Assembly: GCF_020215665.1 (NCBI RefSeq)
Contig: NZ_CP084061.1
Span: 2,016,001 to 2,080,000 of the forward strand
Source: Blautia parvula
GTDB lineage: Bacteria; Bacillota; Clostridia; Lachnospirales; Lachnospiraceae
Direction of reading: 5' to 3'
DNA length: 64,000 nucleotides
Numbering within the stretch: position 1 is the stretch's first letter; the number at the start of each line of letters is the position of its first letter. This document shows, piece by piece, positions 1 through 64,000 of this stretch. Position numbers and translations under genes: made by a program. The notes under the pieces are model-generated. The model saw nothing but the letters and a program-made list of their open reading frames with translations, did not search any database and had not been told where the DNA came from.

Positions 1-313
1 CCGGGTTATGGCTGGCTGTCACCATCATGCCGTATGGCAGGTTGTGTGCCATCACATAATACATGATAAGTGGTGTGGGTGAGGACCTGTTGATGAACCA
101 GGCGCGGATTCCCTCCGCTGCCAGCACCTCACAGGACCACATAACTGCCTCTTTTGCCAGGAAACGCCTGTCATATCCGATGCAGATGTCCTCCTTCTCC
201 ACGCCCTCTGCCTTCATTTTCATGGCAAGGGCCTTTGTCAGCTTCTGGATATTCTCCTTCGTGAAGCCGTCACCTATAATTGCTCTCCAACCGCCTGTTC
301 CAAATTTGATCAT
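1..313 (-). CDS. Phosphoglucomutase/phosphomannomutase, N-terminal part (cut by window edge)
   Basis: The first 104 codons of an alpha-D-phosphohexomutase run off the left edge. The visible N-terminus has the family opening (MIKFGTGGWRAIIGDGF) and ends exactly in the active-site loop TASHNP, whose serine carries the catalytic phosphate. The ATG at 313 is preceded by GGAAGGAG at a normal distance. It lies 33 bases behind the GH94 phosphorylase and so is very likely cotranscribed. Known chemistry: such enzymes interconvert hexose 1- and 6-phosphates. Inferred role: carry the sugar 1-phosphate released by the upstream phosphorylase into glycolysis. Which hexose (Glc, Man or GlcNAc) cannot be decided from the fragment. 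Confidence 0.9.
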   Translation of the reverse strand, partial: MIKFGTGGWRAIIGDGFTKENIQKLTKALAMKMKAEGVEKEDICIGYDRRFLAKEAVMWSCEVLAAEGIRAWFINRSSPTPLIMYYVMAHNLPYGMMVTASHNP

Positions 314-346
314 TGCTGTTCTCTCCTTCCTGTACGAACCCACAAG

Positions 347-2737
347 TTATCCCATAACAATTTTTACTGTATTTTCACTGCCTGCTTCGCAGACCGGTAT
401 CTTATCTACTTTTTCCTTGTTGAGCCAGATTTCCTTCACGCCTTTTTCCACATGGTCCGGGTTTTCCACTGTGATATCAAAGGACGCACCGCGAAATACC
501 CTGTGCGCGGAAAATCCGTCCCAGTCACCCGGAATACAGGGATCGATCTCCAGTCCGTCCATCAGCGGACGGATGCCCAGCATATATCTGGTGGCTGCAA
601 AGTAAGCCCAGCCGCCGCTGCCTGTCATGAAGGGATGGCGTGCCCTGCCGTAGGCTGTGTGGTCCCTGCCCATGATGAACTGGCAGTAGGAATAAGGCTC
701 TGCCTGGCGCACCTCTATCATGTCATTCTGATAGTACGGACACAGAGCGTTGTAGAACTCCATGGCACGGCTGCCTCTGCCCAGCATACATTCCGCTGCC
801 CATGCCCATGGGTTGGGATGACTGAACACAGAACCGTTTTCTTTCAGGCCCGGGTACACCCTGGTCACAAAACCGATATCATCATCCGGCACCGTATAGG
901 AGGGGCCGTTGAGCATGATGCCGTAAGGAGTGAAGAGGTTCTCATAGACAGCATCCATGGCCTTTGTTCCCTTTTCTTTGGGCGCCGCGCCGGAGAGCAC
1001 TGCCCAGGCATTGGATTCCAGATGTACTCTTCCCTCTTTGTCCTTCTGTGTTCCGATCTTCCGGCCGTTTTTCGTGATGCCGCGGATATACCACTCTCCG
1101 TCCCACAGCTCCCGGTCACAAACTTTTTTCACATTTTCAGCCATTGACCTGTATTTCTCCACATCCTCTTTCTCGCCCAGATAAGAAGCCATCTCGAGAA
1201 AGCTCTGTATCGCCCAGTAGTGCAGGAAGGATACCATGGCACTCTCGCCGCCGCCTAAGTTCAGGCAGTCGTTCCAGTCCGCGCGCAGACCCTTGCACAC
1301 GCCGTCAGCTCCCACCTGTCTGGCGGAAAAGTCCAGAATTCGTTTCATATGGTCATAGACTGTGCCCTCGCCTTTGTCCGCATAAGGCACCACCTGTTTC
1401 AGCAGTTCAAATTCCCCTGTCTCTTTTACATACTCCACAATGGAGCTGACCAGCCACAGGGCATCGTCTGAGCAGGTGTCCTCCAGACCGTGGATCATCT
1501 GGTCCTTACTGGGTGTGGGCACGACTGTGGGGGACTTAAAGGGCTTCACTTCCGTATCCGGGTCAAACCATTCCGGCTGGAACAGATGCAGGCCGTATCC
1601 CTCCGACACCTGGCCCCTTAAAAGCTCTATGATCCTCTGGCGGCATTTTGCCGGATTGGAATGCGGTACCGTCATGGCATCCTGGGCAGTGTCCCGATAG
1701 CCCAGTCCTGTCCGTCCGCCCACTTCGATGAAGGAGGCAAACCTGGAGAACATCACATTGATCTCCGCCTGATAGAGAGTCCAGGTATTGATAAGCGTGT
1801 TCATGCCTTCATTTGGAGTCCGGATCTGCAGTTTGTCGAACTTGCTCTCCCAGTAGTTTTTCAGTTCCTCATAGGCTGCGTCCACATTGGCAAAACTGCT
1901 GTATTTTTCTCTGTAGGGATAAGCGGCTTTTCTGTTTCCCTCGCCCAGCATGAACACCAGGCGCACTTCCTCACCGGGAGCCAGTGTAAGCTTTTTCTGC
2001 AGGGCTCCGCAATGGTTGTTGCCCTTCTCAAAACCGCCGCCAAGAACACCCTTTTCCACCCCGATGGGATTGGTCTCCGTGCGGTAAGAGCCGATGAACT
2101 CATCCCGCAGACACTCAAATCCGTCCGGCCGGAAACTGGCTGTAAACCACTGGAATCCAAACTCTTCATAGAAAAGGTCGTGTTCAATGATGCCGTCCTC
2201 GCAGGAGGAGGCAGCCGCGTACATACTCATCTGAAAGTTCTTATTGTCCATCTCGATCTGATGGAAGGAAAATTCCAGATAGGAATACACGCTGAGGCTT
2301 CTGGTGCGTCCGCTGTCGTTTTTGATCTTCACATCCCACAGCTCCACCGGGTCCTCTTTGGGGATGCACATTTTCTGAGACGCTTTGATGCCGCTGTAAT
2401 CGCATTCATAGACCGTATAGGACATACCGTGGCGGCAGGTGTATTTTGCCTGATCCAGCGGTTTTCCCACCGGCTGCCAGGATACGCTCCAGTAATCTCC
2501 GTCCTCATCATCCCGGATATACACATAATGGCCCGGGCGGTCCATGGGAACTGCGTTGGCCCGAAAGCGGGTTATGCGGTGGTACTCCGGTGATTTATAG
2601 AAAATATATCCGCCTGCGGTATGGTTCAAAACCGCACACATGTCTTTTACTCCCAGGTAATTGGTCCAGGATGTAGGCAGATCTACCCTGTCAATCACAT
2701 ACTCTCTTTTCTCATTGTCAAAATGTCCGTATTTCAT
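347..2737 (-). CDS. GH94 family disaccharide phosphorylase (chitobiose/cellobiose phosphorylase-like)
   Basis: A 796-residue cytosolic enzyme (no signal peptide) of normal length for glycoside hydrolase family 94, which cleaves beta-linked disaccharides with phosphate to give a sugar 1-phosphate. Visible: N-terminal beta-sandwich region, then the (alpha/alpha)6 barrel with GGRTGLGYRDTAQD near residues 340-353 and the acid motif ADWNDCLNL, whose Asp at residue 490 lines up with the known general acid. The GLGYRD version of the substrate motif is closer to N,N'-diacetylchitobiose phosphorylase than to typical cellobiose phosphorylases, so a GlcNAc-containing substrate is possible. The ATG at 2737 was chosen over the longer frame because an AGGAGGG site lies about 10 bases upstream. 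Operon with the phosphohexomutase. Confidence 0.88.
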   Translation of the reverse strand: MKYGHFDNEKREYVIDRVDLPTSWTNYLGVKDMCAVLNHTAGGYIFYKSPEYHRITRFRANAVPMDRPGHYVYIRDDEDGDYWSVSWQPVGKPLDQAKYTCRHGMSYTVYECDYSGIKASQKMCIPKEDPVELWDVKIKNDSGRTRSLSVYSYLEFSFHQIEMDNKNFQMSMYAAASSCEDGIIEHDLFYEEFGFQWFTASFRPDGFECLRDEFIGSYRTETNPIGVEKGVLGGGFEKGNNHCGALQKKLTLAPGEEVRLVFMLGEGNRKAAYPYREKYSSFANVDAAYEELKNYWESKFDKLQIRTPNEGMNTLINTWTLYQAEINVMFSRFASFIEVGGRTGLGYRDTAQDAMTVPHSNPAKCRQRIIELLRGQVSEGYGLHLFQPEWFDPDTEVKPFKSPTVVPTPSKDQMIHGLEDTCSDDALWLVSSIVEYVKETGEFELLKQVVPYADKGEGTVYDHMKRILDFSARQVGADGVCKGLRADWNDCLNLGGGESAMVSFLHYWAIQSFLEMASYLGEKEDVEKYRSMAENVKKVCDRELWDGEWYIRGITKNGRKIGTQKDKEGRVHLESNAWAVLSGAAPKEKGTKAMDAVYENLFTPYGIMLNGPSYTVPDDDIGFVTRVYPGLKENGSVFSHPNPWAWAAECMLGRGSRAMEFYNALCPYYQNDMIEVRQAEPYSYCQFIMGRDHTAYGRARHPFMTGSGGWAYFAATRYMLGIRPLMDGLEIDPCIPGDWDGFSAHRVFRGASFDITVENPDHVEKGVKEIWLNKEKVDKIPVCEAGSENTVKIVMG

Positions 2738-2860
2738 GTTACGAAACCCTCCTGAATCTCCTATTAAGAACTTTGCTGCAGATACCCGCTGTAATGGCTC
2801 TGCGCCCTCCCAAACGAAAGGGGCCCGCACCGGCAGACCCCTTTTCGTCTTCCTGGCTCT

Positions 2861-2889
2861 ATTATAGAAAACTTTCCGTTTCAGTAACA
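2861..2889 (-). promoter_or_regulatory. Putative promoter of the GH94-phosphohexomutase operon
   Basis: Read on the minus strand there is a perfect TATAAT (2861-2866) with a weaker TGTTAC -35 element 17 bases upstream (2884-2889), placed about 120 bases before the GH94 start codon. The long leader and weak -35 element would fit a regulated promoter; no regulator is adjacent. Confidence 0.5.
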
Positions 2890-2967
2890 TAGTTCAGGAT
2901 GTTAATATTTGTTTTTTCTTGTTACATAAACCTGTCCGGCAGCTTCCTTAAGAGCGTCAAACAGGCT

Positions 2968-3831
2968 CTAGCCTTCCAGGTATTTTTTCAGCGCCTCTGC
3001 TCTCTGTGCGGCTGTCTCGTATCCCTGGCGGTAAAGTGCCTCCAGTTTTTCCCCGTCCTTTTCTATACGCCCGATTTCCACAGGCCTGGGAGGCTGGATC
3101 AGGAAAACCCTGCCCTCTTTTTCTTCCCGGTACAGATAATCCAGGGTCTCGTTGTAATCCAGATGTCTGTTTTCCATACGCTCTACAAGCTTTGGAAACT
3201 GTCTGCCGTAGCGGATGCGCAGAAGAGGCATCATCTGGTTCTTCTTTTTCCGGTATTCCCTGCCGCGGGTGAGAATCACCACATTTTTCTCATTTCCCAG
3301 GCTCTCGGATTTTCGGATGGGAATGGAATCTGTGATGCCTCCGTCCAGGTAGGGTTTCTTCCGGATCCACAGGGTTCTGGACATAAGAGGAAGGGAGCTG
3401 GACGCGCGGATATAACAAATCTCACGGCGCAGATCCCTGATCTGCTTATACTCTGCCTGCCCGGTCTCACAGTTTGTCACCACAGCGTAAAACCCGGCAG
3501 GGTTGGCGTCAAAAGTCTCATAATCATAGGGGTCCAGCTCTTCCGGAATGGTTTTATACAGCATCTCGGCTCCAAAATAATCGCCTGTTTTGATAAAACT
3601 GCCTATTCCGCAGTATCTGGGGTCATCCAGATATCCGGTGATCGTCCGGTATCCCCTTCTGTGCTGCTTGGAAAGATAGCTACAGGCCAGGCAGGAACCT
3701 GCGGAAACGCCAATACAGGTGTCAAACTGTATGTCCTGTTCCAGAAAATAATCCAGCACGCCTGCGGTAAACACACCGCGCATGCCGCCTCCCTCCAAAA
3801 CAAGACCTGTTTTTGTAATGCTCTGTGTCAT
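2968..3831 (-). CDS. Patatin-like phospholipase family protein
   Basis: A 287-residue protein with the bacterial patatin layout: a glycine-rich oxyanion loop (LEGGGMRG) near the N-terminus, the nucleophile elbow GVSAGS about 35 residues later, and the catalytic aspartate in the DGG triplet (YLDGGITDS) near residue 160. This Ser-Asp dyad normally hydrolyses acyl esters of phospholipids or lysophospholipids. There is no signal peptide, so it is cytosolic or peripheral. The ATG at 3831 lies 7 bases past the stop of the upstream fusion gene, with GAGG in front, so it is probably the last gene of the PucR operon. Natural substrate and link to its neighbours are unknown. Confidence 0.85.
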   Translation of the reverse strand: MTQSITKTGLVLEGGGMRGVFTAGVLDYFLEQDIQFDTCIGVSAGSCLACSYLSKQHRRGYRTITGYLDDPRYCGIGSFIKTGDYFGAEMLYKTIPEELDPYDYETFDANPAGFYAVVTNCETGQAEYKQIRDLRREICYIRASSSLPLMSRTLWIRKKPYLDGGITDSIPIRKSESLGNEKNVVILTRGREYRKKKNQMMPLLRIRYGRQFPKLVERMENRHLDYNETLDYLYREEKEGRVFLIQPPRPVEIGRIEKDGEKLEALYRQGYETAAQRAEALKKYLEG

Positions 3832-3838
3832 AATTCTG

Positions 3839-5113
3839 TCATCCCTCTTCCGTCTCTTCTTTACTTTCATATACTAAAAATTCCCCGGCCGGCGCCCCGC
3901 AGACCGGACAGCGCTCCGGGCGGCTCTCCATCAGGCATCCGCAGACCGGGCACACATAAAATACGGTTTTTTCAAATTCGTCACCGTCTGCAGCCTCCCG
4001 AAGAAGCCTTGCATGGGCTTTCTCCGCGGAAGCGGCATCCCGGTAAGCCTGCCTGGTCAGCAGGAGATCATGCTCTTGGGCGTAGTCCGCAACCATGGGG
4101 TACAGCCGTTCGTACTCGAATTCCTCTCCCGGCACATAGGTGTCCACGGATTCATGAAAGGCCTTCGGCTTGTCTAAAATGGCGTAAAAGCTCTTGGCAT
4201 GCCGGTATTCCGACTCTGCCAGGGCGCGGAACAGATTGGCGATCCTGCCGTATCCTCTCTTATCCGCGCGTTCCGCAAAGGTCTGATATCTGAGAAACGC
4301 ATACAGTTCTCCCTTTACCGTCTCCTCAAGCTGACTCCTGGTGATCTTATCCTCCCGCTCCCTCTGGTAAGGGGCATCCCCCAGATTTTCAAACCTGTGG
4401 CAGAGCCTGCCGTTCTCCCGGGCAAAGCGGACAATGTGATGCTCCACATCCGCTGCCTTGATATTCTCGGATACGTCCTCAATAATGGCACCGCCTCCCC
4501 CTGTACAGACAAAGGGGATGTTATCCACTTCGTCCTCAAAGCAGGAGTGGACATGGCCGCACACAAAATATTTGATCTTCTCTTTATAGGGTAAATACAC
4601 TGCCCGCAGGCGTTCAAACTCCTCCTGGGAGACTGAATTTCCCGTAAAATGGTTTGGAATAGGTATGTGGAACGCGATCACCACATTTTTGCATTCCTCC
4701 ATGGCAAGTACCTGTCCCAGAAGTGCAAGCCCTGCATCGGAGAATTTCCGGAAGGCATTATCCACCACCACAATGGTGAAGGTCTCTGCAAGGACCGCGT
4801 AATCGTGCAGGCCGAAGAAAGCTTCATAGTCTCCTGTATCGTGGTTTCCCCGGAGCACAAATACATCTTTTTCGGCTACGGATTCCGTGAGGGTACATAC
4901 ATTTTTATAGTGCCGTTCATCCCCAACAGGAACCATATCGCCCGCAATGAGAATCATATCCTCCTTCGCTGCCTTCTCCAGCGCGCCTGCGTACGTCTTC
5001 ATCATAACAGTGCCCAGCCCTTCGCATCCCGGGTCTCCAATCACTGCAAATGACGTACAGCCGGGGCGGCGGACGATGGGTTCTATAATTTTCTGAATAT
5101 TACGTTTCTTCAT
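3839..5113 (-). CDS. Metallophosphoesterase-rubrerythrin-rubredoxin fusion protein
   Basis: A 424-residue protein with three recognisable parts. Residues about 20-240 are a calcineurin-like phosphoesterase, with GD, GNHD, an isolated His and GHVH metal motifs; the first motif reads GDPG where D-x-H is usual, so one metal-ligand histidine is missing. Residues about 255-385 resemble rubrerythrin, a four-helix diiron domain, with its Glu and E-x-x-H pairs (SEYRHA, AEKAHA). The last 45 residues hold two CPVCG knuckles as in the rubredoxin tail of rubrerythrin. Rubrerythrin reduces peroxide; the phosphoesterase substrate is unknown. The start has a strong GAGGAGG site lying partly inside a hairpin. 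It follows the PucR gene by 26 bases. The continuous frame argues for a real fusion. Confidence 0.85.
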   Translation of the reverse strand: MKKRNIQKIIEPIVRRPGCTSFAVIGDPGCEGLGTVMMKTYAGALEKAAKEDMILIAGDMVPVGDERHYKNVCTLTESVAEKDVFVLRGNHDTGDYEAFFGLHDYAVLAETFTIVVVDNAFRKFSDAGLALLGQVLAMEECKNVVIAFHIPIPNHFTGNSVSQEEFERLRAVYLPYKEKIKYFVCGHVHSCFEDEVDNIPFVCTGGGGAIIEDVSENIKAADVEHHIVRFARENGRLCHRFENLGDAPYQREREDKITRSQLEETVKGELYAFLRYQTFAERADKRGYGRIANLFRALAESEYRHAKSFYAILDKPKAFHESVDTYVPGEEFEYERLYPMVADYAQEHDLLLTRQAYRDAASAEKAHARLLREAADGDEFEKTVFYVCPVCGCLMESRPERCPVCGAPAGEFLVYESKEETEEG

Positions 5114-5114
5114 G

Positions 5115-5138
5115 ATAATACCTCCTCAATGGTATTAT
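5115..5138 (-). promoter_or_regulatory. Hairpin enclosing the ribosome binding site of the fusion gene
   Basis: The intergenic spacer contains arms of 8 bases (5115-5122 and 5131-5138) that pair perfectly around an 8-base loop. The Shine-Dalgarno GAGGAGG sits across the loop and the 3' arm, and the ATG follows directly. It may limit translation of the fusion gene relative to the regulator upstream. Confidence 0.5.
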
Positions 5139-5139
5139 T

Positions 5140-6726
5140 TTACTTCATTTTTTCTGAACTGGCAACCCGAATCGACCGCGCGGGCTTCTTAGCCTCCTGT
5201 TCCAGGTATGCCTTAAGGGACGCGGTATCCTGTTTCAGCAGGAACAGAATGCTCTGGAGATACATTTTATTGTAGCTGTCGTTTAAGTCAAGACCCAGCA
5301 TTTCGTGGATACGTCTTACCCTGTATTTCAGCGTACTGATATGGATTCCCAGATGGGAAGCGGTGCGGCTCATGACCATAAAGTTGTCAAAGAGAGCCTC
5401 CAGGGTCTGATAATAGCTGGTGTGGTGGATATAGTCATGGAGGAGCAGGTCCTTCAGCCCTCCGAATAAAAGGACATTGACCGGCAGGGATTTCCACCCC
5501 TCATAGATGATGTAATCCAGCGCAAAATCCCTGAATAGACATGCCTTTTTCGTGTAATCCAGTTTGTTTCCGATGCGTATGGCAGCCAATGCCTGGGTAC
5601 AGTAATCCGGGTAATCTAAAAAACTGCGGAAAGGCGTGCTGACACCTGCGATCAGCGGGGAATCTTTCAGTATCTTTTCCAGCCGTTTTGCGATCTCATC
5701 CACACCGCCGGATATCAGAAGCAGGTTGCAGAGGAAGAAAATCTCAGTCCCTGTCTTTACCATGAGACTGCTTCGCTCAAACAGCTCATCATCGGGTATC
5801 TCTCTCTGGCTGACTTTGCTGAAAAAGGCTGATTTCAGCACAATGCACACATAACTGCCCTTTATTTCCCAGCCGAGGGTGGAGAGGGCAAGCTCCAGGC
5901 ATCTGGGCATCTGCAGAAAGCTGCTGCCCTTTTCCGCCTGTATCGCCAGGGTTTTCTGCATCCGTTCCATACCCTGATAACTGTTTATAAAATTCACACG
6001 GAGCAGGCTCCTTAAATACTGCCCTGTATGACAGAGCAGTATCCTGTCCCGTTCCGTCAGCGGCATTGTGACAGAGAGAAGAAAGATCCCGAACAAAAAC
6101 TTATCCTCCTTACGGACCGGCACTGCCAGAAAGGGAATCCCCTCCTCTGTTTCGGAAACCCCGCCCTCCCCCTTACATGCCCTGCAAAAAGAACGGGCAA
6201 AAGACGGCCGCAGAAAATCGGTATCCCCGTCCCTGCACTCACAGGGAATCCTGCAGGCATCTTCATTCTGGGACAGGGCCAGGATCTCCATATGTTCTCC
6301 CACCAGGATAATGGGATTGGAGAACACAGACAGAAGCACAGGGGCAAGGGCAGAGAACGGTTTTCCGTCCCTGCACAGCCGGTCCAGCTCTTCCTCAAAC
6401 ATCCTGTATTTTTCAAACAGTTTCATAAGCAGCGACAAGATCATCTGAGGTGTCAGATAGGGTCTGACCCAGAGAATATCCATGCCCTCTCTTTCCAGGC
6501 ACTCTTTGGAGGGCTTTCCGATGCTCACTAAAGTAAGGGCAGGATGTTTTTTCGGTATCCGCTCCAGGTCCCCGGCGTACATGACATATACGTGATAGGC
6601 TCTCGGCAATATCCCCTCCTGCCAGATCAGGGCGCCGGTCAGACAAAGCTCCGCAGGGTCTGATTTCAGGGAACTTCCCTCCACCCCCTTTAAGTCTTCC
6701 GCCAGTATCCATCCATTCAGCTTCAT
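5140..6726 (-). CDS. PucR/CdaR-type transcriptional regulator (downstream copy)
   Basis: A 528-residue regulator. The C-terminal 60 residues match the PucR helix-turn-helix domain (YYQTLEALFD, then the recognition region ASHLGIHISTLKYRVRRI). The N-terminal 250 residues are a poorly conserved sensory part with a cysteine cluster near residues 165-185 (C-E-C and C-R-A-C). Its ATG overlaps the stop of the upstream PucR-type gene by 4 bases (ATGA), so the two are translationally coupled. The two proteins are similar in layout and in the C-terminal half, pointing to an old tandem duplication. PucR regulators usually control purine or other nitrogen or aromatic catabolism; here the likely targets are the divergent MFS and UroD-like genes, which is inference from position. 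Confidence 0.85.
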   Translation of the reverse strand: MKLNGWILAEDLKGVEGSSLKSDPAELCLTGALIWQEGILPRAYHVYVMYAGDLERIPKKHPALTLVSIGKPSKECLEREGMDILWVRPYLTPQMILSLLMKLFEKYRMFEEELDRLCRDGKPFSALAPVLLSVFSNPIILVGEHMEILALSQNEDACRIPCECRDGDTDFLRPSFARSFCRACKGEGGVSETEEGIPFLAVPVRKEDKFLFGIFLLSVTMPLTERDRILLCHTGQYLRSLLRVNFINSYQGMERMQKTLAIQAEKGSSFLQMPRCLELALSTLGWEIKGSYVCIVLKSAFFSKVSQREIPDDELFERSSLMVKTGTEIFFLCNLLLISGGVDEIAKRLEKILKDSPLIAGVSTPFRSFLDYPDYCTQALAAIRIGNKLDYTKKACLFRDFALDYIIYEGWKSLPVNVLLFGGLKDLLLHDYIHHTSYYQTLEALFDNFMVMSRTASHLGIHISTLKYRVRRIHEMLGLDLNDSYNKMYLQSILFLLKQDTASLKAYLEQEAKKPARSIRVASSEKMK

Positions 6727-8291
6727 AATACCACCTCCTGCTCCCCTGCAAGCTCAGGATACCGTTTTAAGATTCGGAAGATGAGCATCAGATAAAGCCT
6801 CTCCTGAGGGGAATCCAGATCCATATCCAGAAGCTCCCTGATCTTTTTCATCCGGGACTTAAAGGTATTCCTGTGTATGTACAGATCATCAATGGCCTTT
6901 GCTGTGTGGGAGTCAAATTCTATGTAATTCAGTAAGGTCTTGTAATAGCTGGTATCGTGGGTCCTGTCATAGCGGATGAGTTCCAGGATGGACGCCGGTA
7001 TCAGCGTCCGCACCGGCAGGGTGTCGGCACCGCAGTTCAGCACATAGTGCAGGGCATAGTCCTCGAATTTGAACAGCCACTGGGTGCTGCTGCACTCCTT
7101 TCCTGAATAAAGGGCTGCCTCTGCCTGCCGGTAGTAGTCAGGAAACTGGAAGAAGTCAGAGAACTCTGTGCTGATTCCTGACTTGAACAGATTATCCCTT
7201 ACAATATAGGCCAGGCGCCTGCATTCCTCATCCCTGCCCTCCAGCCCAAGGCCCAGATTGCACAGAAGCAGCAGCCTGTCCTCATATTCCAGGGAGAGGT
7301 AACCGTGAAGCTGGTGGTCAAAAAGCACGCTCTCATAGGCGGCTGAATGCAGCTCCTGCCCGGTCTCCGTCAGTTCCATGCAGACACAGAAAAAAGGGCC
7401 GCTCCGCTTCCATCCTGCCAGCCGCATTGCCATGAGAAGCTTATCCACATCAAATTCCGACGGGCTTCGCAGATACTCCAGGGCATAATTCTTAAATGCC
7501 TCCAGAGCATTGAATCTGGAACCGGAATGACGCACAGCAAGCGCCCGCACCGTCTCGGTGAACACAGAGAGCAGTGCCAGATGTCCGTCTGTCAGAGTGA
7601 TATTCACCCCGTCTATGACAATCCTTCCCCAGTATTCCCCGTTCTCGTCGAATATGTTGCTGTATATACTTATGAACTTTTCCCCCTCGTTGCTCCAATA
7701 CTGGGGTGTTACAAATTCCAGGGTGGTCAGGTAATCCGAGCGAAAAAACAGCTCATCCGTAATATTCCGGTCCAGATAATTGGTCCCCTCCTGTAAAAGG
7801 CTGTAGGAAAAACTGGCATTTCCCGCCTCCGCATACCCCATAAGCTCATATTCCCTGTTGTGCACCATGACAGGGCTGTTGAAAATGGGCAGGCTGAGGC
7901 GGCAGAGTGCCTCAATGCTCCGCTCCCCGGAGAGGACAGCGGAAAGCCCCTGCTCCCATCTGTTGTATTTCTCAAAAATTTCTTCCAGCCGGGACAGCAG
8001 CGCGTCCGCTGTCAGACTGCCGTCCATACAGATCCAGGAGCAGCCATACGGGAAATCTCCCGCCAGTGGTTCTGTCCCCCCTAAAAACAGCAGTGCGGTT
8101 CCTGATTCCAGCTCCGGAATATCCAGTGCCTGGTCTGCAGATTCCATCAGATACAGTGTGTCCCTGCGCAGCACACAGCCCGGCTGATACAAGGTGTAGA
8201 AGGACAGCTTTCTATCCAGATAATCCTGTTCTCCCCGGTACCCGGACACATGCTCCAGTTCATTCATCAGAATATGTATATTTAATTCCAT
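6723..8291 (-). CDS. PucR/CdaR-type transcriptional regulator (upstream copy)
   Basis: A 522-residue paralogue of the next gene, ending in a PucR-type helix-turn-helix (SYYKTLLNYIEF, then IDDLYIHRNTFKSRMKKI). The middle resembles the GGDEF-like central domain of CdaR/PucR proteins, without catalytic motifs. It has no signal peptide or membrane segments. The ATG at 8291 follows GGGAGGTACAGA. It is the first gene of a minus-strand operon with the second regulator, the phosphoesterase fusion and probably the patatin. It faces the MFS gene across a 281-base control region, the usual arrangement for a regulator and its target. The effector is unknown. Confidence 0.85.
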   Translation of the reverse strand: MELNIHILMNELEHVSGYRGEQDYLDRKLSFYTLYQPGCVLRRDTLYLMESADQALDIPELESGTALLFLGGTEPLAGDFPYGCSWICMDGSLTADALLSRLEEIFEKYNRWEQGLSAVLSGERSIEALCRLSLPIFNSPVMVHNREYELMGYAEAGNASFSYSLLQEGTNYLDRNITDELFFRSDYLTTLEFVTPQYWSNEGEKFISIYSNIFDENGEYWGRIVIDGVNITLTDGHLALLSVFTETVRALAVRHSGSRFNALEAFKNYALEYLRSPSEFDVDKLLMAMRLAGWKRSGPFFCVCMELTETGQELHSAAYESVLFDHQLHGYLSLEYEDRLLLLCNLGLGLEGRDEECRRLAYIVRDNLFKSGISTEFSDFFQFPDYYRQAEAALYSGKECSSTQWLFKFEDYALHYVLNCGADTLPVRTLIPASILELIRYDRTHDTSYYKTLLNYIEFDSHTAKAIDDLYIHRNTFKSRMKKIRELLDMDLDSPQERLYLMLIFRILKRYPELAGEQEVVL

Positions 8292-8340
8292 TCTGTACCT
8301 CCCTATACCTTCCGTTTCCTGTTTCGGCTTCTATAGTTCC

Positions 8341-8528
8341 ATTATAAATCCCTTCTCTTTGTTTTACCAGATTATCCTTTCCTCCGTTTTGACGTTTTTT
8401 CATCTCCAAATTCACAAAAACGGACGAAAAACAGGATGCCTCTGCGTTTTTTCAAAAGTTTTAGACGGTAAGGTCACGAAAATACAGGAATTTCAAAGGA
8501 TGGTAAGAGAATTTAAATAAGATATAAT
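8341..8528. promoter_or_regulatory. Divergent control region between PucR and MFS genes
   Basis: Two perfect TATAAT boxes face outward: 8341-8346 (minus, regulators) and 8523-8528 (plus, MFS). Neither has a good -35 element, suggesting activation. Between them lie a 10-base direct repeat CGTTTTTTCA at 8393-8402 and 8445-8454, 52 bases apart, and an inverted pair TCCGTTTT/AAAACGGA around 8383-8425. These are candidate regulator sites; the assignment to PucR is inference. Confidence 0.45.
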
Positions 8529-8572
8529 GGGTACATAAGATCCGGATCGCAAATATTTTATGGAGGTGTAAG

Positions 8573-9799
8573 ATGGACAAAGAAATGACCAGAGGGCGTG
8601 CTCTTCTGTTTTTAATCTCTCTTTTTCTGACAAACGTGGCAGTTATGGCAGATATGGTTATCATTCCGGCCGGAAACGGGCTGTATGAGACCTTCCAAAA
8701 TGACGCCGCCGTGAATTTTATCCTGTCGGGACCATCCTTTATCATGCTTTTCTCAGCCATGCTGTGCGGAAAACTCATGCAGTATCTGAGCAAAAAGAAA
8801 ATTTTAATTGGGGCTATGATCCTGTTTGCCGTATCTGCCATTTTAGGCGGAGCTGTGGCAAATGTGTATTATGTACTGGTTATGCGTATACTGGTGGGCA
8901 TTTCCATGGGCTTTGTAAATGCCGCTGCCATGGCTCTGATCGCTGAGGTCTATGTGGATGAAGACAAGCGCGGAACCATCATGGGTATCTTCAATGCCAC
9001 TATGGCAGGTACCGGTGCTGTCATCAGTCTGATCGCAGGTGTATTTGCAGTACGTTCCTGGAACGAAGTTTTTAAGGTCTACTGGATAGCCGTGCCGGTG
9101 ATCGTCATGATGATTTTCTTCCTTCCCACAACGCCGGCGGAGGGCAGTCCCTCAGAGGAAAACCAGGCGAAAGTACAGGGAAGAAATCCATATCTGTCGA
9201 GGCAGTTTATGCTGATGGTCTCCTGCTTTGCCTATAATCTGATCTACGCGGTCATCTATTATCAGGTATCTGTCCTGGTGGCAGAACAGGGGTATGGAAA
9301 TGAAAGCGTTGCCGCACTGCTCTCCACACTGGGTACCGTGGGAAGCTGCATCCTCTGTATCCTGTTCGGAGCCCTGTACTCCAAGCTGAAAAGGGCAACC
9401 ATCATTTTCGGATATGTGGGACTCTGTCTCTCCTATCTACTGCTTTACCTGGCATCCGGACCGGTCATGGCCGGAATTGCATGTACGCTGTGCGGTGCTT
9501 CCTATGGATACGGTTTCTCTTACTTCTTCCTGAGATGCACGGTCGTCGTACCCAAGGAGCGGGTATCCTCCTCTATCTCCATGACAACAGCCATCGGAGG
9601 TTTTGGAATGTTCCTCTCCACCTATGCCTGCACCATGCTGCAGAAGCTTCTGGGCACCACAGGCATTTTAAAACTGCTTCCCGTAGCCATTGCCGCTTCC
9701 GGAATCGGTGCTGTACTGTCTATTATCTGCACTGTAATGGATAAGAAAAATCCCAGCGACCTGTCCATGCAGGAAGTCCGGGAAAATGAAAATATGTAA
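8573..9799 (+). CDS. Major facilitator superfamily transporter
   Basis: A 408-residue membrane protein with about 12 hydrophobic segments in two halves. The loop after helix 2 carries a motif-A-like stretch (GKLMQYLSKKKILIG), and helix 4 contains RILVGISMGF, as in drug/metabolite MFS carriers. The start at 8573 has GGAGGTGTAAG in front. The UroD-like gene follows 37 bases later in the same direction, so the carrier probably imports that enzyme's substrate or exports its product. The two PucR-type regulators are divergent. No substrate can be read from the sequence. Confidence 0.85.
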   Translation: MDKEMTRGRALLFLISLFLTNVAVMADMVIIPAGNGLYETFQNDAAVNFILSGPSFIMLFSAMLCGKLMQYLSKKKILIGAMILFAVSAILGGAVANVYYVLVMRILVGISMGFVNAAAMALIAEVYVDEDKRGTIMGIFNATMAGTGAVISLIAGVFAVRSWNEVFKVYWIAVPVIVMMIFFLPTTPAEGSPSEENQAKVQGRNPYLSRQFMLMVSCFAYNLIYAVIYYQVSVLVAEQGYGNESVAALLSTLGTVGSCILCILFGALYSKLKRATIIFGYVGLCLSYLLLYLASGPVMAGIACTLCGASYGYGFSYFFLRCTVVVPKERVSSSISMTTAIGGFGMFLSTYACTMLQKLLGTTGILKLLPVAIAASGIGAVLSIICTVMDKKNPSDLSMQEVRENENM

Positions 9800-9836
9800 T
9801 ATGTAAAAACGGAACTCATGAAAGGAGATTTTTGAT

Positions 9837-10832
9837 ATGCTGACAAAAAGACAGAATTTACTGGAAACCATCAGAGGCGGACATCCCGACCGCTTTGTAA
9901 ACCAATATGAATTTATGCACATTATTTACGGCAGCCCGTTCTTTGACCTGCACAACGGCCCCATTCTGGAGGAAGGTGTCTTAAATGCAGTCAATGGCTG
10001 GGGCATCACATTCTCATGGCCAAAAGGAACCCCCGGCGACTTCCCGGTCCACGATGAGGAGCATCTGGTACTCAAGGATGTTACGGAATGGCGGAAATAC
10101 GTTCATGCGCCAAGTCTGGATTACCCGGATTCTGAATGGGAACCTTACATCAAAGAGGCGGAATCCGTGGACAGAAATGAATATTTCGTAACTTCTGTCA
10201 TGTTCCCGGGACTTTTTGAACAGTGCCATCATCTGATGGATATTCCTGAGACTATGATGAACTTTATTGAGGAACCGGAGGCCATGCATGAGCTGATTGA
10301 CTATCTCACTGACTGGGAGCTGGAATATGCGGATAAGGTCTGCAGATACTTAAAGCCTGATGCCCTTTTCCATCACGACGACTGGGGTACCCAGACCTCC
10401 ACCTTCATCTCTCCCGCTATGTTTGAGGAATTCTTCCTTCCCGCATACAAGAAGATCTACAAGAGATACCGTGACAACGGCGTGGAGCTCATTGTGCATC
10501 ACTCGGATTCCTACGCAGCCACACTGGTGCCCTATATGATAGAGATGGGTGTGGATATCTGGCAGGGTGTCATGACCACAAACAACGTACCGGAACTGAT
10601 CAAAAAATACGGCGGACAGATTTCCTTCATGGGCGGCATCGACAGCGCCAAAGTGGATTATCCGGGCTGGACCAGAGATGTGATCAAAAAAGAAGTGCGC
10701 CGCGCCTGTGACGAGAACGGCAAACTCTATTTCATTCCGTGTGCTTCCCAGGGACTTGATATCAGTACCTTCCCGGGGGTGTATGAGACACTGAGCGAAG
10801 AGATTGATGCTTACAGCAAAGAAGTCTTTTAA
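9837..10832 (+). CDS. Uroporphyrinogen decarboxylase (UroD) superfamily protein
   Basis: A 331-residue TIM-barrel protein of the UroD/MtaA/CmuA superfamily, recognised by the overall pattern (HHDDWGTQTSTFISPAMFEE, PAYKKIYKRY, FMGGID, a near-terminal GVYETL). It is shorter than many true heme UroDs, and no heme or corrinoid genes are nearby. In methylcobamide:CoM methyltransferases the strand-end motif is H-x-C; here it reads HHSDS, so the first zinc cysteine is absent, although a Cys remains in the later IPCASQG. It is therefore unlikely to be a standard zinc thiol methyltransferase. AAGGAG precedes the ATG. It pairs with the MFS gene and is probably a catabolic enzyme under PucR control; the reaction is unknown. 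Confidence 0.8.
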   Translation: MLTKRQNLLETIRGGHPDRFVNQYEFMHIIYGSPFFDLHNGPILEEGVLNAVNGWGITFSWPKGTPGDFPVHDEEHLVLKDVTEWRKYVHAPSLDYPDSEWEPYIKEAESVDRNEYFVTSVMFPGLFEQCHHLMDIPETMMNFIEEPEAMHELIDYLTDWELEYADKVCRYLKPDALFHHDDWGTQTSTFISPAMFEEFFLPAYKKIYKRYRDNGVELIVHHSDSYAATLVPYMIEMGVDIWQGVMTTNNVPELIKKYGGQISFMGGIDSAKVDYPGWTRDVIKKEVRRACDENGKLYFIPCASQGLDISTFPGVYETLSEEIDAYSKEVF

Positions 10833-10848
10833 TATTCCGTTATTTGAA

Positions 10849-10887
10849 AATGGCCGGCATTCCAACTCCTCTGGAATGCCGGCCATT
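10849..10887 (+). terminator. Strong hairpin after the UroD-like gene
   Basis: A 16-base perfect inverted repeat (10849-10864 with 10872-10887, loop of 7) begins 16 bases after the stop codon. No T-run follows on the plus strand, but TTTT follows on the minus strand. It probably ends the MFS-UroD transcript or blocks read-through from either side. Confidence 0.6.
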
Positions 10888-10920
10888 AAAAAAACTCTCT
10901 GGCTTCTGCCAAAGAGTTTT
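10888..10920 (-). terminator. Intrinsic terminator of tRNA-Leu
   Basis: On the minus strand an 8-base stem (10891-10898 with 10913-10920) with an inner 4-base extension is followed by seven T residues (10888-10894), directly after the tRNA 3' end. Confidence 0.75.
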
Positions 10921-10927
10921 CTGCCAC

Positions 10928-11009
10928 TGCCGCTGGCCGGACTCGAACCGGCACGGTGTTACCCGCTTGATTTTGAGTCAAGTGCGTCTGCCAATTCCGC
11001 CACAGCGGC
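10928..11009 (-). tRNA. tRNA-Leu (anticodon CAA)
   Basis: The 82-nt cloverleaf can be drawn by eye. The acceptor stem pairs GCCGCTG (11003-11009) with CAGCGGC (10929-10935) and the discriminator is A. The anticodon stem CTTGA/TCAAG encloses CTCAAAA, giving anticodon CAA (codon TTG). A long variable arm typical of tRNA-Leu and the T-loop GGTTCGAGTCC are present. CCA is not encoded. Confidence 0.97.
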
Positions 11010-11031
11010 TCGTTCTCACGAACCGAAAATA

Positions 11032-11060
11032 ATCTTACCATATATTTTCAAATCACGCAA
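11032..11060 (-). promoter_or_regulatory. Promoter of tRNA-Leu
   Basis: On the minus strand TTGCGT (11055-11060), 17 bases, then TAAGAT (11032-11037), about 22 bases upstream of the mature tRNA 5' end. Spacing and placement fit a sigma-A promoter. Confidence 0.7.
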
Positions 11061-11187
11061 GTGTTTTTGTCTTTTTTTAATATAAAATGTTGCTGTACTG
11101 AAATACTCCCCCTCCTATTTCAAACCAGTATGCCAATCCATACATTTTCCGTTAATAGAATATAAACTATAATACGTTTATTTCATG

Positions 11188-11217
11188 TTGTATCCTTAAT
11201 ATCCAATATGTTATAGT
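11188..11217 (+). promoter_or_regulatory. Possible promoter of the LytTR two-component operon
   Basis: TTGTAT (11188-11193) and TATAGT (11212-11217) are separated by 18 bases in an AT-rich leader about 95 bases before the response regulator start. The region is AT-rich, so chance matches are possible. Confidence 0.4.
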
Positions 11218-11309
11218 TAAATAATCTTTTACAGCTATTGTCCCATATAGTGCTGCCCCATGAAACGACCCTGCTGTTTTTACGATAATAATTCAATTTG
11301 GAGGTAATC

Positions 11310-12029
11310 ATGATCCGTATTGCTGTGTGCGACGATGACACAGATTCAATTATCAATAACCAGACGATATTAAAAAACTGCCTCAGCCTGCAAAAAGCGG
11401 TAGCTGAAATACAGACCTATAATAATGGCCGGATGCTGTTAAGTGACATTTTGGAAGATCACAGCTATTTTGACCTTCTCCTTCTGGATATTGAAATGCC
11501 CGGTATCAGCGGTATGGAAATTGTTCAGGCCATAAAACCGGAGCTGCCCAACGTAAAAGTCATTTTCATTACATCCCATGTAAAATATGCTATTGACAGT
11601 TTTGAATTAGCCATATTCCGGTATGTGCCCAAGAATGATCTGGAAAAGAGACTGACCTATGCGGTTACAGATGCGTTAAAGCTCATCATGCTGGAAGATG
11701 ACAAAAATTATACTGTGCTGACGGCAAACCGGATGGAAAAGGTGCGCTTCCGTGATATCCTTTATATTCTTCGCGACGGTAAGAACGCCGCGCTCCATAC
11801 CTGTCACGGGATCATCAAAGTCAGGAAAAGCCTGCTGACGGTTTACGAAGAATTGGGGGCAGAAGAATTTATATTCATTGAACGGGGATGCATCATCAAC
11901 CTGATACAGATCACCCAAATAAAAAACAGCAGTGTCTGCTTAAAAGACGGCACGGTCCTGCCAATCAGCCGCTCCCATCTCCAGAGTGTAAAAATGGCAG
12001 TCAATACTTATTGGGGGAAACATATATGA
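11310..12029 (+). CDS. LytTR family response regulator (AgrA/VirR type)
   Basis: A 239-residue two-domain regulator. The receiver domain (residues 1-120) has the acidic pair CDDD at 7-10, the phospho-acceptor Asp60 in LLLLDIEMPG, the Thr of FITSH and the Lys of PKND. The C-terminal 100 residues form a LytTR DNA-binding domain (residues about 140-239, with FIFIERGCIINL and LPISRSHLQSV). A TTG start at 11298 is open but lies before the GGAGG at 11300-11304, so the ATG at 11310 is chosen. The stop overlaps the kinase start (ATGATG at 12026). No autoinducer peptide or AgrB gene is seen. Targets are unknown; the collagen-like genes downstream are candidates by position only. Confidence 0.9.
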   Translation: MIRIAVCDDDTDSIINNQTILKNCLSLQKAVAEIQTYNNGRMLLSDILEDHSYFDLLLLDIEMPGISGMEIVQAIKPELPNVKVIFITSHVKYAIDSFELAIFRYVPKNDLEKRLTYAVTDALKLIMLEDDKNYTVLTANRMEKVRFRDILYILRDGKNAALHTCHGIIKVRKSLLTVYEELGAEEFIFIERGCIINLIQITQIKNSSVCLKDGTVLPISRSHLQSVKMAVNTYWGKHI

Positions 12030-13330
12030 TGATTTATGTACTTGAGTTTTTGCTTTTATTTTCCGGGATATGCTGCGGCGTTCTCAGTATCGGCAGACTG
12101 CAGGATGAAAGCAGTGAAAAATGTGTGGCCTGGGCTGCTGCTGCCGGGTTTGCAGGACTGCTCTGCTTTTTTAACAACAGCGTCAAAAGTGCGGCTGTCA
12201 CTGCGGCTGCTCTTCTGGCTGTGATCCTTGTGATTTCTAAGTTTCTGTATCATTTGGACTGGAAACTGCTTTTATGCTGTGGCTGTTCTTATCTGAGCGT
12301 ACTCCTGTTAACGGATGTTCTTTCTTATCTGATACTATGCAGATATTTTTCCGTACCTTTGGTTTATTGGCTTGTATTTTTGCTTCTCTGCCGGGTACCA
12401 TTTTATTTCGCTCTGTTCGCATCACATCGCTTTCAGGAATGCATCAGTAATTTCAGTAATTACTATACATCCATATACGGAACTCCTGCAGTGGCATTTT
12501 GCGGAATATCCATTTTGCTGCATATGGCTTTTGCCGGACGGCCTTTAAACACATTGACCATAGTCACTATAGTTATGCTCTCTGCTCTTTTTCTCCGAAT
12601 CGTTCTTGCATACAGCCACATAAAATACCAGCGTGAGAAAGAACTGCTGGACACGATTGAAATGCAAAAAGAGCTGCTGGAACAGAATTACGCTGCAGTC
12701 AACAAGGCCTACTCTCAAAATGCCAAACTGTTTCATGACTTCCATCGGCATTTAGAGGTCATACACCAAATGGCAGACAGATATCATGCTCCGAAGCTCT
12801 CTCAATATATTGATTCCATTATAAGTCCTGTACAGAACATTTCTTCCATGGTATGGACCGGCAGCCAGACAGTTGATTATATCATCAACAGCAGATACGA
12901 AAAAGCAAAAAATGCCGGTATCCGTATGGAAATGAACATAGAATATCCTTATAATACCAATATTAAATCCAATGATCTGTGTACGATTCTCTCAAACCTT
13001 CTGGACAATGCGCTGGAAGCCGCTGCTATACAAAGCAGGAAAACCTCCCCTGACACATGCAGCATAAACCTTACGATTCGGCGCATTCAGAATATTCTTG
13101 TCATCAAACTGGAAAACAGCAGCCCGGAACCGAAGTATACATCTGACGGAGAACTCGTCACCGTAAAAAAGGAAAATGAACCGATGCTGCACGGCTGGGG
13201 TATGAAAAATATTGAAGCAGCCGTACAAAAATATGATGGTATTCTCCAGACTGCCTATGCTGACCATATCTTTCAGACTACCATTACTATGTGCTTTGAA
13301 GGCATAGAAATGGACTCTCCCGAATCCTGA
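12026..13330 (+). CDS. GHKL sensor histidine kinase (AgrC/NatK type)
   Basis: A 434-residue membrane kinase. About six hydrophobic segments fill the first 200 residues. A helical dimerisation region follows with the unusual H-box FHDFHRHLEVI near residue 245, then a GHKL ATPase domain with the N-box (LSNLLDNALEAA) and glycine box (HGWGMKNIEAA). This is the arrangement of AgrC-like peptide sensors, which pair with LytTR regulators such as the gene before it. The start at 12026 overlaps the regulator stop. The ligand is unknown; no peptide gene was found nearby. Confidence 0.88.
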   Translation: MMIYVLEFLLLFSGICCGVLSIGRLQDESSEKCVAWAAAAGFAGLLCFFNNSVKSAAVTAAALLAVILVISKFLYHLDWKLLLCCGCSYLSVLLLTDVLSYLILCRYFSVPLVYWLVFLLLCRVPFYFALFASHRFQECISNFSNYYTSIYGTPAVAFCGISILLHMAFAGRPLNTLTIVTIVMLSALFLRIVLAYSHIKYQREKELLDTIEMQKELLEQNYAAVNKAYSQNAKLFHDFHRHLEVIHQMADRYHAPKLSQYIDSIISPVQNISSMVWTGSQTVDYIINSRYEKAKNAGIRMEMNIEYPYNTNIKSNDLCTILSNLLDNALEAAAIQSRKTSPDTCSINLTIRRIQNILVIKLENSSPEPKYTSDGELVTVKKENEPMLHGWGMKNIEAAVQKYDGILQTAYADHIFQTTITMCFEGIEMDSPES

Positions 13331-13336
13331 ATTTCC

Positions 13337-13356
13337 GGAGGGCTGTGATGCCCTCC
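13337..13356 (+). terminator. Hairpin after the kinase gene
   Basis: GGAGGGC and GCCCTCC pair perfectly around a 6-base loop, 7 bases after the stop. There is no T-run, so it is at best a weak terminator or a stabilising hairpin. Confidence 0.35.
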
Positions 13357-13490
13357 CGTACTGTCCGGAGCCTCACGGAATCCTTGCGGGCTCCTTTCCC
13401 CATCCGACTTATAAGGCGTCTTCCCGTGTACGGCTTCTGGCGCTGGTATCCATAGTTCATAACTCATTTCTCACAATCCCACTATAACTT

Positions 13491-13500
13491 ACATATAATA
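13491..13500 (+). promoter_or_regulatory. Possible sporulation-type -10 element before the first collagen-like gene
   Basis: The sequence ACATATAATA 42 bases before the start fits both a sigma-A TATAAT and the CATAnnnTA pattern of sigma-K promoters, and there is no good sigma-A -35. Sporulation control is an inference supported by the BclA-like architecture of the product. Confidence 0.3.
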
Positions 13501-13541
13501 GTAAAGACTGACTTTTGTGCCGGAAAAGAGGCGATAATCGT

Positions 13542-15014
13542 ATGCATTCAAACTGCCATGATGACTCAGTTCAAAGGAATTCATCTGAGTCAGAACATGA
13601 TATACAGAAAGAATCCATGGAATACATACCTCCCTGCTGCAGAAAAAACACCTGCTGCTGTCCGAATTGCTGCTGCAAACGCGGTCCTACCGGGCCTGCC
13701 GGTCCTCCGGGACCCACGGGGCCAATGGGACCTGATGGTCCTGCCGGCATGACCGGCTCGATTGGACCGACCGGTCCCACTGGCATAACCGGCTCTACTG
13801 GACCGACCGGGCCCACCGGTATGACTGGCTCTACTGGTGCTACCGGTCCCACTGGTATGACCGGCATAACTGGCTCTACCGGGCCTACTGGCATGGCTGG
13901 CTCCATTGGACCTACCGGTCCCACCGGTATGACTGGACCTATGGGCCCCACCGGTATAACTGGCTCAATCGGGCCTACCGGCCCCACCGGTATGACTGGA
14001 CCTATGGGCCCCACCGGACCTGCTGGTATAACTGGCTCCATTGGACCTACCGGTCCTACTGGCTTAACCGGTTCTACTGGAACCACTGGACCTACTGGTT
14101 TATCTGGCCCCATCGGGCCTACGGGCTTAACGGGTTCCACTGGTCCTACCGGGCCAACTGGCTTAACCGGTTCCACTGGACCTGCCGGGCCTACTGGTTT
14201 ATCTGGCCCCATCGGGCCTACTGGCTTAACGGGTTCCACTGGTCCTACCGGGCCTACGGGCTTAACAGGTTCCACTGGTCCTACCGGGCCAACTGGCTTA
14301 ACCGGTTCCACTGGACCTGCCGGGCCTACTGGCTTAATCGGCCCCATCGGGCCTACGGGCTTAACCGGTTCCACTGGTCCTACTGGCCCAACGGGTTCCA
14401 TTGGACCTACTGGTTCTATTGGTCCAATCGGACCTACCGGTTTAGCTGGATCTATTGGCCCCACCGGGCCCACCGGAAGTACAGGTGCCACCGGACCTAC
14501 GGGGCCCGACGGACCCATTGGAAACACAGGTGCCATCGGACCTACGGGGCCCGACGGACCCACCGGAAGCACAGGTGCCACCGGACCTACCGGACCCACC
14601 GGTATAATCCCGGATGATACGTTTGCCTCCTTTTCCAACTATGCACTGCAGCTTATTGACAGCACGCTGATTCCCCTCCTCCCTCAGATTTCCGATTCCA
14701 CCGGTCAAATTTCCTATGAAAGCCCGGCCACTGTTATCCTAGGACCAGGTTATTACTTAATATCTTACGGTGTTTCAGCAATCCTGCGGACCGAAGGATA
14801 TATGCAGATTACACCTTTTTACAACAGCGCTGCGCACCTTGATCAAGGAATTTATTTCAAAACTGGTTCTGACTCTTCAAGCGCTACAGGTTCAACTTAT
14901 TTCATTCTTTACGCCCCTGCGCAGACAAGATTAAATTTCACTTTTAACAGCCCTGTATCTGTCATTGAAGGAGAAATATCCCTGACTATTGTAAAATTAA
15001 GGCGGAATTCCTGA
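13542..15014 (+). CDS. Collagen-like protein with BclA-type C-terminal domain
   Basis: A 490-residue protein. Residues 1-47 are a non-collagenous leader with a dense cysteine cluster (residues 32-45, nine Cys) and no secretion signal. Residues 48-354 are an unbroken run of about 102 G-X-Y triplets, rich in G-P-T and G-S-T. The last 136 residues form a beta-rich globular domain like the trimerisation domain of spore filament proteins such as BclA ([14 protein letters not shown]). Known relatives are exosporium or spore-coat filaments glycosylated on Thr. The lack of a signal peptide and the Cys-rich leader fit assembly in the mother cell rather than export. The ATG at 13542 follows GAGG; an upstream TTG would lie before that site. 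A second collagen-like gene follows. Confidence 0.88.
13683..14603 (+). repeat. Collagen G-X-Y coding repeat, about 102 triplets
   Basis: A 921-base tract of imperfect 9-, 18- and 27-base repeats encoding G-X-Y. Long near-identical blocks recur, for example around 14110-14215 and 14200-14340. Repeat length is likely to vary between strains by recombination or slippage. Confidence 0.9.
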
Positions 15015-15200
15015 ATGCAGATTCATACTTTCATTTTTTTTTCAATTTAAAAAACAACTTCAAATCCCCGTTGTCCGTTATATCATTTCACTTATAATAC
15101 CGTTTCGCATCACTATATCGGATTTTCACACTCATCATGCATTTTCTGTATTCATTTAAAATCAGGGTCTTTAAACCCTCAACGAGTTAAAGGAGATATT

Positions 15201-16136
15201 ATGATTTTTTCTAATTTTCGTAGTAAACGCAGTCACGATGACTGTATGGAATACGATCAAAATTTACAGGAAACGTCTACGAAGGCCAATAAGAATTATT
15301 GCAGTATAGCCGACTCAACCAGACCGGCCGGCTTAACCGGCCCTGCCGGACCCACTGGACCAACCGGCTTAACCGGTCCTGCCGGACCCACTGGACCAAC
15401 CGGCTTAACCGGCCCTGCCGGACCCACTGGACCAACCGGCTTAATCGGTCCTACCGGACCCACTGGACCAACCGGCTTAATCGGTCCTATCGGCCCCACT
15501 GGACCAACCGGCTTAACCGGTCCTGCCGGACCCACTGGACCAACCGGCTTAACTGGCCCTGCCGGACCCACTGGACCAACTGGCTTAATCGGCCCTGCCG
15601 GACCCACTGGACCAACCGGCTTAACCGGCCCTACCGGACCAACCGGTTTAAACGGCCCTGCCGGTCCCGCTGGTCCTGCCGGAAAACCTGCCCCCAGACC
15701 GGCTTATGCTGCCTTTCACAGCACCCAGTCCCAAACGATTCCTGCGGCCGCGCCTAACGCCGCCCCCGTTTCCATAACCTCCGACATTTTAAACGATATA
15801 CGCCTCGAGGAAGACGGAATCACCATCACATTTCTGCGCACCGGTTTATACCACATCAGCTACGGTATTATCGCCACATCCGCTGCAGGACCTGATGCCT
15901 CAATAGGCATATATGAATCCAAACACGGTACACCGGCTCCTGCTGCCGCTGCCTCCATACGCCCTCTGCTGACCGGCAACCGGGAAGTAAACGGCACGTT
16001 CATGAGCACTTATTCAGCCGGAGATACCATTTTTCTGGGAATCAGCAGCTCCAATCCGGTCACATTGTTTACCAATACGACCGAAAGTGCGGTAAATGCC
16101 CATATCACCATCAACTCACTGGATCTGTACGACTAA
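15201..16136 (+). CDS. Second collagen-like protein with BclA-type C-terminal domain
   Basis: A 311-residue protein: a polar leader (1-43) without signal peptide, 40 G-X-Y triplets (44-163), and a 148-residue globular C-domain ([17 protein letters not shown]) of the BclA/TNF-like jelly-roll type. AAGGAGATATT precedes the ATG. Unlike the first protein, its collagen part is built almost entirely from one 12-residue unit, [12 protein letters not shown], with Thr at many Y positions available for O-glycosylation. It probably forms mixed or parallel surface or spore filaments with its neighbour. It lacks the cysteine cluster of the first protein. Confidence 0.87.
15330..15689 (+). repeat. Tandem 36-base repeat in the second collagen-like gene
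   Basis: About nine copies of a 36-base unit encode [12 protein letters not shown] or close variants (T to I at position 3, A to T/I at position 6). One copy is shortened to 27 bases. Several copies are nearly identical in DNA, indicating recent expansion. Confidence 0.9.
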
Positions 16137-16191
16137 CAACAGCCTCTTTCCTCGAAACGATCCAACCATTTCACTGTACCTATAAAAAGAC

Positions 16192-16225
16192 GGGGCTGAC
16201 ACATGCAAAACAACATGTCAGCCCC
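16192..16225 (-). terminator. Terminator of the ABC exporter operon
   Basis: A 10-base perfect stem (16192-16201 with 16216-16225) around a 14-base loop. Read on the minus strand it is followed by GTCTTTTTATAGG, which supplies the T-run. It lies just past the small reading frame at 16231-16332. Confidence 0.65.
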
Positions 16226-16230
16226 TGCAG

Positions 16231-16332
16231 CTATATATTCTGTTTATCTATATATTTATCTCTGTCCTCTCTTCTTTTCCTGTACCTCCTCCGACTGGAA
16301 ATTGCCGCAAATAGGATAAATGCCCCAATCAA
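16231..16332 (-). CDS. Possible small membrane protein (33 aa) in frame after the ABC permease stop
   Basis: After the permease TAG the same frame stays open for 41 codons to a TAG at 16231-16233. It encodes a hydrophobic stretch (IGTFILIGAFILFAAI) followed by a highly basic tail (SRRRYRKRRED), as in single-pass membrane microproteins. The only usual start is a TTG at 16332 with a weak AGGA about 9 bases before it. It could be a real small protein, a stop-codon-interrupted C-terminus of the permease, or chance. The permease already has a full length, which favours a separate product. It ends 6 bases before the terminator hairpin. Confidence 0.35.
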   Translation of the reverse strand: MIGAFILFAAISSRRRYRKRREDRDKYIDKQNI

Positions 16333-16356
16333 AATGAAGGTTCCTATCCTATCAGC

Positions 16357-17004
16357 CTACCATTCTTTATTCTTTGAAATCCGTACAGATATACCAATCG
16401 AAATACATACAACAGCCGTAAGATAAAGCACAAGCAGACACGGCCCCAGATATCTGTTTTCACTGAGCATCCGGAACAGAACACCGGTACGGATATCCGC
16501 TTTTTCCACCACAAACATGGTCAGCAAGATCCCCACCACCGGCACATACATAAAAACTCTCCCTTTGATCGGCCCAAATTTATAATACGCCGGAATCTGA
16601 AAGCAGACATATGTAATATAAAGTACCATACCAGCCAATACTGCCGTCATAACTTCCTTACCTGAAACATTGACCCCAAGCATCCCCAGAATCATGGGCT
16701 GCAAAATACCAGACACTGACACAGCCAAAATTCCCATCAAAAACGCATGCAGATATTTCCCGCAGACCAGTGCCTTCACTGAAACAGGCAGAATGCGGTA
16801 AAGCCTCTGCATATCATTTTTATCTGCCACTGAAAATGTATAGATAGACGACATTGCCATCATAAACATTGCAAAGGAAATTCCCACTGCAAGCGTACGG
16901 TAAAGCAGAATAAAAGCCAGGGGAATAAGAAGCGTAAAACAAATGGACTTATAATAATACTTCAAAAGATTAAAATCCAGCTTGGCAGCCTTCCATATTT
17001 TCAT
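16357..17004 (-). CDS. ABC-2 type transporter permease
   Basis: A 215-residue protein with about six hydrophobic segments, typical of the short ABC-2 permeases found beside YtrB/EcsA-like ATPases in Firmicutes. The N-terminus (MKIWKAAKLDFNLLKYYY) and a cytoplasmic loop DKNDMQRLYRILPVS between helices 2 and 3 are characteristic of this group. Its ATG overlaps the stop of the ATPase by 4 bases. Function in export, envelope stress or peptide resistance is usual for the family; the substrate is unknown. Confidence 0.82.
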   Translation of the reverse strand: MKIWKAAKLDFNLLKYYYKSICFTLLIPLAFILLYRTLAVGISFAMFMMAMSSIYTFSVADKNDMQRLYRILPVSVKALVCGKYLHAFLMGILAVSVSGILQPMILGMLGVNVSGKEVMTAVLAGMVLYITYVCFQIPAYYKFGPIKGRVFMYVPVVGILLTMFVVEKADIRTGVLFRMLSENRYLGPCLLVLYLTAVVCISIGISVRISKNKEW

Positions 17005-17858
17005 AACAAAACATCTCCTTTACTGACAAATACAATAATATCATCCATAACCGCCGGCCTGGTCTGCAGACCGGCAAGACCAGACAGCTCTTCCCTGCTG
17101 ACCAGCGCCTCAAAAGAATCCGGATATATCTTAATATTAGGCATTGCCGCCTTACGTTCCGGTGTCAATTGTCTGCTGCTTCCGGAAACGATACAATAAC
17201 TCTCTGTAAGCTTCTCCTTTTCCCCGGAATAAAGCAGCTTTCCGCGATTGATAAAGGTGATGCTGTCGGCAATTTTATTCAGATCCGGTGTAATATGTGT
17301 AGAAAAAAGGACACTATGCCTCTTGTCCTTCGTATATTCTAAAAGAATATCCAGCAGCTCATCCCTGGATACAGGGTCCAATCCGCTGGTAGGCTCATCA
17401 AGAATCAACAGTTCTGCTCTGTGTGAAAAAGAACAGGCCAGCATCAGCTTCATCTGCATGCCCTTTGAAAGCTCCTTGACACGTTTCTCTCTGTTTATCC
17501 GAAACTTCTCCAGATATCTGTAATAAACTTCTGTGTCCCAATTTTCATAAAACATGCCCATAGCCTTCTCCACGTCCGGCATTTTCCATTCATCCACAAA
17601 AAAATGTGAGTCAAACACTACCCCGATTCTTTCTTTAAATATCTGCTCTTCCTTTATATGGTCAAATCCCAATACCGTGATCGAACCGGACTGCTTCTTC
17701 AGCAGATTCAGTATCAGCTTGATCGTAGTTGTTTTTCCGGAACCATTCGGCCCGATCAGCCCCATTATGGAACCTGTCGGAACGGAAAAGCTGATATTCT
17801 CTAAAGTAAAATCCGGAAATCTTTTGGTCAGCCCTTCCACATGCAAAGCGTCTGTCAT
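17001..17858 (-). CDS. ABC transporter ATP-binding protein
   Basis: A 285-residue ATPase with Walker A GPNGSGKTT, signature LSKGMQMKL, Walker B LLILDEPTSGLD and the switch His in FSTHI. The last 70 residues are a family-typical tail. The ATG at 17858 follows GGAGGAATGGATT. The frame is open for another 60 codons upstream, but that part has no family similarity and no better ribosome site. It is coupled to the permease by a 4-base overlap. Related pairs are often governed by a small GntR regulator; none is present here. Confidence 0.9.
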   Translation of the reverse strand: MTDALHVEGLTKRFPDFTLENISFSVPTGSIMGLIGPNGSGKTTTIKLILNLLKKQSGSITVLGFDHIKEEQIFKERIGVVFDSHFFVDEWKMPDVEKAMGMFYENWDTEVYYRYLEKFRINREKRVKELSKGMQMKLMLACSFSHRAELLILDEPTSGLDPVSRDELLDILLEYTKDKRHSVLFSTHITPDLNKIADSITFINRGKLLYSGEKEKLTESYCIVSGSSRQLTPERKAAMPNIKIYPDSFEALVSREELSGLAGLQTRPAVMDDIIVFVSKGDVLL

Positions 17859-18070
17859 AATCCATTCCTCCGTTTCTTTCTGATAACAGAAGTTTACCGC
17901 AGAAATATGCATAGTACACAAAATGTCCGCAATCTGCACCTCAATGTCCATCATCCGTCCTTCGTTTCTGCTCATCCCCGGCACTTCCCCATAACGTTTC
18001 ACTGTCGATGAAACAAACACTTCAGATGATATTTGCACCGTAATACTCCGCCGAACCGCCGCAGAAGAAT

Positions 18071-18112
18071 TACCGTTATTTCATTGCTAATGCCCGAAAA
18101 TAACGGTATAAT
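18071..18112 (+). promoter_or_regulatory. Promoter with overlapping palindromic operator
   Basis: TTGCTA (18084-18089), 17 bases, TATAAT (18107-18112) is a good sigma-A promoter for the DUF4177 gene. An 11-base perfect inverted repeat, TACCGTTATTT (18071-18081) with AAATAACGGTA (18098-18108), brackets the -35 and overlaps the -10. A protein bound there would block the polymerase. The binding factor is not known. Confidence 0.65.
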
Positions 18113-18142
18113 ATCATCATCAATTGAAAAAGGAGCAGGCAA

Positions 18143-18340
18143 ATGAAAAAATACGAATATGTAAATGTAGAATACAAAATGAAAGATATGGTAATGGCAT
18201 CTGTTTCCGAACACCGGGAAATCATTGACCGCTACGCCAATCAGGGATATACCTATGTCGGCATGATACCAACAGAAATCAGTGCAAACGGCTGCATTAG
18301 AAAAATGGACCTGATTTTTGTGAAAGATGAATCATTATGA
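18143..18340 (+). CDS. DUF4177 family small protein
   Basis: A 65-residue protein matching the DUF4177 pattern: MKKYEYVNVEYKM at the start, then a short helix and YVGMIPTEISANG leading to a final strand (KMDLIFVK). These are small single-domain cytosolic proteins of unknown function. AAGGAG lies before the ATG. The stop overlaps the start of the next gene (ATGA), so the two form a coupled pair behind the palindromic operator. Confidence 0.75.
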   Translation: MKKYEYVNVEYKMKDMVMASVSEHREIIDRYANQGYTYVGMIPTEISANGCIRKMDLIFVKDESL

Positions 18341-18675
18341 AACTGTTCTTTGAAATTTGTATCGGATTGACAACCGGCCTTATCGCAGGCTTTGTATGTG
18401 CCGGATTGAAACAGATATTCAGAAAAAATTATACAGAAGAAGAAAAAGCTCATGCCCGGAGGATGATCAACAGGTTTTCCGCCGTATTAAAATATTTTAC
18501 ATTTTTGCTTCTTATCATTGGACTTGTCTGGTGTGTGTATTTCCTGGTTCTGGGCGCAATGATCCCGGAGCAGACCGATTACGCCAACAATATGGCAGAA
18601 TTGATCGTATCTGTTCTTACTGTTATTTCTATCATTTTCGCGTTTGTTGAGTTCTTAAGAAGAAAAAGTGACTGA
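18337..18675 (+). CDS. Small two-helix membrane protein, function unknown
   Basis: A 112-residue protein. It begins with a hydrophobic glycine-containing segment (ICIGLTTGLIAGFVCAGL), has a basic middle (KNYTEEEKAHARRMINRF), then hydrophobic segments around residues 50-72 and 86-105, ending in RRKSD. I do not recognise a family. The 4-base overlap with the DUF4177 gene suggests that the two act together. Confidence 0.7.
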   Translation: MKLFFEICIGLTTGLIAGFVCAGLKQIFRKNYTEEEKAHARRMINRFSAVLKYFTFLLLIIGLVWCVYFLVLGAMIPEQTDYANNMAELIVSVLTVISIIFAFVEFLRRKSD

Positions 18676-18680
18676 TAAAA

Positions 18681-18795
18681 AAACAGAGCATTCAGGCGAT
18701 CCGTCTGGACACCTATGAGGAAAATCTTCCGGCTGCCCGGTTATATAAAAAATAGTAAATATGAGCTGTTTGACATTTCCATGCGGTCATATTAA
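18681..18795 (+). pseudogene. Remnant of a GNAT acetyltransferase C-terminus
   Basis: The bases directly after the small membrane protein gene encode AIRLDTYEENLPAARLYK, the well-known C-terminal GNAT pattern (acetyl-CoA-side helix). The frame then shifts by one base near 18750 and continues as KYELFDISMRSY before a stop at 18793-18795. The N-terminal two thirds are missing. It is a decayed gene, next to an intact but unrelated-looking GNAT gene. Confidence 0.65.
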
Positions 18796-18872
18796 AAAAA
18801 GGTTGTTATGGGTTTGTAAGCATTAGGCGGATAAGGCGTACTTAACAAATAATAATTAGGTGATGAGATAAA

Positions 18873-19292
18873 ATGACTGAAATTAGATATGTACAATTAG
18901 AGGACAAAGAATTTTGGTATGGACTTGATAAGCATTTATCAAATAAAGAATTTGAAAAAAAAGTGCGTGACAAGCAAGGATATATTTTATTGGAAGATAA
19001 CAAGCCAATAGGACTATTAAGATTTAATCTTTTTTGGGATAACACACCATTTTGCACAATGTTATTCGTTGATTGGAATTATCAAGGAAAAGGTTATGGA
19101 AAAAAACTTATGGAATATTGGGAGTCTGATATGAAATCTCAAGGATATGGTATGCTATTGACTTCTACACAGGTTGATGAAGAAGCACAACATTTTTATA
19201 GAAAATTGGGCTATAAAGATTGTGGTGGCTTTGTTGTAGATATTCCAAAATATGAGCAGCCAATGGAGATGTTTTTAATCAAAGCAATTTGA
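18873..19292 (+). CDS. GNAT family N-acetyltransferase
   Basis: A 139-residue single-domain acetyltransferase. The acetyl-CoA loop appears as YQGKGYGKKLM (Q/R-x-x-G-x-G/A) near residue 70, followed by the C-terminal AQHFYRKLGYKDCGGF motif. Base composition is strikingly AT-rich compared with the surrounding genes (roughly one third G+C by eye, against about half), which suggests recent horizontal arrival. It sits beside the remnant of another GNAT gene and an unexplained gene-free stretch. The acyl acceptor is unknown. Confidence 0.85.
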   Translation: MTEIRYVQLEDKEFWYGLDKHLSNKEFEKKVRDKQGYILLEDNKPIGLLRFNLFWDNTPFCTMLFVDWNYQGKGYGKKLMEYWESDMKSQGYGMLLTSTQVDEEAQHFYRKLGYKDCGGFVVDIPKYEQPMEMFLIKAI

Positions 19293-19583
19293 CAACTTCC
19301 GGTTTGTCGGGCTGATTAAATGCGCCTTCTTGATATAAGATGTGCAAGTAACGTACCTGTACCCTCAAAAAACAGGTTTCTAACATTCCGCATATGTGTC
19401 CTTTTACCAGCTGGAAAGAAAGGCTTGTGGTGCCCAAATGGTGACCGACAGTACAAAACCATCTGTTGAAAAGTAGTGCTATGAAAAACCGACATATGAG
19501 GAAATAAAAATGCGGCTATCAATATATAGGGCTGGCCAATCTGGGACTTGAGGAAATATATGCCCACTTAATCCGACAAAATA
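19293..19583 (+). other. Gene-free stretch after the acquired GNAT gene
   Basis: About 290 bases without a credible gene. There is a short inverted repeat GACAA/TTGTC just after the GNAT stop (19292-19310) and CCTGT/ACAGG around 19361-19385. Short open frames on either strand resemble nothing I recognise. It may be scar sequence from insertion of the GNAT gene. Confidence 0.4.
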
Positions 19584-19612
19584 ATGGCCGCAGGCACATA
19601 ACCTGCGGCCAT
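19584..19612 (-). terminator. Terminator of the chemoreceptor gene
   Basis: An 11-base perfect stem (19584-19594 with 19602-19612) with a 7-base loop. On the minus strand it is followed by TATTTTGTC. It lies 45 bases after the chemoreceptor stop. Confidence 0.65.
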
Positions 19613-19656
19613 CCTTCCGAAATCCCTTCGGCCCCCTCTCCTGCATCAATGCACAT

Positions 19657-21360
19657 TCAGCATTTCGTATAACTTTCACCAAAATCTTTCAATATAAAAT
19701 TCTCTACCAAACGGCTTAATAGCTGGGCCTGGGAAGACAGTTCTTCACTGGCCGCAGCGCTTTCTTCCGCTGTGGCTGAATTTGTCTGCACTACGCTGGA
19801 TATCATGGTAAGGCTGTCTGTGATATGGCGGATCGCATCGGACTGTTTTACGGATGCTTCCGTAATATAGTTCAGAGCCTCCGCCACACTGTCAACCCCC
19901 TCTACCACTTCCCTGAGCACCTGGTCAGTCTCATTGGCTGTCCTTTTTCCATGTTCAACGGTGCGGAGGGACTTTTCTATCAATGCGGCTGTACTTTTGG
20001 ACGCGGATGCCGATTTATTTGCCAGGTTGCGCACCTCTTTGGCCACCACGGAAAAGCCTTTTCCATGTTCCCCTGCGCGCGCTGCTTCCACGGCCGCATT
20101 CAGAGCAAGAATATTGGTCTGAAAGGCAATATCCTCAATGGTTTTCATGATCGTGCTGATCTCATGGGAACCCTTGCTGATCTCTGACATTGCCCCCAGC
20201 ATCTCCTGCATACAACGGCTGCTTTTCTTTGCCTGGCCCATGACTTTTTCAGCTCTGGCACTGGCCTCCTGTGCACTTTCCGCATTTTGGCTGACCTGAT
20301 CAGATATCTCACCGATCGTGCCTGTCAGTTCCTCTATGGAGGATGCCTGCTCTGTGGCTCCCCGTGCCAGAACCTGTGCACCGGAGGATACCTGTTCCGA
20401 ACCGGAGGCAACTTCGTCTGCCGACTGACTGATCTGAAGCAGGGTATCACTCAGACTGGTATTGATATCCTTCATGGACTCCAGAAGCTGCCGAAATTCC
20501 CCTACATAGCACTCCTCATTCTCACACTGCACATTAAAGTTACCCTCTGCCATCTGGTTTAAAAGCTTTGTTTCATCCTGAATGACACAGACTAAATTTG
20601 CAGTCATTGTGCGTATATTTTCTGCAAGATTCCCCATCTCATCCCTGGACTTATAGCGGATCTTCACATCCGAGAGTTCTCCTTTTGCCATGCTGCGGGC
20701 TGCCTTCTCCAGCTCGTCTACCGGCCTGGTGATCCCGCGGGTGATATAGACCCCAAAAACAATGCTGATGACCACACTGATACTGCCCAGCATCAGCAGA
20801 GTCACGATTGCCTTCTCCTGTTTCTCTTTCAGCCCCGCAACCAGTTCTTCGCCTTTCCTGTTTCCGTTCTCCACAAGACTCTCCAGTTCTTCCTGTGCTT
20901 CCTGAATCACAAATATATTGTTGTTCTCCATATACGCAGCAGCTTCGGCATTCTTATTTTCTCCGGCAAGCTGGAGGACCTTTTCTCTCATGGGTGCCAG
21001 CCTGGTAAGTGCATCCTCCAATCGTTCAATGATCTGCGGGTCTCCCAGAAAATGTTCCCGAATCACAGGAAGCTGTTCCTGGATAATCGCGGCGGATTCC
21101 CCCGCATCGGCAATAGCATCCTTTATGATCACCGGATCAGAATTGGATATGGACCTGTAAACAGCCTTCTGCATCCTCTCAAAATTGGAATTGATAATAT
21201 TGGCACTTCCATTGACCATAAACGGACCTTCATAGAAAGTCTCTGTCTGTTCTCCCATATTTAGTAAATCCACCACACTCACGGCGCATCCCAAAATGAG
21301 CATTGTGAGTATCAAAGCGTAGGAGATAAATAGTTTTCGTGATAACTTTAAATTTTTCAT
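19657..21360 (-). CDS. Methyl-accepting chemotaxis protein
   Basis: A 567-residue transmembrane receptor. An N-terminal membrane segment (residues about 10-30) is followed by a roughly 150-residue four-helix-bundle-like ligand domain, a second membrane segment (about 187-208), a HAMP domain (about 209-265) and a cytoplasmic signalling domain with the conserved hairpin tip [19 protein letters not shown] and [15 protein letters not shown]. Long heptad coiled coils flank the tip. The ligand is unknown. It is transcribed alone, with its own promoter and terminator. No chemotaxis operon is in the window, so it signals to distant Che proteins. Confidence 0.93.
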
Positions 21361-21431
21361 TTTCTGCTGCCTCCGCTACATTCTTTTCCTTTTGCCCTAA
21401 AATATACATGAGCAGTGTTGACTTATTGGAA

Positions 21432-21437
21432 ATTATA
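21432..21437 (-). promoter_or_regulatory. Possible -10 box of the chemoreceptor gene
   Basis: On the minus strand GCTATAATTT contains a perfect TATAAT about 70 bases before the start codon. No clear -35 element is present. Confidence 0.4.
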
Positions 21438-21591
21438 GCATAAAACCGGTAATAAAGATATGGAAACTGAAAGATTTTACAGATTTCAACCGCAATACCG
21501 GCAGGAAATGAATCGGGCCTGCCGCTTCACAGCCATTATACGACTACAGGCCGCCCAACACATGAGCGGCCTGCAATGACAGGATTGATTC

Positions 21592-22044
21592 TTATAGCTG
21601 TTTTACAAATTCTACGGGATACATGATCCGTTCCGCGGTCTCCTCCACGGAAAGTCCCTGTGCCAGAAAACGTTTTGCCACACTCTCCATACTCTCCGAA
21701 ACTTCTACAATATACTTATCGGGATCATAAAAACGCATGACACGCTGTCCCCAGGGATATTCCTTGCTTCCATGGATAAATTCTATCCCCTCCGTGGATT
21801 TCAGCTTCTTCTCCCAGTGTTCCAAATCCTCCACCTCAAAATAAAGCTGGAAATTATTCGGCCTCTCCCGTGCCTCCAGTTTTACGCCCACAAGCGCCTC
21901 ATAATCGGACTGCAGGGAAATGCCGCCTTCAAAAGACACATGCGTGCCCAGGTCCATTTCCACCTTCTGCTCCATTACCCTTTCATAAAAATCCTTCGCC
22001 CGTTCCATATCAGATACAGAAATCAAAGTACCGCCATATTTCAT
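21592..22044 (-). CDS. VOC (glyoxalase/bleomycin-resistance) superfamily protein
   Basis: A 150-residue protein starting MKYGGTLISVSDMERAKDFYERVM, the typical first beta-alpha-beta-beta-beta unit of the vicinal-oxygen-chelate fold. A second unit (LYFEVEDLEHWEKKL ... GQRVMRFYDPDKYIVEVSE) follows. The C-terminal 30 residues (RFLAQGLSVEETAERI) form a helix pair seen in some VOC proteins of Firmicutes. AAGGAGACTGTAAAT precedes the ATG. It follows the AraC gene by 41 bases and is likely its target or partner. Substrate unknown. Confidence 0.85.
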   Translation of the reverse strand: MKYGGTLISVSDMERAKDFYERVMEQKVEMDLGTHVSFEGGISLQSDYEALVGVKLEARERPNNFQLYFEVEDLEHWEKKLKSTEGIEFIHGSKEYPWGQRVMRFYDPDKYIVEVSESMESVAKRFLAQGLSVEETAERIMYPVEFVKQL

Positions 22045-22085
22045 ATTTACAGTCTCCTTATTGGTATGATTTTCTCTATTGTATC

Positions 22086-22919
22086 TTAAAATTTCGCAAT
22101 TTCATTGTAAAAATCGGACATCCTCATCCGGTACTCCCCGGGCGTAAGTCCGCACACGGATTTGAAATCATGTATGAAATGGGGAAGATCGTAAAAGCCC
22201 GATAAAGTACAGACATCAATCACATGATTTCCGGGGTTCTGCAGCAGCCGAACCGCTCTGTTGATACGGACCAGGCGGGAAAATGTTTTAACGCCCATGC
22301 CCAGATACCGGTCAAACACCCGGTTCAAATGCCGTTCACTGTAAAATACAGAAGCAGACAGTTCCTTTAAAGTAATATTCCCCGCATTTTCAATAATGGA
22401 CCGCACAGCCGCGTGGATCTGGGGCGGACACACATGAATCAGCTTTGACAAAAACAGTCTGTCAGCGCGGTCAGCCAATTCCTGTATGCTGACAGAACTT
22501 TCCAATATTTCCGTCATGGATTTGTTTAACCCCTGATCCATCAGTGCAAAGGAAAAGGTCTTATCCAAAAGCTCCTTCTGTCCTCCCCCTGTAAGCGCAG
22601 ACAAACCGGCCGGCTGAAATTCAATAATGAACAGCATACCAAACCGGTTTGCCTGCTCTCCCACCCTACAGGACAGGGATGCCGGGCCGAACAGATTACT
22701 GCAGATGCCCTTTTCATCCGCACAAAAGGTAAGGGTGGCACTCCCGTGAGGTATCACAGTATAATGATCCGGCATTGCATTCTCACACGGAAACGTGATC
22801 GTATAATTGGAGATCCACGCACGCAGCGCCGGATGAGGCAGAAGATAAATAAAATCCTCACCGGAAAGCAGAATGCGGCCTGACCCGTGGTATAACAGTA
22901 TCTCATCTTTCGTTATCAT
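22086..22919 (-). CDS. AraC family transcriptional regulator
   Basis: A 277-residue regulator. The N-terminal 160 residues resemble the DUF6597-like effector domain of AraC proteins (YTVIPHGSATLTFC, FIIEFQPAGLSALTG). Two helix-turn-helix motifs fill the last 100 residues (ITLKELSASVFYSERHLNRV and VIDVCTLSGFYDLPHFIHDF, ending GLTPGEYR). The start at 22919 (MITKDE) was preferred to one 20 codons upstream because the extra residues are basic and unlike the family; the ribosome site is weak for both. It is in operon with the VOC protein gene. Confidence 0.85.
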   Translation of the reverse strand: MITKDEILLYHGSGRILLSGEDFIYLLPHPALRAWISNYTITFPCENAMPDHYTVIPHGSATLTFCADEKGICSNLFGPASLSCRVGEQANRFGMLFIIEFQPAGLSALTGGGQKELLDKTFSFALMDQGLNKSMTEILESSVSIQELADRADRLFLSKLIHVCPPQIHAAVRSIIENAGNITLKELSASVFYSERHLNRVFDRYLGMGVKTFSRLVRINRAVRLLQNPGNHVIDVCTLSGFYDLPHFIHDFKSVCGLTPGEYRMRMSDFYNEIAKF

Positions 22920-23018
22920 AGTCTGTTTTCCACTTTCTTTTTCGCACAGCCTCCGCCGTCCCGTTTGCAGGGTGTGCAAATGGTTTTTCTTTTATTCTAA
23001 GGTCTGCCTGCAGAAATG

Positions 23019-24437
23019 TCAAACCTCATGCGCCCTGTCCTTGTGATAACCGGCTTTCAAAATACTGCAGATGATACTCATCACCCCCAGCCCCCAGCTC
23101 CACATACTGTAAGGCGCATAGACCGCGGCCTGGACGCCCACCACACCGGACATGTAAAGAGCCACATCTGTCCAGGGGATGATACTGAGCATGGGACTTG
23201 CCGCAGTGTTCGCTACCACTGCGCAGTCCAGGGAGGAGTATCCGAATTCCCTGTATTTCTCTTCCAGCATTTCCACAGGCATAAGAATGGAAAGCGCGGA
23301 GCTGTTGGTGATTCCCCCTGTTATGGTGCCGATACACCAACTGCTGACAGCCAGGCCGAAGACAGAGCGTATTCTCCCAAACAGTGTCTCCACAATGACT
23401 TCAACAGCTTTTATCCTGATCATAATACCGGCAGCCCCCACCGCTGCAAAAAGGATCACAAAAAGAGAAGACATGGAGAGCATTCCGCCCCGGTTGCACA
23501 GAGTGACAATCTCCGGCAGAACTGCATCTGCAGAGATTCCTGTCACTGCAGTAAGGTCAAACCCATGATACCCGGCAGCCAGCCCTTTCCAGATGGAAAA
23601 TCCATTCAGCAGTGTGCCGATCAGGATTCCGATCAAACCTCCTCCGAATAAAGAGACCACAGAGGGCAGGTGTAAGAAACTGCCTGCAACCACCACGATT
23701 ATGGGGATCAGGGCAATAGGACTGATATGAAAAACGGAAGCCAGCCCCTCTGAAAGCATACTGTGATCAAAGGCAGAATTAGCTGACCCGGAGAGAACCC
23801 CCAGAACACTATAAAAAATAATACAGGCAGCAAAAGTGGGAATGCCAATATAAGCCGCCCGTTTCATTACAGTTAAAGAATCTGTTTTTGTAACTGATAC
23901 CACCAGATTAAAATTATCTGCCATGGGAGAAAAAAACAGACCCACATGGGACCCGGACACCACAGCACCGGCCATTGCCGCAAGATTCACATCCATGACA
24001 ATGGCAAGGCCCATCATGGCAACCCCAATGGTACCGCAGGTACCGAAGCTGGTTCCGATGAAAAAGGCAGTCACCGCCGTAAACAGAAATCCAAACAATA
24101 TACACAGACCCGGCGTCACAAATGCAAGCAGATACGTGATCAGCGCAGGTATAGTGCCTGCAAATATGAATGAGGCGGTCAAAAAACCGATCCCGCACAG
24201 CAGGAAAAACAAATCTGTAAGCTCTCCCGCCTTCTGATACATTGCCTCCAGAAGCTCATGGAGCGTAAACCCGCAGCGAAGCCCGATCACTCCCACATAC
24301 GCAGCTGTGATAAAAAGAGAGATAGATATATCAAAGCCCTTCACTGTGCCGGTGAGCATCACTGCAATCATCACGGCAAGACAGGAAAGGGCTTCTGTTT
24401 TGGTTGGCCTGCGTGGATTTTTCCCGTTGTTTTTCAT
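23019..24437 (-). CDS. NhaC family Na+/H+ antiporter-type transporter
   Basis: A 472-residue protein with about 11-12 membrane segments and family signatures including FGTCGTIGVAMMGLA, VVSGSHVGLFFSPMADN and a late CAVVANTAASPMLSIIPW. NhaC proteins exchange Na+ for H+; related members exchange organic acids. The start at 24437 has GAGGTGCAGT before it. It comes last in the minus-strand gene cluster containing the LacI regulator and the cohesin-dockerin genes. A role in restoring the sodium gradient used by the GPH symporter is possible but speculative. Confidence 0.85.
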   Translation of the reverse strand: MKNNGKNPRRPTKTEALSCLAVMIAVMLTGTVKGFDISISLFITAAYVGVIGLRCGFTLHELLEAMYQKAGELTDLFFLLCGIGFLTASFIFAGTIPALITYLLAFVTPGLCILFGFLFTAVTAFFIGTSFGTCGTIGVAMMGLAIVMDVNLAAMAGAVVSGSHVGLFFSPMADNFNLVVSVTKTDSLTVMKRAAYIGIPTFAACIIFYSVLGVLSGSANSAFDHSMLSEGLASVFHISPIALIPIIVVVAGSFLHLPSVVSLFGGGLIGILIGTLLNGFSIWKGLAAGYHGFDLTAVTGISADAVLPEIVTLCNRGGMLSMSSLFVILFAAVGAAGIMIRIKAVEVIVETLFGRIRSVFGLAVSSWCIGTITGGITNSSALSILMPVEMLEEKYREFGYSSLDCAVVANTAASPMLSIIPWTDVALYMSGVVGVQAAVYAPYSMWSWGLGVMSIICSILKAGYHKDRAHEV

Positions 24438-24496
24438 ACTGCACCTCATTTTTACTTTAAGGTATAGTATCCAACGTTCCATGCAGCTTTATTCAC

Positions 24497-25543
24497 TTAT
24501 TCCGACACAGTTTCCACGGAATCTCTCTCAATCAAAAGAGGGTTTGCTTCATAAACCCTGACCATTTTTTCTTCCTTTCGCTCCCGGATTTCATTTATGA
24601 GAATCTGACAGGCTTTCATTCCCAGCTCCCGCAGAGGCATTCTGATGCTTGTCAGAGCAGGATAAAGATAAGAGGCAAATTCTCTGTCATCGTATCCCAC
24701 TATGGAAATATCTTTTCCCGGACAGATATCATGGCTGTGGAAATAATCATAGACACCCCCTGCAATGACATCACTCATGCAGAAGATCGCTGTCACGCCC
24801 TGTCCGCAAAGGATTTCCGCACAACGGCACCCTGCCTCTCTGGACCAGCTGCCGTAAACAATATATTCCTCACGGACAGAAATTGCCGCATCCTCCAGCG
24901 CTTCACGGTATCCTTCCAGGCGGAGCCTGGTGTGGATGCTGTCCTTCTCTCCTGTGATAACACCAATCTTCCTGTGCCCTTTTTTGATGGCAGCCGTCAC
25001 TGCATCACAGGCCCCTTTTCTGTCATTGATCACAAAGGAGGGATATCTGCTGGAATGCGTGTAGCCGTAAACCATCACCGCCGGAATCCCCAAATCCTCC
25101 GGAATGCATTTCAGAACCCGCTCATGGGAAGTGATATAGAGCAGGCCGTCCACCTGTTTAGCGGCAAGTTCTGAAATCGCATTCTGTACGGACTGTGCAA
25201 ACTCCTTCTTGCGGAAATAATCGTTTCCCAGTTTACTGCACAGCCTCAAATCCACATGCGTCTGGCCGTATCCTGTATTTTCACAGTATTCTGTTATTCC
25301 GTCGACCACATACGGCACATGAAAAACAGTCATATCCTCTATCAGGATCCCCAATGTTTTGGTCCGTTGGAGTCTTAAATTCTTGGCAACCAGATTGGGA
25401 GTGTAGTTTAATTCCCTGGCCTTTTCCAGAACCAGCTTCTGTGTCCTCTCACTGGCTTTCCGCTTTCCGTTTCCATTTAAAATATTGGAGACTGTGGCTA
25501 TGGATACATTACAGGCTGCTGCGATCTCACGAATTGTTGTCAT
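24497..25543 (-). CDS. LacI family transcriptional regulator
   Basis: A 348-residue repressor with the LacI helix-turn-helix and hinge in the first 60 residues (TIREIAAACNVSIATVSNIL, NYTPNLVAKNL), followed by a periplasmic-binding-protein-like effector domain (GVITGEKDSIHTRLRLEGY, ISIVGYDDREFASYLYPALTSI). It starts 6 bases past the stop of the cohesin gene, so it is in the same operon. It probably responds to a sugar released by the surface or cytosolic glycosidases of this locus. The operator was not identified. Confidence 0.92.
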   Translation of the reverse strand: MTTIREIAAACNVSIATVSNILNGNGKRKASERTQKLVLEKARELNYTPNLVAKNLRLQRTKTLGILIEDMTVFHVPYVVDGITEYCENTGYGQTHVDLRLCSKLGNDYFRKKEFAQSVQNAISELAAKQVDGLLYITSHERVLKCIPEDLGIPAVMVYGYTHSSRYPSFVINDRKGACDAVTAAIKKGHRKIGVITGEKDSIHTRLRLEGYREALEDAAISVREEYIVYGSWSREAGCRCAEILCGQGVTAIFCMSDVIAGGVYDYFHSHDICPGKDISIVGYDDREFASYLYPALTSIRMPLRELGMKACQILINEIRERKEEKMVRVYEANPLLIERDSVETVSE

Positions 25544-25549
25544 GTCTCA

Positions 25550-26248
25550 TCACTGTTTCCTTTTCTTTTTCCTCAATGACACGGCTCCTGATATGACAAC
25601 CGCCAGAGAAATCCCTGCTGCTGCCAGTGCTTCTTCCATCTTCAGTGTGTCACCTGTCTTGACTTTTCCCGATTTTGACGTGCTGCCGGCCGCGGAATTC
25701 TTCCCGGCTGTGGTTTTGCCGGTCTTTTTTGGTGTATCGTCAGTGTTATCAGCCGCTTTACCTATAAAGACCGTGCCGTTTTTACACTCTGCCGTCTCTG
25801 TCAGCTCCTCTGATTCTGCGGCAAGTTCCTCAACTGCAACTTTGATCTCTGTTTTTTCTCCTGACTTCAGTCCCGCATTGTCGAATTTCATCTGCAGAAG
25901 AGTCCCGTCTATAGACACCGGGCGGGCAGAAGCGAAGACAAATACGATCTCACCCTCATTTTTATTTCCCGTAATCGGGTCATTGATCTCCACCATGGTA
26001 TCTGCCAGACTGTCCCCCTGGCCGGATTCCTTTAATTTCAGTTTTTCCCGGTCATAAGTAATACGGATTTTTCCGTTGGTCACTTCACCTGCACCGCTTA
26101 TTTTACATTCTGCTGTTATCTCTTTATCCTCTGTCTCTATTTCCGGCACCTCAATGTCTACGATCCCTTTGGATGCGGCCCTAACTGACACACACAGAAA
26201 CATGGATAGCATCAATGACAAAAGACTCCATTTCATTATTCTCTTCAT
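25550..26248 (-). CDS. Wall-anchored cohesin-domain protein
   Basis: A 232-residue surface protein. Residues 1-24 are a signal peptide ending in VRA-A. Residues about 26-165 form a single beta-rich domain with the cohesin pattern (GKIRITYDREKLKL, EGEIVFVFASARP, GTLLQMKFDNAGLKSGEKTEI). A Lys/Thr/Ser-rich linker leads to VKTGDTLKMEE, a KTGD-type sortase signal, then a hydrophobic helix and the basic tail RKKKRKQ. Cohesins bind dockerin modules. The gene immediately upstream encodes an enzyme ending in a dockerin, so this protein probably fixes that enzyme to the cell wall. Only one cohesin is present, unlike cellulosome scaffoldins. The LacI gene follows at once. Confidence 0.82.
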   Translation of the reverse strand: MKRIMKWSLLSLMLSMFLCVSVRAASKGIVDIEVPEIETEDKEITAECKISGAGEVTNGKIRITYDREKLKLKESGQGDSLADTMVEINDPITGNKNEGEIVFVFASARPVSIDGTLLQMKFDNAGLKSGEKTEIKVAVEELAAESEELTETAECKNGTVFIGKAADNTDDTPKKTGKTTAGKNSAAGSTSKSGKVKTGDTLKMEEALAAAGISLAVVISGAVSLRKKKRKQ

Positions 26249-26267
26249 AGGCTTCTGTATCCTTTCT

Positions 26268-26294
26268 CAGGGAGGGACCTGAAGCCCCTCCCTG
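26268..26294 (-). promoter_or_regulatory. Hairpin between the dockerin enzyme gene and the cohesin gene
   Basis: A 9-base perfect stem (26268-26276 with 26286-26294) lies in the 52-base spacer, with no T-run following. It probably stabilises or separates the messages so that enzyme and anchor are made at different levels. Confidence 0.5.
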
Positions 26295-26300
26295 CATTCT

Positions 26301-29300
26301 TTAAAATGACGTGATCAGTTCTGCCGCATATTTTTCGATCAGTGCGGCATCTGCCGTATTAACGGCCTGGTCTTTATTGACATCTGCTGCTTTTAAGTCT
26401 TCCTCTGCTATCTCTGTCAGTTCCGCACTTGCTCTCAGTACAGAGGCTGCATCACTGGTATTGATCTTGCCATCATGGTTCACATCACCCAACAGCCGCA
26501 CCTTTGTCAGACTTTCCGTGAGCATAGCCGCAGCGTCATTGATCTCCTGCTGCAGTGCATCCCCATTATCAAGCACCTGCCTTGCGCTGTCCAGTGCTTC
26601 CTGCAGGCCTGCAAGGGAAGTATCTGTATAGCTGCCTGCGTTTTTCAGGATATCTTCTGCCATCTGGACAGCCGATTCCAGTGCTGCTTTGTTTCCGCGC
26701 ACCTGCATGTTTCCGATAGCCTCTGCCACAGCCTCATAAGCCTGGGAGACCTGAGCCTTGGTACGGTCTTCATTTTCCAGCACTGCCGCTGCTGTGTCAA
26801 TAGCTGTCTGAAGTGCTGTCTGTGAAGCTTCTGTATATTTGTCTGCCTCCTGCATCAGTTCCCTGGCAAGGTCCGTTATATTCTGAAGCCTTGAGGCATC
26901 CACCATGTCTTTCAGTTCTGTGAGGGCTGTGATCAGGGTCTCTGTGGCCCGGTTCACATCCTCCTGGGTGGATGTCTCATCAGACAGCACCCCATTTAAA
27001 AGCCTGAGTGCTTCTTTCAGTTTCTTTATCCCTGCCGGGCGGTAGACAGATACATCCTGGTCCAAAATAGCCTGTGCTTCTCTGGCAGCTACCTTCGCAG
27101 CAGCCGTATTCACACCATGCTCCAGTTTTCCCCACGCTTTTACAAGCGCTTCGTAGGACTGATCCACTTCCTCCTGGGAAGCGTCGGCTTTTTCCAGGAC
27201 ATCCGCTGCCGCTTTTCTTGCTTCGGAGAATGTTTTAAAGCTCTCTTTGGTGTAATCCTCCTCTGACAGATTCTCCATCCTGGTTACACAATTTCTCAGA
27301 ATCTCAACATTTACCAGGGCATCCATGGCTGCTGCCAGTTTCTGGGCTGCCTGGTCCACTTCCTTTTGATCGGCACTGTCTGCACTGAGTACAGCCTCTG
27401 CCTCCCGGATCGCGTTGTTAAGATCAGCCAGACTCTTCTCTGTATACTTTTCTGTCTGGGCAGCTGTCTCTTTTGCAAGATTCACTGCTGTCTCCAGGTT
27501 TGTCTTATCGGCAGGTTCTGCGGACTGTTTTGTCTGAATGAGGATATCCTGCTCTTTATCCGCTGACAGCTCCAGTGTAAATACGGCTTCTGTGCCATCA
27601 CTGGAAAAACTCTGTATCACTTTTTTATCTGCCACAACCTCATACTCTCCGGCCGGCAGCCTGCTGATGGTTATCTCAGGGGCATATTCCTTCTCTGTTA
27701 CATTCTCAAGTGTGAGTGCAATACTGCTCAGATCATCTGCAATACCGGCTTTTGTATATCTTGTCTTATCAAGCTGTACAGCGAACTTGTCTTTGTTATA
27801 CAGAGTCAGACGCGTGCGCACACCGTCTTTTGGAACAATGGAATATATTCCGTCCGCGTAATCCAGGTCACAGCCATATCCGTACAGTCCTACAATGTCA
27901 TCATCCACAATATTGGCAGATGCTGTCTTCAAACCGCCCCAGAATCCCAGGGATGCCTCGCCTGACCATGCCCACCAGCCGTCAAGACTCGGGATATAAT
28001 TGTATCCGTTAGTTCCTTTTTCACTCTGATACTGCCAGGACGCTGCACCATAGTTTACATCACTGTCACTGATCTGACCCGAGTTGATGTTGGCCCACCC
28101 TGCCAGATAAGCGCCATAGGTGCCCCTCATAATATCGTCAAATTCCTGATCCGATGTATCCGCATAGGTATACAGATAGTCCTGCTGCTGCCATGCCCCA
28201 AGCTGGGTCTCATATCCCAGATTCCACCAGGATTCCCCCATATGCCTGTTGTCGGATCCGTAATAATACCAGAGCGGCTGCATGCCGCGGCATGCCAGAG
28301 AGGCAAGTGTGACTTTGTCTGTCAGCGCCCCATTGCCGTACATCTTCGCAAGCGTATAGCATGCCTCGAATCCTGTGGTGTCAATGCTCATCTCCGAAGC
28401 AAAGGGATATGCCTCAGCAAATAAGATATCTGCTTTTTCCTCCACTTTGCCGGCCAGCCACGCCTGCTCCTCACTATGTCCGTTCTGTTCCAGGGCATTC
28501 AGTATGTTAGGCAGGTTCATCTCTCCCATATTTCCGAAAATATAGGCGCCTCTTCCTCCGTTTTCGTAATTATGTCCGTCAAACATTCCATATGTAAAGT
28601 ATGCCTTCAGTGTGTTATAGCATCTCAGCAGATAATCATCTGCACTGAGATAATGAGTCATATCAGGGTAGCGCTGTGCGATCTGGTACATATTGTAATA
28701 GGTATTGGCCACATGCACATAATTATAGGATCTCCAGGTGCCCTGGTCCTTTGGCGTGCCATCCTTGCCGTCATACCAGCGGTAGACCTTATAGGTATCA
28801 TGCTGCTGCATATATCCCCAGATAAAGTTTTCCATATAATACTCCAGGGAATCGATCTGGTCCTGCTGGGGGGCAGTGATATTCTTTTCAGAAAGATAGA
28901 CTGCCGGGGATAATCCAAGGTCATCAGAACCCCCTGCCATCCATTCTTTCCATCCTCCTCCCGGATAATCATCCCAGGATATCTGTTTTCCGGTGGACAT
29001 ATCCCACTGCAGGTATGCTCCGTTGTACCCTTTTTCCGTCTTTGCCTGCTGCTTGTCCACAAGAAAATCCGTGTTGCTCTGGATCAAAGTCTCTATGGGT
29101 TCCGTAGCATAATACTGCAGCACACTTTTCTTATCTTCCCCATAATTTACTGTCACATAGTTCTCTCCCAGGTCAGAGAAAGCGATCTCATAGATCTCAT
29201 AGCCATTTCTGTCTTCCTTTTTTGTTATCTCTGTGCTGTCTGAATCAGCAGTCACACTGTTGATCTGTTCCTTGCATCTCACTGCCAGCGTTGCCTTCAT

Positions 29301-31448
29301 ATCCTGGGGGATCACCATTCCCGGAAGGGAGACCGCATCCACGATCCCGGCTTCATAGAGGATGTCCCGGAGGTCCGAATAATCTGATGCCCAGTAAAAT
29401 GTAAATCCATACGTCTGTTCCGCTTCCGGCTCAAGGCTCAGGGATGTTGCCGGCAGATAGCCTCCCGGACGGTCTTTGGATATCTCTTTGGAATGGATAT
29501 AATACTCAACCAGACCTTCCCAGCTCGGATCCTTTTCCGCAAACGGCCCTTCCTTAAATCTGGCCTTATCTTTAAACTCCAGCGAAGTCCCGTCATCAGG
29601 CACCATAACTAAAAAGGAACCATCCCCGTTTGGCCGCTGCCAGTAAATGTAAGAACCGTCCTCTGCCACATAAGAATGACGGGCCACATTCTGTTCATAG
29701 ATTCCCTCCTGGCTGGTATTCCACCAGGAATTCATAAGAAGAGGCAGGCCCAGATCCGCAATCTCAATCGTTTCATCTGCTGTATTCTGTATATTGATGG
29801 ACCAGTTGAGCTGGTTCCCCTCCTCATTTAACCGGTAAGTCTCACGCAGCGCAAAATCCTTGATGCCGTATTTCCCGGCAGATGGCGATTCATAGGAAAC
29901 TGTGACCGCGTCATCTCTTCTGGACACCTTTCTGGTATCATCAGACCAAGAGGTAAGCGCCGGATAATAATCAGAATCACCTTTTTTTACAGTTAATTTC
30001 ACATCGCCTGTCCAGCGGGAATCATCCACGTCAAACTCCGGCTTTATGGTGGGGTTCATCACATAATTGGTCCCGTACTCATCCCCCGGATTTGAAAGCT
30101 TAAAAATACCGCCGGTCTTCTCGTCAATATCTACGGTAAAGTAATCTGACTGCAGCTTCAGATTCACCTCTTCATTATACGCAAAATCCACTTCGTCAAA
30201 AACGATACTGGTCTCTCCCTGGGCATCCCAGTCATCCGCGATCAGTTCTGCTGTGTGGATACCCGTAAAATCACTCACCGGTATACCGCTGCCCGGTGCC
30301 AGCACATACATGTCCTCATCATTTACTTTATAGTAGGCATCTATGGTCTGTGCCTGGCTGTCATAGTCAATACGGAACCAGCCCTGTGACTCTTCATAGG
30401 GGATGATCTTCTCCGTTGTCTCCCCCTGATTTACCACAGTAAAACGGAGTGTCCCGTCTCCCATGCGCATCATCTGGGCAAAATTCTCCTCAGATGAATC
30501 CAGAGATGTCCGCAGTATGGCCCCTCCTGTCTCATCTGATGAAAAACCGCTCCATTTGGCTTCTATGGAATAATCCTGGTCGCCTGCATTCCTCTTTACC
30601 GTACTGATTCCGTCCCCTGCATTTACAAGAGCCAGATGTCCGTCTTCATATCTCACATCACCGTCCTGCCCATACCAGTCATCTGTCAGAACAGGCCCGG
30701 TAAAATCTGTGTTTTCTGCTGTGCTATACTGGGCCTCCTTCACAAAAGTGCTGTTGAACTGTAAGAAATCAACAGATACAGGAGCTGAACCGCCCCATTT
30801 CTGTGCTCTGAGTTCAGCTACATGCTTTCCTCCGAAATTGGACATGGCCTCACCATTTCCCTCCAGGGGAATGTACTCATCCTCATCCCCTGTCCTGTAC
30901 ACAGCGATCACTGTCCCGTCATCACTGTTATATCCAATCTGGAACCAGCCTTCTGTGTCTGCGAAATCCGTTTTCGTGGTATAAGAGGTCTGCACCTTAT
31001 CGTTGATCAAAAGCAGCTTCAGCTCCCCGTTGCTGAAACGCTGGATCTCCACCAGATTATTCTCTGTTCCATCGGAGACACGGAAGATGACTACGGAATT
31101 GTTTCCCTGGGTATCGGCAGAATAGCTGCTCCATTTAGTCTCAACGGTAAAATCGCCGTTTCCCACATTTCTTTTTATAGAAGACACAGGTCCGCCGTCG
31201 TTATTCAGGGTCAGTGCCCCCTCCGTATACTCCACGTTTCCTGCCATATCAAACCAGGCAGGATCAAGATCCCCTGTAAAATCATCCTGGATCACAGCCT
31301 CTGTTGTCTTCACGATTCCGTTCTCCTCACCGGCTGCGGCCCCCTCCTCTTCAGCGGCTCTTACCTTGACGGTTCCTGCCGGCAGACAGGTGGCAGCCAT
31401 TGCTGTACTCAGCACCAAAGAACATAACTTCCATCCTCTTTTCTTCAT
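26301..31448 (-). CDS. Secreted DUF5695-like glycosidase with LamG-like, FIVAR and dockerin modules
   Basis: A 1715-residue exported protein. A signal peptide (1-32) is followed by two related 200-residue beta-sandwich (LamG-like) repeats (about 50-235 and 245-430; compare SSIKRNVGNGDFTVETKWS with STVKRNAGDQDYSIEAKWS). A roughly 830-residue catalytic-type core (about 435-1290) has a beta-sandwich then an alpha/alpha-barrel-like part rich in aromatic residues (DGWWAWSGEASLGFWGGL). About five FIVAR-like helical repeats (1305-1650) and a dockerin with two calcium loops (GDVNHDGKINTSDAA, ADVNKDQAVNTADAA) complete it. The core resembles the uncharacterised DUF5695 family and is paralogous to the cytosolic protein at 39000-41369. 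It lies 35 bases after the GH127 gene. The catalytic activity is inferred from context only. Confidence 0.82.
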   Translation of the reverse strand: MKKRGWKLCSLVLSTAMAATCLPAGTVKVRAAEEEGAAAGEENGIVKTTEAVIQDDFTGDLDPAWFDMAGNVEYTEGALTLNNDGGPVSSIKRNVGNGDFTVETKWSSYSADTQGNNSVVIFRVSDGTENNLVEIQRFSNGELKLLLINDKVQTSYTTKTDFADTEGWFQIGYNSDDGTVIAVYRTGDEDEYIPLEGNGEAMSNFGGKHVAELRAQKWGGSAPVSVDFLQFNSTFVKEAQYSTAENTDFTGPVLTDDWYGQDGDVRYEDGHLALVNAGDGISTVKRNAGDQDYSIEAKWSGFSSDETGGAILRTSLDSSEENFAQMMRMGDGTLRFTVVNQGETTEKIIPYEESQGWFRIDYDSQAQTIDAYYKVNDEDMYVLAPGSGIPVSDFTGIHTAELIADDWDAQGETSIVFDEVDFAYNEEVNLKLQSDYFTVDIDEKTGGIFKLSNPGDEYGTNYVMNPTIKPEFDVDDSRWTGDVKLTVKKGDSDYYPALTSWSDDTRKVSRRDDAVTVSYESPSAGKYGIKDFALRETYRLNEEGNQLNWSINIQNTADETIEIADLGLPLLMNSWWNTSQEGIYEQNVARHSYVAEDGSYIYWQRPNGDGSFLVMVPDDGTSLEFKDKARFKEGPFAEKDPSWEGLVEYYIHSKEISKDRPGGYLPATSLSLEPEAEQTYGFTFYWASDYSDLRDILYEAGIVDAVSLPGMVIPQDMKATLAVRCKEQINSVTADSDSTEITKKEDRNGYEIYEIAFSDLGENYVTVNYGEDKKSVLQYYATEPIETLIQSNTDFLVDKQQAKTEKGYNGAYLQWDMSTGKQISWDDYPGGGWKEWMAGGSDDLGLSPAVYLSEKNITAPQQDQIDSLEYYMENFIWGYMQQHDTYKVYRWYDGKDGTPKDQGTWRSYNYVHVANTYYNMYQIAQRYPDMTHYLSADDYLLRCYNTLKAYFTYGMFDGHNYENGGRGAYIFGNMGEMNLPNILNALEQNGHSEEQAWLAGKVEEKADILFAEAYPFASEMSIDTTGFEACYTLAKMYGNGALTDKVTLASLACRGMQPLWYYYGSDNRHMGESWWNLGYETQLGAWQQQDYLYTYADTSDQEFDDIMRGTYGAYLAGWANINSGQISDSDVNYGAASWQYQSEKGTNGYNYIPSLDGWWAWSGEASLGFWGGLKTASANIVDDDIVGLYGYGCDLDYADGIYSIVPKDGVRTRLTLYNKDKFAVQLDKTRYTKAGIADDLSSIALTLENVTEKEYAPEITISRLPAGEYEVVADKKVIQSFSSDGTEAVFTLELSADKEQDILIQTKQSAEPADKTNLETAVNLAKETAAQTEKYTEKSLADLNNAIREAEAVLSADSADQKEVDQAAQKLAAAMDALVNVEILRNCVTRMENLSEEDYTKESFKTFSEARKAAADVLEKADASQEEVDQSYEALVKAWGKLEHGVNTAAAKVAAREAQAILDQDVSVYRPAGIKKLKEALRLLNGVLSDETSTQEDVNRATETLITALTELKDMVDASRLQNITDLARELMQEADKYTEASQTALQTAIDTAAAVLENEDRTKAQVSQAYEAVAEAIGNMQVRGNKAALESAVQMAEDILKNAGSYTDTSLAGLQEALDSARQVLDNGDALQQEINDAAAMLTESLTKVRLLGDVNHDGKINTSDAASVLRASAELTEIAEEDLKAADVNKDQAVNTADAALIEKYAAELITSF
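26505..27510 (-). repeat. FIVAR-type helical repeats (coding)
   Basis: Roughly five degenerate repeats of about 70 codons with the pattern L-x-x-A-I-x-x-A-x-x-V-L-x-x-x-x-x-(T/S)-Q-x-x-V-D-x-A-x-x-x-L. FIVAR modules act as spacers or sugar contacts in wall-associated enzymes. Here they would extend the catalytic core away from the dockerin. Confidence 0.7.
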
Positions 31449-31483
31449 ATAGTCTTTAACCTTTTCCTTTCCCGTTCATTCTT

Positions 31484-33421
31484 TCACCCTGAGATCAGTT
31501 CCTTCACCCACACAGCCATCTCTCCCATACCTCTGTTGTTCCAATAGGCGTAGGGGATCGCTTTCAATGTTACATCTGATAACTTCACCGGATGTTCTCC
31601 ATACAGCACTTTTTCATCCCAGGCACTTTCTTCCATCCTTTTACCCTGCAGCACCAGCTCCGTGATACCCCCGAACAGCTCAGACGGTACCTCCTGTATT
31701 TCCTTCTCTGTATCCACATACAGCTCTGCCAGATTTTTCCCGTTGTCAATTTCCTCCAGACAATATACAAGGGGGCCTTTTACCACTGCCGTTTTGCCGC
31801 AGTCAGCACGTACCTTGGGATTGGCACGGACAAATTTTGCCGGCGCTTCAAAAGAAATACTGATATCTGCATCTTGCGCAAGTGCAAGATATGCATATCC
31901 TTTTTCTTCTTTATATTCCAGAAGCTGTCCTTTTGCGGTCATTTGGTACATTCCGGCGTATTCCGGAATCCTTACTGCCAGTGTCATTCCTCCGTCCGGC
32001 ACATGGCTGACTTTTATCCTCACCAGATTCTCAAAAGGAAATTTCGTCTCCAGGGAAACCTTGACTTCCCCTGTCTCCATTTCTATGCATACCTCATTTG
32101 AAATAAAGAGATGGACATACAGAGCGGTCTCACCAACAGAATATATGTACTGCCCCATGGAAGCCAGGATTCTGGCTATATTAGGTGGACAGCAGGCAAC
32201 ACCGAACCATTTCTGACGGGTGGGCTTTACATGTTCTTTTGAGGTGCGTTCCATACAATTATCAGGCCACACCTCCAGAGGATTTACATAGAAGAAGCTT
32301 TTTCCGTCCAGAGCGATCCCCGCCAGAACCGTATTATACAGAGCCCGCTCCACAGTATCTATGTAGGAAGCGTCTTTTGTTATATTCGCCATCCTGATGC
32401 CGAACATAGCCAGTCCGATGGAGGCGCAGGACTCCGCATAGTTACAGTCATTGGGCAGATCATAATCCACTGTGAAACGCTCCAGAATTCCGGATGCGCC
32501 AATACCTCCCGTGATATACATCTGTCTCTGTACTATGTTATTCCAGAGTCTTTTACAGGCTGCCATCAGCTCCTCGTCCTGATATTCATATGCCAGGTCC
32601 GCCATAGCGCTGTACATATAGACTGCCCTTACAGCGTGCCCCTCTGCTGCTTCCTGCTCCCGTACCGGTCTGTCAGACTGGGAATACTCGGGACGGTAAT
32701 CGGAAAGCTCCGGAAAGATATTTCCGCTGTCGCCTCTGCTGATCTCCTGAAGAAAATAGTTCTCTCCTGTTCCACGCGCATCAATAAAATACTTTGCCAG
32801 ATCCAGATATTTCCGTTTTCCTGTCACCTGGAATAGTTTGATCAAGCCGATTTCCACTTCCTGATGTCCCGGATACCCATGGATTTTCCCATCCTCACTG
32901 CCGAATGTATCACAGAGCAGATCCGCCAGTTTCTCCACCACGCCCAGGAATTTTTTCTTTCCAGTTCCCTGGTAATAGGCTGTGGCTGCCTCCATCATAT
33001 GCCCTGCAGTATATAGTTCATGGCCTTCCCGCAGGTTCTTCCACCTTTTATCCGGCTCTTTTATAATAAAATAGGTATCCAGATACCCATCCTCCTGCTG
33101 CGCCTCCGCAATGAGATCTATGACCTCATCTGCGGTCTTCTCCAGCTCAGGATTTTTCTCTGCTGCCAGAGAGAATCCCACTGCCTCCAGCCATTTGGCT
33201 ATATCGGTATCCTGGAATACCGCGCCGTAAAATTCTCCTTTTTTTCTTCCTGCCGCAACAGCGAAATTCTCCAGGCAGTGGGACGGCTCCGCATCCGGGA
33301 TACGGTCATTCATGGCATCCCACTGGTAGGGGATGATTGCTTCTCCCACCAGCTTCACGTGCTTTGTCCAAAAAGGATCCTGTATTTTTATTTTTTGAAG
33401 ATCAATAGGTTGTAATCTCAT
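31484..33421 (-). CDS. GH127 family beta-L-arabinofuranosidase-like enzyme
   Basis: A 645-residue cytosolic enzyme matching GH127 over its length (FWTKHVKLVGEAIIPYQWD, HELYTAGHMMEAATAYY, GHAVRAVYMYSAMADLA). The zinc-thiolate catalytic site is complete: Glu330 and Cys332 in AESCASIG, and the pair Cys410-Cys411 in ACCPPN, with the first expected to be the nucleophile as in bifidobacterial HypBA1 (Glu338, Cys340, Cys417, Cys418). The family removes non-reducing beta-L-arabinofuranose; some members have other furanoside substrates. The ATG at 33421 follows AGGAGGAATAAA. It is cotranscribed with the ABC importer genes upstream and the secreted dockerin enzyme downstream, so it probably digests imported oligosaccharides. 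Confidence 0.92.
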   Translation of the reverse strand: MRLQPIDLQKIKIQDPFWTKHVKLVGEAIIPYQWDAMNDRIPDAEPSHCLENFAVAAGRKKGEFYGAVFQDTDIAKWLEAVGFSLAAEKNPELEKTADEVIDLIAEAQQEDGYLDTYFIIKEPDKRWKNLREGHELYTAGHMMEAATAYYQGTGKKKFLGVVEKLADLLCDTFGSEDGKIHGYPGHQEVEIGLIKLFQVTGKRKYLDLAKYFIDARGTGENYFLQEISRGDSGNIFPELSDYRPEYSQSDRPVREQEAAEGHAVRAVYMYSAMADLAYEYQDEELMAACKRLWNNIVQRQMYITGGIGASGILERFTVDYDLPNDCNYAESCASIGLAMFGIRMANITKDASYIDTVERALYNTVLAGIALDGKSFFYVNPLEVWPDNCMERTSKEHVKPTRQKWFGVACCPPNIARILASMGQYIYSVGETALYVHLFISNEVCIEMETGEVKVSLETKFPFENLVRIKVSHVPDGGMTLAVRIPEYAGMYQMTAKGQLLEYKEEKGYAYLALAQDADISISFEAPAKFVRANPKVRADCGKTAVVKGPLVYCLEEIDNGKNLAELYVDTEKEIQEVPSELFGGITELVLQGKRMEESAWDEKVLYGEHPVKLSDVTLKAIPYAYWNNRGMGEMAVWVKELISG

Positions 33422-33452
33422 TTTATTCCTCCTGATTTGCCTTATATCCGGC

Positions 33453-34283
33453 CTATGCCTTGACTGCACCGTTGGTCAGACCGCTGACAATATATTTCTG
33501 CATGAAAATGAAGATAAGAACCACCGGCAGGATCGCGATAATACCAAAGGCCATGGTGGCGTTCCACAATGTCTGATACTGCTGCACATAGTTGTAAATG
33601 CTGGAGGTAATGGGCCTTCTCATAGGGTCTGTCATAAAAGTGATTCCATAGATCAGATCGCCCCATGCATATACAAAAGAGAATACGGCAGCTACAATAA
33701 CGCCCGGTTTTGCTATGGGGAGCATGATCTTCGTAAAGGATGTGATGCTGTTGCAGCCGTCGATTTTTGCCGCCTCATCCAGTTCCTTCGGTATGGAGAG
33801 GAAATAGGTCCTCAGAATAATAATACTGAACGGGATTCCAAGGGTAGCGTCTGCCAGGATGGGAGCCAGATAAGAATTCAGCAGGCCCATCTTGGAGAAC
33901 ATAATATACAGGGATGTCAGGATCAGGGTTGACGGAAGCATCTGTGTCATAAGGAAATATAAGATCAGGACTTTTCTGCCGCTGAATTTAAACCTGGCCA
34001 GCCCGTATGCGGCGGGAATGGACAAGATAGTGGAGATCACTGTGGCGCCCGCTGCAATGATCATACTGTTTTTAAAGCCCCTCAAAGTATCACTGGATGC
34101 AGAGAGCTGATCCGCGAATGCGTCCAGAGTCAGATTCTTCGGCCAGAGAGGCGTGGGAATCTGAAAAATCTCTACCTGTGTTTTCAGCGCTGTGACCACC
34201 ATCCAGTATAACGGGAAAATGAAGATCACAAATACTATGGCTCCGATGATAAAAAATTTCAGGTTTCCTTTCTCGTTCTTCAT
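33453..34283 (-). CDS. Carbohydrate ABC transporter permease (MalG/CUT1 type)
   Basis: A 276-residue inner-membrane permease with six hydrophobic segments and the ATPase-docking EAA loop (ELDEAAKIDGCNSITSF) near residue 190, as in CUT1 permeases. The start lies one base after the stop of the partner permease, sharing a GAGGTG site. It forms one importer with the next permease and the binding protein at 35264-36535. No ATPase gene is in the window, so a shared MsmK-type ATPase elsewhere probably powers it. The cargo is likely the oligosaccharide cleaved by GH127. Confidence 0.92.
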   Translation of the reverse strand: MKNEKGNLKFFIIGAIVFVIFIFPLYWMVVTALKTQVEIFQIPTPLWPKNLTLDAFADQLSASSDTLRGFKNSMIIAAGATVISTILSIPAAYGLARFKFSGRKVLILYFLMTQMLPSTLILTSLYIMFSKMGLLNSYLAPILADATLGIPFSIIILRTYFLSIPKELDEAAKIDGCNSITSFTKIMLPIAKPGVIVAAVFSFVYAWGDLIYGITFMTDPMRRPITSSIYNYVQQYQTLWNATMAFGIIAILPVVLIFIFMQKYIVSGLTNGAVKA

Positions 34284-34284
34284 C

Positions 34285-35190
34285 TCACATCACCTCGTCT
34301 TCATCATTGATCAGTTTAATATAGAAAATACCTACCACGAACAGTATCAGGAACAGAATATTGGCTGCCGCCGCGCCCTTACTGAACTGGAACTGGTCAA
34401 AGGACAGCTTGTAAGCATAAGTTGAAACCAGCTCTGTGGCATTGACCGGCCCGCCCTTTGTCATGACCCATACCAGGTCGAACACTTTGAATGTATATAC
34501 AAATCCCAGCGTCAGCACAGACATGATAGCCGGCTTTATCATGGGGATCGTGATCTGGAACAGTGTCTGGAATTTATTTGCCCCGTCCAGACGTGAGCTT
34601 TCATAGATCTCCTCCGGAATGGTGGTGAGTCCTGTGATCAGAAGCATCATGTTAAAGGGGATACCAATCCAGATATTTGCCACTACAATGGCTATCATAG
34701 CCAGTTTGGGGTCCAGCAGCCATTCCAGCGGTGCGTTGATCAGATGCAGGGACATGAAAAGCTGGTTGATGATACCGCCTTTGCTGGCAAACATGAATTT
34801 GAACAGCAGACCCGCAACCGTGACCGGAAGCAGCCAGGAGATCATGGTCACACCTCGGAAGAAGGAGCTTCCCTTGAATTTTTTGCTGAACAGAAGCGCA
34901 AGGCCGAATCCGATAAAAAACTGGAAGAAAATTGATGCCACCGTAAAGATCAGTGTATTTTTAATAGCTGTGGTCAGTATCGCCTCACCGCCTGAAAACA
35001 GTTCCTTATAGTTCTCAAATCCTACAAACGCCTGCTTGGATGCATCTGCAAAGGAATATACATCCACATTCTTGAAACTGAGGATAAAGTTCTGTATCAT
35101 GGGGTATCCCACAAATATCAGCATGTAGATGGCGGCTGGAAGTGCAAACAAAAAACCAACCTTTGGTCCGAGAGTTTTCCCTTTTTTCAT
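34285..35190 (-). CDS. Carbohydrate ABC transporter permease (MalF/CUT1 type)
   Basis: A 301-residue permease with six membrane segments and the EAA-type loop EIYESSRLDGANKFQTLFQ near residue 205. The N-terminus (GPKVGFLFALPAAIYMLIF) is typical of the MalF-like partner. It is translated directly before the MalG-type gene and after the solute-binding protein. Confidence 0.92.
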   Translation of the reverse strand: MKKGKTLGPKVGFLFALPAAIYMLIFVGYPMIQNFILSFKNVDVYSFADASKQAFVGFENYKELFSGGEAILTTAIKNTLIFTVASIFFQFFIGFGLALLFSKKFKGSSFFRGVTMISWLLPVTVAGLLFKFMFASKGGIINQLFMSLHLINAPLEWLLDPKLAMIAIVVANIWIGIPFNMMLLITGLTTIPEEIYESSRLDGANKFQTLFQITIPMIKPAIMSVLTLGFVYTFKVFDLVWVMTKGGPVNATELVSTYAYKLSFDQFQFSKGAAAANILFLILFVVGIFYIKLINDEDEVM

Positions 35191-35263
35191 TATCTTTCAT
35201 CCTTTCCTATGAGCAGTTATGGGGTTAAAAAGGGACAGGAGGGTCCTGTCCCTTTCCGGCTGT

Positions 35264-36535
35264 TTATTTTTCTGATGCCTTCACCTTATCCACGGCTGCC
35301 TGTGTATCTTCTGCTGCTTTTTCAGGAGTCTTTGCTGAGGTCATAACCTCCTGGAATCCTGTCTGCAGTGCATCGGAATATTCCGGCCAGGAAGCACTTG
35401 GGCCTCTTGGGATGGATGTCTGAAGCTGTGTGATAAATTCTTTCTGGATCGGGTCATCTGTCCAGTAGGAGTCCTGAGCCGCCTCTGTTTTCGGCGGGAA
35501 GGAACCGTACTGTTTCATAGCGTCTACCATCACCTCTGTCTTGTCATAGTATTCCATGAATGCAGTGGCTCCGCCCATGTCATCCTGTTTTACAGCTCCC
35601 ATATTCTCACCACCCAGAATGGAGGTTGCCTGGTCAGAATCCGCGTCTTTTTTGGGGAGTACCGTCACACCGTAGTTCAGATCAGGAGCGTCCTTCTCGA
35701 TTCCCGGGATCTGCCATGGTCCGTTCTGCTGCATAGCCAGGTTACCTGCCACGAAGTTGTTATTTACGTCTGACTGTGTCCAGTTCACGCAGTCCTTTGA
35801 CCAGGAACCGTCAGCTACCATCTCCTGCATAAGGTTGTAGGCATCCGTACCGCCTTTCACATTCTGGTAGTCCCCGCCTGCTGTGTATAACCACTGCAGA
35901 CACTGGAAGGTTCCCTCATCTGTTCCTGTAGCAGCATTGCCGAAGCCAACCACACCGTCTTTCGTCAGCGCTTTTGCCATCTCATGGAAATCTTCCCATG
36001 TGGTGTTTTCATTGGGATACTCCATACCTGCCGCATCGAAGATATCCTTGTTGTAGAACAATGCCGTACAGTTGGTGGCAAAGGGAATACCGTAATGTTT
36101 TCCGTCCGCCATAGTGGATTCCATAGGGCCTTCCAGGTATTCATCCCATTTGATATCCGCATCTGATACATCCCCGAACAGGTCCATCTGAATGAAGGAT
36201 GCCATGCTGCAGCCGTCCAGGATGACCAGGTCCGGGAGTTCCCCGGATGCCATGCCCAGTGTCAGCTGTTTTTCATAGTCTGCAAAGGGTACATACACAT
36301 GGGATGCCTCGTATTCCTCCTGTGATTCATTGAAGCCGTCAATGATGTCCTGCATCATATTCTTCTGAGCATCCGTCTCGAAGTAATCCCAGATGACCAC
36401 CTCTTCCTTTCCTCCGGCAGTCTTCTTGCTGCTGTCCGTTCCCGCGGAAGCTGTTCCTGCGTTTCCTCCGCATCCTGCCAACATTGTAGCTGCCATAGCC
36501 ATACAGAGCATAGCGCTCACTACTTTTTTCCTCAT
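35264..36535 (-). CDS. Sugar ABC transporter solute-binding lipoprotein
   Basis: A 423-residue lipoprotein with a lipobox (MLAGCGG) at residues 18-24, followed by a Ser/Thr/Lys linker and a CUT1 binding-protein fold (EVVIWDYFETDAQ, GELPDLVILDG, YGIPFATNCTALFYNKDIF). It is a clear paralogue of the orphan binding protein at 41939-43153, sharing the opening (WDYFET/WSYYET), FNxSQEx, the YGLPF/YGIPF motif and NGPW. It heads the importer-GH127-dockerin operon, behind a promoter module duplicated at 41827. It captures the oligosaccharide outside the membrane. Confidence 0.93.
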   Translation of the reverse strand: MRKKVVSAMLCMAMAATMLAGCGGNAGTASAGTDSSKKTAGGKEEVVIWDYFETDAQKNMMQDIIDGFNESQEEYEASHVYVPFADYEKQLTLGMASGELPDLVILDGCSMASFIQMDLFGDVSDADIKWDEYLEGPMESTMADGKHYGIPFATNCTALFYNKDIFDAAGMEYPNENTTWEDFHEMAKALTKDGVVGFGNAATGTDEGTFQCLQWLYTAGGDYQNVKGGTDAYNLMQEMVADGSWSKDCVNWTQSDVNNNFVAGNLAMQQNGPWQIPGIEKDAPDLNYGVTVLPKKDADSDQATSILGGENMGAVKQDDMGGATAFMEYYDKTEVMVDAMKQYGSFPPKTEAAQDSYWTDDPIQKEFITQLQTSIPRGPSASWPEYSDALQTGFQEVMTSAKTPEKAAEDTQAAVDKVKASEK

Positions 36536-36572
36536 TTTGTTTCCTCCCTTTCGTTCGTTTCTGGTGATTTAT

Positions 36573-36663
36573 TTGATATCTAAAGTATAAGAGAATACCG
36601 ACCTGTCTTATAGTCTAAAAAATTAAACAGGGTGGAAATTCTTCAACTGAATTTCCACCCTGT
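36573..36663 (-). repeat. Terminator-promoter module, copy 1
   Basis: This 91-base block matches 41827-41917 with no gaps and about 12 differences; the inner 15-7-15 hairpin is identical. Read on the minus strand it has the hairpin, then a conserved (T/C)AAGACAG block, 13 variable bases, and TATACTTTAGATATCAAA containing a -10-like TATACT (36584-36589). There is no consensus -35, consistent with activator control. It drives the solute-binding protein operon. Confidence 0.75.
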
Positions 36664-36670
36664 TTAATTT
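36620..36670 (-). terminator. Perfect 22-bp hairpin between GPH gene and ABC operon
   Basis: Arms 36620-36641 and 36649-36670 pair at all 22 positions around TTCAACT, ending in an AT stretch that gives T-runs on both strands. It should be a bidirectional terminator ending the GPH transcript. Confidence 0.8.
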
Positions 36671-36711
36671 CTATCCGCATCAATACCTTCGGAACATCTG
36701 TTCATACCAAA

Positions 36712-38127
36712 TCATACTTCTTGCACAAGTCTATTTTTATGAACTGTATTACGGTGCCTGTTATCCGTATCTGTGATTTTTTCTCTCCTGTTAACCAATT
36801 CTTCCAAAACAACGCTCTCGTTTTTCTCGAATCTGTAATAAAATATCATAATGACCGCACCTATGATGAAAAATGCAGCCGGCAGGTAAGAGAAACCGGT
36901 CTTCATCGCTGCCAGTGCAGTCGCCGACTGCTTCTGATTTGCAACATACCCAAAATGCTGCATCAGCTTCAGCGGTACAAAATCTCCCAATCCGGTACCT
37001 ACCTGAAGTCCCACTGCACTTCCCACTGCGGTCAAAAAGCCGCTGGCTCTCACTCCGTTTTTATATTCACCGTAATCCACGGTGTCAGACAGCATGGCAA
37101 AGGGCATGGACACCGCGATCCCGGTTCCGATACTTGTGATCACCCAGGCAATCACGATCACTGTAAAATTTCTTCCTGCAATACCTAAGGATATCTGACC
37201 TACAGCAGCGATAAAGAATCCAAGAATCATAATACAGGTTTTTGATAATCTTCGTGCCAGAAATGGAATGGCCGCAACTCCGATCATCTGTGTCAACACC
37301 AATGCGTTCAGAATAGAAACATAATTCTCATTTTCCAGATAATAACGGGAATAATAGATCAGGGAAGAGGTTCTGGTTGAATTGCCCAGCCAATAAAAAG
37401 CACTTCCCAACACCACGATAACCCACGGCCAGTTTGACCTGAGCGCCTTGAAGCTGTCTCTGATCGGAAGACTTTTAGCAGTCTTTGCATTTACTTCTCT
37501 CGTATTCCTGAATGCATAGAAAAACATACATACTGAAATAGCTGTGTATAGCAGCACGGTCAGTGAGAATCCCTGCTGTCTGTTGCCTCTGCCCAGCACG
37601 GATACCAGTGTCAGGGTAAATGTCGCCGTTACAAAATATCCTATGTTTCCTCCAATCATTCTAAAAGAATTCAGCTTTGTCCTCTCATAGGACTCATTAC
37701 TTAAATTGGGCAGAATGGCCGTTATAGGTGTAGAAATACCGGTATAGAGGATGCTTGCGGTCAGATAAGTGAATGCCGCGTAAGCAACTCTGGAGTTTCC
37801 CGACAAATGCGGTGTAAAGAAAGTAAGACACATAAACACCCCAAAAGGTATTGCCAGCCTTGCAAACCATGGACGGCTCTTGCCGTATACTGATCTTGTT
37901 TTATCAATTGCCAGCCCCCACAGTGGAACAGTGGCGGTATTGAGTATCCGGACAAACAGAGCGATTATAGCCGCTGTTCCGATAGAAAGTCCGAATACAT
38001 CTGTGTGGTAAAAATTAATAAAGCTGGTCAGAGTACAGTACAATAGGTTTCCTGCCGCATCTGTACCCGCGTACGCGATTCTGTTTTTTAAAGACAGGCC
38101 GTTGCTGTTTGTTTTTGTATTACTCAT
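36712..38127 (-). CDS. GPH family sugar:cation symporter
   Basis: A 471-residue transporter with about 12 membrane segments and the glycoside-pentoside-hexuronide family pattern (KNRIAYAGTDAAGNLLY at the N-terminus, AIDKTRSVYGKSRPWF in the first cytoplasmic loop, SMPFAMLSDTVDYGEYKNGVRASG near residue 365). Such carriers import glycosides or oligosaccharides with H+ or Na+. The ATG at 38127 directly follows the AraC stop, with GAGGAG upstream; the longer frame runs into the AraC gene. It is a second uptake route in the locus, possibly for shorter products than the ABC importer takes. Confidence 0.9.
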   Translation of the reverse strand: MSNTKTNSNGLSLKNRIAYAGTDAAGNLLYCTLTSFINFYHTDVFGLSIGTAAIIALFVRILNTATVPLWGLAIDKTRSVYGKSRPWFARLAIPFGVFMCLTFFTPHLSGNSRVAYAAFTYLTASILYTGISTPITAILPNLSNESYERTKLNSFRMIGGNIGYFVTATFTLTLVSVLGRGNRQQGFSLTVLLYTAISVCMFFYAFRNTREVNAKTAKSLPIRDSFKALRSNWPWVIVVLGSAFYWLGNSTRTSSLIYYSRYYLENENYVSILNALVLTQMIGVAAIPFLARRLSKTCIMILGFFIAAVGQISLGIAGRNFTVIVIAWVITSIGTGIAVSMPFAMLSDTVDYGEYKNGVRASGFLTAVGSAVGLQVGTGLGDFVPLKLMQHFGYVANQKQSATALAAMKTGFSYLPAAFFIIGAVIMIFYYRFEKNESVVLEELVNRREKITDTDNRHRNTVHKNRLVQEV

Positions 38128-38128
38128 T

Positions 38129-38995
38129 TTAAATGTGCTCCTCATACTTTTTTCTGTAATTCTGCGGAGAAATACCCATACGTTTCTTGAAACAGTTGGA
38201 AAAATATATCTCTGAATTGAAACCAACCATCTTGGCGATTGTCCCTATCCCATATTCGGAACGAAGCAGATATTGTTTCGCATATTCCATCCGCATTTCC
38301 ATCAAAACCTCCATTGGTGTTTTTCCATAAGCCGCCTTCATCACTTTTGCCAGGTAATTACTGTGCAGATGGAAGACCTCTGATAAAAGTTGATTTGATA
38401 CAGGCTGTCCTAAATTATTCTCTAAATACATATAGATCTGTTCTGCCAGCACCGTACTTCTATCCTTATACATACCCAGACTTTCAATGAATTTCAAAAA
38501 TCTCAAAAACAGCTCTTCCGTCTTCCATATATATTCTTTACCGGAAGTTGTACTGTCCAGCAGGTTATGAAACAGTCCAAACAGCATGGCCGGCTCTTTG
38601 ATCAACGCATGCTTCGGCAGATGAAGCGTGTAAGAACATTGATGGTAGTGTAATTCCGGTATAGGCAGATTGGAAATAAACCGGCTCGCTCTTCTGCTCT
38701 GCCTCCACTGCGCCGTTGTATAAAAATGCAGCCAATAGAATTCCGTATCCTCCTGACACGGTCTCCATGAAAAATGATGTCTGTCAGGTAATAAGATAAA
38801 CAGTTCATTTTCCTTTACCACATATTGAGAGTCATCTTCAGAGAGAAATAACTTCCCCTTCTTCACCGCAATCAGGTCAAAGTATCCTAGATTCCTTCTG
38901 TTTATATGATTCTGGCCTTTTTTCATCATCCGATAGTTTCCCTCTATAAAATCGGGAAATGGCGGAACCGAAATAGAGATAATATCATCTGACAT
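38129..38995 (-). CDS. AraC family transcriptional regulator
   Basis: A 288-residue regulator. An N-terminal cupin-like sensor (residues 20-150; FDLIAVKKGKLFLSEDD, LPDRHHFSWRP) is followed by two helix-turn-helix motifs (LLSEVFHLHSNYLAKVMKAA and IGTIAKMVGFNSEIYFSNCF) and the closing MGISPQNYRKKY. It lies between the DUF5695-like gene and the GPH transporter with spacers of 4 and 1 bases, so all are in one operon. It probably senses a sugar from this locus. Confidence 0.92.
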   Translation of the reverse strand: MSDDIISISVPPFPDFIEGNYRMMKKGQNHINRRNLGYFDLIAVKKGKLFLSEDDSQYVVKENELFILLPDRHHFSWRPCQEDTEFYWLHFYTTAQWRQSRRASRFISNLPIPELHYHQCSYTLHLPKHALIKEPAMLFGLFHNLLDSTTSGKEYIWKTEELFLRFLKFIESLGMYKDRSTVLAEQIYMYLENNLGQPVSNQLLSEVFHLHSNYLAKVMKAAYGKTPMEVLMEMRMEYAKQYLLRSEYGIGTIAKMVGFNSEIYFSNCFKKRMGISPQNYRKKYEEHI

Positions 38996-38999
38996 ATAG

Positions 39000-41369
39000 T
39001 TACCTTCTTATCTGTAATACAACACTTCTCCCGTCTCCCTGGCGCTCTAACAAAGTCATACCATCTTCTGATATATAATAAAAGTCCCTGCTATATGGTG
39101 CGAAGCTGGTAATTTTATATCCTGTCTCTGTCTCTTCATAACTGCCATTTATCACACGTAAGGTTCCTTTGTTATTTATGATATATGTCTTCTGTCCAAA
39201 GCTGTCAAGATATGCTGTCATCTCTTCGCCCATATCCCAGTCAGGTGTCTGGTCATCACTGTCGAATAACCTGGCAAAAATACCGCCGTCCCTATAGAAA
39301 GCAGCCTGTCCAAAACGGTCTCTGGATAAGTCCGGACGATTGATGTGCGGCCCGGCAACAGCATAGGTGGAAACAGCCATCCCCTTTTTTAAGGGGGTTA
39401 CAGCCGTTGCATGCGTATCATAACAGTATAGTACACCTGCAGTGGCCCGGTAGCTTCCTTCCAGGAATTCTGTATTTTGTAAATAGGAGAAGACTTTATA
39501 TGCTGCGGCTGCCGTCAGGCCACCCCACAGGGAGTGGGTCATATAAGACAGGGCTTCCCACCAGCGATCCGGATTCTGTGCCCGAAAATCATTGGAGTAT
39601 CCTATATTTGCCAGCAGAAGCTCACCGTATTTTTCCGCACTCTCCCGCTTTTTACTTACGCTCAGAGCGCCGGCAGCAGGTCCGAATCCCGCGTTATCAT
39701 AAAAATGCTCTGTAATTGCCGCTGCATAAGAATCTGCCCCCCGGTGGACCCTGTCCATCATCTTATCCCACAGGGATTGTATTGTCTGCAGTTTTTCTGT
39801 CAGCTCTTTTTCTTTGAGTTTTATGAGCAGATCCTCAAAATACAGGAAATAGACACCCAGCATCTGTGATTCCTCTTTTCCCCGTTCATCTTCATGCAAA
39901 TCCGGATTCACCCTTAACTCAAAGACATCCGCTGCCCACTCCAGATACGTGTCTGCTGTATACAGCTCCAGGATCTGATCATCAAATTCTGACAGCAGAT
40001 AGAACAAATGTCCTATGTATTCAAAATCCATGCACCGATAGAAGTCTCCGTATAATTTACGGGGTTTTTTAAAATCTCCGTCCTTAAACCATTTTGGCCG
40101 CACATATTCCACTGCGCTTTTTTCTACCTTCCTGACTTGATCCACATCCAGGGAACCTAAAAGATTTTTCTTCAGTACGAGATTCAGTTTTCCAAGAGAT
40201 TCCCCTTGGTTGGATACCGGCTTAAAAGCAAAGGGCGGATTCCCCTCTTTTCCCTCATAAAGTTCATCACAAATATATGCCACGCGTTCGTCTATGACCC
40301 GATCCAGCTTATCCATGACATTCATTACCACAAAATCTTTTGTGCCATCTGAAAACTTAATGACTGCTTTATGCTCTCCCAATGCTGTTGGTTTGTATGA
40401 GAGATGATACATTTCTCCTTCATACTTTACTTCAATGGACAAACTCTTTACTGTGTCATTTTCTTTAAAAAGTGCCTCGGCTGAGAGGATTTTCAGAGAT
40501 TCCGAAACTTCAACGGTCAATCTTGCAGTCTCACCGATTATATTAAGCGGCGTATAATCCACTTTAGGATGATTCAGTTTCAAGCCCTTTTCCAGAAACT
40601 CTTCCTGATTTCTGTTGATACTTACGACATATTTCCACGTCCTGTCTTCTTCTGCTTTCAGCATAAAGCCATCTTTTTTATATATCCAATCCTTGTTTTG
40701 AAAACCTTCCGGATATCCGCCTGCGAAATATAGTTTATGGAACAACATTCCATCCAGAGAAGGGGAAACGTTTTCAAAAAACAAATTTTCATAATCACAG
40801 TAAGTACCGATGGATAAGGCTTCGCCTTCAACCTGATAGAATCCCAGATTTCCTCCCCGGTTGTCCCGGCGCACTGCATTTAATTTCGTATAATTGTCAG
40901 ATATGGAGGAGAATACCGCTGCGGAATTATGTATATTCCTGAGTACCTCTTTGTCCCTGAACATCACATAGGCAAATGAGATCCACACCCCAAAATCTGA
41001 GATCCAGATATCTTTTTTCTCCTGGTTTACTAAATGGATGGTCCAGTGAAGCTCCCCGTCATTCTTTCCCATGTCGTAAATCATTATGATCTTCATATTT
41101 CCAAAATCATATGTAACTGTGATCTCTGCACCTTCCTTTTCAATCACAGGAGAGAACTCACGGCTGTTACGCTGTTTACCATCTGCCGTAATATCAAAAT
41201 ATCCAAATAACTTATCTGCATCCTGATATCCGGCCTGCGATAAATATGCTTCTTCAATGACCCAGTTCATTTTATACGGGTCATCTTTCATGGATAATTT
41301 TGAAATGTATCCCTTTTCTGATATCATCATTTCCAAACTTTTATTTTCTATTTTTATATCATGTTTCAT
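39000..41369 (-). CDS. Cytosolic DUF5695-like protein, probable intracellular glycosidase
   Basis: A 789-residue protein without signal peptide. It corresponds to the core of the secreted 1715-residue protein: similar opening strands (KLSMKDDPYKMNWVIEE against KLSNPGDEYGTNYVMN), ELHWTIHLVNQ against QLNWSINIQN, and the aromatic barrel motif (RWWEALSYMTHSLWGGL against GWWAWSGEASLGFWGGL). The N-terminal 380 residues are beta-rich; the remainder is helical, as in alpha/alpha-barrel glycosidases. I recognise it only as DUF5695-like; no reaction is known to me. Its place in the sugar locus and its exported paralogue suggest that the pair acts on the same linkage outside and inside the cell. AAGGAGG precedes the ATG. 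Confidence 0.72.
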   Translation of the reverse strand: MKHDIKIENKSLEMMISEKGYISKLSMKDDPYKMNWVIEEAYLSQAGYQDADKLFGYFDITADGKQRNSREFSPVIEKEGAEITVTYDFGNMKIIMIYDMGKNDGELHWTIHLVNQEKKDIWISDFGVWISFAYVMFRDKEVLRNIHNSAAVFSSISDNYTKLNAVRRDNRGGNLGFYQVEGEALSIGTYCDYENLFFENVSPSLDGMLFHKLYFAGGYPEGFQNKDWIYKKDGFMLKAEEDRTWKYVVSINRNQEEFLEKGLKLNHPKVDYTPLNIIGETARLTVEVSESLKILSAEALFKENDTVKSLSIEVKYEGEMYHLSYKPTALGEHKAVIKFSDGTKDFVVMNVMDKLDRVIDERVAYICDELYEGKEGNPPFAFKPVSNQGESLGKLNLVLKKNLLGSLDVDQVRKVEKSAVEYVRPKWFKDGDFKKPRKLYGDFYRCMDFEYIGHLFYLLSEFDDQILELYTADTYLEWAADVFELRVNPDLHEDERGKEESQMLGVYFLYFEDLLIKLKEKELTEKLQTIQSLWDKMMDRVHRGADSYAAAITEHFYDNAGFGPAAGALSVSKKRESAEKYGELLLANIGYSNDFRAQNPDRWWEALSYMTHSLWGGLTAAAAYKVFSYLQNTEFLEGSYRATAGVLYCYDTHATAVTPLKKGMAVSTYAVAGPHINRPDLSRDRFGQAAFYRDGGIFARLFDSDDQTPDWDMGEEMTAYLDSFGQKTYIINNKGTLRVINGSYEETETGYKITSFAPYSRDFYYISEDGMTLLERQGDGRSVVLQIRR

Positions 41370-41475
41370 GGAACGCCTCCTTTTCTTAATGTAAATTTAT
41401 CACCTTCTTTTTCCATAAACAATATGGATATCCAGCCAAAACTTAAGAAATTTCACACGGATCACTACGCATAAA

Positions 41476-41507
41476 ACCTCTCTGAGGAATCCTTTCCCCC
41501 GAGAGGT
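41476..41507 (-). terminator. Terminator/attenuator after the HPr-like gene
   Basis: A 7-base stem (41476-41482 with 41501-41507) and 18-base loop; on the minus strand it is followed by TTTTAT. It lies 18 bases after the HPr-like stop and may limit read-through into the DUF5695-like gene, which has a possible promoter of its own (TTGTTT-17-TAAATT on the minus strand near 41395-41425). Confidence 0.6.
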
Positions 41508-41525
41508 CTCATAATTGATCTTCTG

Positions 41526-41753
41526 TCACGATGCGATATATCCCCTAATACTTTCTTCCAATGTCTTTGTATCATCTGAATAAACAGATAACCTTACCTT
41601 CTTTCCAACGCCTATTCCCAGAACGCCAAGTATAGATTTTGCGTCAACTGAATAATGACCATAGCTTAAGTCTACATGTTCCGGAAATGTAGTTATTTTT
41701 GAAACAAAGTCAACTGCATCTTTTTCTGAGTTTAACATAACCTCTAAAATCAT
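41526..41753 (-). CDS. HPr-like protein lacking the catalytic histidine (Crh-like)
   Basis: A 75-residue protein aligning with HPr of the phosphotransferase system. The central strand and regulatory-serine helix are kept (YSVDAKSILGVLGIGVG, with Ser40 equivalent to HPr Ser46), as is the C-terminal helix. The N-terminal active-site segment G-(I/L)-H-A-R-P is replaced by NSEKDAVDFVSK, so there is no His15 to carry phosphate. Crh of Bacillus also lacks His15 and works through Ser46 phosphorylation as a CcpA partner. By analogy this is a regulator, not a phosphocarrier. AAGGAG precedes the ATG. It is transcribed from the second copy of the duplicated promoter module. Confidence 0.82.
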   Translation of the reverse strand: MILEVMLNSEKDAVDFVSKITTFPEHVDLSYGHYSVDAKSILGVLGIGVGKKVRLSVYSDDTKTLEESIRGYIAS

Positions 41754-41826
41754 TTGTATTTTCTCCTTTAACTATCTGCATGTTTTCTGTTCCTGTTTTT
41801 TCATTCTTTTGTATCTGCAACTTTAT

Positions 41827-41917
41827 TTGTTATCTAAAATATAACTAAAAACCTTTCTGTCTTACAGTATAAAAGATTAAACAGGGTGGAAATTCTTCAA
41901 CTGAATTTCCACCCTGT
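41827..41917 (-). repeat. Terminator-promoter module, copy 2
   Basis: It matches 36573-36663 at about 79 of 91 positions. The hairpin (arms 41881-41895 and 41903-41917, loop TTCAACT) is identical and lies 22 bases after the stop of the orphan binding protein, so it acts as a terminator. The following block has TAAGACAG and TATATTTTAGATAACAAA, with a -10-like TATATT at 41838-41843. It drives the HPr-like gene. Confidence 0.75.
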
Positions 41918-41938
41918 CCATGTTCTGCATCTATTTCT

Positions 41939-43153
41939 TTATTGTTTCAGCGCTTCCTGTATTCTGCTGCACACATCCTCCGGTGTGCTCACTCCCGTAA
42001 TGATCTCATACTGTCCTTCTGATAACTGCTCTGACAGAACTGACCAGTTTTCAAAACTGGTCCTTGAGATGCAGTTTTCCATCTGCTCCAGTATGATCCC
42101 GTATTCCGGCTTAGCTTTTAAAAACAATTTTGCCACATCTTTTCTGGGAGGCAGAGAGTTCGCTCTCAGATTTGCATTCAGCATTGTGTCAATCTGGCTG
42201 TAATATTTTAAAAACGCAACGCTTCCCTCTTTGTTTTTCCCTTTCAGCACTGCTATGTTCTCTCCTCCACGGACACCCATATATCGTTGGTCCCCGGGAA
42301 ATGCTGCAACGCCGTAGTTGATGCCAGCATCATCCAGAGCAGGAAATACCCATGGCCCGTTTTCCATCATGGCACATTCTCCTGCAATAAAGGTCCTTGC
42401 CACGTCATTCTGTGACCAGTTTACACATTCCCTGGACATCATGCCCTGTTCCACCATATTCTGTATGAACTGAAATGCCCTTTTTGTCCCTTCCCCGCCT
42501 GCCTGGTCCAGCTCATCACCGGCTGACAGCATAAAAGAAGCAAACTGGAAAGCACTCTGCTCCCCGCTGACAGCAGACATGGCAAACCCGTACCTGCCCT
42601 CCTCTGTAAGACTTCCGGCAGCCGTCTCAAGCTGTTCCCAATTCTCGGGAACAGCAATCTTCTTCTGTTCCAGAATGTCTTTGTTATAGATCAAAGCCAC
42701 ATTGTTGCAGCAAAAAGGAAGTCCGTAATAGCGTCCCTCATACTCCACAGATTCCATGGCATTTGGAAAATACTGATCTAAATCCTCTATCTCCTTTACT
42801 GCCTCTGTAATATCCTCCAGCTTATCCATACTGACATAGGAGGGCATATCAGGATTGTCGATGATCACCATATCAGGAAGCTGGTTCTGGGTGATTCCGA
42901 TTGCCAGTCTTTTGCTGAATTCCGTCACTGGCCCGTGATATTCCCATGTGAGGTGATACTGCTCCTGAGAGGCATTAAATCCATCTGCCAGTTCATCCAT
43001 GGATGTCCTCTGTTTCTCAGTCTCGTAATAACTCCAGAGTACCAGTTCTTCCCGCTCTTTTTTCTCACCGTCTTCCACCCTGATGCCCTCCGCGGAACAT
43101 CCTGCCAGGCAGAGGGCACAAAAGACAAGAACCATACTTCGTATACCTTTCAT
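41939..43153 (-). CDS. Orphan solute-binding lipoprotein linked to a two-component system
   Basis: A 404-residue lipoprotein (lipobox CLAGCSA at residues 15-21) of the CUT1 sugar-binding class (LVLWSYYETEKQ, QLPDMVIIDNP, YYGLPFCCNNVALIYNKDIL, ECAMMENGPW). It is paralogous to the importer's binding protein at 35264-36535. No permease follows; instead it sits directly downstream of the YesN-type regulator, with 12 bases between, in the kinase-regulator operon. It could serve the same importer, or present a sugar to the kinase as a co-sensor. AGGAGGTAAGATGC precedes the ATG. A terminator follows. Confidence 0.9.
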   Translation of the reverse strand: MKGIRSMVLVFCALCLAGCSAEGIRVEDGEKKEREELVLWSYYETEKQRTSMDELADGFNASQEQYHLTWEYHGPVTEFSKRLAIGITQNQLPDMVIIDNPDMPSYVSMDKLEDITEAVKEIEDLDQYFPNAMESVEYEGRYYGLPFCCNNVALIYNKDILEQKKIAVPENWEQLETAAGSLTEEGRYGFAMSAVSGEQSAFQFASFMLSAGDELDQAGGEGTKRAFQFIQNMVEQGMMSRECVNWSQNDVARTFIAGECAMMENGPWVFPALDDAGINYGVAAFPGDQRYMGVRGGENIAVLKGKNKEGSVAFLKYYSQIDTMLNANLRANSLPPRKDVAKLFLKAKPEYGIILEQMENCISRTSFENWSVLSEQLSEGQYEIITGVSTPEDVCSRIQEALKQ

Positions 43154-43165
43154 GCATCTTACCTC

Positions 43166-44689
43166 CTAATTCATCTGCCTGTATTCACCGGGGGATACGC
43201 CTGTCTCTTCTTTAAATACCCTCTGGAAATATTTAGGATCATTGTACCCGGTGGCTTTTGCGATCTCATAAATTTTCATATCCGTTCCTTTTAACAGACG
43301 CTTGGCATGGCTCATGCGGAACTGCTTCAGAAAACTGGAGAATGTGATTCCCATCTCCCTGTTAAAAAGGGTACTCAGATATTCGGGTGTGATCTCCAGG
43401 ACCCGGGAAACTTCCTCCTGCGTAAGGCCCTCCTGATAGTGCTCCCTTATATAATTGATAGCTTTTTTGATCACGTAATTGCTGATATCCTCCCGCTTTA
43501 CCCTGGTGCTGGTGATGAGCTGGATGACATCCCTGTACGCATTCTCCAATTCATGCCAGGTGACCGCTGCCTCTATATTCCGGAGCAGATTCGCACTTTT
43601 CAGATGCTCAAAAAGTGCTCTGTCTATATCCTCCAGGGTATCTCCGATCATATAGTAATTCTTTACAAAAGCCCTGCGGATATCATCCGCATCAAAATGC
43701 CCATCCTTCATATAGCGCAGAAATTCCTCTGCCCCTTCTTTTTCTTTTTCCGGATTTCCCTGACAGACAGCATTGCGAATGCGTGTATAAATCTCAGCGG
43801 GGGGCAGAAAGGGAGCGGGGTGGTATGCATTCACATCTTCCCTGGTAAGCCATCCCTTTTGGTTCCAAATGAGGGAGAAAGAAATAAGATCATTCAGGTT
43901 CTGTGCTGTTTTCTTCAAATCTCTCAGACTTTGGAACGCCTGTCTGGTCCAGATTGGCCGCTCCTCCTTATCCTGCCAGTGGAAGATCAGTCTGTTATAA
44001 AAAGATTTTTCCAGGTCCGAAATCCTTTCAAATCCCCATTCTGCGCAGGCCAGAATATAGAACTCCTGCAGGTTTTCCATATAAAAAGCGTACCATTTTA
44101 TCTCCCGGTACTTCTCTTTCAGCTCTTCCAGGGCTTTCTCTGCCTGTTCTCTGTAGGAAGCCGGTGCGGAACCTATGTACCCGGCAAAGAGAATGTATTG
44201 GGCCTGTTCTGCCAGACCACATACCTTCTCCAATATGTCATACTGTTTTTCCTCCTCCTGCTCTTCCCCGAAGATCAGATTTCTCAGATGCACCTCAGGA
44301 CTGCCCTTGGTAAGCTGTTCCTTTTTTATTTTCTCTTCAATTTTTTCCAGCATATCCTGCACGTCATCCACTGCCAGGGGTTTCAGCAGATAATCATCCA
44401 CCCCATACTGTATAGCTTTTTTAGCGTACTCAAACTCGGAATATCCGCTCAGGATAACTGCATGTACCGGTATTTTCTGTTCATAAAGACGTCGGATCAT
44501 CTCCAGGCCGTCCATTTTCGGCATACGGATATCTGTGATCACAAGATCCGGTTTAAAACGGAGAACCAGGTCAAGTCCTTCCTCCCCATCGGAAGCCTCC
44601 CCCAGAACAATATGGTCTGTCAGTGATTCTATCAGTTTTCCCATACCTTCCCGAATTTTTATCTCATCCTCCACGATTATGATCCTCAT
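43166..44689 (-). CDS. YesN-type response regulator (receiver plus AraC HTH)
   Basis: A 507-residue regulator. The receiver domain has the acidic pair VEDE, phospho-acceptor Asp in LVITDIRMPKMDG (about residue 54), Ser of LSGYSEF and Lys of LLKPL. A 250-residue middle region has no clear family. The C-terminal AraC DNA-binding domain (EGLTQEEVSRVLEITPEYLS, IYEIAKATGYNDPKYFQRVF, GVSPGEYRQMN) is intact. The ATG at 44689 overlaps the kinase stop (ATGA) and has AAGGAG at the right distance; a GTG 3 codons upstream is also open. It is the probable activator of the duplicated promoter modules, which lack -35 boxes. Confidence 0.9.
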   Translation of the reverse strand: MRIIIVEDEIKIREGMGKLIESLTDHIVLGEASDGEEGLDLVLRFKPDLVITDIRMPKMDGLEMIRRLYEQKIPVHAVILSGYSEFEYAKKAIQYGVDDYLLKPLAVDDVQDMLEKIEEKIKKEQLTKGSPEVHLRNLIFGEEQEEEKQYDILEKVCGLAEQAQYILFAGYIGSAPASYREQAEKALEELKEKYREIKWYAFYMENLQEFYILACAEWGFERISDLEKSFYNRLIFHWQDKEERPIWTRQAFQSLRDLKKTAQNLNDLISFSLIWNQKGWLTREDVNAYHPAPFLPPAEIYTRIRNAVCQGNPEKEKEGAEEFLRYMKDGHFDADDIRRAFVKNYYMIGDTLEDIDRALFEHLKSANLLRNIEAAVTWHELENAYRDVIQLITSTRVKREDISNYVIKKAINYIREHYQEGLTQEEVSRVLEITPEYLSTLFNREMGITFSSFLKQFRMSHAKRLLKGTDMKIYEIAKATGYNDPKYFQRVFKEETGVSPGEYRQMN

Positions 44690-46509
44690 TGTCTCCACTC
44701 CTTATCCCGTACCGGTATTTTCAGTGTAATAATAGTTCCTATATCCTGTATACTCTTTACATCCCATGAAACATCTTCACCGTAATACATACGCATTCGG
44801 GCAAATGCATTGTTCAGGCCGATGCTCCTGCCGTCATCCCGGACTGCCTTCTCAGGATCATTAAAGGTATCTGCCATACCGGGCGGCATTCCCTTTCCGT
44901 TATCTTCTATGATGATATCCAGCTCTTTCTTGTCCTCTGACACGATAATATCAACCCGCAGGATTCCTCCGCCCTCAATGCCCTTGAACCCGTGCAGGAT
45001 CGCATTTTCCACAAAAGGCTGGATGAGAAGCTTGTGAATCCTGATATTTTTTGCCTCTTCACTTACATATATCTCACAGATAAAAGCATTGTTGAACCGC
45101 ATTTTCTGAAGGCTGACATATTTTTCCAGCCAGTCTGCCATCTCCGAGATGGTCACCATCTGGTTGCTTTTATTTATGCTGTACCGGAGAATGATCCCCA
45201 GGTTGCGCAGCATTTTGCTAATCTCATATTCTTGCTTTTCAATCGCCATCCAGTTGATGGAATCCAGCGTATTGTACAGAAAATGCGGATTGATCTGAGC
45301 CTCCAGCGCCCGTATCTCCGCGTCTTTCTGCTTCTGTGTGATCTCAGTTACTTCTGTGATCAGATTCTTGACTTTTCCTGTCATGGTATTGAAATTGTCC
45401 GCGATCTGTCCCATCTCATCCTCAGTATCCACATGCACCTGAACATCCAGATTACCGCTCTGCACCTGCTGGATTCCCCCTACAATACTCCTTGTGGACC
45501 GCTCTATAAGACTTACCGTATAACGTATGAGCAAAATAGAGGCGGCAAACAACAGCGCACCGATAAAAATGGTCAGAAACTGGATCCTTGTCACATCACG
45601 CAGCATATAATCCCTGTCATATGCATTATAAAAGATCCATCCCAGCTGCTTGTCCTCGTAACGGTTCACAGCAATATTTTTTCCTTTCAGCTCCCCTGTG
45701 TTCTTCACAAAATCCTTGATGGTCTTATTGGTGCTGATGGCTATGCCGGAGTAAAAGGAGTTGGGATAAGTGAGCACATTACCCTTGCGGTCTGTGATAA
45801 AATTAACCGCATAAATCTCCGATTCTTTTTCTGTCTGCCCCGTGCTGCACACTGCATTTAAGACAGATTCATTGACACTGGTCACCACTGAGGCAATGGG
45901 ACCCTTCTGGATATCTTTAAAGTCATACATCTGCTTTGCTATGTGGAAGATCCGTTCCTCCTGATTTCCCCGAACAAAACGCTGGGTAGGTGATATGATC
46001 ATATTTGTGGCATCCTGTGCCTGACGGTATGGCTCTATGGATGTCATATCCTCATAACTTTCCCAGAGATTATCCACAGCGGATGCCATACCGAAATCAT
46101 ATGTAATATCCTGTCCGTCCGGCAGGATAATACTGATACACTCAATCCCATTGACGGAAGTTCCGTACTGCTGCAGTTTATCACAGATTTCCCGGTAGAT
46201 ACGCGCCTTAACCTCTGAATCTTCTGCCTCATAAACCTTGATTCCATCAATGATCTGGTTATCCGCATAGATCTGGTAGACAAGATTTGTGTAAATATCC
46301 AGGGTTAAATTCGTCCTCTCTGATATCTGGGCAAGCTGGTTCACCATAAGGGTATCTACCTTTTCTTTTATGTTGTTTACAATGACATAGAGCATTAAAA
46401 TCTGTGCCACCAGAAGTGGTATGACGGATGCAAGTATGAAGGTATATAAAATCTTCCGGCCTAATTTTTGGTTTTTGAACCATTTTAGAAATCCATTTCT
46501 ACGTTTCAT
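44686..46509 (-). CDS. YesM-type sensor histidine kinase
   Basis: A 607-residue membrane kinase. The first membrane helix is at residues about 20-43. An extracellular region of about 255 residues, probably a dCache-type sensor, precedes the second helix (about 300-322). HAMP, the phospho-acceptor motif EAQINPHFLYNTLDSINW (His in NPHFLYN) and a GHKL ATPase domain (PFVENAILHG, IIEDNGKGMP, GIGLNN-like SIGLNNAFARM) follow. This class senses sugars directly or through a binding protein and drives YesN regulators. It heads the kinase-regulator-binding protein operon. Confidence 0.92.
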   Translation of the reverse strand: MKRRNGFLKWFKNQKLGRKILYTFILASVIPLLVAQILMLYVIVNNIKEKVDTLMVNQLAQISERTNLTLDIYTNLVYQIYADNQIIDGIKVYEAEDSEVKARIYREICDKLQQYGTSVNGIECISIILPDGQDITYDFGMASAVDNLWESYEDMTSIEPYRQAQDATNMIISPTQRFVRGNQEERIFHIAKQMYDFKDIQKGPIASVVTSVNESVLNAVCSTGQTEKESEIYAVNFITDRKGNVLTYPNSFYSGIAISTNKTIKDFVKNTGELKGKNIAVNRYEDKQLGWIFYNAYDRDYMLRDVTRIQFLTIFIGALLFAASILLIRYTVSLIERSTRSIVGGIQQVQSGNLDVQVHVDTEDEMGQIADNFNTMTGKVKNLITEVTEITQKQKDAEIRALEAQINPHFLYNTLDSINWMAIEKQEYEISKMLRNLGIILRYSINKSNQMVTISEMADWLEKYVSLQKMRFNNAFICEIYVSEEAKNIRIHKLLIQPFVENAILHGFKGIEGGGILRVDIIVSEDKKELDIIIEDNGKGMPPGMADTFNDPEKAVRDDGRSIGLNNAFARMRMYYGEDVSWDVKSIQDIGTIITLKIPVRDKEWRQ

Positions 46510-46644
46510 GATTACTTTTAGTTACCTCTTCCTTTTTGCTGAGATTGAGATTCTAACATATTATACTTAATATGCGCCCATTAGACAAGAAGAGATATTT
46601 TTGAGAATCGTACTTCCCTCAGCATTGCCGGAACCGACCGCTGC

Positions 46645-46677
46645 AAAAAAAAGCCTGCAAAGCAGTTCGCTTTACAG
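46645..46677 (-). terminator. Terminator of the GGDEF-EAL gene
   Basis: On the minus strand CTGTAAAGC (46669-46677) pairs with GCTTTGCAG (46655-46663) with one mismatch over a 5-base loop, followed by a run of eight Ts (46645-46652). Confidence 0.8.
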
Positions 46678-46685
46678 ACCTATTT

Positions 46686-49403
46686 TTATTTTTCACTATC
46701 TGTTGTTTTCAAAAAACGTTCCTCATATTCCTTCATAGGCACAGGTTTACTGAACAGGAATCCCTGGACCGAATCCACGCCGCAGGAGCGCAGTGTCATA
46801 AACTGTTCCTCTGTCTCAATGCCCTCCGCAACCATATGGACACCAAGGTCATGGCAGACACCGGAAATGAGGCCCACAATGGTTTTGGTTTTCGGATTGA
46901 CGGCTATATTGTCGATCATACTCTTATCCAGCTTGAGCACGTCAAAGTCAATCTCAGACAAAAGGGCAAGGTTGGCATACTCTGTGCCGAAATCATCAAT
47001 GGCAACCGCAAATCCCGCATTGTGCAGATTTATGATCAGAGACTTAATATCAAGCCCCTCCACATCATGTATCTTCTCGGTAACTTCTATCTCCAGATAC
47101 TCCGGTGAGATGTCATATTTTGTACAGATGCCTGTCAGATGCTCCACAAAGGAAGACTGTATCAGGGATGAGATGGAAAAGTTTACAGACACAGGGAATG
47201 CCTGTTTTCCCTGATTGATCCAGTCTTTCAGTTTTACACAGACAAATTCAAACACATAGAAATCGATCAGGCTGATAGACTCATTTTCCTCCAGCAGCGG
47301 CAGAAAATTCCCGGGAAGCATCAGGGTATCGGATTTGGAGCGGTATCGGATCAAAGCCTCCGCGCCCACGGCCATACGGTCTGATGAGGAAACCTTTGGC
47401 TGGAGATATACCTCGAACCGGTTTTGCTGTATCTCCTCCATCAGAATACCGGGATCTGCAAGATGAAGGACTTCATCGCTGTGATGCCGGTAACGCTGTG
47501 AGACAGGATTCTGCCGGTAAAATTCCTTCTTATCCTCATACATTCTGGCATCCGCTTCCGCAATGATCTCTTTTAAGCTGCTGACCGTTTCTGTCCACCG
47601 GGAACCAATGGCCGCCCGGTAATGCGGTTCTTTCTGGAACTGTGCCCTCAGTTCACGAAGCTTGCTGTGGAAGACATCCTTCTCTATCCCCGGGCAGATG
47701 ATCACAAACTCATCACCGCCGATGCGGTAAAAATCAGCGCCTTCAAATACCTGCTTCATCCGTCTGGCACACTCGACCAGTACCGTATCCCCAAACTCAT
47801 GCCCGTACTGGTCATTGATGTCCTTTAATCCGTTCACATCCAGGTACACGATCCCTGCCGGGCTGTCCGTGTGTGTCATGGCATTGGTATCCTCAATGTA
47901 ACGGTTTCTGTTGTAAAAAGAAGTGAGCGTATCAAAATAACTCAGCCGCGAAAGCTCCTTCTGGCTCTGCGCATTACTGCGCGCAAGCAGCAGAAAATAG
48001 CACAGGGTCTGCAGCTGTGACGCAATACTGACAATCTGCCCTGCCGGCGGATTGTCAACGACCAGACAGCCAAGCAGTGTCCCGCCCTTTTCAAGGGGCG
48101 CTGCCACCAAACTGGTGATCGCATGTTCCCGCAAAAGCCTGTATTCTGCCGTATTCGTATCCCCAAGCTGATTCACGTTTTGGATAATGACACATTCCTT
48201 CCTGTTAAAATAAGGGATCCAGCGTTCAATCAGGGAAACCGGAATCCCCTGCAGCCGCTCCCTATGGGAAATGATTCCATCCGCACACCATTCCAAACGG
48301 GCATACATCCTATCCTCTTTGATATCTATAATATAGACACGGTCCGCATGCAGAAAACTTCCGAACTTCTCCAGGACCTGTGCTGAGGTTTTAATGATAT
48401 CCTTCTGCTGATACAGCATGCTCACGCAGTCTGTCACCAGTTTCTCCGCCTCCAGAGTAAATTTCAAAAACAGCTTTTCCTGTTCCGCCTTGGTGGTATC
48501 AAAAGCGATCTCCATTCTGGCAGGCCGCCCGTTCCATTCCAGCAGACGGTCCTTCAGAATATAGTGGCGCCCGGTTATGGGGTTGTCATGCTCCCATGTA
48601 TAATTTTCACCTTCCCTCAGGATCGGTGTGGTGCAGAATTCACAGGGTGCGTCCTTTCCCTGGAGGACACGGTAACATTTCTTCCCTTCCAGGGAATCCA
48701 CATGAAAGATTTCCATGCCGGCCTGGTTTAAAAACAACAGATCATAATTTTCAATGTCTGTAATGTACATGAGCTCAGAAATGTCATTCATGGGTGCCTG
48801 CAGATTCTCCTCCTGCCTGGAGAGCTGTTCTTTCTTTTTCCGGTTTTCATCCTCTGCTTTCTCAAGCTCCCTCTGGCGCTCTGCCTGCCTTGCGTTATAT
48901 ATATAGATCAAAATGACAAGAATGATAAATGCAAAGTTCAGGATCAGCAGGCTCACTGCAGCGGATCGGACTCTTTTTTCGGAATACTGTTCAGCCGCCG
49001 CCACAGTCCTGTCCGCCAGTGCAAAGAATGTCTCGCTGTCATCAAAGAGAATTTCAGCACCCTCTCCGGCCCGGACAAGGTAAATCTCTTCTTTCAGGTC
49101 TTTCCACTCTCTCTGCATTTCAACGATCAGCTCCTGAAATGCATCACTGTTCAGGCGTGTGAGTCCCACATCCCCTTCCCCTGTCTGCAGTTCTTTTAAG
49201 ATACCATCAATTTTTTCCACCAGGGAATCATTTTGCTGACCGTTCAGTTCCTGCTTAACCAGGCGCTGGGTAGCCCCCCGCACAACACCTGCATAGTTGA
49301 TCACTTTCGCATTTCCCTGAAGATTGTAAATGTAAAAGAAAGAAACCAAACTGGATATCAGCAGCGCTATTGTTAAAATGATAGGAAATATTTTCTTTTG
49401 CAT
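46686..49403 (-). CDS. Membrane PAS-GAF-GGDEF-EAL cyclic-di-GMP protein
   Basis: A 905-residue protein. A membrane helix (5-25), a PilJ-like extracellular helical region (NYAGVVRGATQRLVKQEL), a second helix (about 145-167) and a coiled coil lead to a PAS domain with a cysteine triad (CYRVLQGKDAPCEFC, about residues 240-254). A GAF-like domain follows, then GGDEF (intact RIGGDEF, about 590) and EAL (GAEALIRYRS, DDFGTEYANL, VAEGIET). Both catalytic signatures appear complete, so it may make and degrade cyclic di-GMP. The ATG at 49403 follows GGGGGAG; an upstream in-frame start adds 22 polar residues before the membrane helix and is less likely. The triad recurs in the hybrid kinase at 56747-61387. 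Confidence 0.9.
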   Translation of the reverse strand: MQKKIFPIILTIALLISSLVSFFYIYNLQGNAKVINYAGVVRGATQRLVKQELNGQQNDSLVEKIDGILKELQTGEGDVGLTRLNSDAFQELIVEMQREWKDLKEEIYLVRAGEGAEILFDDSETFFALADRTVAAAEQYSEKRVRSAAVSLLILNFAFIILVILIYIYNARQAERQRELEKAEDENRKKKEQLSRQEENLQAPMNDISELMYITDIENYDLLFLNQAGMEIFHVDSLEGKKCYRVLQGKDAPCEFCTTPILREGENYTWEHDNPITGRHYILKDRLLEWNGRPARMEIAFDTTKAEQEKLFLKFTLEAEKLVTDCVSMLYQQKDIIKTSAQVLEKFGSFLHADRVYIIDIKEDRMYARLEWCADGIISHRERLQGIPVSLIERWIPYFNRKECVIIQNVNQLGDTNTAEYRLLREHAITSLVAAPLEKGGTLLGCLVVDNPPAGQIVSIASQLQTLCYFLLLARSNAQSQKELSRLSYFDTLTSFYNRNRYIEDTNAMTHTDSPAGIVYLDVNGLKDINDQYGHEFGDTVLVECARRMKQVFEGADFYRIGGDEFVIICPGIEKDVFHSKLRELRAQFQKEPHYRAAIGSRWTETVSSLKEIIAEADARMYEDKKEFYRQNPVSQRYRHHSDEVLHLADPGILMEEIQQNRFEVYLQPKVSSSDRMAVGAEALIRYRSKSDTLMLPGNFLPLLEENESISLIDFYVFEFVCVKLKDWINQGKQAFPVSVNFSISSLIQSSFVEHLTGICTKYDISPEYLEIEVTEKIHDVEGLDIKSLIINLHNAGFAVAIDDFGTEYANLALLSEIDFDVLKLDKSMIDNIAVNPKTKTIVGLISGVCHDLGVHMVAEGIETEEQFMTLRSCGVDSVQGFLFSKPVPMKEYEERFLKTTDSEK

Positions 49404-49494
49404 AGAACTCCCCCTTATATCCCGTATCTGTTTCGATTCCGGTCCTGTGCCAGACAATTCTGAATGCAAAGCTGCAGGGATATAAAAACCACTT

Positions 49495-50886
49495 TCATTC
49501 CTCCCGGAAAGGAAATTTAGAATAAAAGAATTTCATTCTGTTCTCTATAAATATCTGCCACTGTTCCGCAAACGCATCAAAGTCATCCGTCCGCAGATCT
49601 TTTTCCTGGCGGTCGATAAACCCGGTATAATCCGCGTCAAGCTGTCCGGTTCCCATCAGTACCGCAGATAAAATATAGCCCCATGTGTTCAGCTCCCTGA
49701 GTTTATCATAGCATTCCCGGATGATCGCAGAGGGACATTCCGCGGAGATAAAGCTCAGAAGCACATCAATGAAAAGAATACTGCTGGTTTTTCCGCGCAG
49801 TTTTGTGATTGACCGCAGGAATTCCTCCCTCTTTCTTTTCGTGACGGATTCCATGGTAAAGAGTGTCACGCTGCGGACTGTCATAGCCAAAATCTGCATA
49901 CCTTCTCCGTGAAGCCGCATATTTTCACGGATCTCCGATATCTTCATAACCTCCATACCCACGGGTTCCAGGCAGACCTTTGTCCCGATTCCCATATAGG
50001 TTCTGGTCACACCCAGAGAATGGAGTACATCCAGTGTTCGCCGGACTGTGCTTAAAGATACCTGGTACTGCTCCGCCATTTTGGGCAGGGAGGGCAGATA
50101 GCTGCCGACTGGATAACGCTCCCATAAAATCTCACGGATGATCACAGACGCCAGCGTATACCGCACCTGGGGCCGCCGACGGTAAATCGTCCACGAAAAT
50201 GGGATCTGCCTGACGTTTTCCAAATGATATGCTTCACCGGCATGTGCGATGAATTCCAGCACTTCATTCTGTATACTGTCAAAATAGTCATCAAACTCTG
50301 ACTTCAGCCCCTGCATATTTGTCTCCGGCAAAGTTTCGCCTGCGGCTAAAACCGGTATATCCGTATCTCTTTTCGGATATAGAAAATTGAGATAGCGCAG
50401 GCACTGCCAGTAAAGATTTAAAAGCAGATCATTGTGAAAAGTGCGCAGAACCTCAAAATACAGCTTTACAGGTATGGGAACTGTTTGGTCCGTAACTGTA
50501 TCATGGTTCTCATTTAAATTTCCCCGGATATCCGTTTCCAGATTATGCACCCCAATCTTCCACATCGGGAAAAACAAAAGTTCACCTGCATATTCAAAAT
50601 CCAGGATTCCCTCTTTGCGGGGCACAAAATATTTTGCGGCATTCTCCCTGAAGGTTTCTTCGGTTCCCTGATATACCACCCTTGCCACTTTCCGCTCTTC
50701 GGTTTCTATATAACCGTTTTTTTCCAGTTTATCCAGTGCCATCTGAATCGTATTACGCCCCAGCCGAAAAGAGGCACAGATTTTCGGCACTGACAACAAC
50801 TGTTCCCCATATCTGTATACGCCAAAGAGGATACGGGATTCATAATATTCATAGATCAGTTCGTTAAGTCCGCTGTTTTTTTTCAT
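49495..50886 (-). CDS. GntR-type regulator with two winged-helix domains
   Basis: A 463-residue protein with a GntR winged helix at the N-terminus (residues 5-70; GVYRYGEQLLSVPKICASFR, LGRNTIQMALDKLEKNGYI) and a second at about 235-305 (RYPVGSYLPSLPKMAEQYQV, SLSTVRRTLDVLHSLGV). The remainder is helical, without an aminotransferase domain or a UTRA fold I can recognise. The ATG at 50886 has GGGAGGACAGGA before it. Two DNA-binding heads in one chain would allow a single polypeptide to bind a full operator or bridge two sites. Targets are unknown; the DMT transporter and GGDEF-EAL genes are neighbours. Confidence 0.78.
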   Translation of the reverse strand: MKKNSGLNELIYEYYESRILFGVYRYGEQLLSVPKICASFRLGRNTIQMALDKLEKNGYIETEERKVARVVYQGTEETFRENAAKYFVPRKEGILDFEYAGELLFFPMWKIGVHNLETDIRGNLNENHDTVTDQTVPIPVKLYFEVLRTFHNDLLLNLYWQCLRYLNFLYPKRDTDIPVLAAGETLPETNMQGLKSEFDDYFDSIQNEVLEFIAHAGEAYHLENVRQIPFSWTIYRRRPQVRYTLASVIIREILWERYPVGSYLPSLPKMAEQYQVSLSTVRRTLDVLHSLGVTRTYMGIGTKVCLEPVGMEVMKISEIRENMRLHGEGMQILAMTVRSVTLFTMESVTKRKREEFLRSITKLRGKTSSILFIDVLLSFISAECPSAIIRECYDKLRELNTWGYILSAVLMGTGQLDADYTGFIDRQEKDLRTDDFDAFAEQWQIFIENRMKFFYSKFPFREE

Positions 50887-51005
50887 TCCTGTCCTCCCTG
50901 TAAACATTAACCCTGTTCATGTTAGGTAATACCCTGATTGTAACACTATTTACATTGCCACGCAATAAATTGCATACATTTCTTCGTTAAAATTCATAAT
51001 TACAG

Positions 51006-51041
51006 AAAAAAAGACAACCACTCGTAAACGAGGATTGTCTT
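51006..51041 (-). terminator. Terminator of the DMT transporter gene
   Basis: On the minus strand AAGACAA (51035-51041) pairs with TTGTCTT (51011-51017), with an inner CTCG/CGAG stem, followed by a T-run (51006-51012). Confidence 0.8.
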
Positions 51042-51054
51042 AAGTCCAAAAGCC

Positions 51055-51921
51055 TTACAGGACCGCCAGCATAACCGTCCCCGCAGTGATCAGCACCACA
51101 CCTGCCCCTGCCTTTTTTGAAAGTTTTTCATGGAACACGATCCGGGAAAAAGCGATCGTCACAAGGATACTCAGCTTGTCAATGGGAACCACCACACTTG
51201 CCGCCCCATCCTGCAAAGCCCGGTAATAGCACAGCCAGGACGCCCCTGTAGCGAGCCCGGACAACACAATAAAGAAAAGTTCATTCCTCCGTATCTTCCT
51301 AATCTCATGCTGTCTTCCTGTGACAAAGACCATGATCCAGGCCATGAAAAGGACAACTGTTGTCCTGATTGCCGTTCCCAGGTTGGAATCCACGCCTGTG
51401 ATCCCTATTTTTCCCAGAATGGCTGTCAGACTTGCAAACACAGCCGACAGAGAAGCAAATACGATCCAGCTTCCGCCACCCCGTCCGCTGCCGTCCGCTG
51501 CCTCTTTTTTTGAGATCATCAGCATGGTCCCTGCGCCTATCAAAAAAACAGCAGCTATTTTTGCAGGCGTCACCCCCTCATGAAGGAAAATGAATGCCAG
51601 CAGTATGGTAAGGACTGTGCTGGACTTATCAATGGGGACCACTTTATTGATATCCCCTGTCTGCAGGGCGCGGAAATAGCAGAGCCAGGATGCCCCTGTA
51701 GCAAGCCCGGACAGTATAAGAAACAGCATGGTCTTCCCGGTGATCTGTCCGATTCCCGCCCATGCGTCTGTCAAAAATACCATAAGCCAGGAGAATATCA
51801 GTACCACAACGGTTCTTATAGCTGTCGCCACATTAGAATCCGTCTCCCGGATACCGCATTTTGCCAGAATCGATGTGATTCCCGCAAAAAATGAAGACCC
51901 TACTGCATATACTATCCACAT
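51055..51921 (-). CDS. EamA/DMT superfamily transporter
   Basis: A 288-residue protein with ten predicted membrane helices in two homologous halves. The repeat is obvious: SGLATGASWLCYFRALQTGDINKVVPIDKSS in the first half and SGLATGASWLCYYRALQDGAASVVVPIDKLS in the second, also visible in the DNA. Each half begins with a TDSNVATAIRT or VDSNLGTAIRT motif. The GAGGTGCAGAGATC site precedes the ATG. The family exports or imports small metabolites; the substrate cannot be told. The high similarity of the two halves is typical of this small-transporter group. Confidence 0.87.
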   Translation of the reverse strand: MWIVYAVGSSFFAGITSILAKCGIRETDSNVATAIRTVVVLIFSWLMVFLTDAWAGIGQITGKTMLFLILSGLATGASWLCYFRALQTGDINKVVPIDKSSTVLTILLAFIFLHEGVTPAKIAAVFLIGAGTMLMISKKEAADGSGRGGGSWIVFASLSAVFASLTAILGKIGITGVDSNLGTAIRTTVVLFMAWIMVFVTGRQHEIRKIRRNELFFIVLSGLATGASWLCYYRALQDGAASVVVPIDKLSILVTIAFSRIVFHEKLSKKAGAGVVLITAGTVMLAVL

Positions 51922-52059
51922 GATCTCTGCACCTCTCTGTCCGTATCAAATATTTCAACCATTTCAGTCGATTCCGTTGATTTTATTCCTAATTATTACC
52001 ATAACAGGTGTACAGCGCTCTGTAAAGGCATAGATATAATATATATTTATATAGAGGAA

Positions 52060-52088
52060 GGGACCCGGCTGTCAGCCAGCCAGGCCCC
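52060..52088 (-). terminator. Hairpin after the AraC gene
   Basis: A 12-base stem (52060-52071 with 52077-52088) including two G-U pairs on the minus-strand RNA, with a 5-base loop, followed by an AT-rich stretch. It is the likely terminator of the AraC gene ending at 52138. Confidence 0.55.
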
Positions 52089-52137
52089 GTTATGATGAAG
52101 TTTTTGTTCTTCACAAGTATCATTTTAGTACAGTTTT

Positions 52138-53076
52138 TCATAAAAAACTATCCGATTCCTGCCTTAATTTAGCAATATCCTGCCATCTGCGGCGATACTC
52201 CGTGGGGGTACATCCGGTATAACCGCGGAAGACTTTTCCGAAATAGCTGCTGCTTCCCAGGCCGCAGGCATGGCTGACTGCTGTGATGGTATCCCTGCCT
52301 TTTGCCAGCATCTTACAGGCCATCTGCAGACGAAAGTTCTGCAGATACTCCACAGGCGACATATGAAGGCAGTCCCGGAAGACACGGTAGCACTCCCGTT
52401 CACTGGAAAAGGCAGCCGCCGCCAGCTCTGCCACCGTAATCTTTTCCGGGTAGTGCTCATGGATATAGATCATCATCATTTTAATCTTGTCATCCGAGCT
52501 TCCGGCCTCTCTTTCTTCCTGCAGAAGCGGGGCAGATACTGACAGGAGCCTGACCCATATGTCTGAGAGCACTTCGCGCAGTTTGATCTCATATGCCCAC
52601 TCCTGTTCCGAGAGGGAAAACGAGCGGCGAAGCAGCGCGAGAACCTCTTCCTGCGCCGGGTCTCCGGGATAGAATGCCATGATCTCCAACTGGGAGGCCG
52701 CCACAACAGGAAGGACAAATTTCTTCTCTATCCTGCTCCCCGGTTCCCCGGCGATGAAAGAAGGGTCGAAAATATGGATGAGCTGTACATTCCGCTCTCC
52801 TTCTGACCCGGCTCTCGTCATGTGCAGCACATTGGAGTTCACCATTCCTCCGGAACCGGCAGGAAACACGGTCTTCCCTTTGGGTGTATTGTATTCCAGC
52901 ACACCGCTTTCCACGTAAAACAATTCCACGGTCTTGTGCCAATGCCAGGGCACAAAACGTCCTATGTATTTGTCCAGCTCCGCCCGGGAGGCAATGTATG
53001 GAAAATCAGGAGCAAACCCCGGAAGTCTCTCTTCCTTGCTCCCTGAACGAAATTCTATGTTCGTTATATCCTTCAC
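52138..53076 (-). CDS. AraC family transcriptional regulator
   Basis: A 312-residue regulator: cupin-type sensor (FVPWHWHKTVELFYVESGVLEY, about residues 40-110) and a C-terminal double helix-turn-helix (ITVAELAAAAFSSERECYRVF and ITAVSHACGLGSSSYFGKVF, ending GCTPTEYRRRW). The start is a GTG at 53076, preceded by GGAGGTGATGCAGAG; no ATG with a ribosome site exists nearby. It lies downstream of the IolA-like gene in the same direction but behind a terminator, so it is expressed separately or by read-through. Confidence 0.88.
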   Translation of the reverse strand: MKDITNIEFRSGSKEERLPGFAPDFPYIASRAELDKYIGRFVPWHWHKTVELFYVESGVLEYNTPKGKTVFPAGSGGMVNSNVLHMTRAGSEGERNVQLIHIFDPSFIAGEPGSRIEKKFVLPVVAASQLEIMAFYPGDPAQEEVLALLRRSFSLSEQEWAYEIKLREVLSDIWVRLLSVSAPLLQEEREAGSSDDKIKMMMIYIHEHYPEKITVAELAAAAFSSERECYRVFRDCLHMSPVEYLQNFRLQMACKMLAKGRDTITAVSHACGLGSSSYFGKVFRGYTGCTPTEYRRRWQDIAKLRQESDSFL

Positions 53077-53102
53077 CTCTGCATCACCTCCTCGTTCGCA
53101 AA

Positions 53103-53132
53103 ACGGTCCGCAGGAATCTTCCTGCGAACCGT
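53103..53132 (-). terminator. Terminator of the IolA-like gene
   Basis: A 13-base stem with one mismatch (53103-53115 with 53120-53132) and a 4-base loop; TTTT follows on the minus strand. Confidence 0.75.
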
Positions 53133-53172
53133 GTCACTGATTTATTTACCATTTGGGTGCTGTAATTCAGCC

Positions 53173-54696
53173 TTACATGCTGCCGCCTACGGATCCCTCC
53201 CAGGTATCCACCTCTTTTGCCTTTTTCTCTTCCTCGTCGAACCAGTGGGTGGTGACTGCTTTTATCTCGGTAAAGAAGCGAACACCGTCCTTGCCCAGAC
53301 AGTGCAGGTCGCCGAAAAAGCTGTCCTTATGGCCGCTGAAGGAGAAGATGCCCGCCGGAACCGGGATTCCCACATTGATTCCCACCATTCCGCCGTCTGT
53401 GCGGCGCGCAAACTCCCTGCTGTAATAACCGCTCTGGGTATAAATAACACTTCCGTTGGCAAACGGATTGCGGTTCATCATTTCCAGGCCCTCTTCAAAA
53501 TCTTTGCAGCGCTTCACAGCCAGAACCGGTCCGAAGATTTCCTGCCGGCCAATCGCCATATCCTCTGTCACATGGTCAAATATGGTGGGGCCTAAGTAGA
53601 ATCCGTTCTCATAGCCGGGCACTTTGATGCCGCGTCCGTCCAGGACCAGTTCTGCACCCTCTTCCACACCTTTTTCAATCCATTTCTCTACCTTTGCTTT
53701 ATGGGCAGCGTCCACCACCGGACCCAAATCCGTTGTCTTATCATAGGCAGGGCCTACTTTCAGTTCACCTGCGAATTTTATAAGCAGCTCTACCAGCTTG
53801 TCCGCTATGCTTTCCTGGGCAACCACCACGGGAAGGGCCATACAGCGCTCTCCGGCACAGCCAAAAGCGGAATTGATGATTCCTCTTGCGGTGCGCTCAA
53901 GAGCCGCGTCTTCCAGCACCAGGGCATGGTTCTTTGCCTCTGTCTGGGCCTGGACGCGTTTGCCATTGGCAGCCGCAATGCCGTAGATATGTTTTCCCAC
54001 ACCTGTGGTTCCTACAAAGCAGATTCCCTTCACATCAGGATGGGTCAAAAACTGCTCGGATTCCTGTCTGGTACAGGTGACAATATTAAGCACACCATCC
54101 GGAAGTCCTGCCTCCTGCCAAAGCTCTGCGCAGCGCAGCGCGGTCAGCGGTGTTTTGGAAGCCGCTTTGATGACAATGGTATTGCCGGTAGCGATACAGA
54201 TCGGCGTCATCCAGCCCATGGGAATCATACCCGGGAAATTAAAGGGAGCGATTCCCGCAAATACGCCCAGAGGCTCCCGGTAGCTGACGGTGTCATATCC
54301 CTTGGAGGTATCCATCATGGATTCTCCCATCATGAGCGTCGGCGTTCCGCAGGCCAGTTCCACAGGTTCCTTCACCTTGGCAATATCACCGGCAGACTCC
54401 TTCCAGTTCTTTCCGTGCTCTCTCGCACAGCACTCTGTCAGCTCATCCCAATGCTGATCCAGCAGATCCCGGAATTTGTAGAGTACCTGTACTCTTTTCA
54501 TCACCGGGGTATCACGCCAGGCCGGAAATGCCTTTTTCGAGCATTCTATGGCATATGCCACTTCCTCTGTGGTACAGCTTGGTATTTCTGCCTGCACCTC
54601 ACCGGTACTTGGATTATACACTGGCGTGTATTTGCCTGATTTCGTATCCAGCCACTGTCCCCCTGCCAGGTATTTCATTCTTTTCACTTCGCCCAT
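53173..54696 (-). CDS. iolA: CoA-acylating methylmalonate-semialdehyde dehydrogenase
   Basis: A 507-residue aldehyde dehydrogenase of the MmsA/IolA group. Visible: substrate-domain motif GIAPFNFPGMIPMGWM, the NAD loop FVGTTGVGKHIY, and the catalytic cysteine in FGCAGERCMALPVVV. IolA turns malonate semialdehyde from inositol breakdown, or methylmalonate semialdehyde from valine, into acetyl- or propionyl-CoA with NAD and CoA. The AAGGAGGTAAGAA site fixes the start. It has a good promoter and its own terminator, so it is monocistronic. Inositol-type genes at 61916-63870 support the inositol role, but they are about 7 kb away. Confidence 0.88.
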   Translation of the reverse strand: MGEVKRMKYLAGGQWLDTKSGKYTPVYNPSTGEVQAEIPSCTTEEVAYAIECSKKAFPAWRDTPVMKRVQVLYKFRDLLDQHWDELTECCAREHGKNWKESAGDIAKVKEPVELACGTPTLMMGESMMDTSKGYDTVSYREPLGVFAGIAPFNFPGMIPMGWMTPICIATGNTIVIKAASKTPLTALRCAELWQEAGLPDGVLNIVTCTRQESEQFLTHPDVKGICFVGTTGVGKHIYGIAAANGKRVQAQTEAKNHALVLEDAALERTARGIINSAFGCAGERCMALPVVVAQESIADKLVELLIKFAGELKVGPAYDKTTDLGPVVDAAHKAKVEKWIEKGVEEGAELVLDGRGIKVPGYENGFYLGPTIFDHVTEDMAIGRQEIFGPVLAVKRCKDFEEGLEMMNRNPFANGSVIYTQSGYYSREFARRTDGGMVGINVGIPVPAGIFSFSGHKDSFFGDLHCLGKDGVRFFTEIKAVTTHWFDEEEKKAKEVDTWEGSVGGSM

Positions 54697-54753
54697 TTCT
54701 TACCTCCTTGTTCTGGTTTATCTGTCAGCATAGTTCTCTTTCAGGATAGTTCT

Positions 54754-54782
54754 ATTATAAAAGATTGCCTTCGTCAGTTCAA
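54754..54782 (-). promoter_or_regulatory. Promoter of the IolA-like gene
   Basis: On the minus strand TTGAAC (54777-54782), a 17-base spacer and TATAAT (54754-54759), 57 bases before the start codon. It is one of the best sigma-A matches in the window. Confidence 0.75.
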
Positions 54783-54856
54783 CTCATTTCTCTTGTGATC
54801 AGGCATTTTTTTTGTGCAGAACTCACAGGCCCTGCTGTATCTGCCCGCAATTTACG

Positions 54857-56551
54857 TCAGCGGTAAAAGGTACTGTCTGTCACGGAATATATCCCTCTGG
54901 GCGTGATCCGGATCTCCGGAATGACCGGAAGCGCCATAAAGGACAGGGCAATAAAGGGATCCATTCCCCCCGGCACACCCATTTCATGGGCTTTCCGGAT
55001 CATCCTCTCCAGCTTTTCATTGGCCTTTTCAAATCCCATGTCCGTCATCAGCCCCATGATGGGAAGCTCCAGTGTCTCATAGACCTGATGCTTCTCTATA
55101 AGGGTATACCCGCCCTGCGTCCGGATCAGTTCCCTGACAGCCAGCTCCATATCTTCATCGTTATCCCCGATCACGATGATGTTATGGGAATCGTGGGAGA
55201 CACTGGATGCTGCGGCTCCGCATCTGAGCCCGAAGCCCTTTACAAAGCCCACACCTGTCATTCCCGTTCCTCTGTGTCTTTCAACCACAGCGATTTTCTG
55301 CAGGATGCCGTTTCCCTCCAGATCATCCTGGCAGATATCTGTTACTGTGACGTCTCTTGTGGTGATCTGCCCTTCCTCCATCCGGATGACATGGCAGGGG
55401 AAGGAACCGATGTATTTCAGTTTTTCTTTTGTAAAGCCTTTTACATGCACAGTGTTTTTCAGCTCTTTTGGGCAGGAGTGGACCGGACAGGCATTTTCTG
55501 CTTCCACCTTTTGTCCTTTAAAATAGACTTCCAGGACATTGACCCCCTTAAGGTCCTCCAGCACCAGAAGGTCTGCCTGAAAGCCCGGGGCCACTGCTCC
55601 CAGACGCTGCAGTCCGTAGCACCTGGCTGGCTGGATCGTGGCCATCCGGATGGCGCGGATAGGAGAGATGCCGAGGGCAATGGCCTTTCTCACATTGTAA
55701 TTGATATGTCCTTCCCTCCTGATATCCTCTATATGCTTATCATCCGTACAGAAACAGAAGCCTTCTGTGCTCATATGGTTCTCCACAATCCCCTGAACGA
55801 TATCCTGCAGATTTCTGGCAGCACTGCCCTCACGGATGTGAACCGTCATTCCGTTTCTTTGCTCTCTCACCGCATAGGCGTATGCGGAGCACTCGTGATC
55901 TGTGGAAATGCCCGCCATAACGTATGCCTGCAGGTCCGGCTCTTCAAGAAACGGCGCATGTCCGTCCCGCACTTTCCCGTCAAACAGACACAGTTTTTCG
56001 TGCATATGGGGGCTTCCCTCCACCACGGAGATGTAGTCCATGACCTCCCCCAGTCCCAGGATCCGTTTGTTCTTGAGATAGGGCTTCATCATTTCCGCTG
56101 TGATCGTACACGCATTGTCATCAATCCCCGTAGCCGGTACGCAGGACGGCATCATGACAAAGACATTGGCGGATACCTCCTCTGTCTCCCTTAATATATA
56201 GTCGATTCCGGCCAGACCGGCCACATTGGCAGACTCATGAGGGTCCACAATAAAGGAAGTCGTTCCGCACAGGGCGGCCTGGGAGATCAGTTCCTTCGGC
56301 GTCACCAGCGTAGATTCCAGATGCAGGTGGCTGTCAATGAACCCTGGGCATACATATTTTCCCTCCAGATCCGTCTCACGGATTCCTTCGTATGTGCCGA
56401 TCCCGGCGATCATACCGTCCGCCACAGCGATATCCCCCTCAAGGATCTCCTCTGTAAAAACATTGACAATCTTTGCATTCTTCAGGACAAAATCTGCTTT
56501 TTTCAGTCCGCGGGCAATATCAGAACACTTTTGATACCTTTCTAATTTCAC
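54857..56551 (-). CDS. ade: Adenine deaminase
   Basis: A 564-residue amidohydrolase of the Ade type, converting adenine to hypoxanthine and ammonia in purine salvage. Visible: first metal motif FIDSHLHLES, then VDPHESANVAG, a late STDHECS, and the C-terminal signature MPGGMDP-like GVPGGMDPFIALSFMALPVIP. The first codon is a GTG at 56551 (VKLERYQK) with AGGAG 8 bases upstream. The frame continues upstream into a chemoreceptor-like fragment that cannot belong to this enzyme. No other purine genes are near. Confidence 0.93.
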   Translation of the reverse strand: MKLERYQKCSDIARGLKKADFVLKNAKIVNVFTEEILEGDIAVADGMIAGIGTYEGIRETDLEGKYVCPGFIDSHLHLESTLVTPKELISQAALCGTTSFIVDPHESANVAGLAGIDYILRETEEVSANVFVMMPSCVPATGIDDNACTITAEMMKPYLKNKRILGLGEVMDYISVVEGSPHMHEKLCLFDGKVRDGHAPFLEEPDLQAYVMAGISTDHECSAYAYAVREQRNGMTVHIREGSAARNLQDIVQGIVENHMSTEGFCFCTDDKHIEDIRREGHINYNVRKAIALGISPIRAIRMATIQPARCYGLQRLGAVAPGFQADLLVLEDLKGVNVLEVYFKGQKVEAENACPVHSCPKELKNTVHVKGFTKEKLKYIGSFPCHVIRMEEGQITTRDVTVTDICQDDLEGNGILQKIAVVERHRGTGMTGVGFVKGFGLRCGAAASSVSHDSHNIIVIGDNDEDMELAVRELIRTQGGYTLIEKHQVYETLELPIMGLMTDMGFEKANEKLERMIRKAHEMGVPGGMDPFIALSFMALPVIPEIRITPRGIYSVTDSTFYR

Positions 56552-56584
56552 ACTATCATCTCCTATATTCCACTCATCAGAAAC

Positions 56585-56723
56585 GGGAAAAACCAAATTG
56601 GATGCCTTTTTGTTGGCATGGTCAGAATTATCCGCGTTGGATATGATCTGCTGTGAGATCTCGTGGATGCCGGAAGCAAGTTCCGTTGATATTTTCCTTT
56701 GCTTGTTCCGAAATCTTCTGCAT
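56585..56723 (-). pseudogene. Remnant of a methyl-accepting chemotaxis protein
   Basis: Between the hybrid kinase and adenine deaminase genes the minus strand encodes ISTELASGIHEISQQI, then ISNADNSDHANKKASN, a pattern typical of the helical signalling domain of chemoreceptors. Only about 40 codons remain, there is no proper start, and the frame shifts near 56690. It is a decayed piece of a lost receptor gene. Confidence 0.5.
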
Positions 56724-56746
56724 AAATCAAACCCCGTAATCTTTAT

Positions 56747-59700
56747 TTATTCCCCGGCAGTCTGCCCTGCCAGCAGTCCTGTCAGCGTATCCCGCAGTAT
56801 CTTCACATCAATAGGCTTTGCCACATGGGCATTCATTCCCGCTTCCAAAGCCTCCTGCACATCCTCCGCAAAGGCATTGGCTGTCATAGCTATGATCGGA
56901 ATGGTTCCCGCGTCCTCTTTCGCCATTCTGCGGATGGCACGGGCCGCGTCGTATCCATTCATCCGCGGCATACGGATATCCATCAGGACAGCGTCATAGG
57001 TCCCCGGCTCTGCCCGCTGAAATTCTTCGACTGCCTGTATGCCGTCTGTCATCACCACGGATCTTGCCCCGTACATTTTCAGCAGCTCACACAGAATTTC
57101 TGAATTGATGGCGTTGTCCTCCGCCACCAGGAAACAGCGGCCTGTTAATATCTGAGCGTCATCCTGTCTCTCAGGCTCCCCGTCCCCATCCTGTTTTACT
57201 GCCGCCTCGCCCTGCATGGTCTCACAGATGATCTCCACACAGAATACACTGCCCTCATTTTGTCTGCTCTTTACCCATATCTTACCGTCCATGAGATCCA
57301 CAAGACCTTTCGTGATACTAAGACCCAGCCCGGTGCCCTCAATCCCCACTGTATTGGTATTTCTGGAAAATGGCTCAAAGATATGCTCCACAAACTCCTC
57401 CGTCATGCCGATGCCGGTATCGCTGATGGTAAACCGGTAGCAAACCTGACCATCCTTACAGCCCCGGTCCGTCTCCTCCGCCAGGAATTCCACTCTGCCT
57501 CCCTTAGGCGTAAACTTAATAGCATTGCTCAGAATATTGATCAGAATCTGGTTTATGCGCAGCTTATCCCCATAGAAATTCTGGTGGCGGATTTCCCTGG
57601 CTTCCATGGAAAAGGCAAGGCCGTTTACCTCCGCCTGAGGTTCCATCATAGCCGACAATTCCTTCAGCATTTCCGGCATAGAGATCTGCATCCGGTTGAG
57701 CATGATCTTGGAGCGCTCTATTTTGCTCATATCCAGTATATCATTGATGAGACTGAGCAGGTATTTGGAGGAGGAGGAAATCTTCTGCAGGCAGTCCTTC
57801 ACCCGTTCTTTTTCATCCAGATTGGCCATGGCCAGGGAGGTCATGCCGATCACAGCGTTCATAGGTGTCCTGATATCATGGCTCATGGAGGAAAGAAATT
57901 CGCTTTTTGCCCGGTTCGCCTTCTCCGCAAGGGCCAGTGCTTCCTGCAGAGCATCCTTTGCCTCACGCTCCGCAGCCAGCATATCTGTCACATCCGCGCG
58001 CACCATGCAGACCCTCCGGTGTCCCCTGTCTCCCCACAGCACATTCACCTGCTTGTACCGCAGCCCGTTCTCTGACTGGTACGGAAGTACAAAATCATAC
58101 CCCGAAGGTTTTTCTTCCAGCCGCTTCATCATATTGCCCAGATCAAAGTACTGTTCATTCTCCTCCTCAATATGACTGGTGATATAAAAGTCCGTAATAT
58201 TCTTCACCAGCTCCCTGTATCCCTCCAAAATATAGGGTGACAGGTTCTCCAGCACGGTCTGCCGGGTGTACATGGTCACACGGCCGTCGTTTACGTCAAT
58301 AAAAGCCATAAGCTCAAAGGTATAAGCCACCACATTCAGCATACTCTGCTGCTCCCGCACAGAATCCGTGATGTCTGTTCTTGCCAGACACACACGCCCA
58401 AGTCTCAGATCAACAGCCGATACCGTCATGTTTTTTGTGAGCACATCCCCCTTCTCGTCTGTGATGGAATAATGGAAGGAATAGCTGTTCTCCCTTTTCA
58501 GATGCTCCATCATATATGCGCCGGCAAGCATTTTGGTGACATGTTCTTTATCCCTGGGCACTATGCCCATACAATACTTCTCCATGATCCACTGGGAATA
58601 ACATCCCCGGTGGTTTACATCCTCTCCCGCGGTCCCGCTGCCGGTCAGGACAGTATAGCTGTCCTTCAGCACATCCACATCAACGACCAGGTCATAGCTG
58701 GTAACAGACAACTGCCTCAGTATCCGTTCGGATATAGCCTGCTCCGTAATATCCGTCACGGTCAGGATTCCTGTTACGCCGCCTGTATCCGGTGTTTCCA
58801 CCAGGTTCACCTTGAACTGCACATACCGCCCGTTCTTTTCTTTCGGCAGTTTCACATAGCACTCCCGGATCTGCTCTGTATCTCCCTTTTTGAACGCGGC
58901 AAGTGTGGGTGCATTGAGATAGGTATCCAGAAAGAGCTGCTTTTCATCCGGGTCTGTCACCAGTTCCGCAATTCCGGCAAAGAACTCCTCCCGCACACTT
59001 CCGAATGTTTTTAAAAGGTCTGAATCCGTATAATCGAGAATCTCCAATATCCTGTTCTGTGTTATATTGCAGTGTCCCACGATCAGAGCGTTTGGCCCCG
59101 GTGTACGGTAATGCTGCAGGATCAGGTCATTATACTGCTTCCGTATCTGTGCCTTCTCCTCCCGCTCTTTTGTCATATCATGAAATCCGGCATAGATGCG
59201 TTTTTCTCCGTTGGCGCTCTTGACCAGGGACAGGGTATTCTTCACCCATACATAATTCCCGCCGCCTGTTTTTAAACGGTACACAATCTCACAGGGACCA
59301 TCCCCTGCAGCCATATACTCCTCCATCCGCCGATTCACAAATGCCCTGTCATCAGGGTGCACACCGGCCATGGCATCCTTTTTGTAGATCGCCCAGGCCT
59401 CCTCCTTGGTCATCTTTGTCATCTCAGCAAAGCCTTCCGACAGAAATTCCGGTATCATTCTGCCGTCCGGCTCATACCTTACCACTGCTACGCCTCCGGG
59501 CAGGTATTTCAGCACATTCTGGAAATACTGCTCCAGCCTCTCTTTCTCACTCTGGGTCCTCATTTCCTCTGTAACATCTCTCACGTACTTGATATACGCC
59601 GGGATGCCGTTCCAGTCTGTCTCCCGGAAACGGATACTGTAACAGCGGTCATTCTCCGGGTCCATCATGCGGTGTTCTTCCCCGTCCGGCCGATGCTCTT

Positions 59701-61387
59701 TCTGGGTACAGAACTCACAGGGCCTGTCTTTTCCGTACATGGCTTTGTAGCATTTCTGTCCCAGACATTTTTTTCCTTTCTGAAACAGAAGCTTGGACTC
59801 ATTGGCATAGAGCAAGTCATAATTGTCCTTTCCAATCACATAGATTCCGTCTGCCGTATCATTGGCAATGCTCTGGAACAGTCTCGCCTCCGCAGACATG
59901 CCGGTGAACACGGCGTAGAACCGCATAGATTCTGAGCAGGCGTCCATTCTCCTGCCTCTTAAATGGACCCAGACAAGGCCCCCGTCTCTGTGCCTGATCC
60001 GGTAAGACACATCCAGCACCTTGCCGGTTTCCAGGGAAACCCGCATGGCTGACAGCACACGATCCCTGTCCGGCTCATGGATCAGCCGGAACGCGTCATA
60101 CTGTTCCAGCTCCCCTCTGGTATGGCCTGAGAGTGTCATAACACCGTCTGATATAAAAATCGGAGTGATACGTTCCCCCTCGATACGATAGCTGGCGATT
60201 CCTCCCGGAATGGAGTTCACCAGATGGTCCATCTCAAGCTGTGTCTCCTTCAGATCAGATATGTTGTGGAACACACAGTGGAGGAGCGGACAGCCCTTAT
60301 CTTCCCCGATCCATTTTACATGAGCACGCACCCAGACAATATGTCCGTCTCTGTGCTGCTTGCGGAACTCAAATACCAGCACTTTATGGGTGCGAATGAC
60401 CTCCTGTACCTTCTCGATGACCATCTCTGTATCTTCCCAGTATGTCATCTCCACAGCGTCCCGCTTAACAAGCTCGCGGTATTCCTCTACCGTATACCCG
60501 GAAAGCTCCGGAACACCGTCTGAAAAATAGATTGTCTCGAAGATATCCGATATTCTGTAAATAGCTACGCCGCCGGAAATGGCATTGACAATATCCTGTA
60601 CCTTATCCTTTTCCGCTATCAGCTCCTTTTCCATCTGCACCTGTCCGCTCACATCTCTGTAGACTGCATAGAGCAGCTTTGTCCTGTCCGTCTGGGATTT
60701 TACAGATGCCTGCAGATGGATCCAGCCGTATTCCGCCTTCCTGTCGTTCCAGACCCGGTAAGTGTGCTCCATGGTACCGCTGGCCTTGATCGTTTTCTGG
60801 ATCTTTTCCCGGAGGGCACCGCAGTCGTCAGGGTGCACGCCCATGTATTCCGTCTTTTCCTCCACATTTCTGATGTGTTCTTCCGAATACCCCATGATCT
60901 CATAGAAAGCAGGGTTGTGGAAGACAGGCCGAATCCCGGTTCCGTCATAGCGGTATACACAAAGCCCGCAGGGGATACTGCTGAATGTGTCCTGAAGCTC
61001 TTTTTTCAGGATAGCTGACTGCTCTTCTTCCCGTTTTCTGTCCGTGATGTCCTGTATATATTCAATATGCGCGGCATTCCCGTTCCAGTCTATAATCTTG
61101 CCGCTGAGCTGATAGATTCTGCCATTGGCAGGATGGCGGTATTCGCGGAACAGCAGTTCAGGTCCGCTGATCTCCTCCCTGCGGCAAAACGCGCACGGCC
61201 TGTCAAAACCGGCCACCTGATAACAATACTTTTCCTCCGGATCCGCACCCGGCATAAACGTCTCCCATGCCAGCCGGTTGGCGTACAGTATCTCGTATGT
61301 ATCCGCTGAACTGACACAGACCGCTATCGGTGCATTGTCCATCAGTGCTTTCACCTGATCCGCCAAAAGAGAAACTTCCCGTATCAT
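56747..61387 (-). CDS. Multi-PAS hybrid sensor histidine kinase/response regulator
   Basis: A 1546-residue soluble signalling protein with no membrane segment. About nine PAS-type domains occupy residues 10-1130. The first and fifth carry a cysteine triad (CYQVAGFDRPCAFC near 55-68; CYKAMYGKDRPCEFC near 545-560). The kinase part follows: H-box SSMSHDIRTPMNAVIG (about 1150), N-box LSNAIKFTPKGG and TGLGLSITKGLVD, then a C-terminal receiver (CFLVAEDNAINSEIL, VLMDIRMPRMNG, IIAMTANAF). GGGAGGG precedes the ATG. It has no partner regulator gene and no DNA-binding domain, so it probably signals by phosphorelay to a protein encoded elsewhere. Inputs are unknown, perhaps redox or metal through the cysteine-bearing PAS domains. 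Confidence 0.92.
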   Translation of the reverse strand: MIREVSLLADQVKALMDNAPIAVCVSSADTYEILYANRLAWETFMPGADPEEKYCYQVAGFDRPCAFCRREEISGPELLFREYRHPANGRIYQLSGKIIDWNGNAAHIEYIQDITDRKREEEQSAILKKELQDTFSSIPCGLCVYRYDGTGIRPVFHNPAFYEIMGYSEEHIRNVEEKTEYMGVHPDDCGALREKIQKTIKASGTMEHTYRVWNDRKAEYGWIHLQASVKSQTDRTKLLYAVYRDVSGQVQMEKELIAEKDKVQDIVNAISGGVAIYRISDIFETIYFSDGVPELSGYTVEEYRELVKRDAVEMTYWEDTEMVIEKVQEVIRTHKVLVFEFRKQHRDGHIVWVRAHVKWIGEDKGCPLLHCVFHNISDLKETQLEMDHLVNSIPGGIASYRIEGERITPIFISDGVMTLSGHTRGELEQYDAFRLIHEPDRDRVLSAMRVSLETGKVLDVSYRIRHRDGGLVWVHLRGRRMDACSESMRFYAVFTGMSAEARLFQSIANDTADGIYVIGKDNYDLLYANESKLLFQKGKKCLGQKCYKAMYGKDRPCEFCTQKEHRPDGEEHRMMDPENDRCYSIRFRETDWNGIPAYIKYVRDVTEEMRTQSEKERLEQYFQNVLKYLPGGVAVVRYEPDGRMIPEFLSEGFAEMTKMTKEEAWAIYKKDAMAGVHPDDRAFVNRRMEEYMAAGDGPCEIVYRLKTGGGNYVWVKNTLSLVKSANGEKRIYAGFHDMTKEREEKAQIRKQYNDLILQHYRTPGPNALIVGHCNITQNRILEILDYTDSDLLKTFGSVREEFFAGIAELVTDPDEKQLFLDTYLNAPTLAAFKKGDTEQIRECYVKLPKEKNGRYVQFKVNLVETPDTGGVTGILTVTDITEQAISERILRQLSVTSYDLVVDVDVLKDSYTVLTGSGTAGEDVNHRGCYSQWIMEKYCMGIVPRDKEHVTKMLAGAYMMEHLKRENSYSFHYSITDEKGDVLTKNMTVSAVDLRLGRVCLARTDITDSVREQQSMLNVVAYTFELMAFIDVNDGRVTMYTRQTVLENLSPYILEGYRELVKNITDFYITSHIEEENEQYFDLGNMMKRLEEKPSGYDFVLPYQSENGLRYKQVNVLWGDRGHRRVCMVRADVTDMLAAEREAKDALQEALALAEKANRAKSEFLSSMSHDIRTPMNAVIGMTSLAMANLDEKERVKDCLQKISSSSKYLLSLINDILDMSKIERSKIMLNRMQISMPEMLKELSAMMEPQAEVNGLAFSMEAREIRHQNFYGDKLRINQILINILSNAIKFTPKGGRVEFLAEETDRGCKDGQVCYRFTISDTGIGMTEEFVEHIFEPFSRNTNTVGIEGTGLGLSITKGLVDLMDGKIWVKSRQNEGSVFCVEIICETMQGEAAVKQDGDGEPERQDDAQILTGRCFLVAEDNAINSEILCELLKMYGARSVVMTDGIQAVEEFQRAEPGTYDAVLMDIRMPRMNGYDAARAIRRMAKEDAGTIPIIAMTANAFAEDVQEALEAGMNAHVAKPIDVKILRDTLTGLLAGQTAGE

Positions 61388-61519
61388 GACTTACCCTCCC
61401 TTACACAATTCTCCATAGAAACACTTTCCGTAATTTTGATTAAGGTGTAAGGGAAAAACAACATTAGAGATTTAAAACAAGATATGTCGACAAAAGCAGG
61501 AAAATAAATGCGGACCAGC

Positions 61520-61540
61520 AAAAAACATCGGGTGTTTTTT
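61520..61540 (-). terminator. Intrinsic terminator of the candidate RNA
   Basis: An 8-base perfect stem (A6-CA with TG-T6) around a 5-base loop, giving ACACCCGATGT followed by six Ts on the minus strand. It can work in both directions. Confidence 0.7.
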
Positions 61541-61749
61541 GACTGATCCTCTGCCAGGGCCGACCCTGCGCTTCATAATGTACTGCCCCGAGAGCAGCCC
61601 GCTGTACAGCCTTTCGGATTAACAGCAGCTATTTTCCACACCTGTTGTTCACGCGTTGTGCGCCCCGTAACAGCCGCACTGCTTTACAGAAATGGTTTGA
61701 TCCTTTGATGTTCAAACTTCTTACTTTTTAACAATATTTTTGAATTGGT
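61520..61749 (-). ncRNA. Candidate structured noncoding RNA, about 200-230 nt
   Basis: The 528-base interval 61388-61915 has no credible gene, but 61550-61720 is conspicuously GC-rich inside AT-rich flanks. On the minus strand it holds a chain of hairpins, 5' to 3': GTTTGA/TCAAAC (61695-61717), CTGTT/AACAG (61642-61673), a 7-pair stem (61599-61605 with 61622-61628) capped by CC-GAAA-GG, CTGCTC/GGGCAG (61583-61597), CAGGG/CCCTG (61555-61568), then the terminator at 61520-61540. A TATAAT at 61756-61761 could be its promoter. UGUAC/GUACA can pair in competition with the third stem, suggesting a switch or pseudoknot. It does not look like tRNA, tmRNA, RNase P or SRP RNA. The region 61388-61519 shows nothing else. 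Confidence 0.5.
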
Positions 61750-61864
61750 CAGAATATTATATTTTTTTCTACTTATTTCTTTTAATTTTAACACAGGGAG
61801 GATAAATGTGCAATCGTTTTGAGAAAACCATTGACATATACGGATGAAAAAACAAACAGAAAAT

Positions 61865-61909
61865 ACCCCACGGGACTCTATATCTGTCAGATACAGTTTC
61901 CCGCGGGGT
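61865..61909 (-). terminator. Terminator after the TIM-barrel isomerase gene
   Basis: An 11-base stem with one mismatch (61865-61875 with 61899-61909) enclosing a smaller ATCTG/CAGAT pair. On the minus strand TATTTTCTGTTTG follows. It lies 7 bases after the stop codon. Confidence 0.7.
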
Positions 61910-61915
61910 GTCTGA

Positions 61916-62827
61916 TCAAAGCTCTCTCTCCAATCGTTCCCTGGCTTCCGGTGCCTGCCTCTCCATTTTTTCCGGAAATCCGAACATGGAGACACAGGCT
62001 ATATTATCTCCGCCTGCTTTCGGGGCATCCGGGAGAAGCTGTTTTTCTGCGAAATTCATCTCCCGAAGTGTCCGGAAGATTCCGTCAAAGTCTACATCGC
62101 CCTCGCCCATAGCAAGGTGCTGATGGATGGTCACATCCGCCTTTCCCCTTCCATTCAGCCACGGTGGATTGGCAATATAACGGCAGTCAAGAGTCTGGTT
62201 GAACGTATCTGCAAACAACACATGCGTCAGTTCATCTCCGGCATACTTAAGCATGGAGCACACATCTCCCTTTCCCTCATCGTAAAAGAACCCATGAGGC
62301 GCAGAGTATACATATCCCAGATTCCTGGAGCGGAAGGACTTCACCATGTCACAGGTCTCATTGTTCCGCTCACAAAAATCATAAGGATGAGACTGGATTT
62401 CCACCCGGATACCCTCCCGCTCTATGATGGGAAGCAGTTCCTCCATGGATCTAAACCACATGCCATTGCAGATTTCCTGATGGTTGGGATCTCCTGAGAG
62501 CTCCGTGTTGATGACCTGTACCCCCATGTCAGCTGCAATCTCTATCATTCGTTTCCAGTTCGATACCGCAAACCTGCGCTCCTCCTCTGTGGGACCTGAC
62601 CAGCGGTATACCACAATAAAGGATGAGATTTCCACACCTGTTTCTCTGAGTGCTTTTCTGTACTCCTGTTCGCACTCTCTTGAAAAAAGAGGGTGCTTAT
62701 AAAAGGGATTTATCCTCGGATGGGGTGACTGTTCAATATACCGGTATCCCCAGTCCGCCACCTGATGGACCATACGGTTAATATCCATCTGTTTTGCCAG
62801 AACATCCACATCAAATGCTATCTTCAT
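61916..62827 (-). CDS. Sugar phosphate isomerase/epimerase-like TIM-barrel protein
   Basis: A 303-residue protein of the AP-endonuclease-2/xylose-isomerase-like TIM-barrel class. Visible: MKIAFDVDVLAKQM start, GYRYIEQSPHPRINP, VINTELSGDP, VEIQSHPYDF, and the metal-ligand region ADTFNQ with HQHLAMGEGDVDFDGI near the end. Inosose dehydratase (IolE), IolI and IolH share this fold. It lies 26 bases after the IolG-like gene, so an inositol-type isomerase or dehydratase role is likely but not proven. A terminator follows. Confidence 0.85.
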   Translation of the reverse strand: MKIAFDVDVLAKQMDINRMVHQVADWGYRYIEQSPHPRINPFYKHPLFSRECEQEYRKALRETGVEISSFIVVYRWSGPTEEERRFAVSNWKRMIEIAADMGVQVINTELSGDPNHQEICNGMWFRSMEELLPIIEREGIRVEIQSHPYDFCERNNETCDMVKSFRSRNLGYVYSAPHGFFYDEGKGDVCSMLKYAGDELTHVLFADTFNQTLDCRYIANPPWLNGRGKADVTIHQHLAMGEGDVDFDGIFRTLREMNFAEKQLLPDAPKAGGDNIACVSMFGFPEKMERQAPEARERLEREL

Positions 62828-62853
62828 ATCACTGCCTCCTGCCCTGTTTTCTA

Positions 62854-63870
62854 TCAGCCTTTATAAAAATCCGGGCGGTCAGTCAGCGGAACGTCCTCAA
62901 TTCCTCCGCTTATCTGGGATTTCAGGCAGGCATCTGTGGTAACTGCTGCACAGTAACCATCCCACGCTGACGCTGCTGCCGCACAGTAAGTATCTTCATT
63001 GCAGGCATCTACCCATGCCTGGAATTCCCTGTTATAGGATTCTTCAAAAAAGCCAAGACCGTCAGAGGTCATGCCCACTGAGGAACTGTTCTTAGTACAG
63101 ACATTAACGCGGGCATGGCGCGGCAGGGTCGCAGTGCCGTCCTCACACAGAACCTCGCAGCGGATATCATAAGCATACTGGCAGTTCACCCAGATTTCTG
63201 CCGTGATCACCATACCGGAAGATGTGGTAAGCAGTACGATCTGCGGATCATGCAGATTAGGGTTCTTAGAATATTTTGTAGTCTTCGGAAAAATTACCTG
63301 GGCTTTTGTGAAATAATCCCCAACCAGCCAGCTCATGGTATCAATCTCGTGTATCGCAGTGCCTGTCACAGCGACAACATCATCAAATGCTTCCGGGTAA
63401 TCCGCATTTCTGTGAGCGCAGTGCGCAACCAGGGGCTCACCCAGTCTGCCGGATACCACCAGTTCTTTCAGCTCCTGGTACGCCTCGTCAAACCGGCGGT
63501 TAAAGCCAAGCTGGATCAGGCGTTTGCCGCCGGCCATCTCCGCATCCACCACTTTCCTTGCCCCCTCTGAGGATGCTGACAGCGGTTTTTCACAGAAAAT
63601 AAATTTTTTAAGCCGCAGTGCCTCCAGACAGAACTCCTCATGTGTCTTGTCAGCGCTGACGATCACAATAGCATCCACTTCCGGGTCCCGGATCAAGGCG
63701 ATGGGGTCGGCCATAAAACGAACGCTCTCATAAGGGGCAGTCACTTCCCTTGCACGTGCCTCATTGACATCCGATACTGCTGTCACCGTAGCGTTGTTGA
63801 TTCTTGTCATCAGACGAAGAAAATGCTGGGTTCCCATAGCTCCTACACCAATAATTCCTACTCTAAGCAT
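62854..63870 (-). CDS. Gfo/Idh/MocA oxidoreductase, inositol 2-dehydrogenase-like
   Basis: A 338-residue NAD(P)-dependent dehydrogenase. It has the N-terminal Rossmann motif VGIIGVGAMG, the catalytic FCEKPLS lysine motif near residue 95, GFNRRFDEAYQEL, the HEID dyad (AIHEIDTMSWLVG) and the SAWDGYCAA signature typical of IolG-type inositol dehydrogenases. These oxidise myo-inositol or related cyclitols to the 2-keto form. AGGAGGAATTTTATT precedes the ATG. It is followed by the TIM-barrel isomerase gene, giving a plausible two-step module. Other Gfo/Idh substrates are possible. Confidence 0.85.
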   Translation of the reverse strand: MLRVGIIGVGAMGTQHFLRLMTRINNATVTAVSDVNEARAREVTAPYESVRFMADPIALIRDPEVDAIVIVSADKTHEEFCLEALRLKKFIFCEKPLSASSEGARKVVDAEMAGGKRLIQLGFNRRFDEAYQELKELVVSGRLGEPLVAHCAHRNADYPEAFDDVVAVTGTAIHEIDTMSWLVGDYFTKAQVIFPKTTKYSKNPNLHDPQIVLLTTSSGMVITAEIWVNCQYAYDIRCEVLCEDGTATLPRHARVNVCTKNSSSVGMTSDGLGFFEESYNREFQAWVDACNEDTYCAAAASAWDGYCAAVTTDACLKSQISGGIEDVPLTDRPDFYKG

Positions 63871-63907
63871 AATAAAATTCCTCCTGAATTTATATAAATT
63901 TTATAAT

Positions 63908-63924
63908 CGGGTTTTAATAACCCG
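63908..63924 (-). promoter_or_regulatory. Short hairpin between the last two genes
   Basis: CGGGTT/AACCCG (63908-63913 with 63919-63924) with a 5-base loop lies between the partial gene and the IolG-like gene. Only an AT-rich stretch follows; it may be a weak attenuator. Confidence 0.35.
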
Positions 63925-63927
63925 TTG

Positions 63928-64000
63928 TTATACATTTTCCATAATCGCTTTCACTGCATCCTGTGTACCGTTTGCCGGGAACAGTTCATATCCTATCCTT
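63928..64000 (-). CDS. C-terminal end of an unidentified gene (cut by window edge)
   Basis: The last 23 residues of a minus-strand gene are visible (GYELFPANGTQDAVKAIMEN near the end, stop TAA at 63928-63930). The frame is coding-like and lies upstream of the IolG-like gene in the same direction, 57 bases away, so it is probably in the same operon. There is too little sequence to name a family. Confidence 0.6.
   Translation of the reverse strand, partial: RIGYELFPANGTQDAVKAIMENV

Follow-up and report, generated by a model that had tools for sequence, protein, structure and literature searches.

The locus examined here raised the question of whether a large secreted enzyme and the small protein encoded next to it form a minimal cohesin-dockerin system holding one enzyme at the cell wall, as the initial annotation had proposed. 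The window, a 64,000-nucleotide stretch of the Blautia parvula genome, carries on its minus strand a gene (26301..31448) for a secreted 1715-residue protein that has, as judged by eye, a signal-type N-terminus, followed by a DUF5695 region at residues 475-1264 (27657..30026; E 7.9e-69), presumed to be the catalytic part, a stalk of FIVAR repeats at about residues 1311-1648 (26505..27518), and a C-terminal type I dockerin with two calcium loops at residues 1649-1715 (26304..26504). The gene for a predicted 232-residue single-cohesin anchor protein (25550..26248) starts 52 bases past the end of the dockerin gene on the same strand, with the cohesin domain, identified by profile and fold, at residues 36-154 (25787..26143) and a KTGD sorting-type tail with a hydrophobic stretch and a basic end at residues 197-232 (25553..25660). 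A LacI-type regulator gene (24497..25543, minus strand) lies 6 bases past the cohesin gene and probably belongs to the same operon. Upstream of the dockerin gene, likewise on the minus strand, are the genes for a GH127-type enzyme (31484..33469; PF07944, E 1.2e-108) and a sugar ABC importer (33453..36535), the latter comprising two permease-like genes named by eye (33453-34283 and 34285-35190) and a solute-binding protein (35264-36535; SBP_bac_8, E 1.5e-37).

The domains assigned to the two partners at the outset were confirmed. The large protein does end in a dockerin, which scored 43.6 bits against a cut-off of 22.9 for the Pfam Dockerin_1 model and in which two calcium-loop repeats could be read. 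FIVAR adjoins the C-terminal dockerin, and the FIVAR-dockerin profile of the window matched over both parts (E 1.7e-6) the solved hyaluronidase module 2jnk/2ozn, which we take to be the C. perfringens FIVAR-dockerin. The structure model of the FIVAR-dockerin was poor (pLDDT 59.3) and was left uninterpreted. For DUF5695, no solved structural relative was found below E 0.19, the one match at that value being at chance level, and the sole paper carrying the name in the literature searched is, by its listing, about fungal velvet regulators. A search among viral folds gave nothing that entered the present account. The cohesin of the window fell below the curated Pfam Cohesin cut-off (20.9 versus 24.1 bits), and that of another locus in the same genome, L008, exceeded it (32.7 bits). 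Comparison of the structure model confirmed a cohesin fold and, together with the recurrence of the family, ruled out a chance match or mis-annotation; the domain did not model as an unrelated fold, an outcome named beforehand as counting against the proposal.

Based on this layout, the enzyme would be exported from the cell, its FIVAR-dockerin tail would plug into the single cohesin encoded by the next gene, with calcium in both dockerin loops, and a sortase working at KTGD would attach the cohesin protein to the wall. One enzyme per anchor, acting on its putative substrate, would then sit above the sugar importer and the GH127 enzyme of the same gene run. The display of one enzyme by one anchor that had been envisaged for this locus fits the gene order, the lone cohesin and the sorting-type tail.

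A search of the genome for further dockerin tails, proposed together with the annotation, returned four Pfam dockerins in total, all of which directly adjoin a single-cohesin gene. A cohesin-only profile (A2) run at E 0.01 recovered exactly the four neighboring cohesins and no fifth, in four separate proteins of 232-280 residues without an enzyme domain in Pfam. No multi-cohesin scaffoldin was detected with A2 at E 0.01 or with Pfam at 0.001, searches that a very divergent cohesin could escape. The four dockerin proteins are large, secreted and mostly sugar-cutting enzymes, with dockerins of one type that are 45-54% identical pairwise over the dockerin domain, and the five tail comparisons listed gave identities of 36-41%. 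One dockerin (G000:C1:5180573) seemed unpaired at first because its cohesin escapes Pfam; this cohesin was found upstream by reading the locus and then by profile. In the L009 protein, a segment that looked cohesin-like by eye (about residues 1213-1345) gave only E 0.056 and a probability of 1% with hhalign, and only 20-residue filamin matches with phmmer against the PDB. The three further pairs, together with the loci of relatives, rule out the window pair as an isolated case, and the gene pair first described is real but not single, being one of four here and one of a family of cassettes in related bacteria.

Strong cohesin loci, defined by A2 matches with E below 1e-15 or by the matches of a further search, with tandems counted as one, had an adjacent dockerin gene in 17 of 20 cases (4/4 in this genome and 13/16 elsewhere); G221:C27, G221:C9 and G070:C104 lacked a dockerin in the stretch read. 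All but one (16 of 17) of the scanned dockerin proteins from paired loci contained FIVAR, and several different catalytic domains preceded the dockerin. Within the genus, nine of eleven dockerin matches lay beside a cohesin or one gene off, and no cohesin was found for the dockerins at G008:C1:3940258 and G009:C1:989667, which lie inside proteins of about 1800 residues. Eleven loci of other dockerin matches in relatives (L109-L119; G044, G046 and G055 were left out of the reading) showed no cohesin by the same cohesin profile, and the dockerin profile re-found the dockerin in 10 of the 11, some of the stretches ending at contig ends; the G061 dockerin frame was only 161 residues long. Single cohesins accompanied by two dockerin genes occurred in G004 and in Robinsoniella, and one-to-one pairing is therefore not a general rule. 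Since a common fold does not demonstrate function, the cohesin-fold domain might bind something else, such as a glycan, with adjacency reflecting operon membership only, but the frequency of adjoining dockerin genes behind such different catalytic domains, as well as the parallel descent of cohesin and tail described below, make this highly improbable.

With respect to attachment, each anchor in this genome carries one cohesin, and the KTGD tail is plausible as a sortase sorting signal, although the LPXTG and Gram_pos_anchor models scored below their cut-offs on the anchor tails. Those scores would also suit a cohesin protein that is loosely held or released, its KTGD merely part of a membrane tail or left uncut and the complex membrane-bound or soluble, as would the departures from the motif: the L008 anchor ends in a KTKD tail, the L051 anchor has neither KTGD nor KTKD but only the hydrophobic stretch and basic end, and the second cohesins of the tandem loci L096-L098 have ends without a KTGD tail. 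However, KTGD is present in 15 of the 17 paired cohesin loci, further proteins of this genome end in tails built the same way, and seven sortase matches scored above cut-off, so that we regard the lack of a wall anchor as improbable.

The cohesin and dockerin distance matrices of 16 pairs were correlated (Mantel r = 0.63, a value that none of 10000 permutations attained). Three of 19 pairs were left out of this test, two because they joined a second dockerin to a cohesin already counted, the third being the near-identical G009 pair. The cohesin-FIVAR correlation was about equal (r = 0.60), and therefore linkage alone could explain the congruence, which we accordingly dropped as proof of binding. 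Trees of the cohesin and of FIVAR plus dockerin, in which 17 of the 19 pairs were used, contained the same six groups, several with bootstrap values of 83-94; with the dockerin alone, the window group was not separated from the L008 group. The four pairs of this genome scattered, none grouping together in the cohesin or FIVAR-plus-dockerin tree, and for three of the four the closest cohesin relative was in another genome. The nearest cohesin and dockerin relatives of the window pair sit on unrelated GH43 and GH16 enzymes: at E 1e-6, the window protein had only residues 1311-1715 in common with the G008 GH43 protein (49%) and with the L049 GH16 protein (45%), the start of the latter being cut off by a contig end. 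Similarly, the match between the L008 protein and the L050 DUF5695 protein was confined to the last 423 residues of the former (55%). As unrelated enzymes share only the last 405 or so residues, the FIVAR-dockerin tail and cohesin gene behave as a cassette, and these comparisons show that in related bacteria the two were inherited jointly and the catalytic part was exchanged.

Whether each cohesin serves only its neighbor was approached through the dockerin positions that presumably govern recognition (10, 11, 17, 18 and 22, from C. thermocellum work). Positions 10, 11, 17 and 18 were used for R. albus in one paper. The recognition set held 56 dockerins: 62 of 63 domains were kept at E below 1e-6, and six more, of another type or truncated, were removed (one from G070, two from G144, two from G221 and one from G388); 20 of the 22 G182 matches were included, one being unfetched and L161 failing the filter. 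Identity at these positions was 0.47 among the four dockerins of this genome, close to the 0.53 for draws of one dockerin from each of four genomes and unlike the dockerin-rich relatives G182 (0.80), G388 (0.79) and G070 (0.71), and none of 3000 random four-member subsets from each of G182, G388, G070 and G221 was as varied. The mean over all 1244 between-genome pairs, 0.62, exceeds 0.53 because the dockerin-rich genomes dominate it. Robinsoniella dockerins were also varied (0.57), with only three cohesin loci by A2 for eight dockerin matches; the corresponding numbers were one and 22 in G182, one and 12 in G388, and two and nine in G070, with Pfam Cohesin giving extra matches beyond A2 in all four.

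Such ratios, the single type of the four dockerins and the binding of several proteins by ScaE of Ruminococcus flavefaciens (PMC5301203) speak for a shared pool, in which four anchors would bind all four dockerins in a mixed display and proximity would mean co-expression only. We consider this unlikely, given the recognition positions and the cohesin relatives in other genomes. The divergence of the dockerins, as read from sequence, favors private pairs, without proof, and it might mirror separate acquisition rather than separate specificity. The earlier guess that the window anchor also serves other dockerin proteins is disfavored: a separate cohesin gene accompanies each of the other three, and the four dockerins differ among themselves roughly as much as dockerins taken from different genomes. 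Our preferred reading, to which we give a probability of roughly 0.7, is that the window pair is a self-contained surface-display cassette, one of four private pairs, each cohesin serving the dockerin of its neighbor. More tentatively, at slightly less than even odds, the genome may run four mutually orthogonal pairs as transferable display cassettes with a replaceable catalytic part, relatives having moved between this private mode and a shared-anchor mode, the latter with at least a dozen enzymes relying on one cohesin locus or a few.

The closest known single-cohesin anchor is ScaE, a sortase-anchored protein. The C. perfringens cohesins (X82) and FIVAR-dockerins are likewise single modules outside a cellulosome, but there all five cohesin proteins also bear a glycoside hydrolase (PMC12997984), and enzyme therefore pairs with enzyme, whereas the anchors described here have a sorting-type tail and are enzyme-free. 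The present arrangement would be a simple relation of the cellulosome. Cohesin-dockerin modules are also placed on secreted glycan-active proteins by cellulosomes and the mucinolysome, and Limousia cSca5 bears a wall-sorting motif (PMC12997984), but their multi-cohesin scaffoldins gather many enzymes, in contrast to the lone cohesin of each protein and the equal numbers of anchors and dockerins seen here. Neither the single-cohesin anchor, as in ScaE, nor the FIVAR-dockerin, as in C. perfringens, is new in itself; what is new is the variation on them, with one anchor provided per enzyme across the genome. In the literature searched, mostly outside subscription journals and in part only as excerpts, anchored single-cohesin/FIVAR-dockerin pairs matched one to one were not described for this bacterial family. 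Cohesin-dockerin biology has been read mostly through multi-enzyme scaffolds, and a genome with its own anchor for each dockerin protein, set against relatives with up to 22 dockerins for few cohesin loci, offers a natural comparison bearing on the evolution of binding specificity and on when scaffolds are needed. From the cassette it can be predicted which enzymes stay attached to the cell in these bacteria once secreted, and the four pairs, if orthogonal, would be ready parts for protein display.

Weaker cohesin matches (E 2e-8 to 5e-4) were found at 10 loci, seven of which were read (G176, G336 and G213 were left out, as were the weak genus matches G016, G012 and G015). One of these, G172:C13, had no dockerin match nearby; the other six did, and in three of them the dockerin lies inside the protein rather than at its end.

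The window pair lies in an operon-like run of genes on the minus strand, which encodes a solute-binding protein (35264-36535), two permease-like proteins named by eye (33453-35190), a GH127-type enzyme (31484-33469), the 1715AA protein (26301-31448), the 232AA cohesin protein (25550-26248), and a regulator of the LacI type (24497-25543). The 1715AA protein contains DUF5695 (residues 475-1264) and five FIVAR stretches and, as the initial annotation had claimed, ends in a Dockerin_1 domain with both calcium loops read as complete in the sequence. The single cohesin and KTGD tail claimed for its neighbour were likewise borne out, with the cohesin at residues 36-154, a signal-type N-terminus (by eye), and a linker rich in Lys, Ser, and Thr. 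A hybrid histidine kinase of 1546AA, combining a receiver domain with several PAS domains, is also encoded in the window (56747-61387, minus strand).

Further dockerin tails, for which that annotation had proposed a search, were found in the source genome (6.25 Mb, single contig), where all four Dockerin_1 matches exceeded the cut-off and all four proteins contained FIVAR. Three pairs lie outside the window. At L008, a 280AA cohesin protein accompanies a 1283AA protein that bears ricin-type lectin domains and a weak BNR match (E 0.023); at L009, the partners are a 2182AA protein carrying F5/8C and malectin domains and a 266AA cohesin protein; and at L010, they are a 2409AA GH53 protein and a 270AA cohesin protein. 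The cohesin gene is upstream in L010 and downstream in the other pairs. Three of the four anchors end in KTGD and that of L008 in KTKD. The cohesin-only profile found no further cohesins in this genome at E 0.01; weaker matches to a whole-protein profile aligned mostly to the linker and tail, with KTGD tails at five of the eight such loci read. The genome thus contains four dockerins and four cohesins in four adjacent pairs.

Of 397 genomes sampled across the family, 16 had cohesin profile matches (E 0.001), as did 7 of 20 from the genus (E 0.01), four of the latter strongly, and named genome contigs added four loci, one of which (L052) repeats L094. Counting each tandem as one, there were 20 strong loci, and a dockerin gene adjoined the cohesin or cohesin tandem at 17 (own genome 4/4, elsewhere 13/16). 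FIVAR was present in 16 of the 17 dockerin proteins scanned, a set without L092 and L093, and absent from one in the relative G182. The same profile found no cohesin at 11 other dockerin loci fetched from relatives, so dockerin genes do not invariably have a cohesin beside them.

Trees of the cohesins and of the FIVAR-dockerin tails defined the same six groups, several with moderate support: 1) the window pair, a GH43 pair of relative G008, and the GH16 pair at L049, 2) the L008 pair, L050, and G061, 3) three GH3 pairs, 4) the L009 pair with one pair each from G008 and G009, 5) G004 and Robinsoniella, and 6) L051 and G144. A dockerin-only tree (67 columns) did not separate the window and L008 groups. 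At E 1e-6, the window protein shared only its FIVAR-dockerin end (residues 1311-1715) with the G008 GH43 protein (49%) and with the L049 GH16 protein (45%), the latter lacking its start at a contig end, and likeness between the L008 protein and the DUF5695 protein at L050 was confined to the final 423 residues of the former (55%). The DUF5695 region was common to the window and L050 proteins (29% over 543 columns), which belong to different cohesin-dockerin groups. Anchor and tail are inherited jointly, while the catalytic part in front is exchanged. Some groups showed no swap, with end-to-end likeness among L009-type proteins (87%) and G004/Robinsoniella GH43 proteins (67%). Pair distance matrices (n=16) were correlated (r = 0.63, reached by 0 of 10000 permutations), and since the cohesin-FIVAR correlation was about equal (r = 0.60), this demonstrates linkage, not binding.

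Dockerin matches numbered 22 in G182, 12 in G388, 9 in G070, and 8 in Robinsoniella (G221), whereas the cohesin-only profile found just one, one, two, and three cohesin loci in these genomes, respectively. Pfam Cohesin gave one extra clear match each in G182, G070, and G388, in frames >2100AA, along with weaker ones, so the true anchor number in these three genomes may be higher. G182, a dense dockerin system (L097, L142-L161), has its 22 matches in 2.6 Mb, against one tandem cohesin locus by the cohesin-only profile and one further Pfam Cohesin match in a 2183AA frame. At the five recognition positions known from C. thermocellum work, dockerin identity within G182, G388, and G070 was 0.80, 0.79, and 0.71, versus 0.61, 0.61, and 0.58 at other positions, with Robinsoniella intermediate (0.57 and 0.54). 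The four own dockerins gave 0.47 and 0.44, close to the 0.53 and 0.46 of four drawn from four genomes, with 21% of draws at or below the own value at recognition positions. This divergence is what private pairs would predict; separate acquisition of the pairs without separate specificity would predict the same.

Larger KTGD cohesin proteins of 539-636AA are encoded at L099:7840-9549, L100:8287-10197, and L101:8514-10133. Their N-terminal portions of some 335-410 residues gave no Pfam match (E 0.01), and the stretches read around them contained no dockerin match; these proteins are possibly shared anchors in dockerin-rich genomes.

The anatomy of the pairs, the cohesin fold, their recurrence, and cassette inheritance are demonstrated by computation. 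In the most likely working, the exported protein's dockerin would be held in its neighbour's single cohesin, through putative binding that may require calcium and may be exclusive to each pair, and a sortase would fix the cohesin protein to the wall. The FIVAR run would act as a stalk, the importer would take up released sugars, and GH127 would trim them; from GH127 alone, the target is probably an L-arabinose-bearing plant polymer. The closest precedent in function is ScaE of R. flavefaciens, which carries a single cohesin and is anchored by sortase, although it acts as a hub (PMC5301203, PMC4081043). C. perfringens has dockerin enzymes and single cohesins borne by other enzymes (PMC12997984), whereas the own anchors are non-catalytic. 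Our literature search found no account of one non-catalytic anchor per dockerin protein, genome-wide, as a moving cassette.

The tandem cohesin genes of G388, G182, and G070 each comprise one with and one without a KTGD tail. Those without (L096:2772-3779, L097:8720-9823, L098:5569-6618) end in a different beta-rich region, FN3-like by eye, and the two of them scanned had no Pfam match. A weakly matching single-cohesin gene lies beside large proteins with internal dockerin-like pairs at L102:9251-14275, L104:9377-14083 (a subtilase), and L107:9485-13240. Proteins of 1549AA (L105:9952-14601) and 1251AA (L106:6812-10567) contain as many as three weak cohesin-like matches apiece, and their genes adjoin or lie near one whose product ends in a dockerin.
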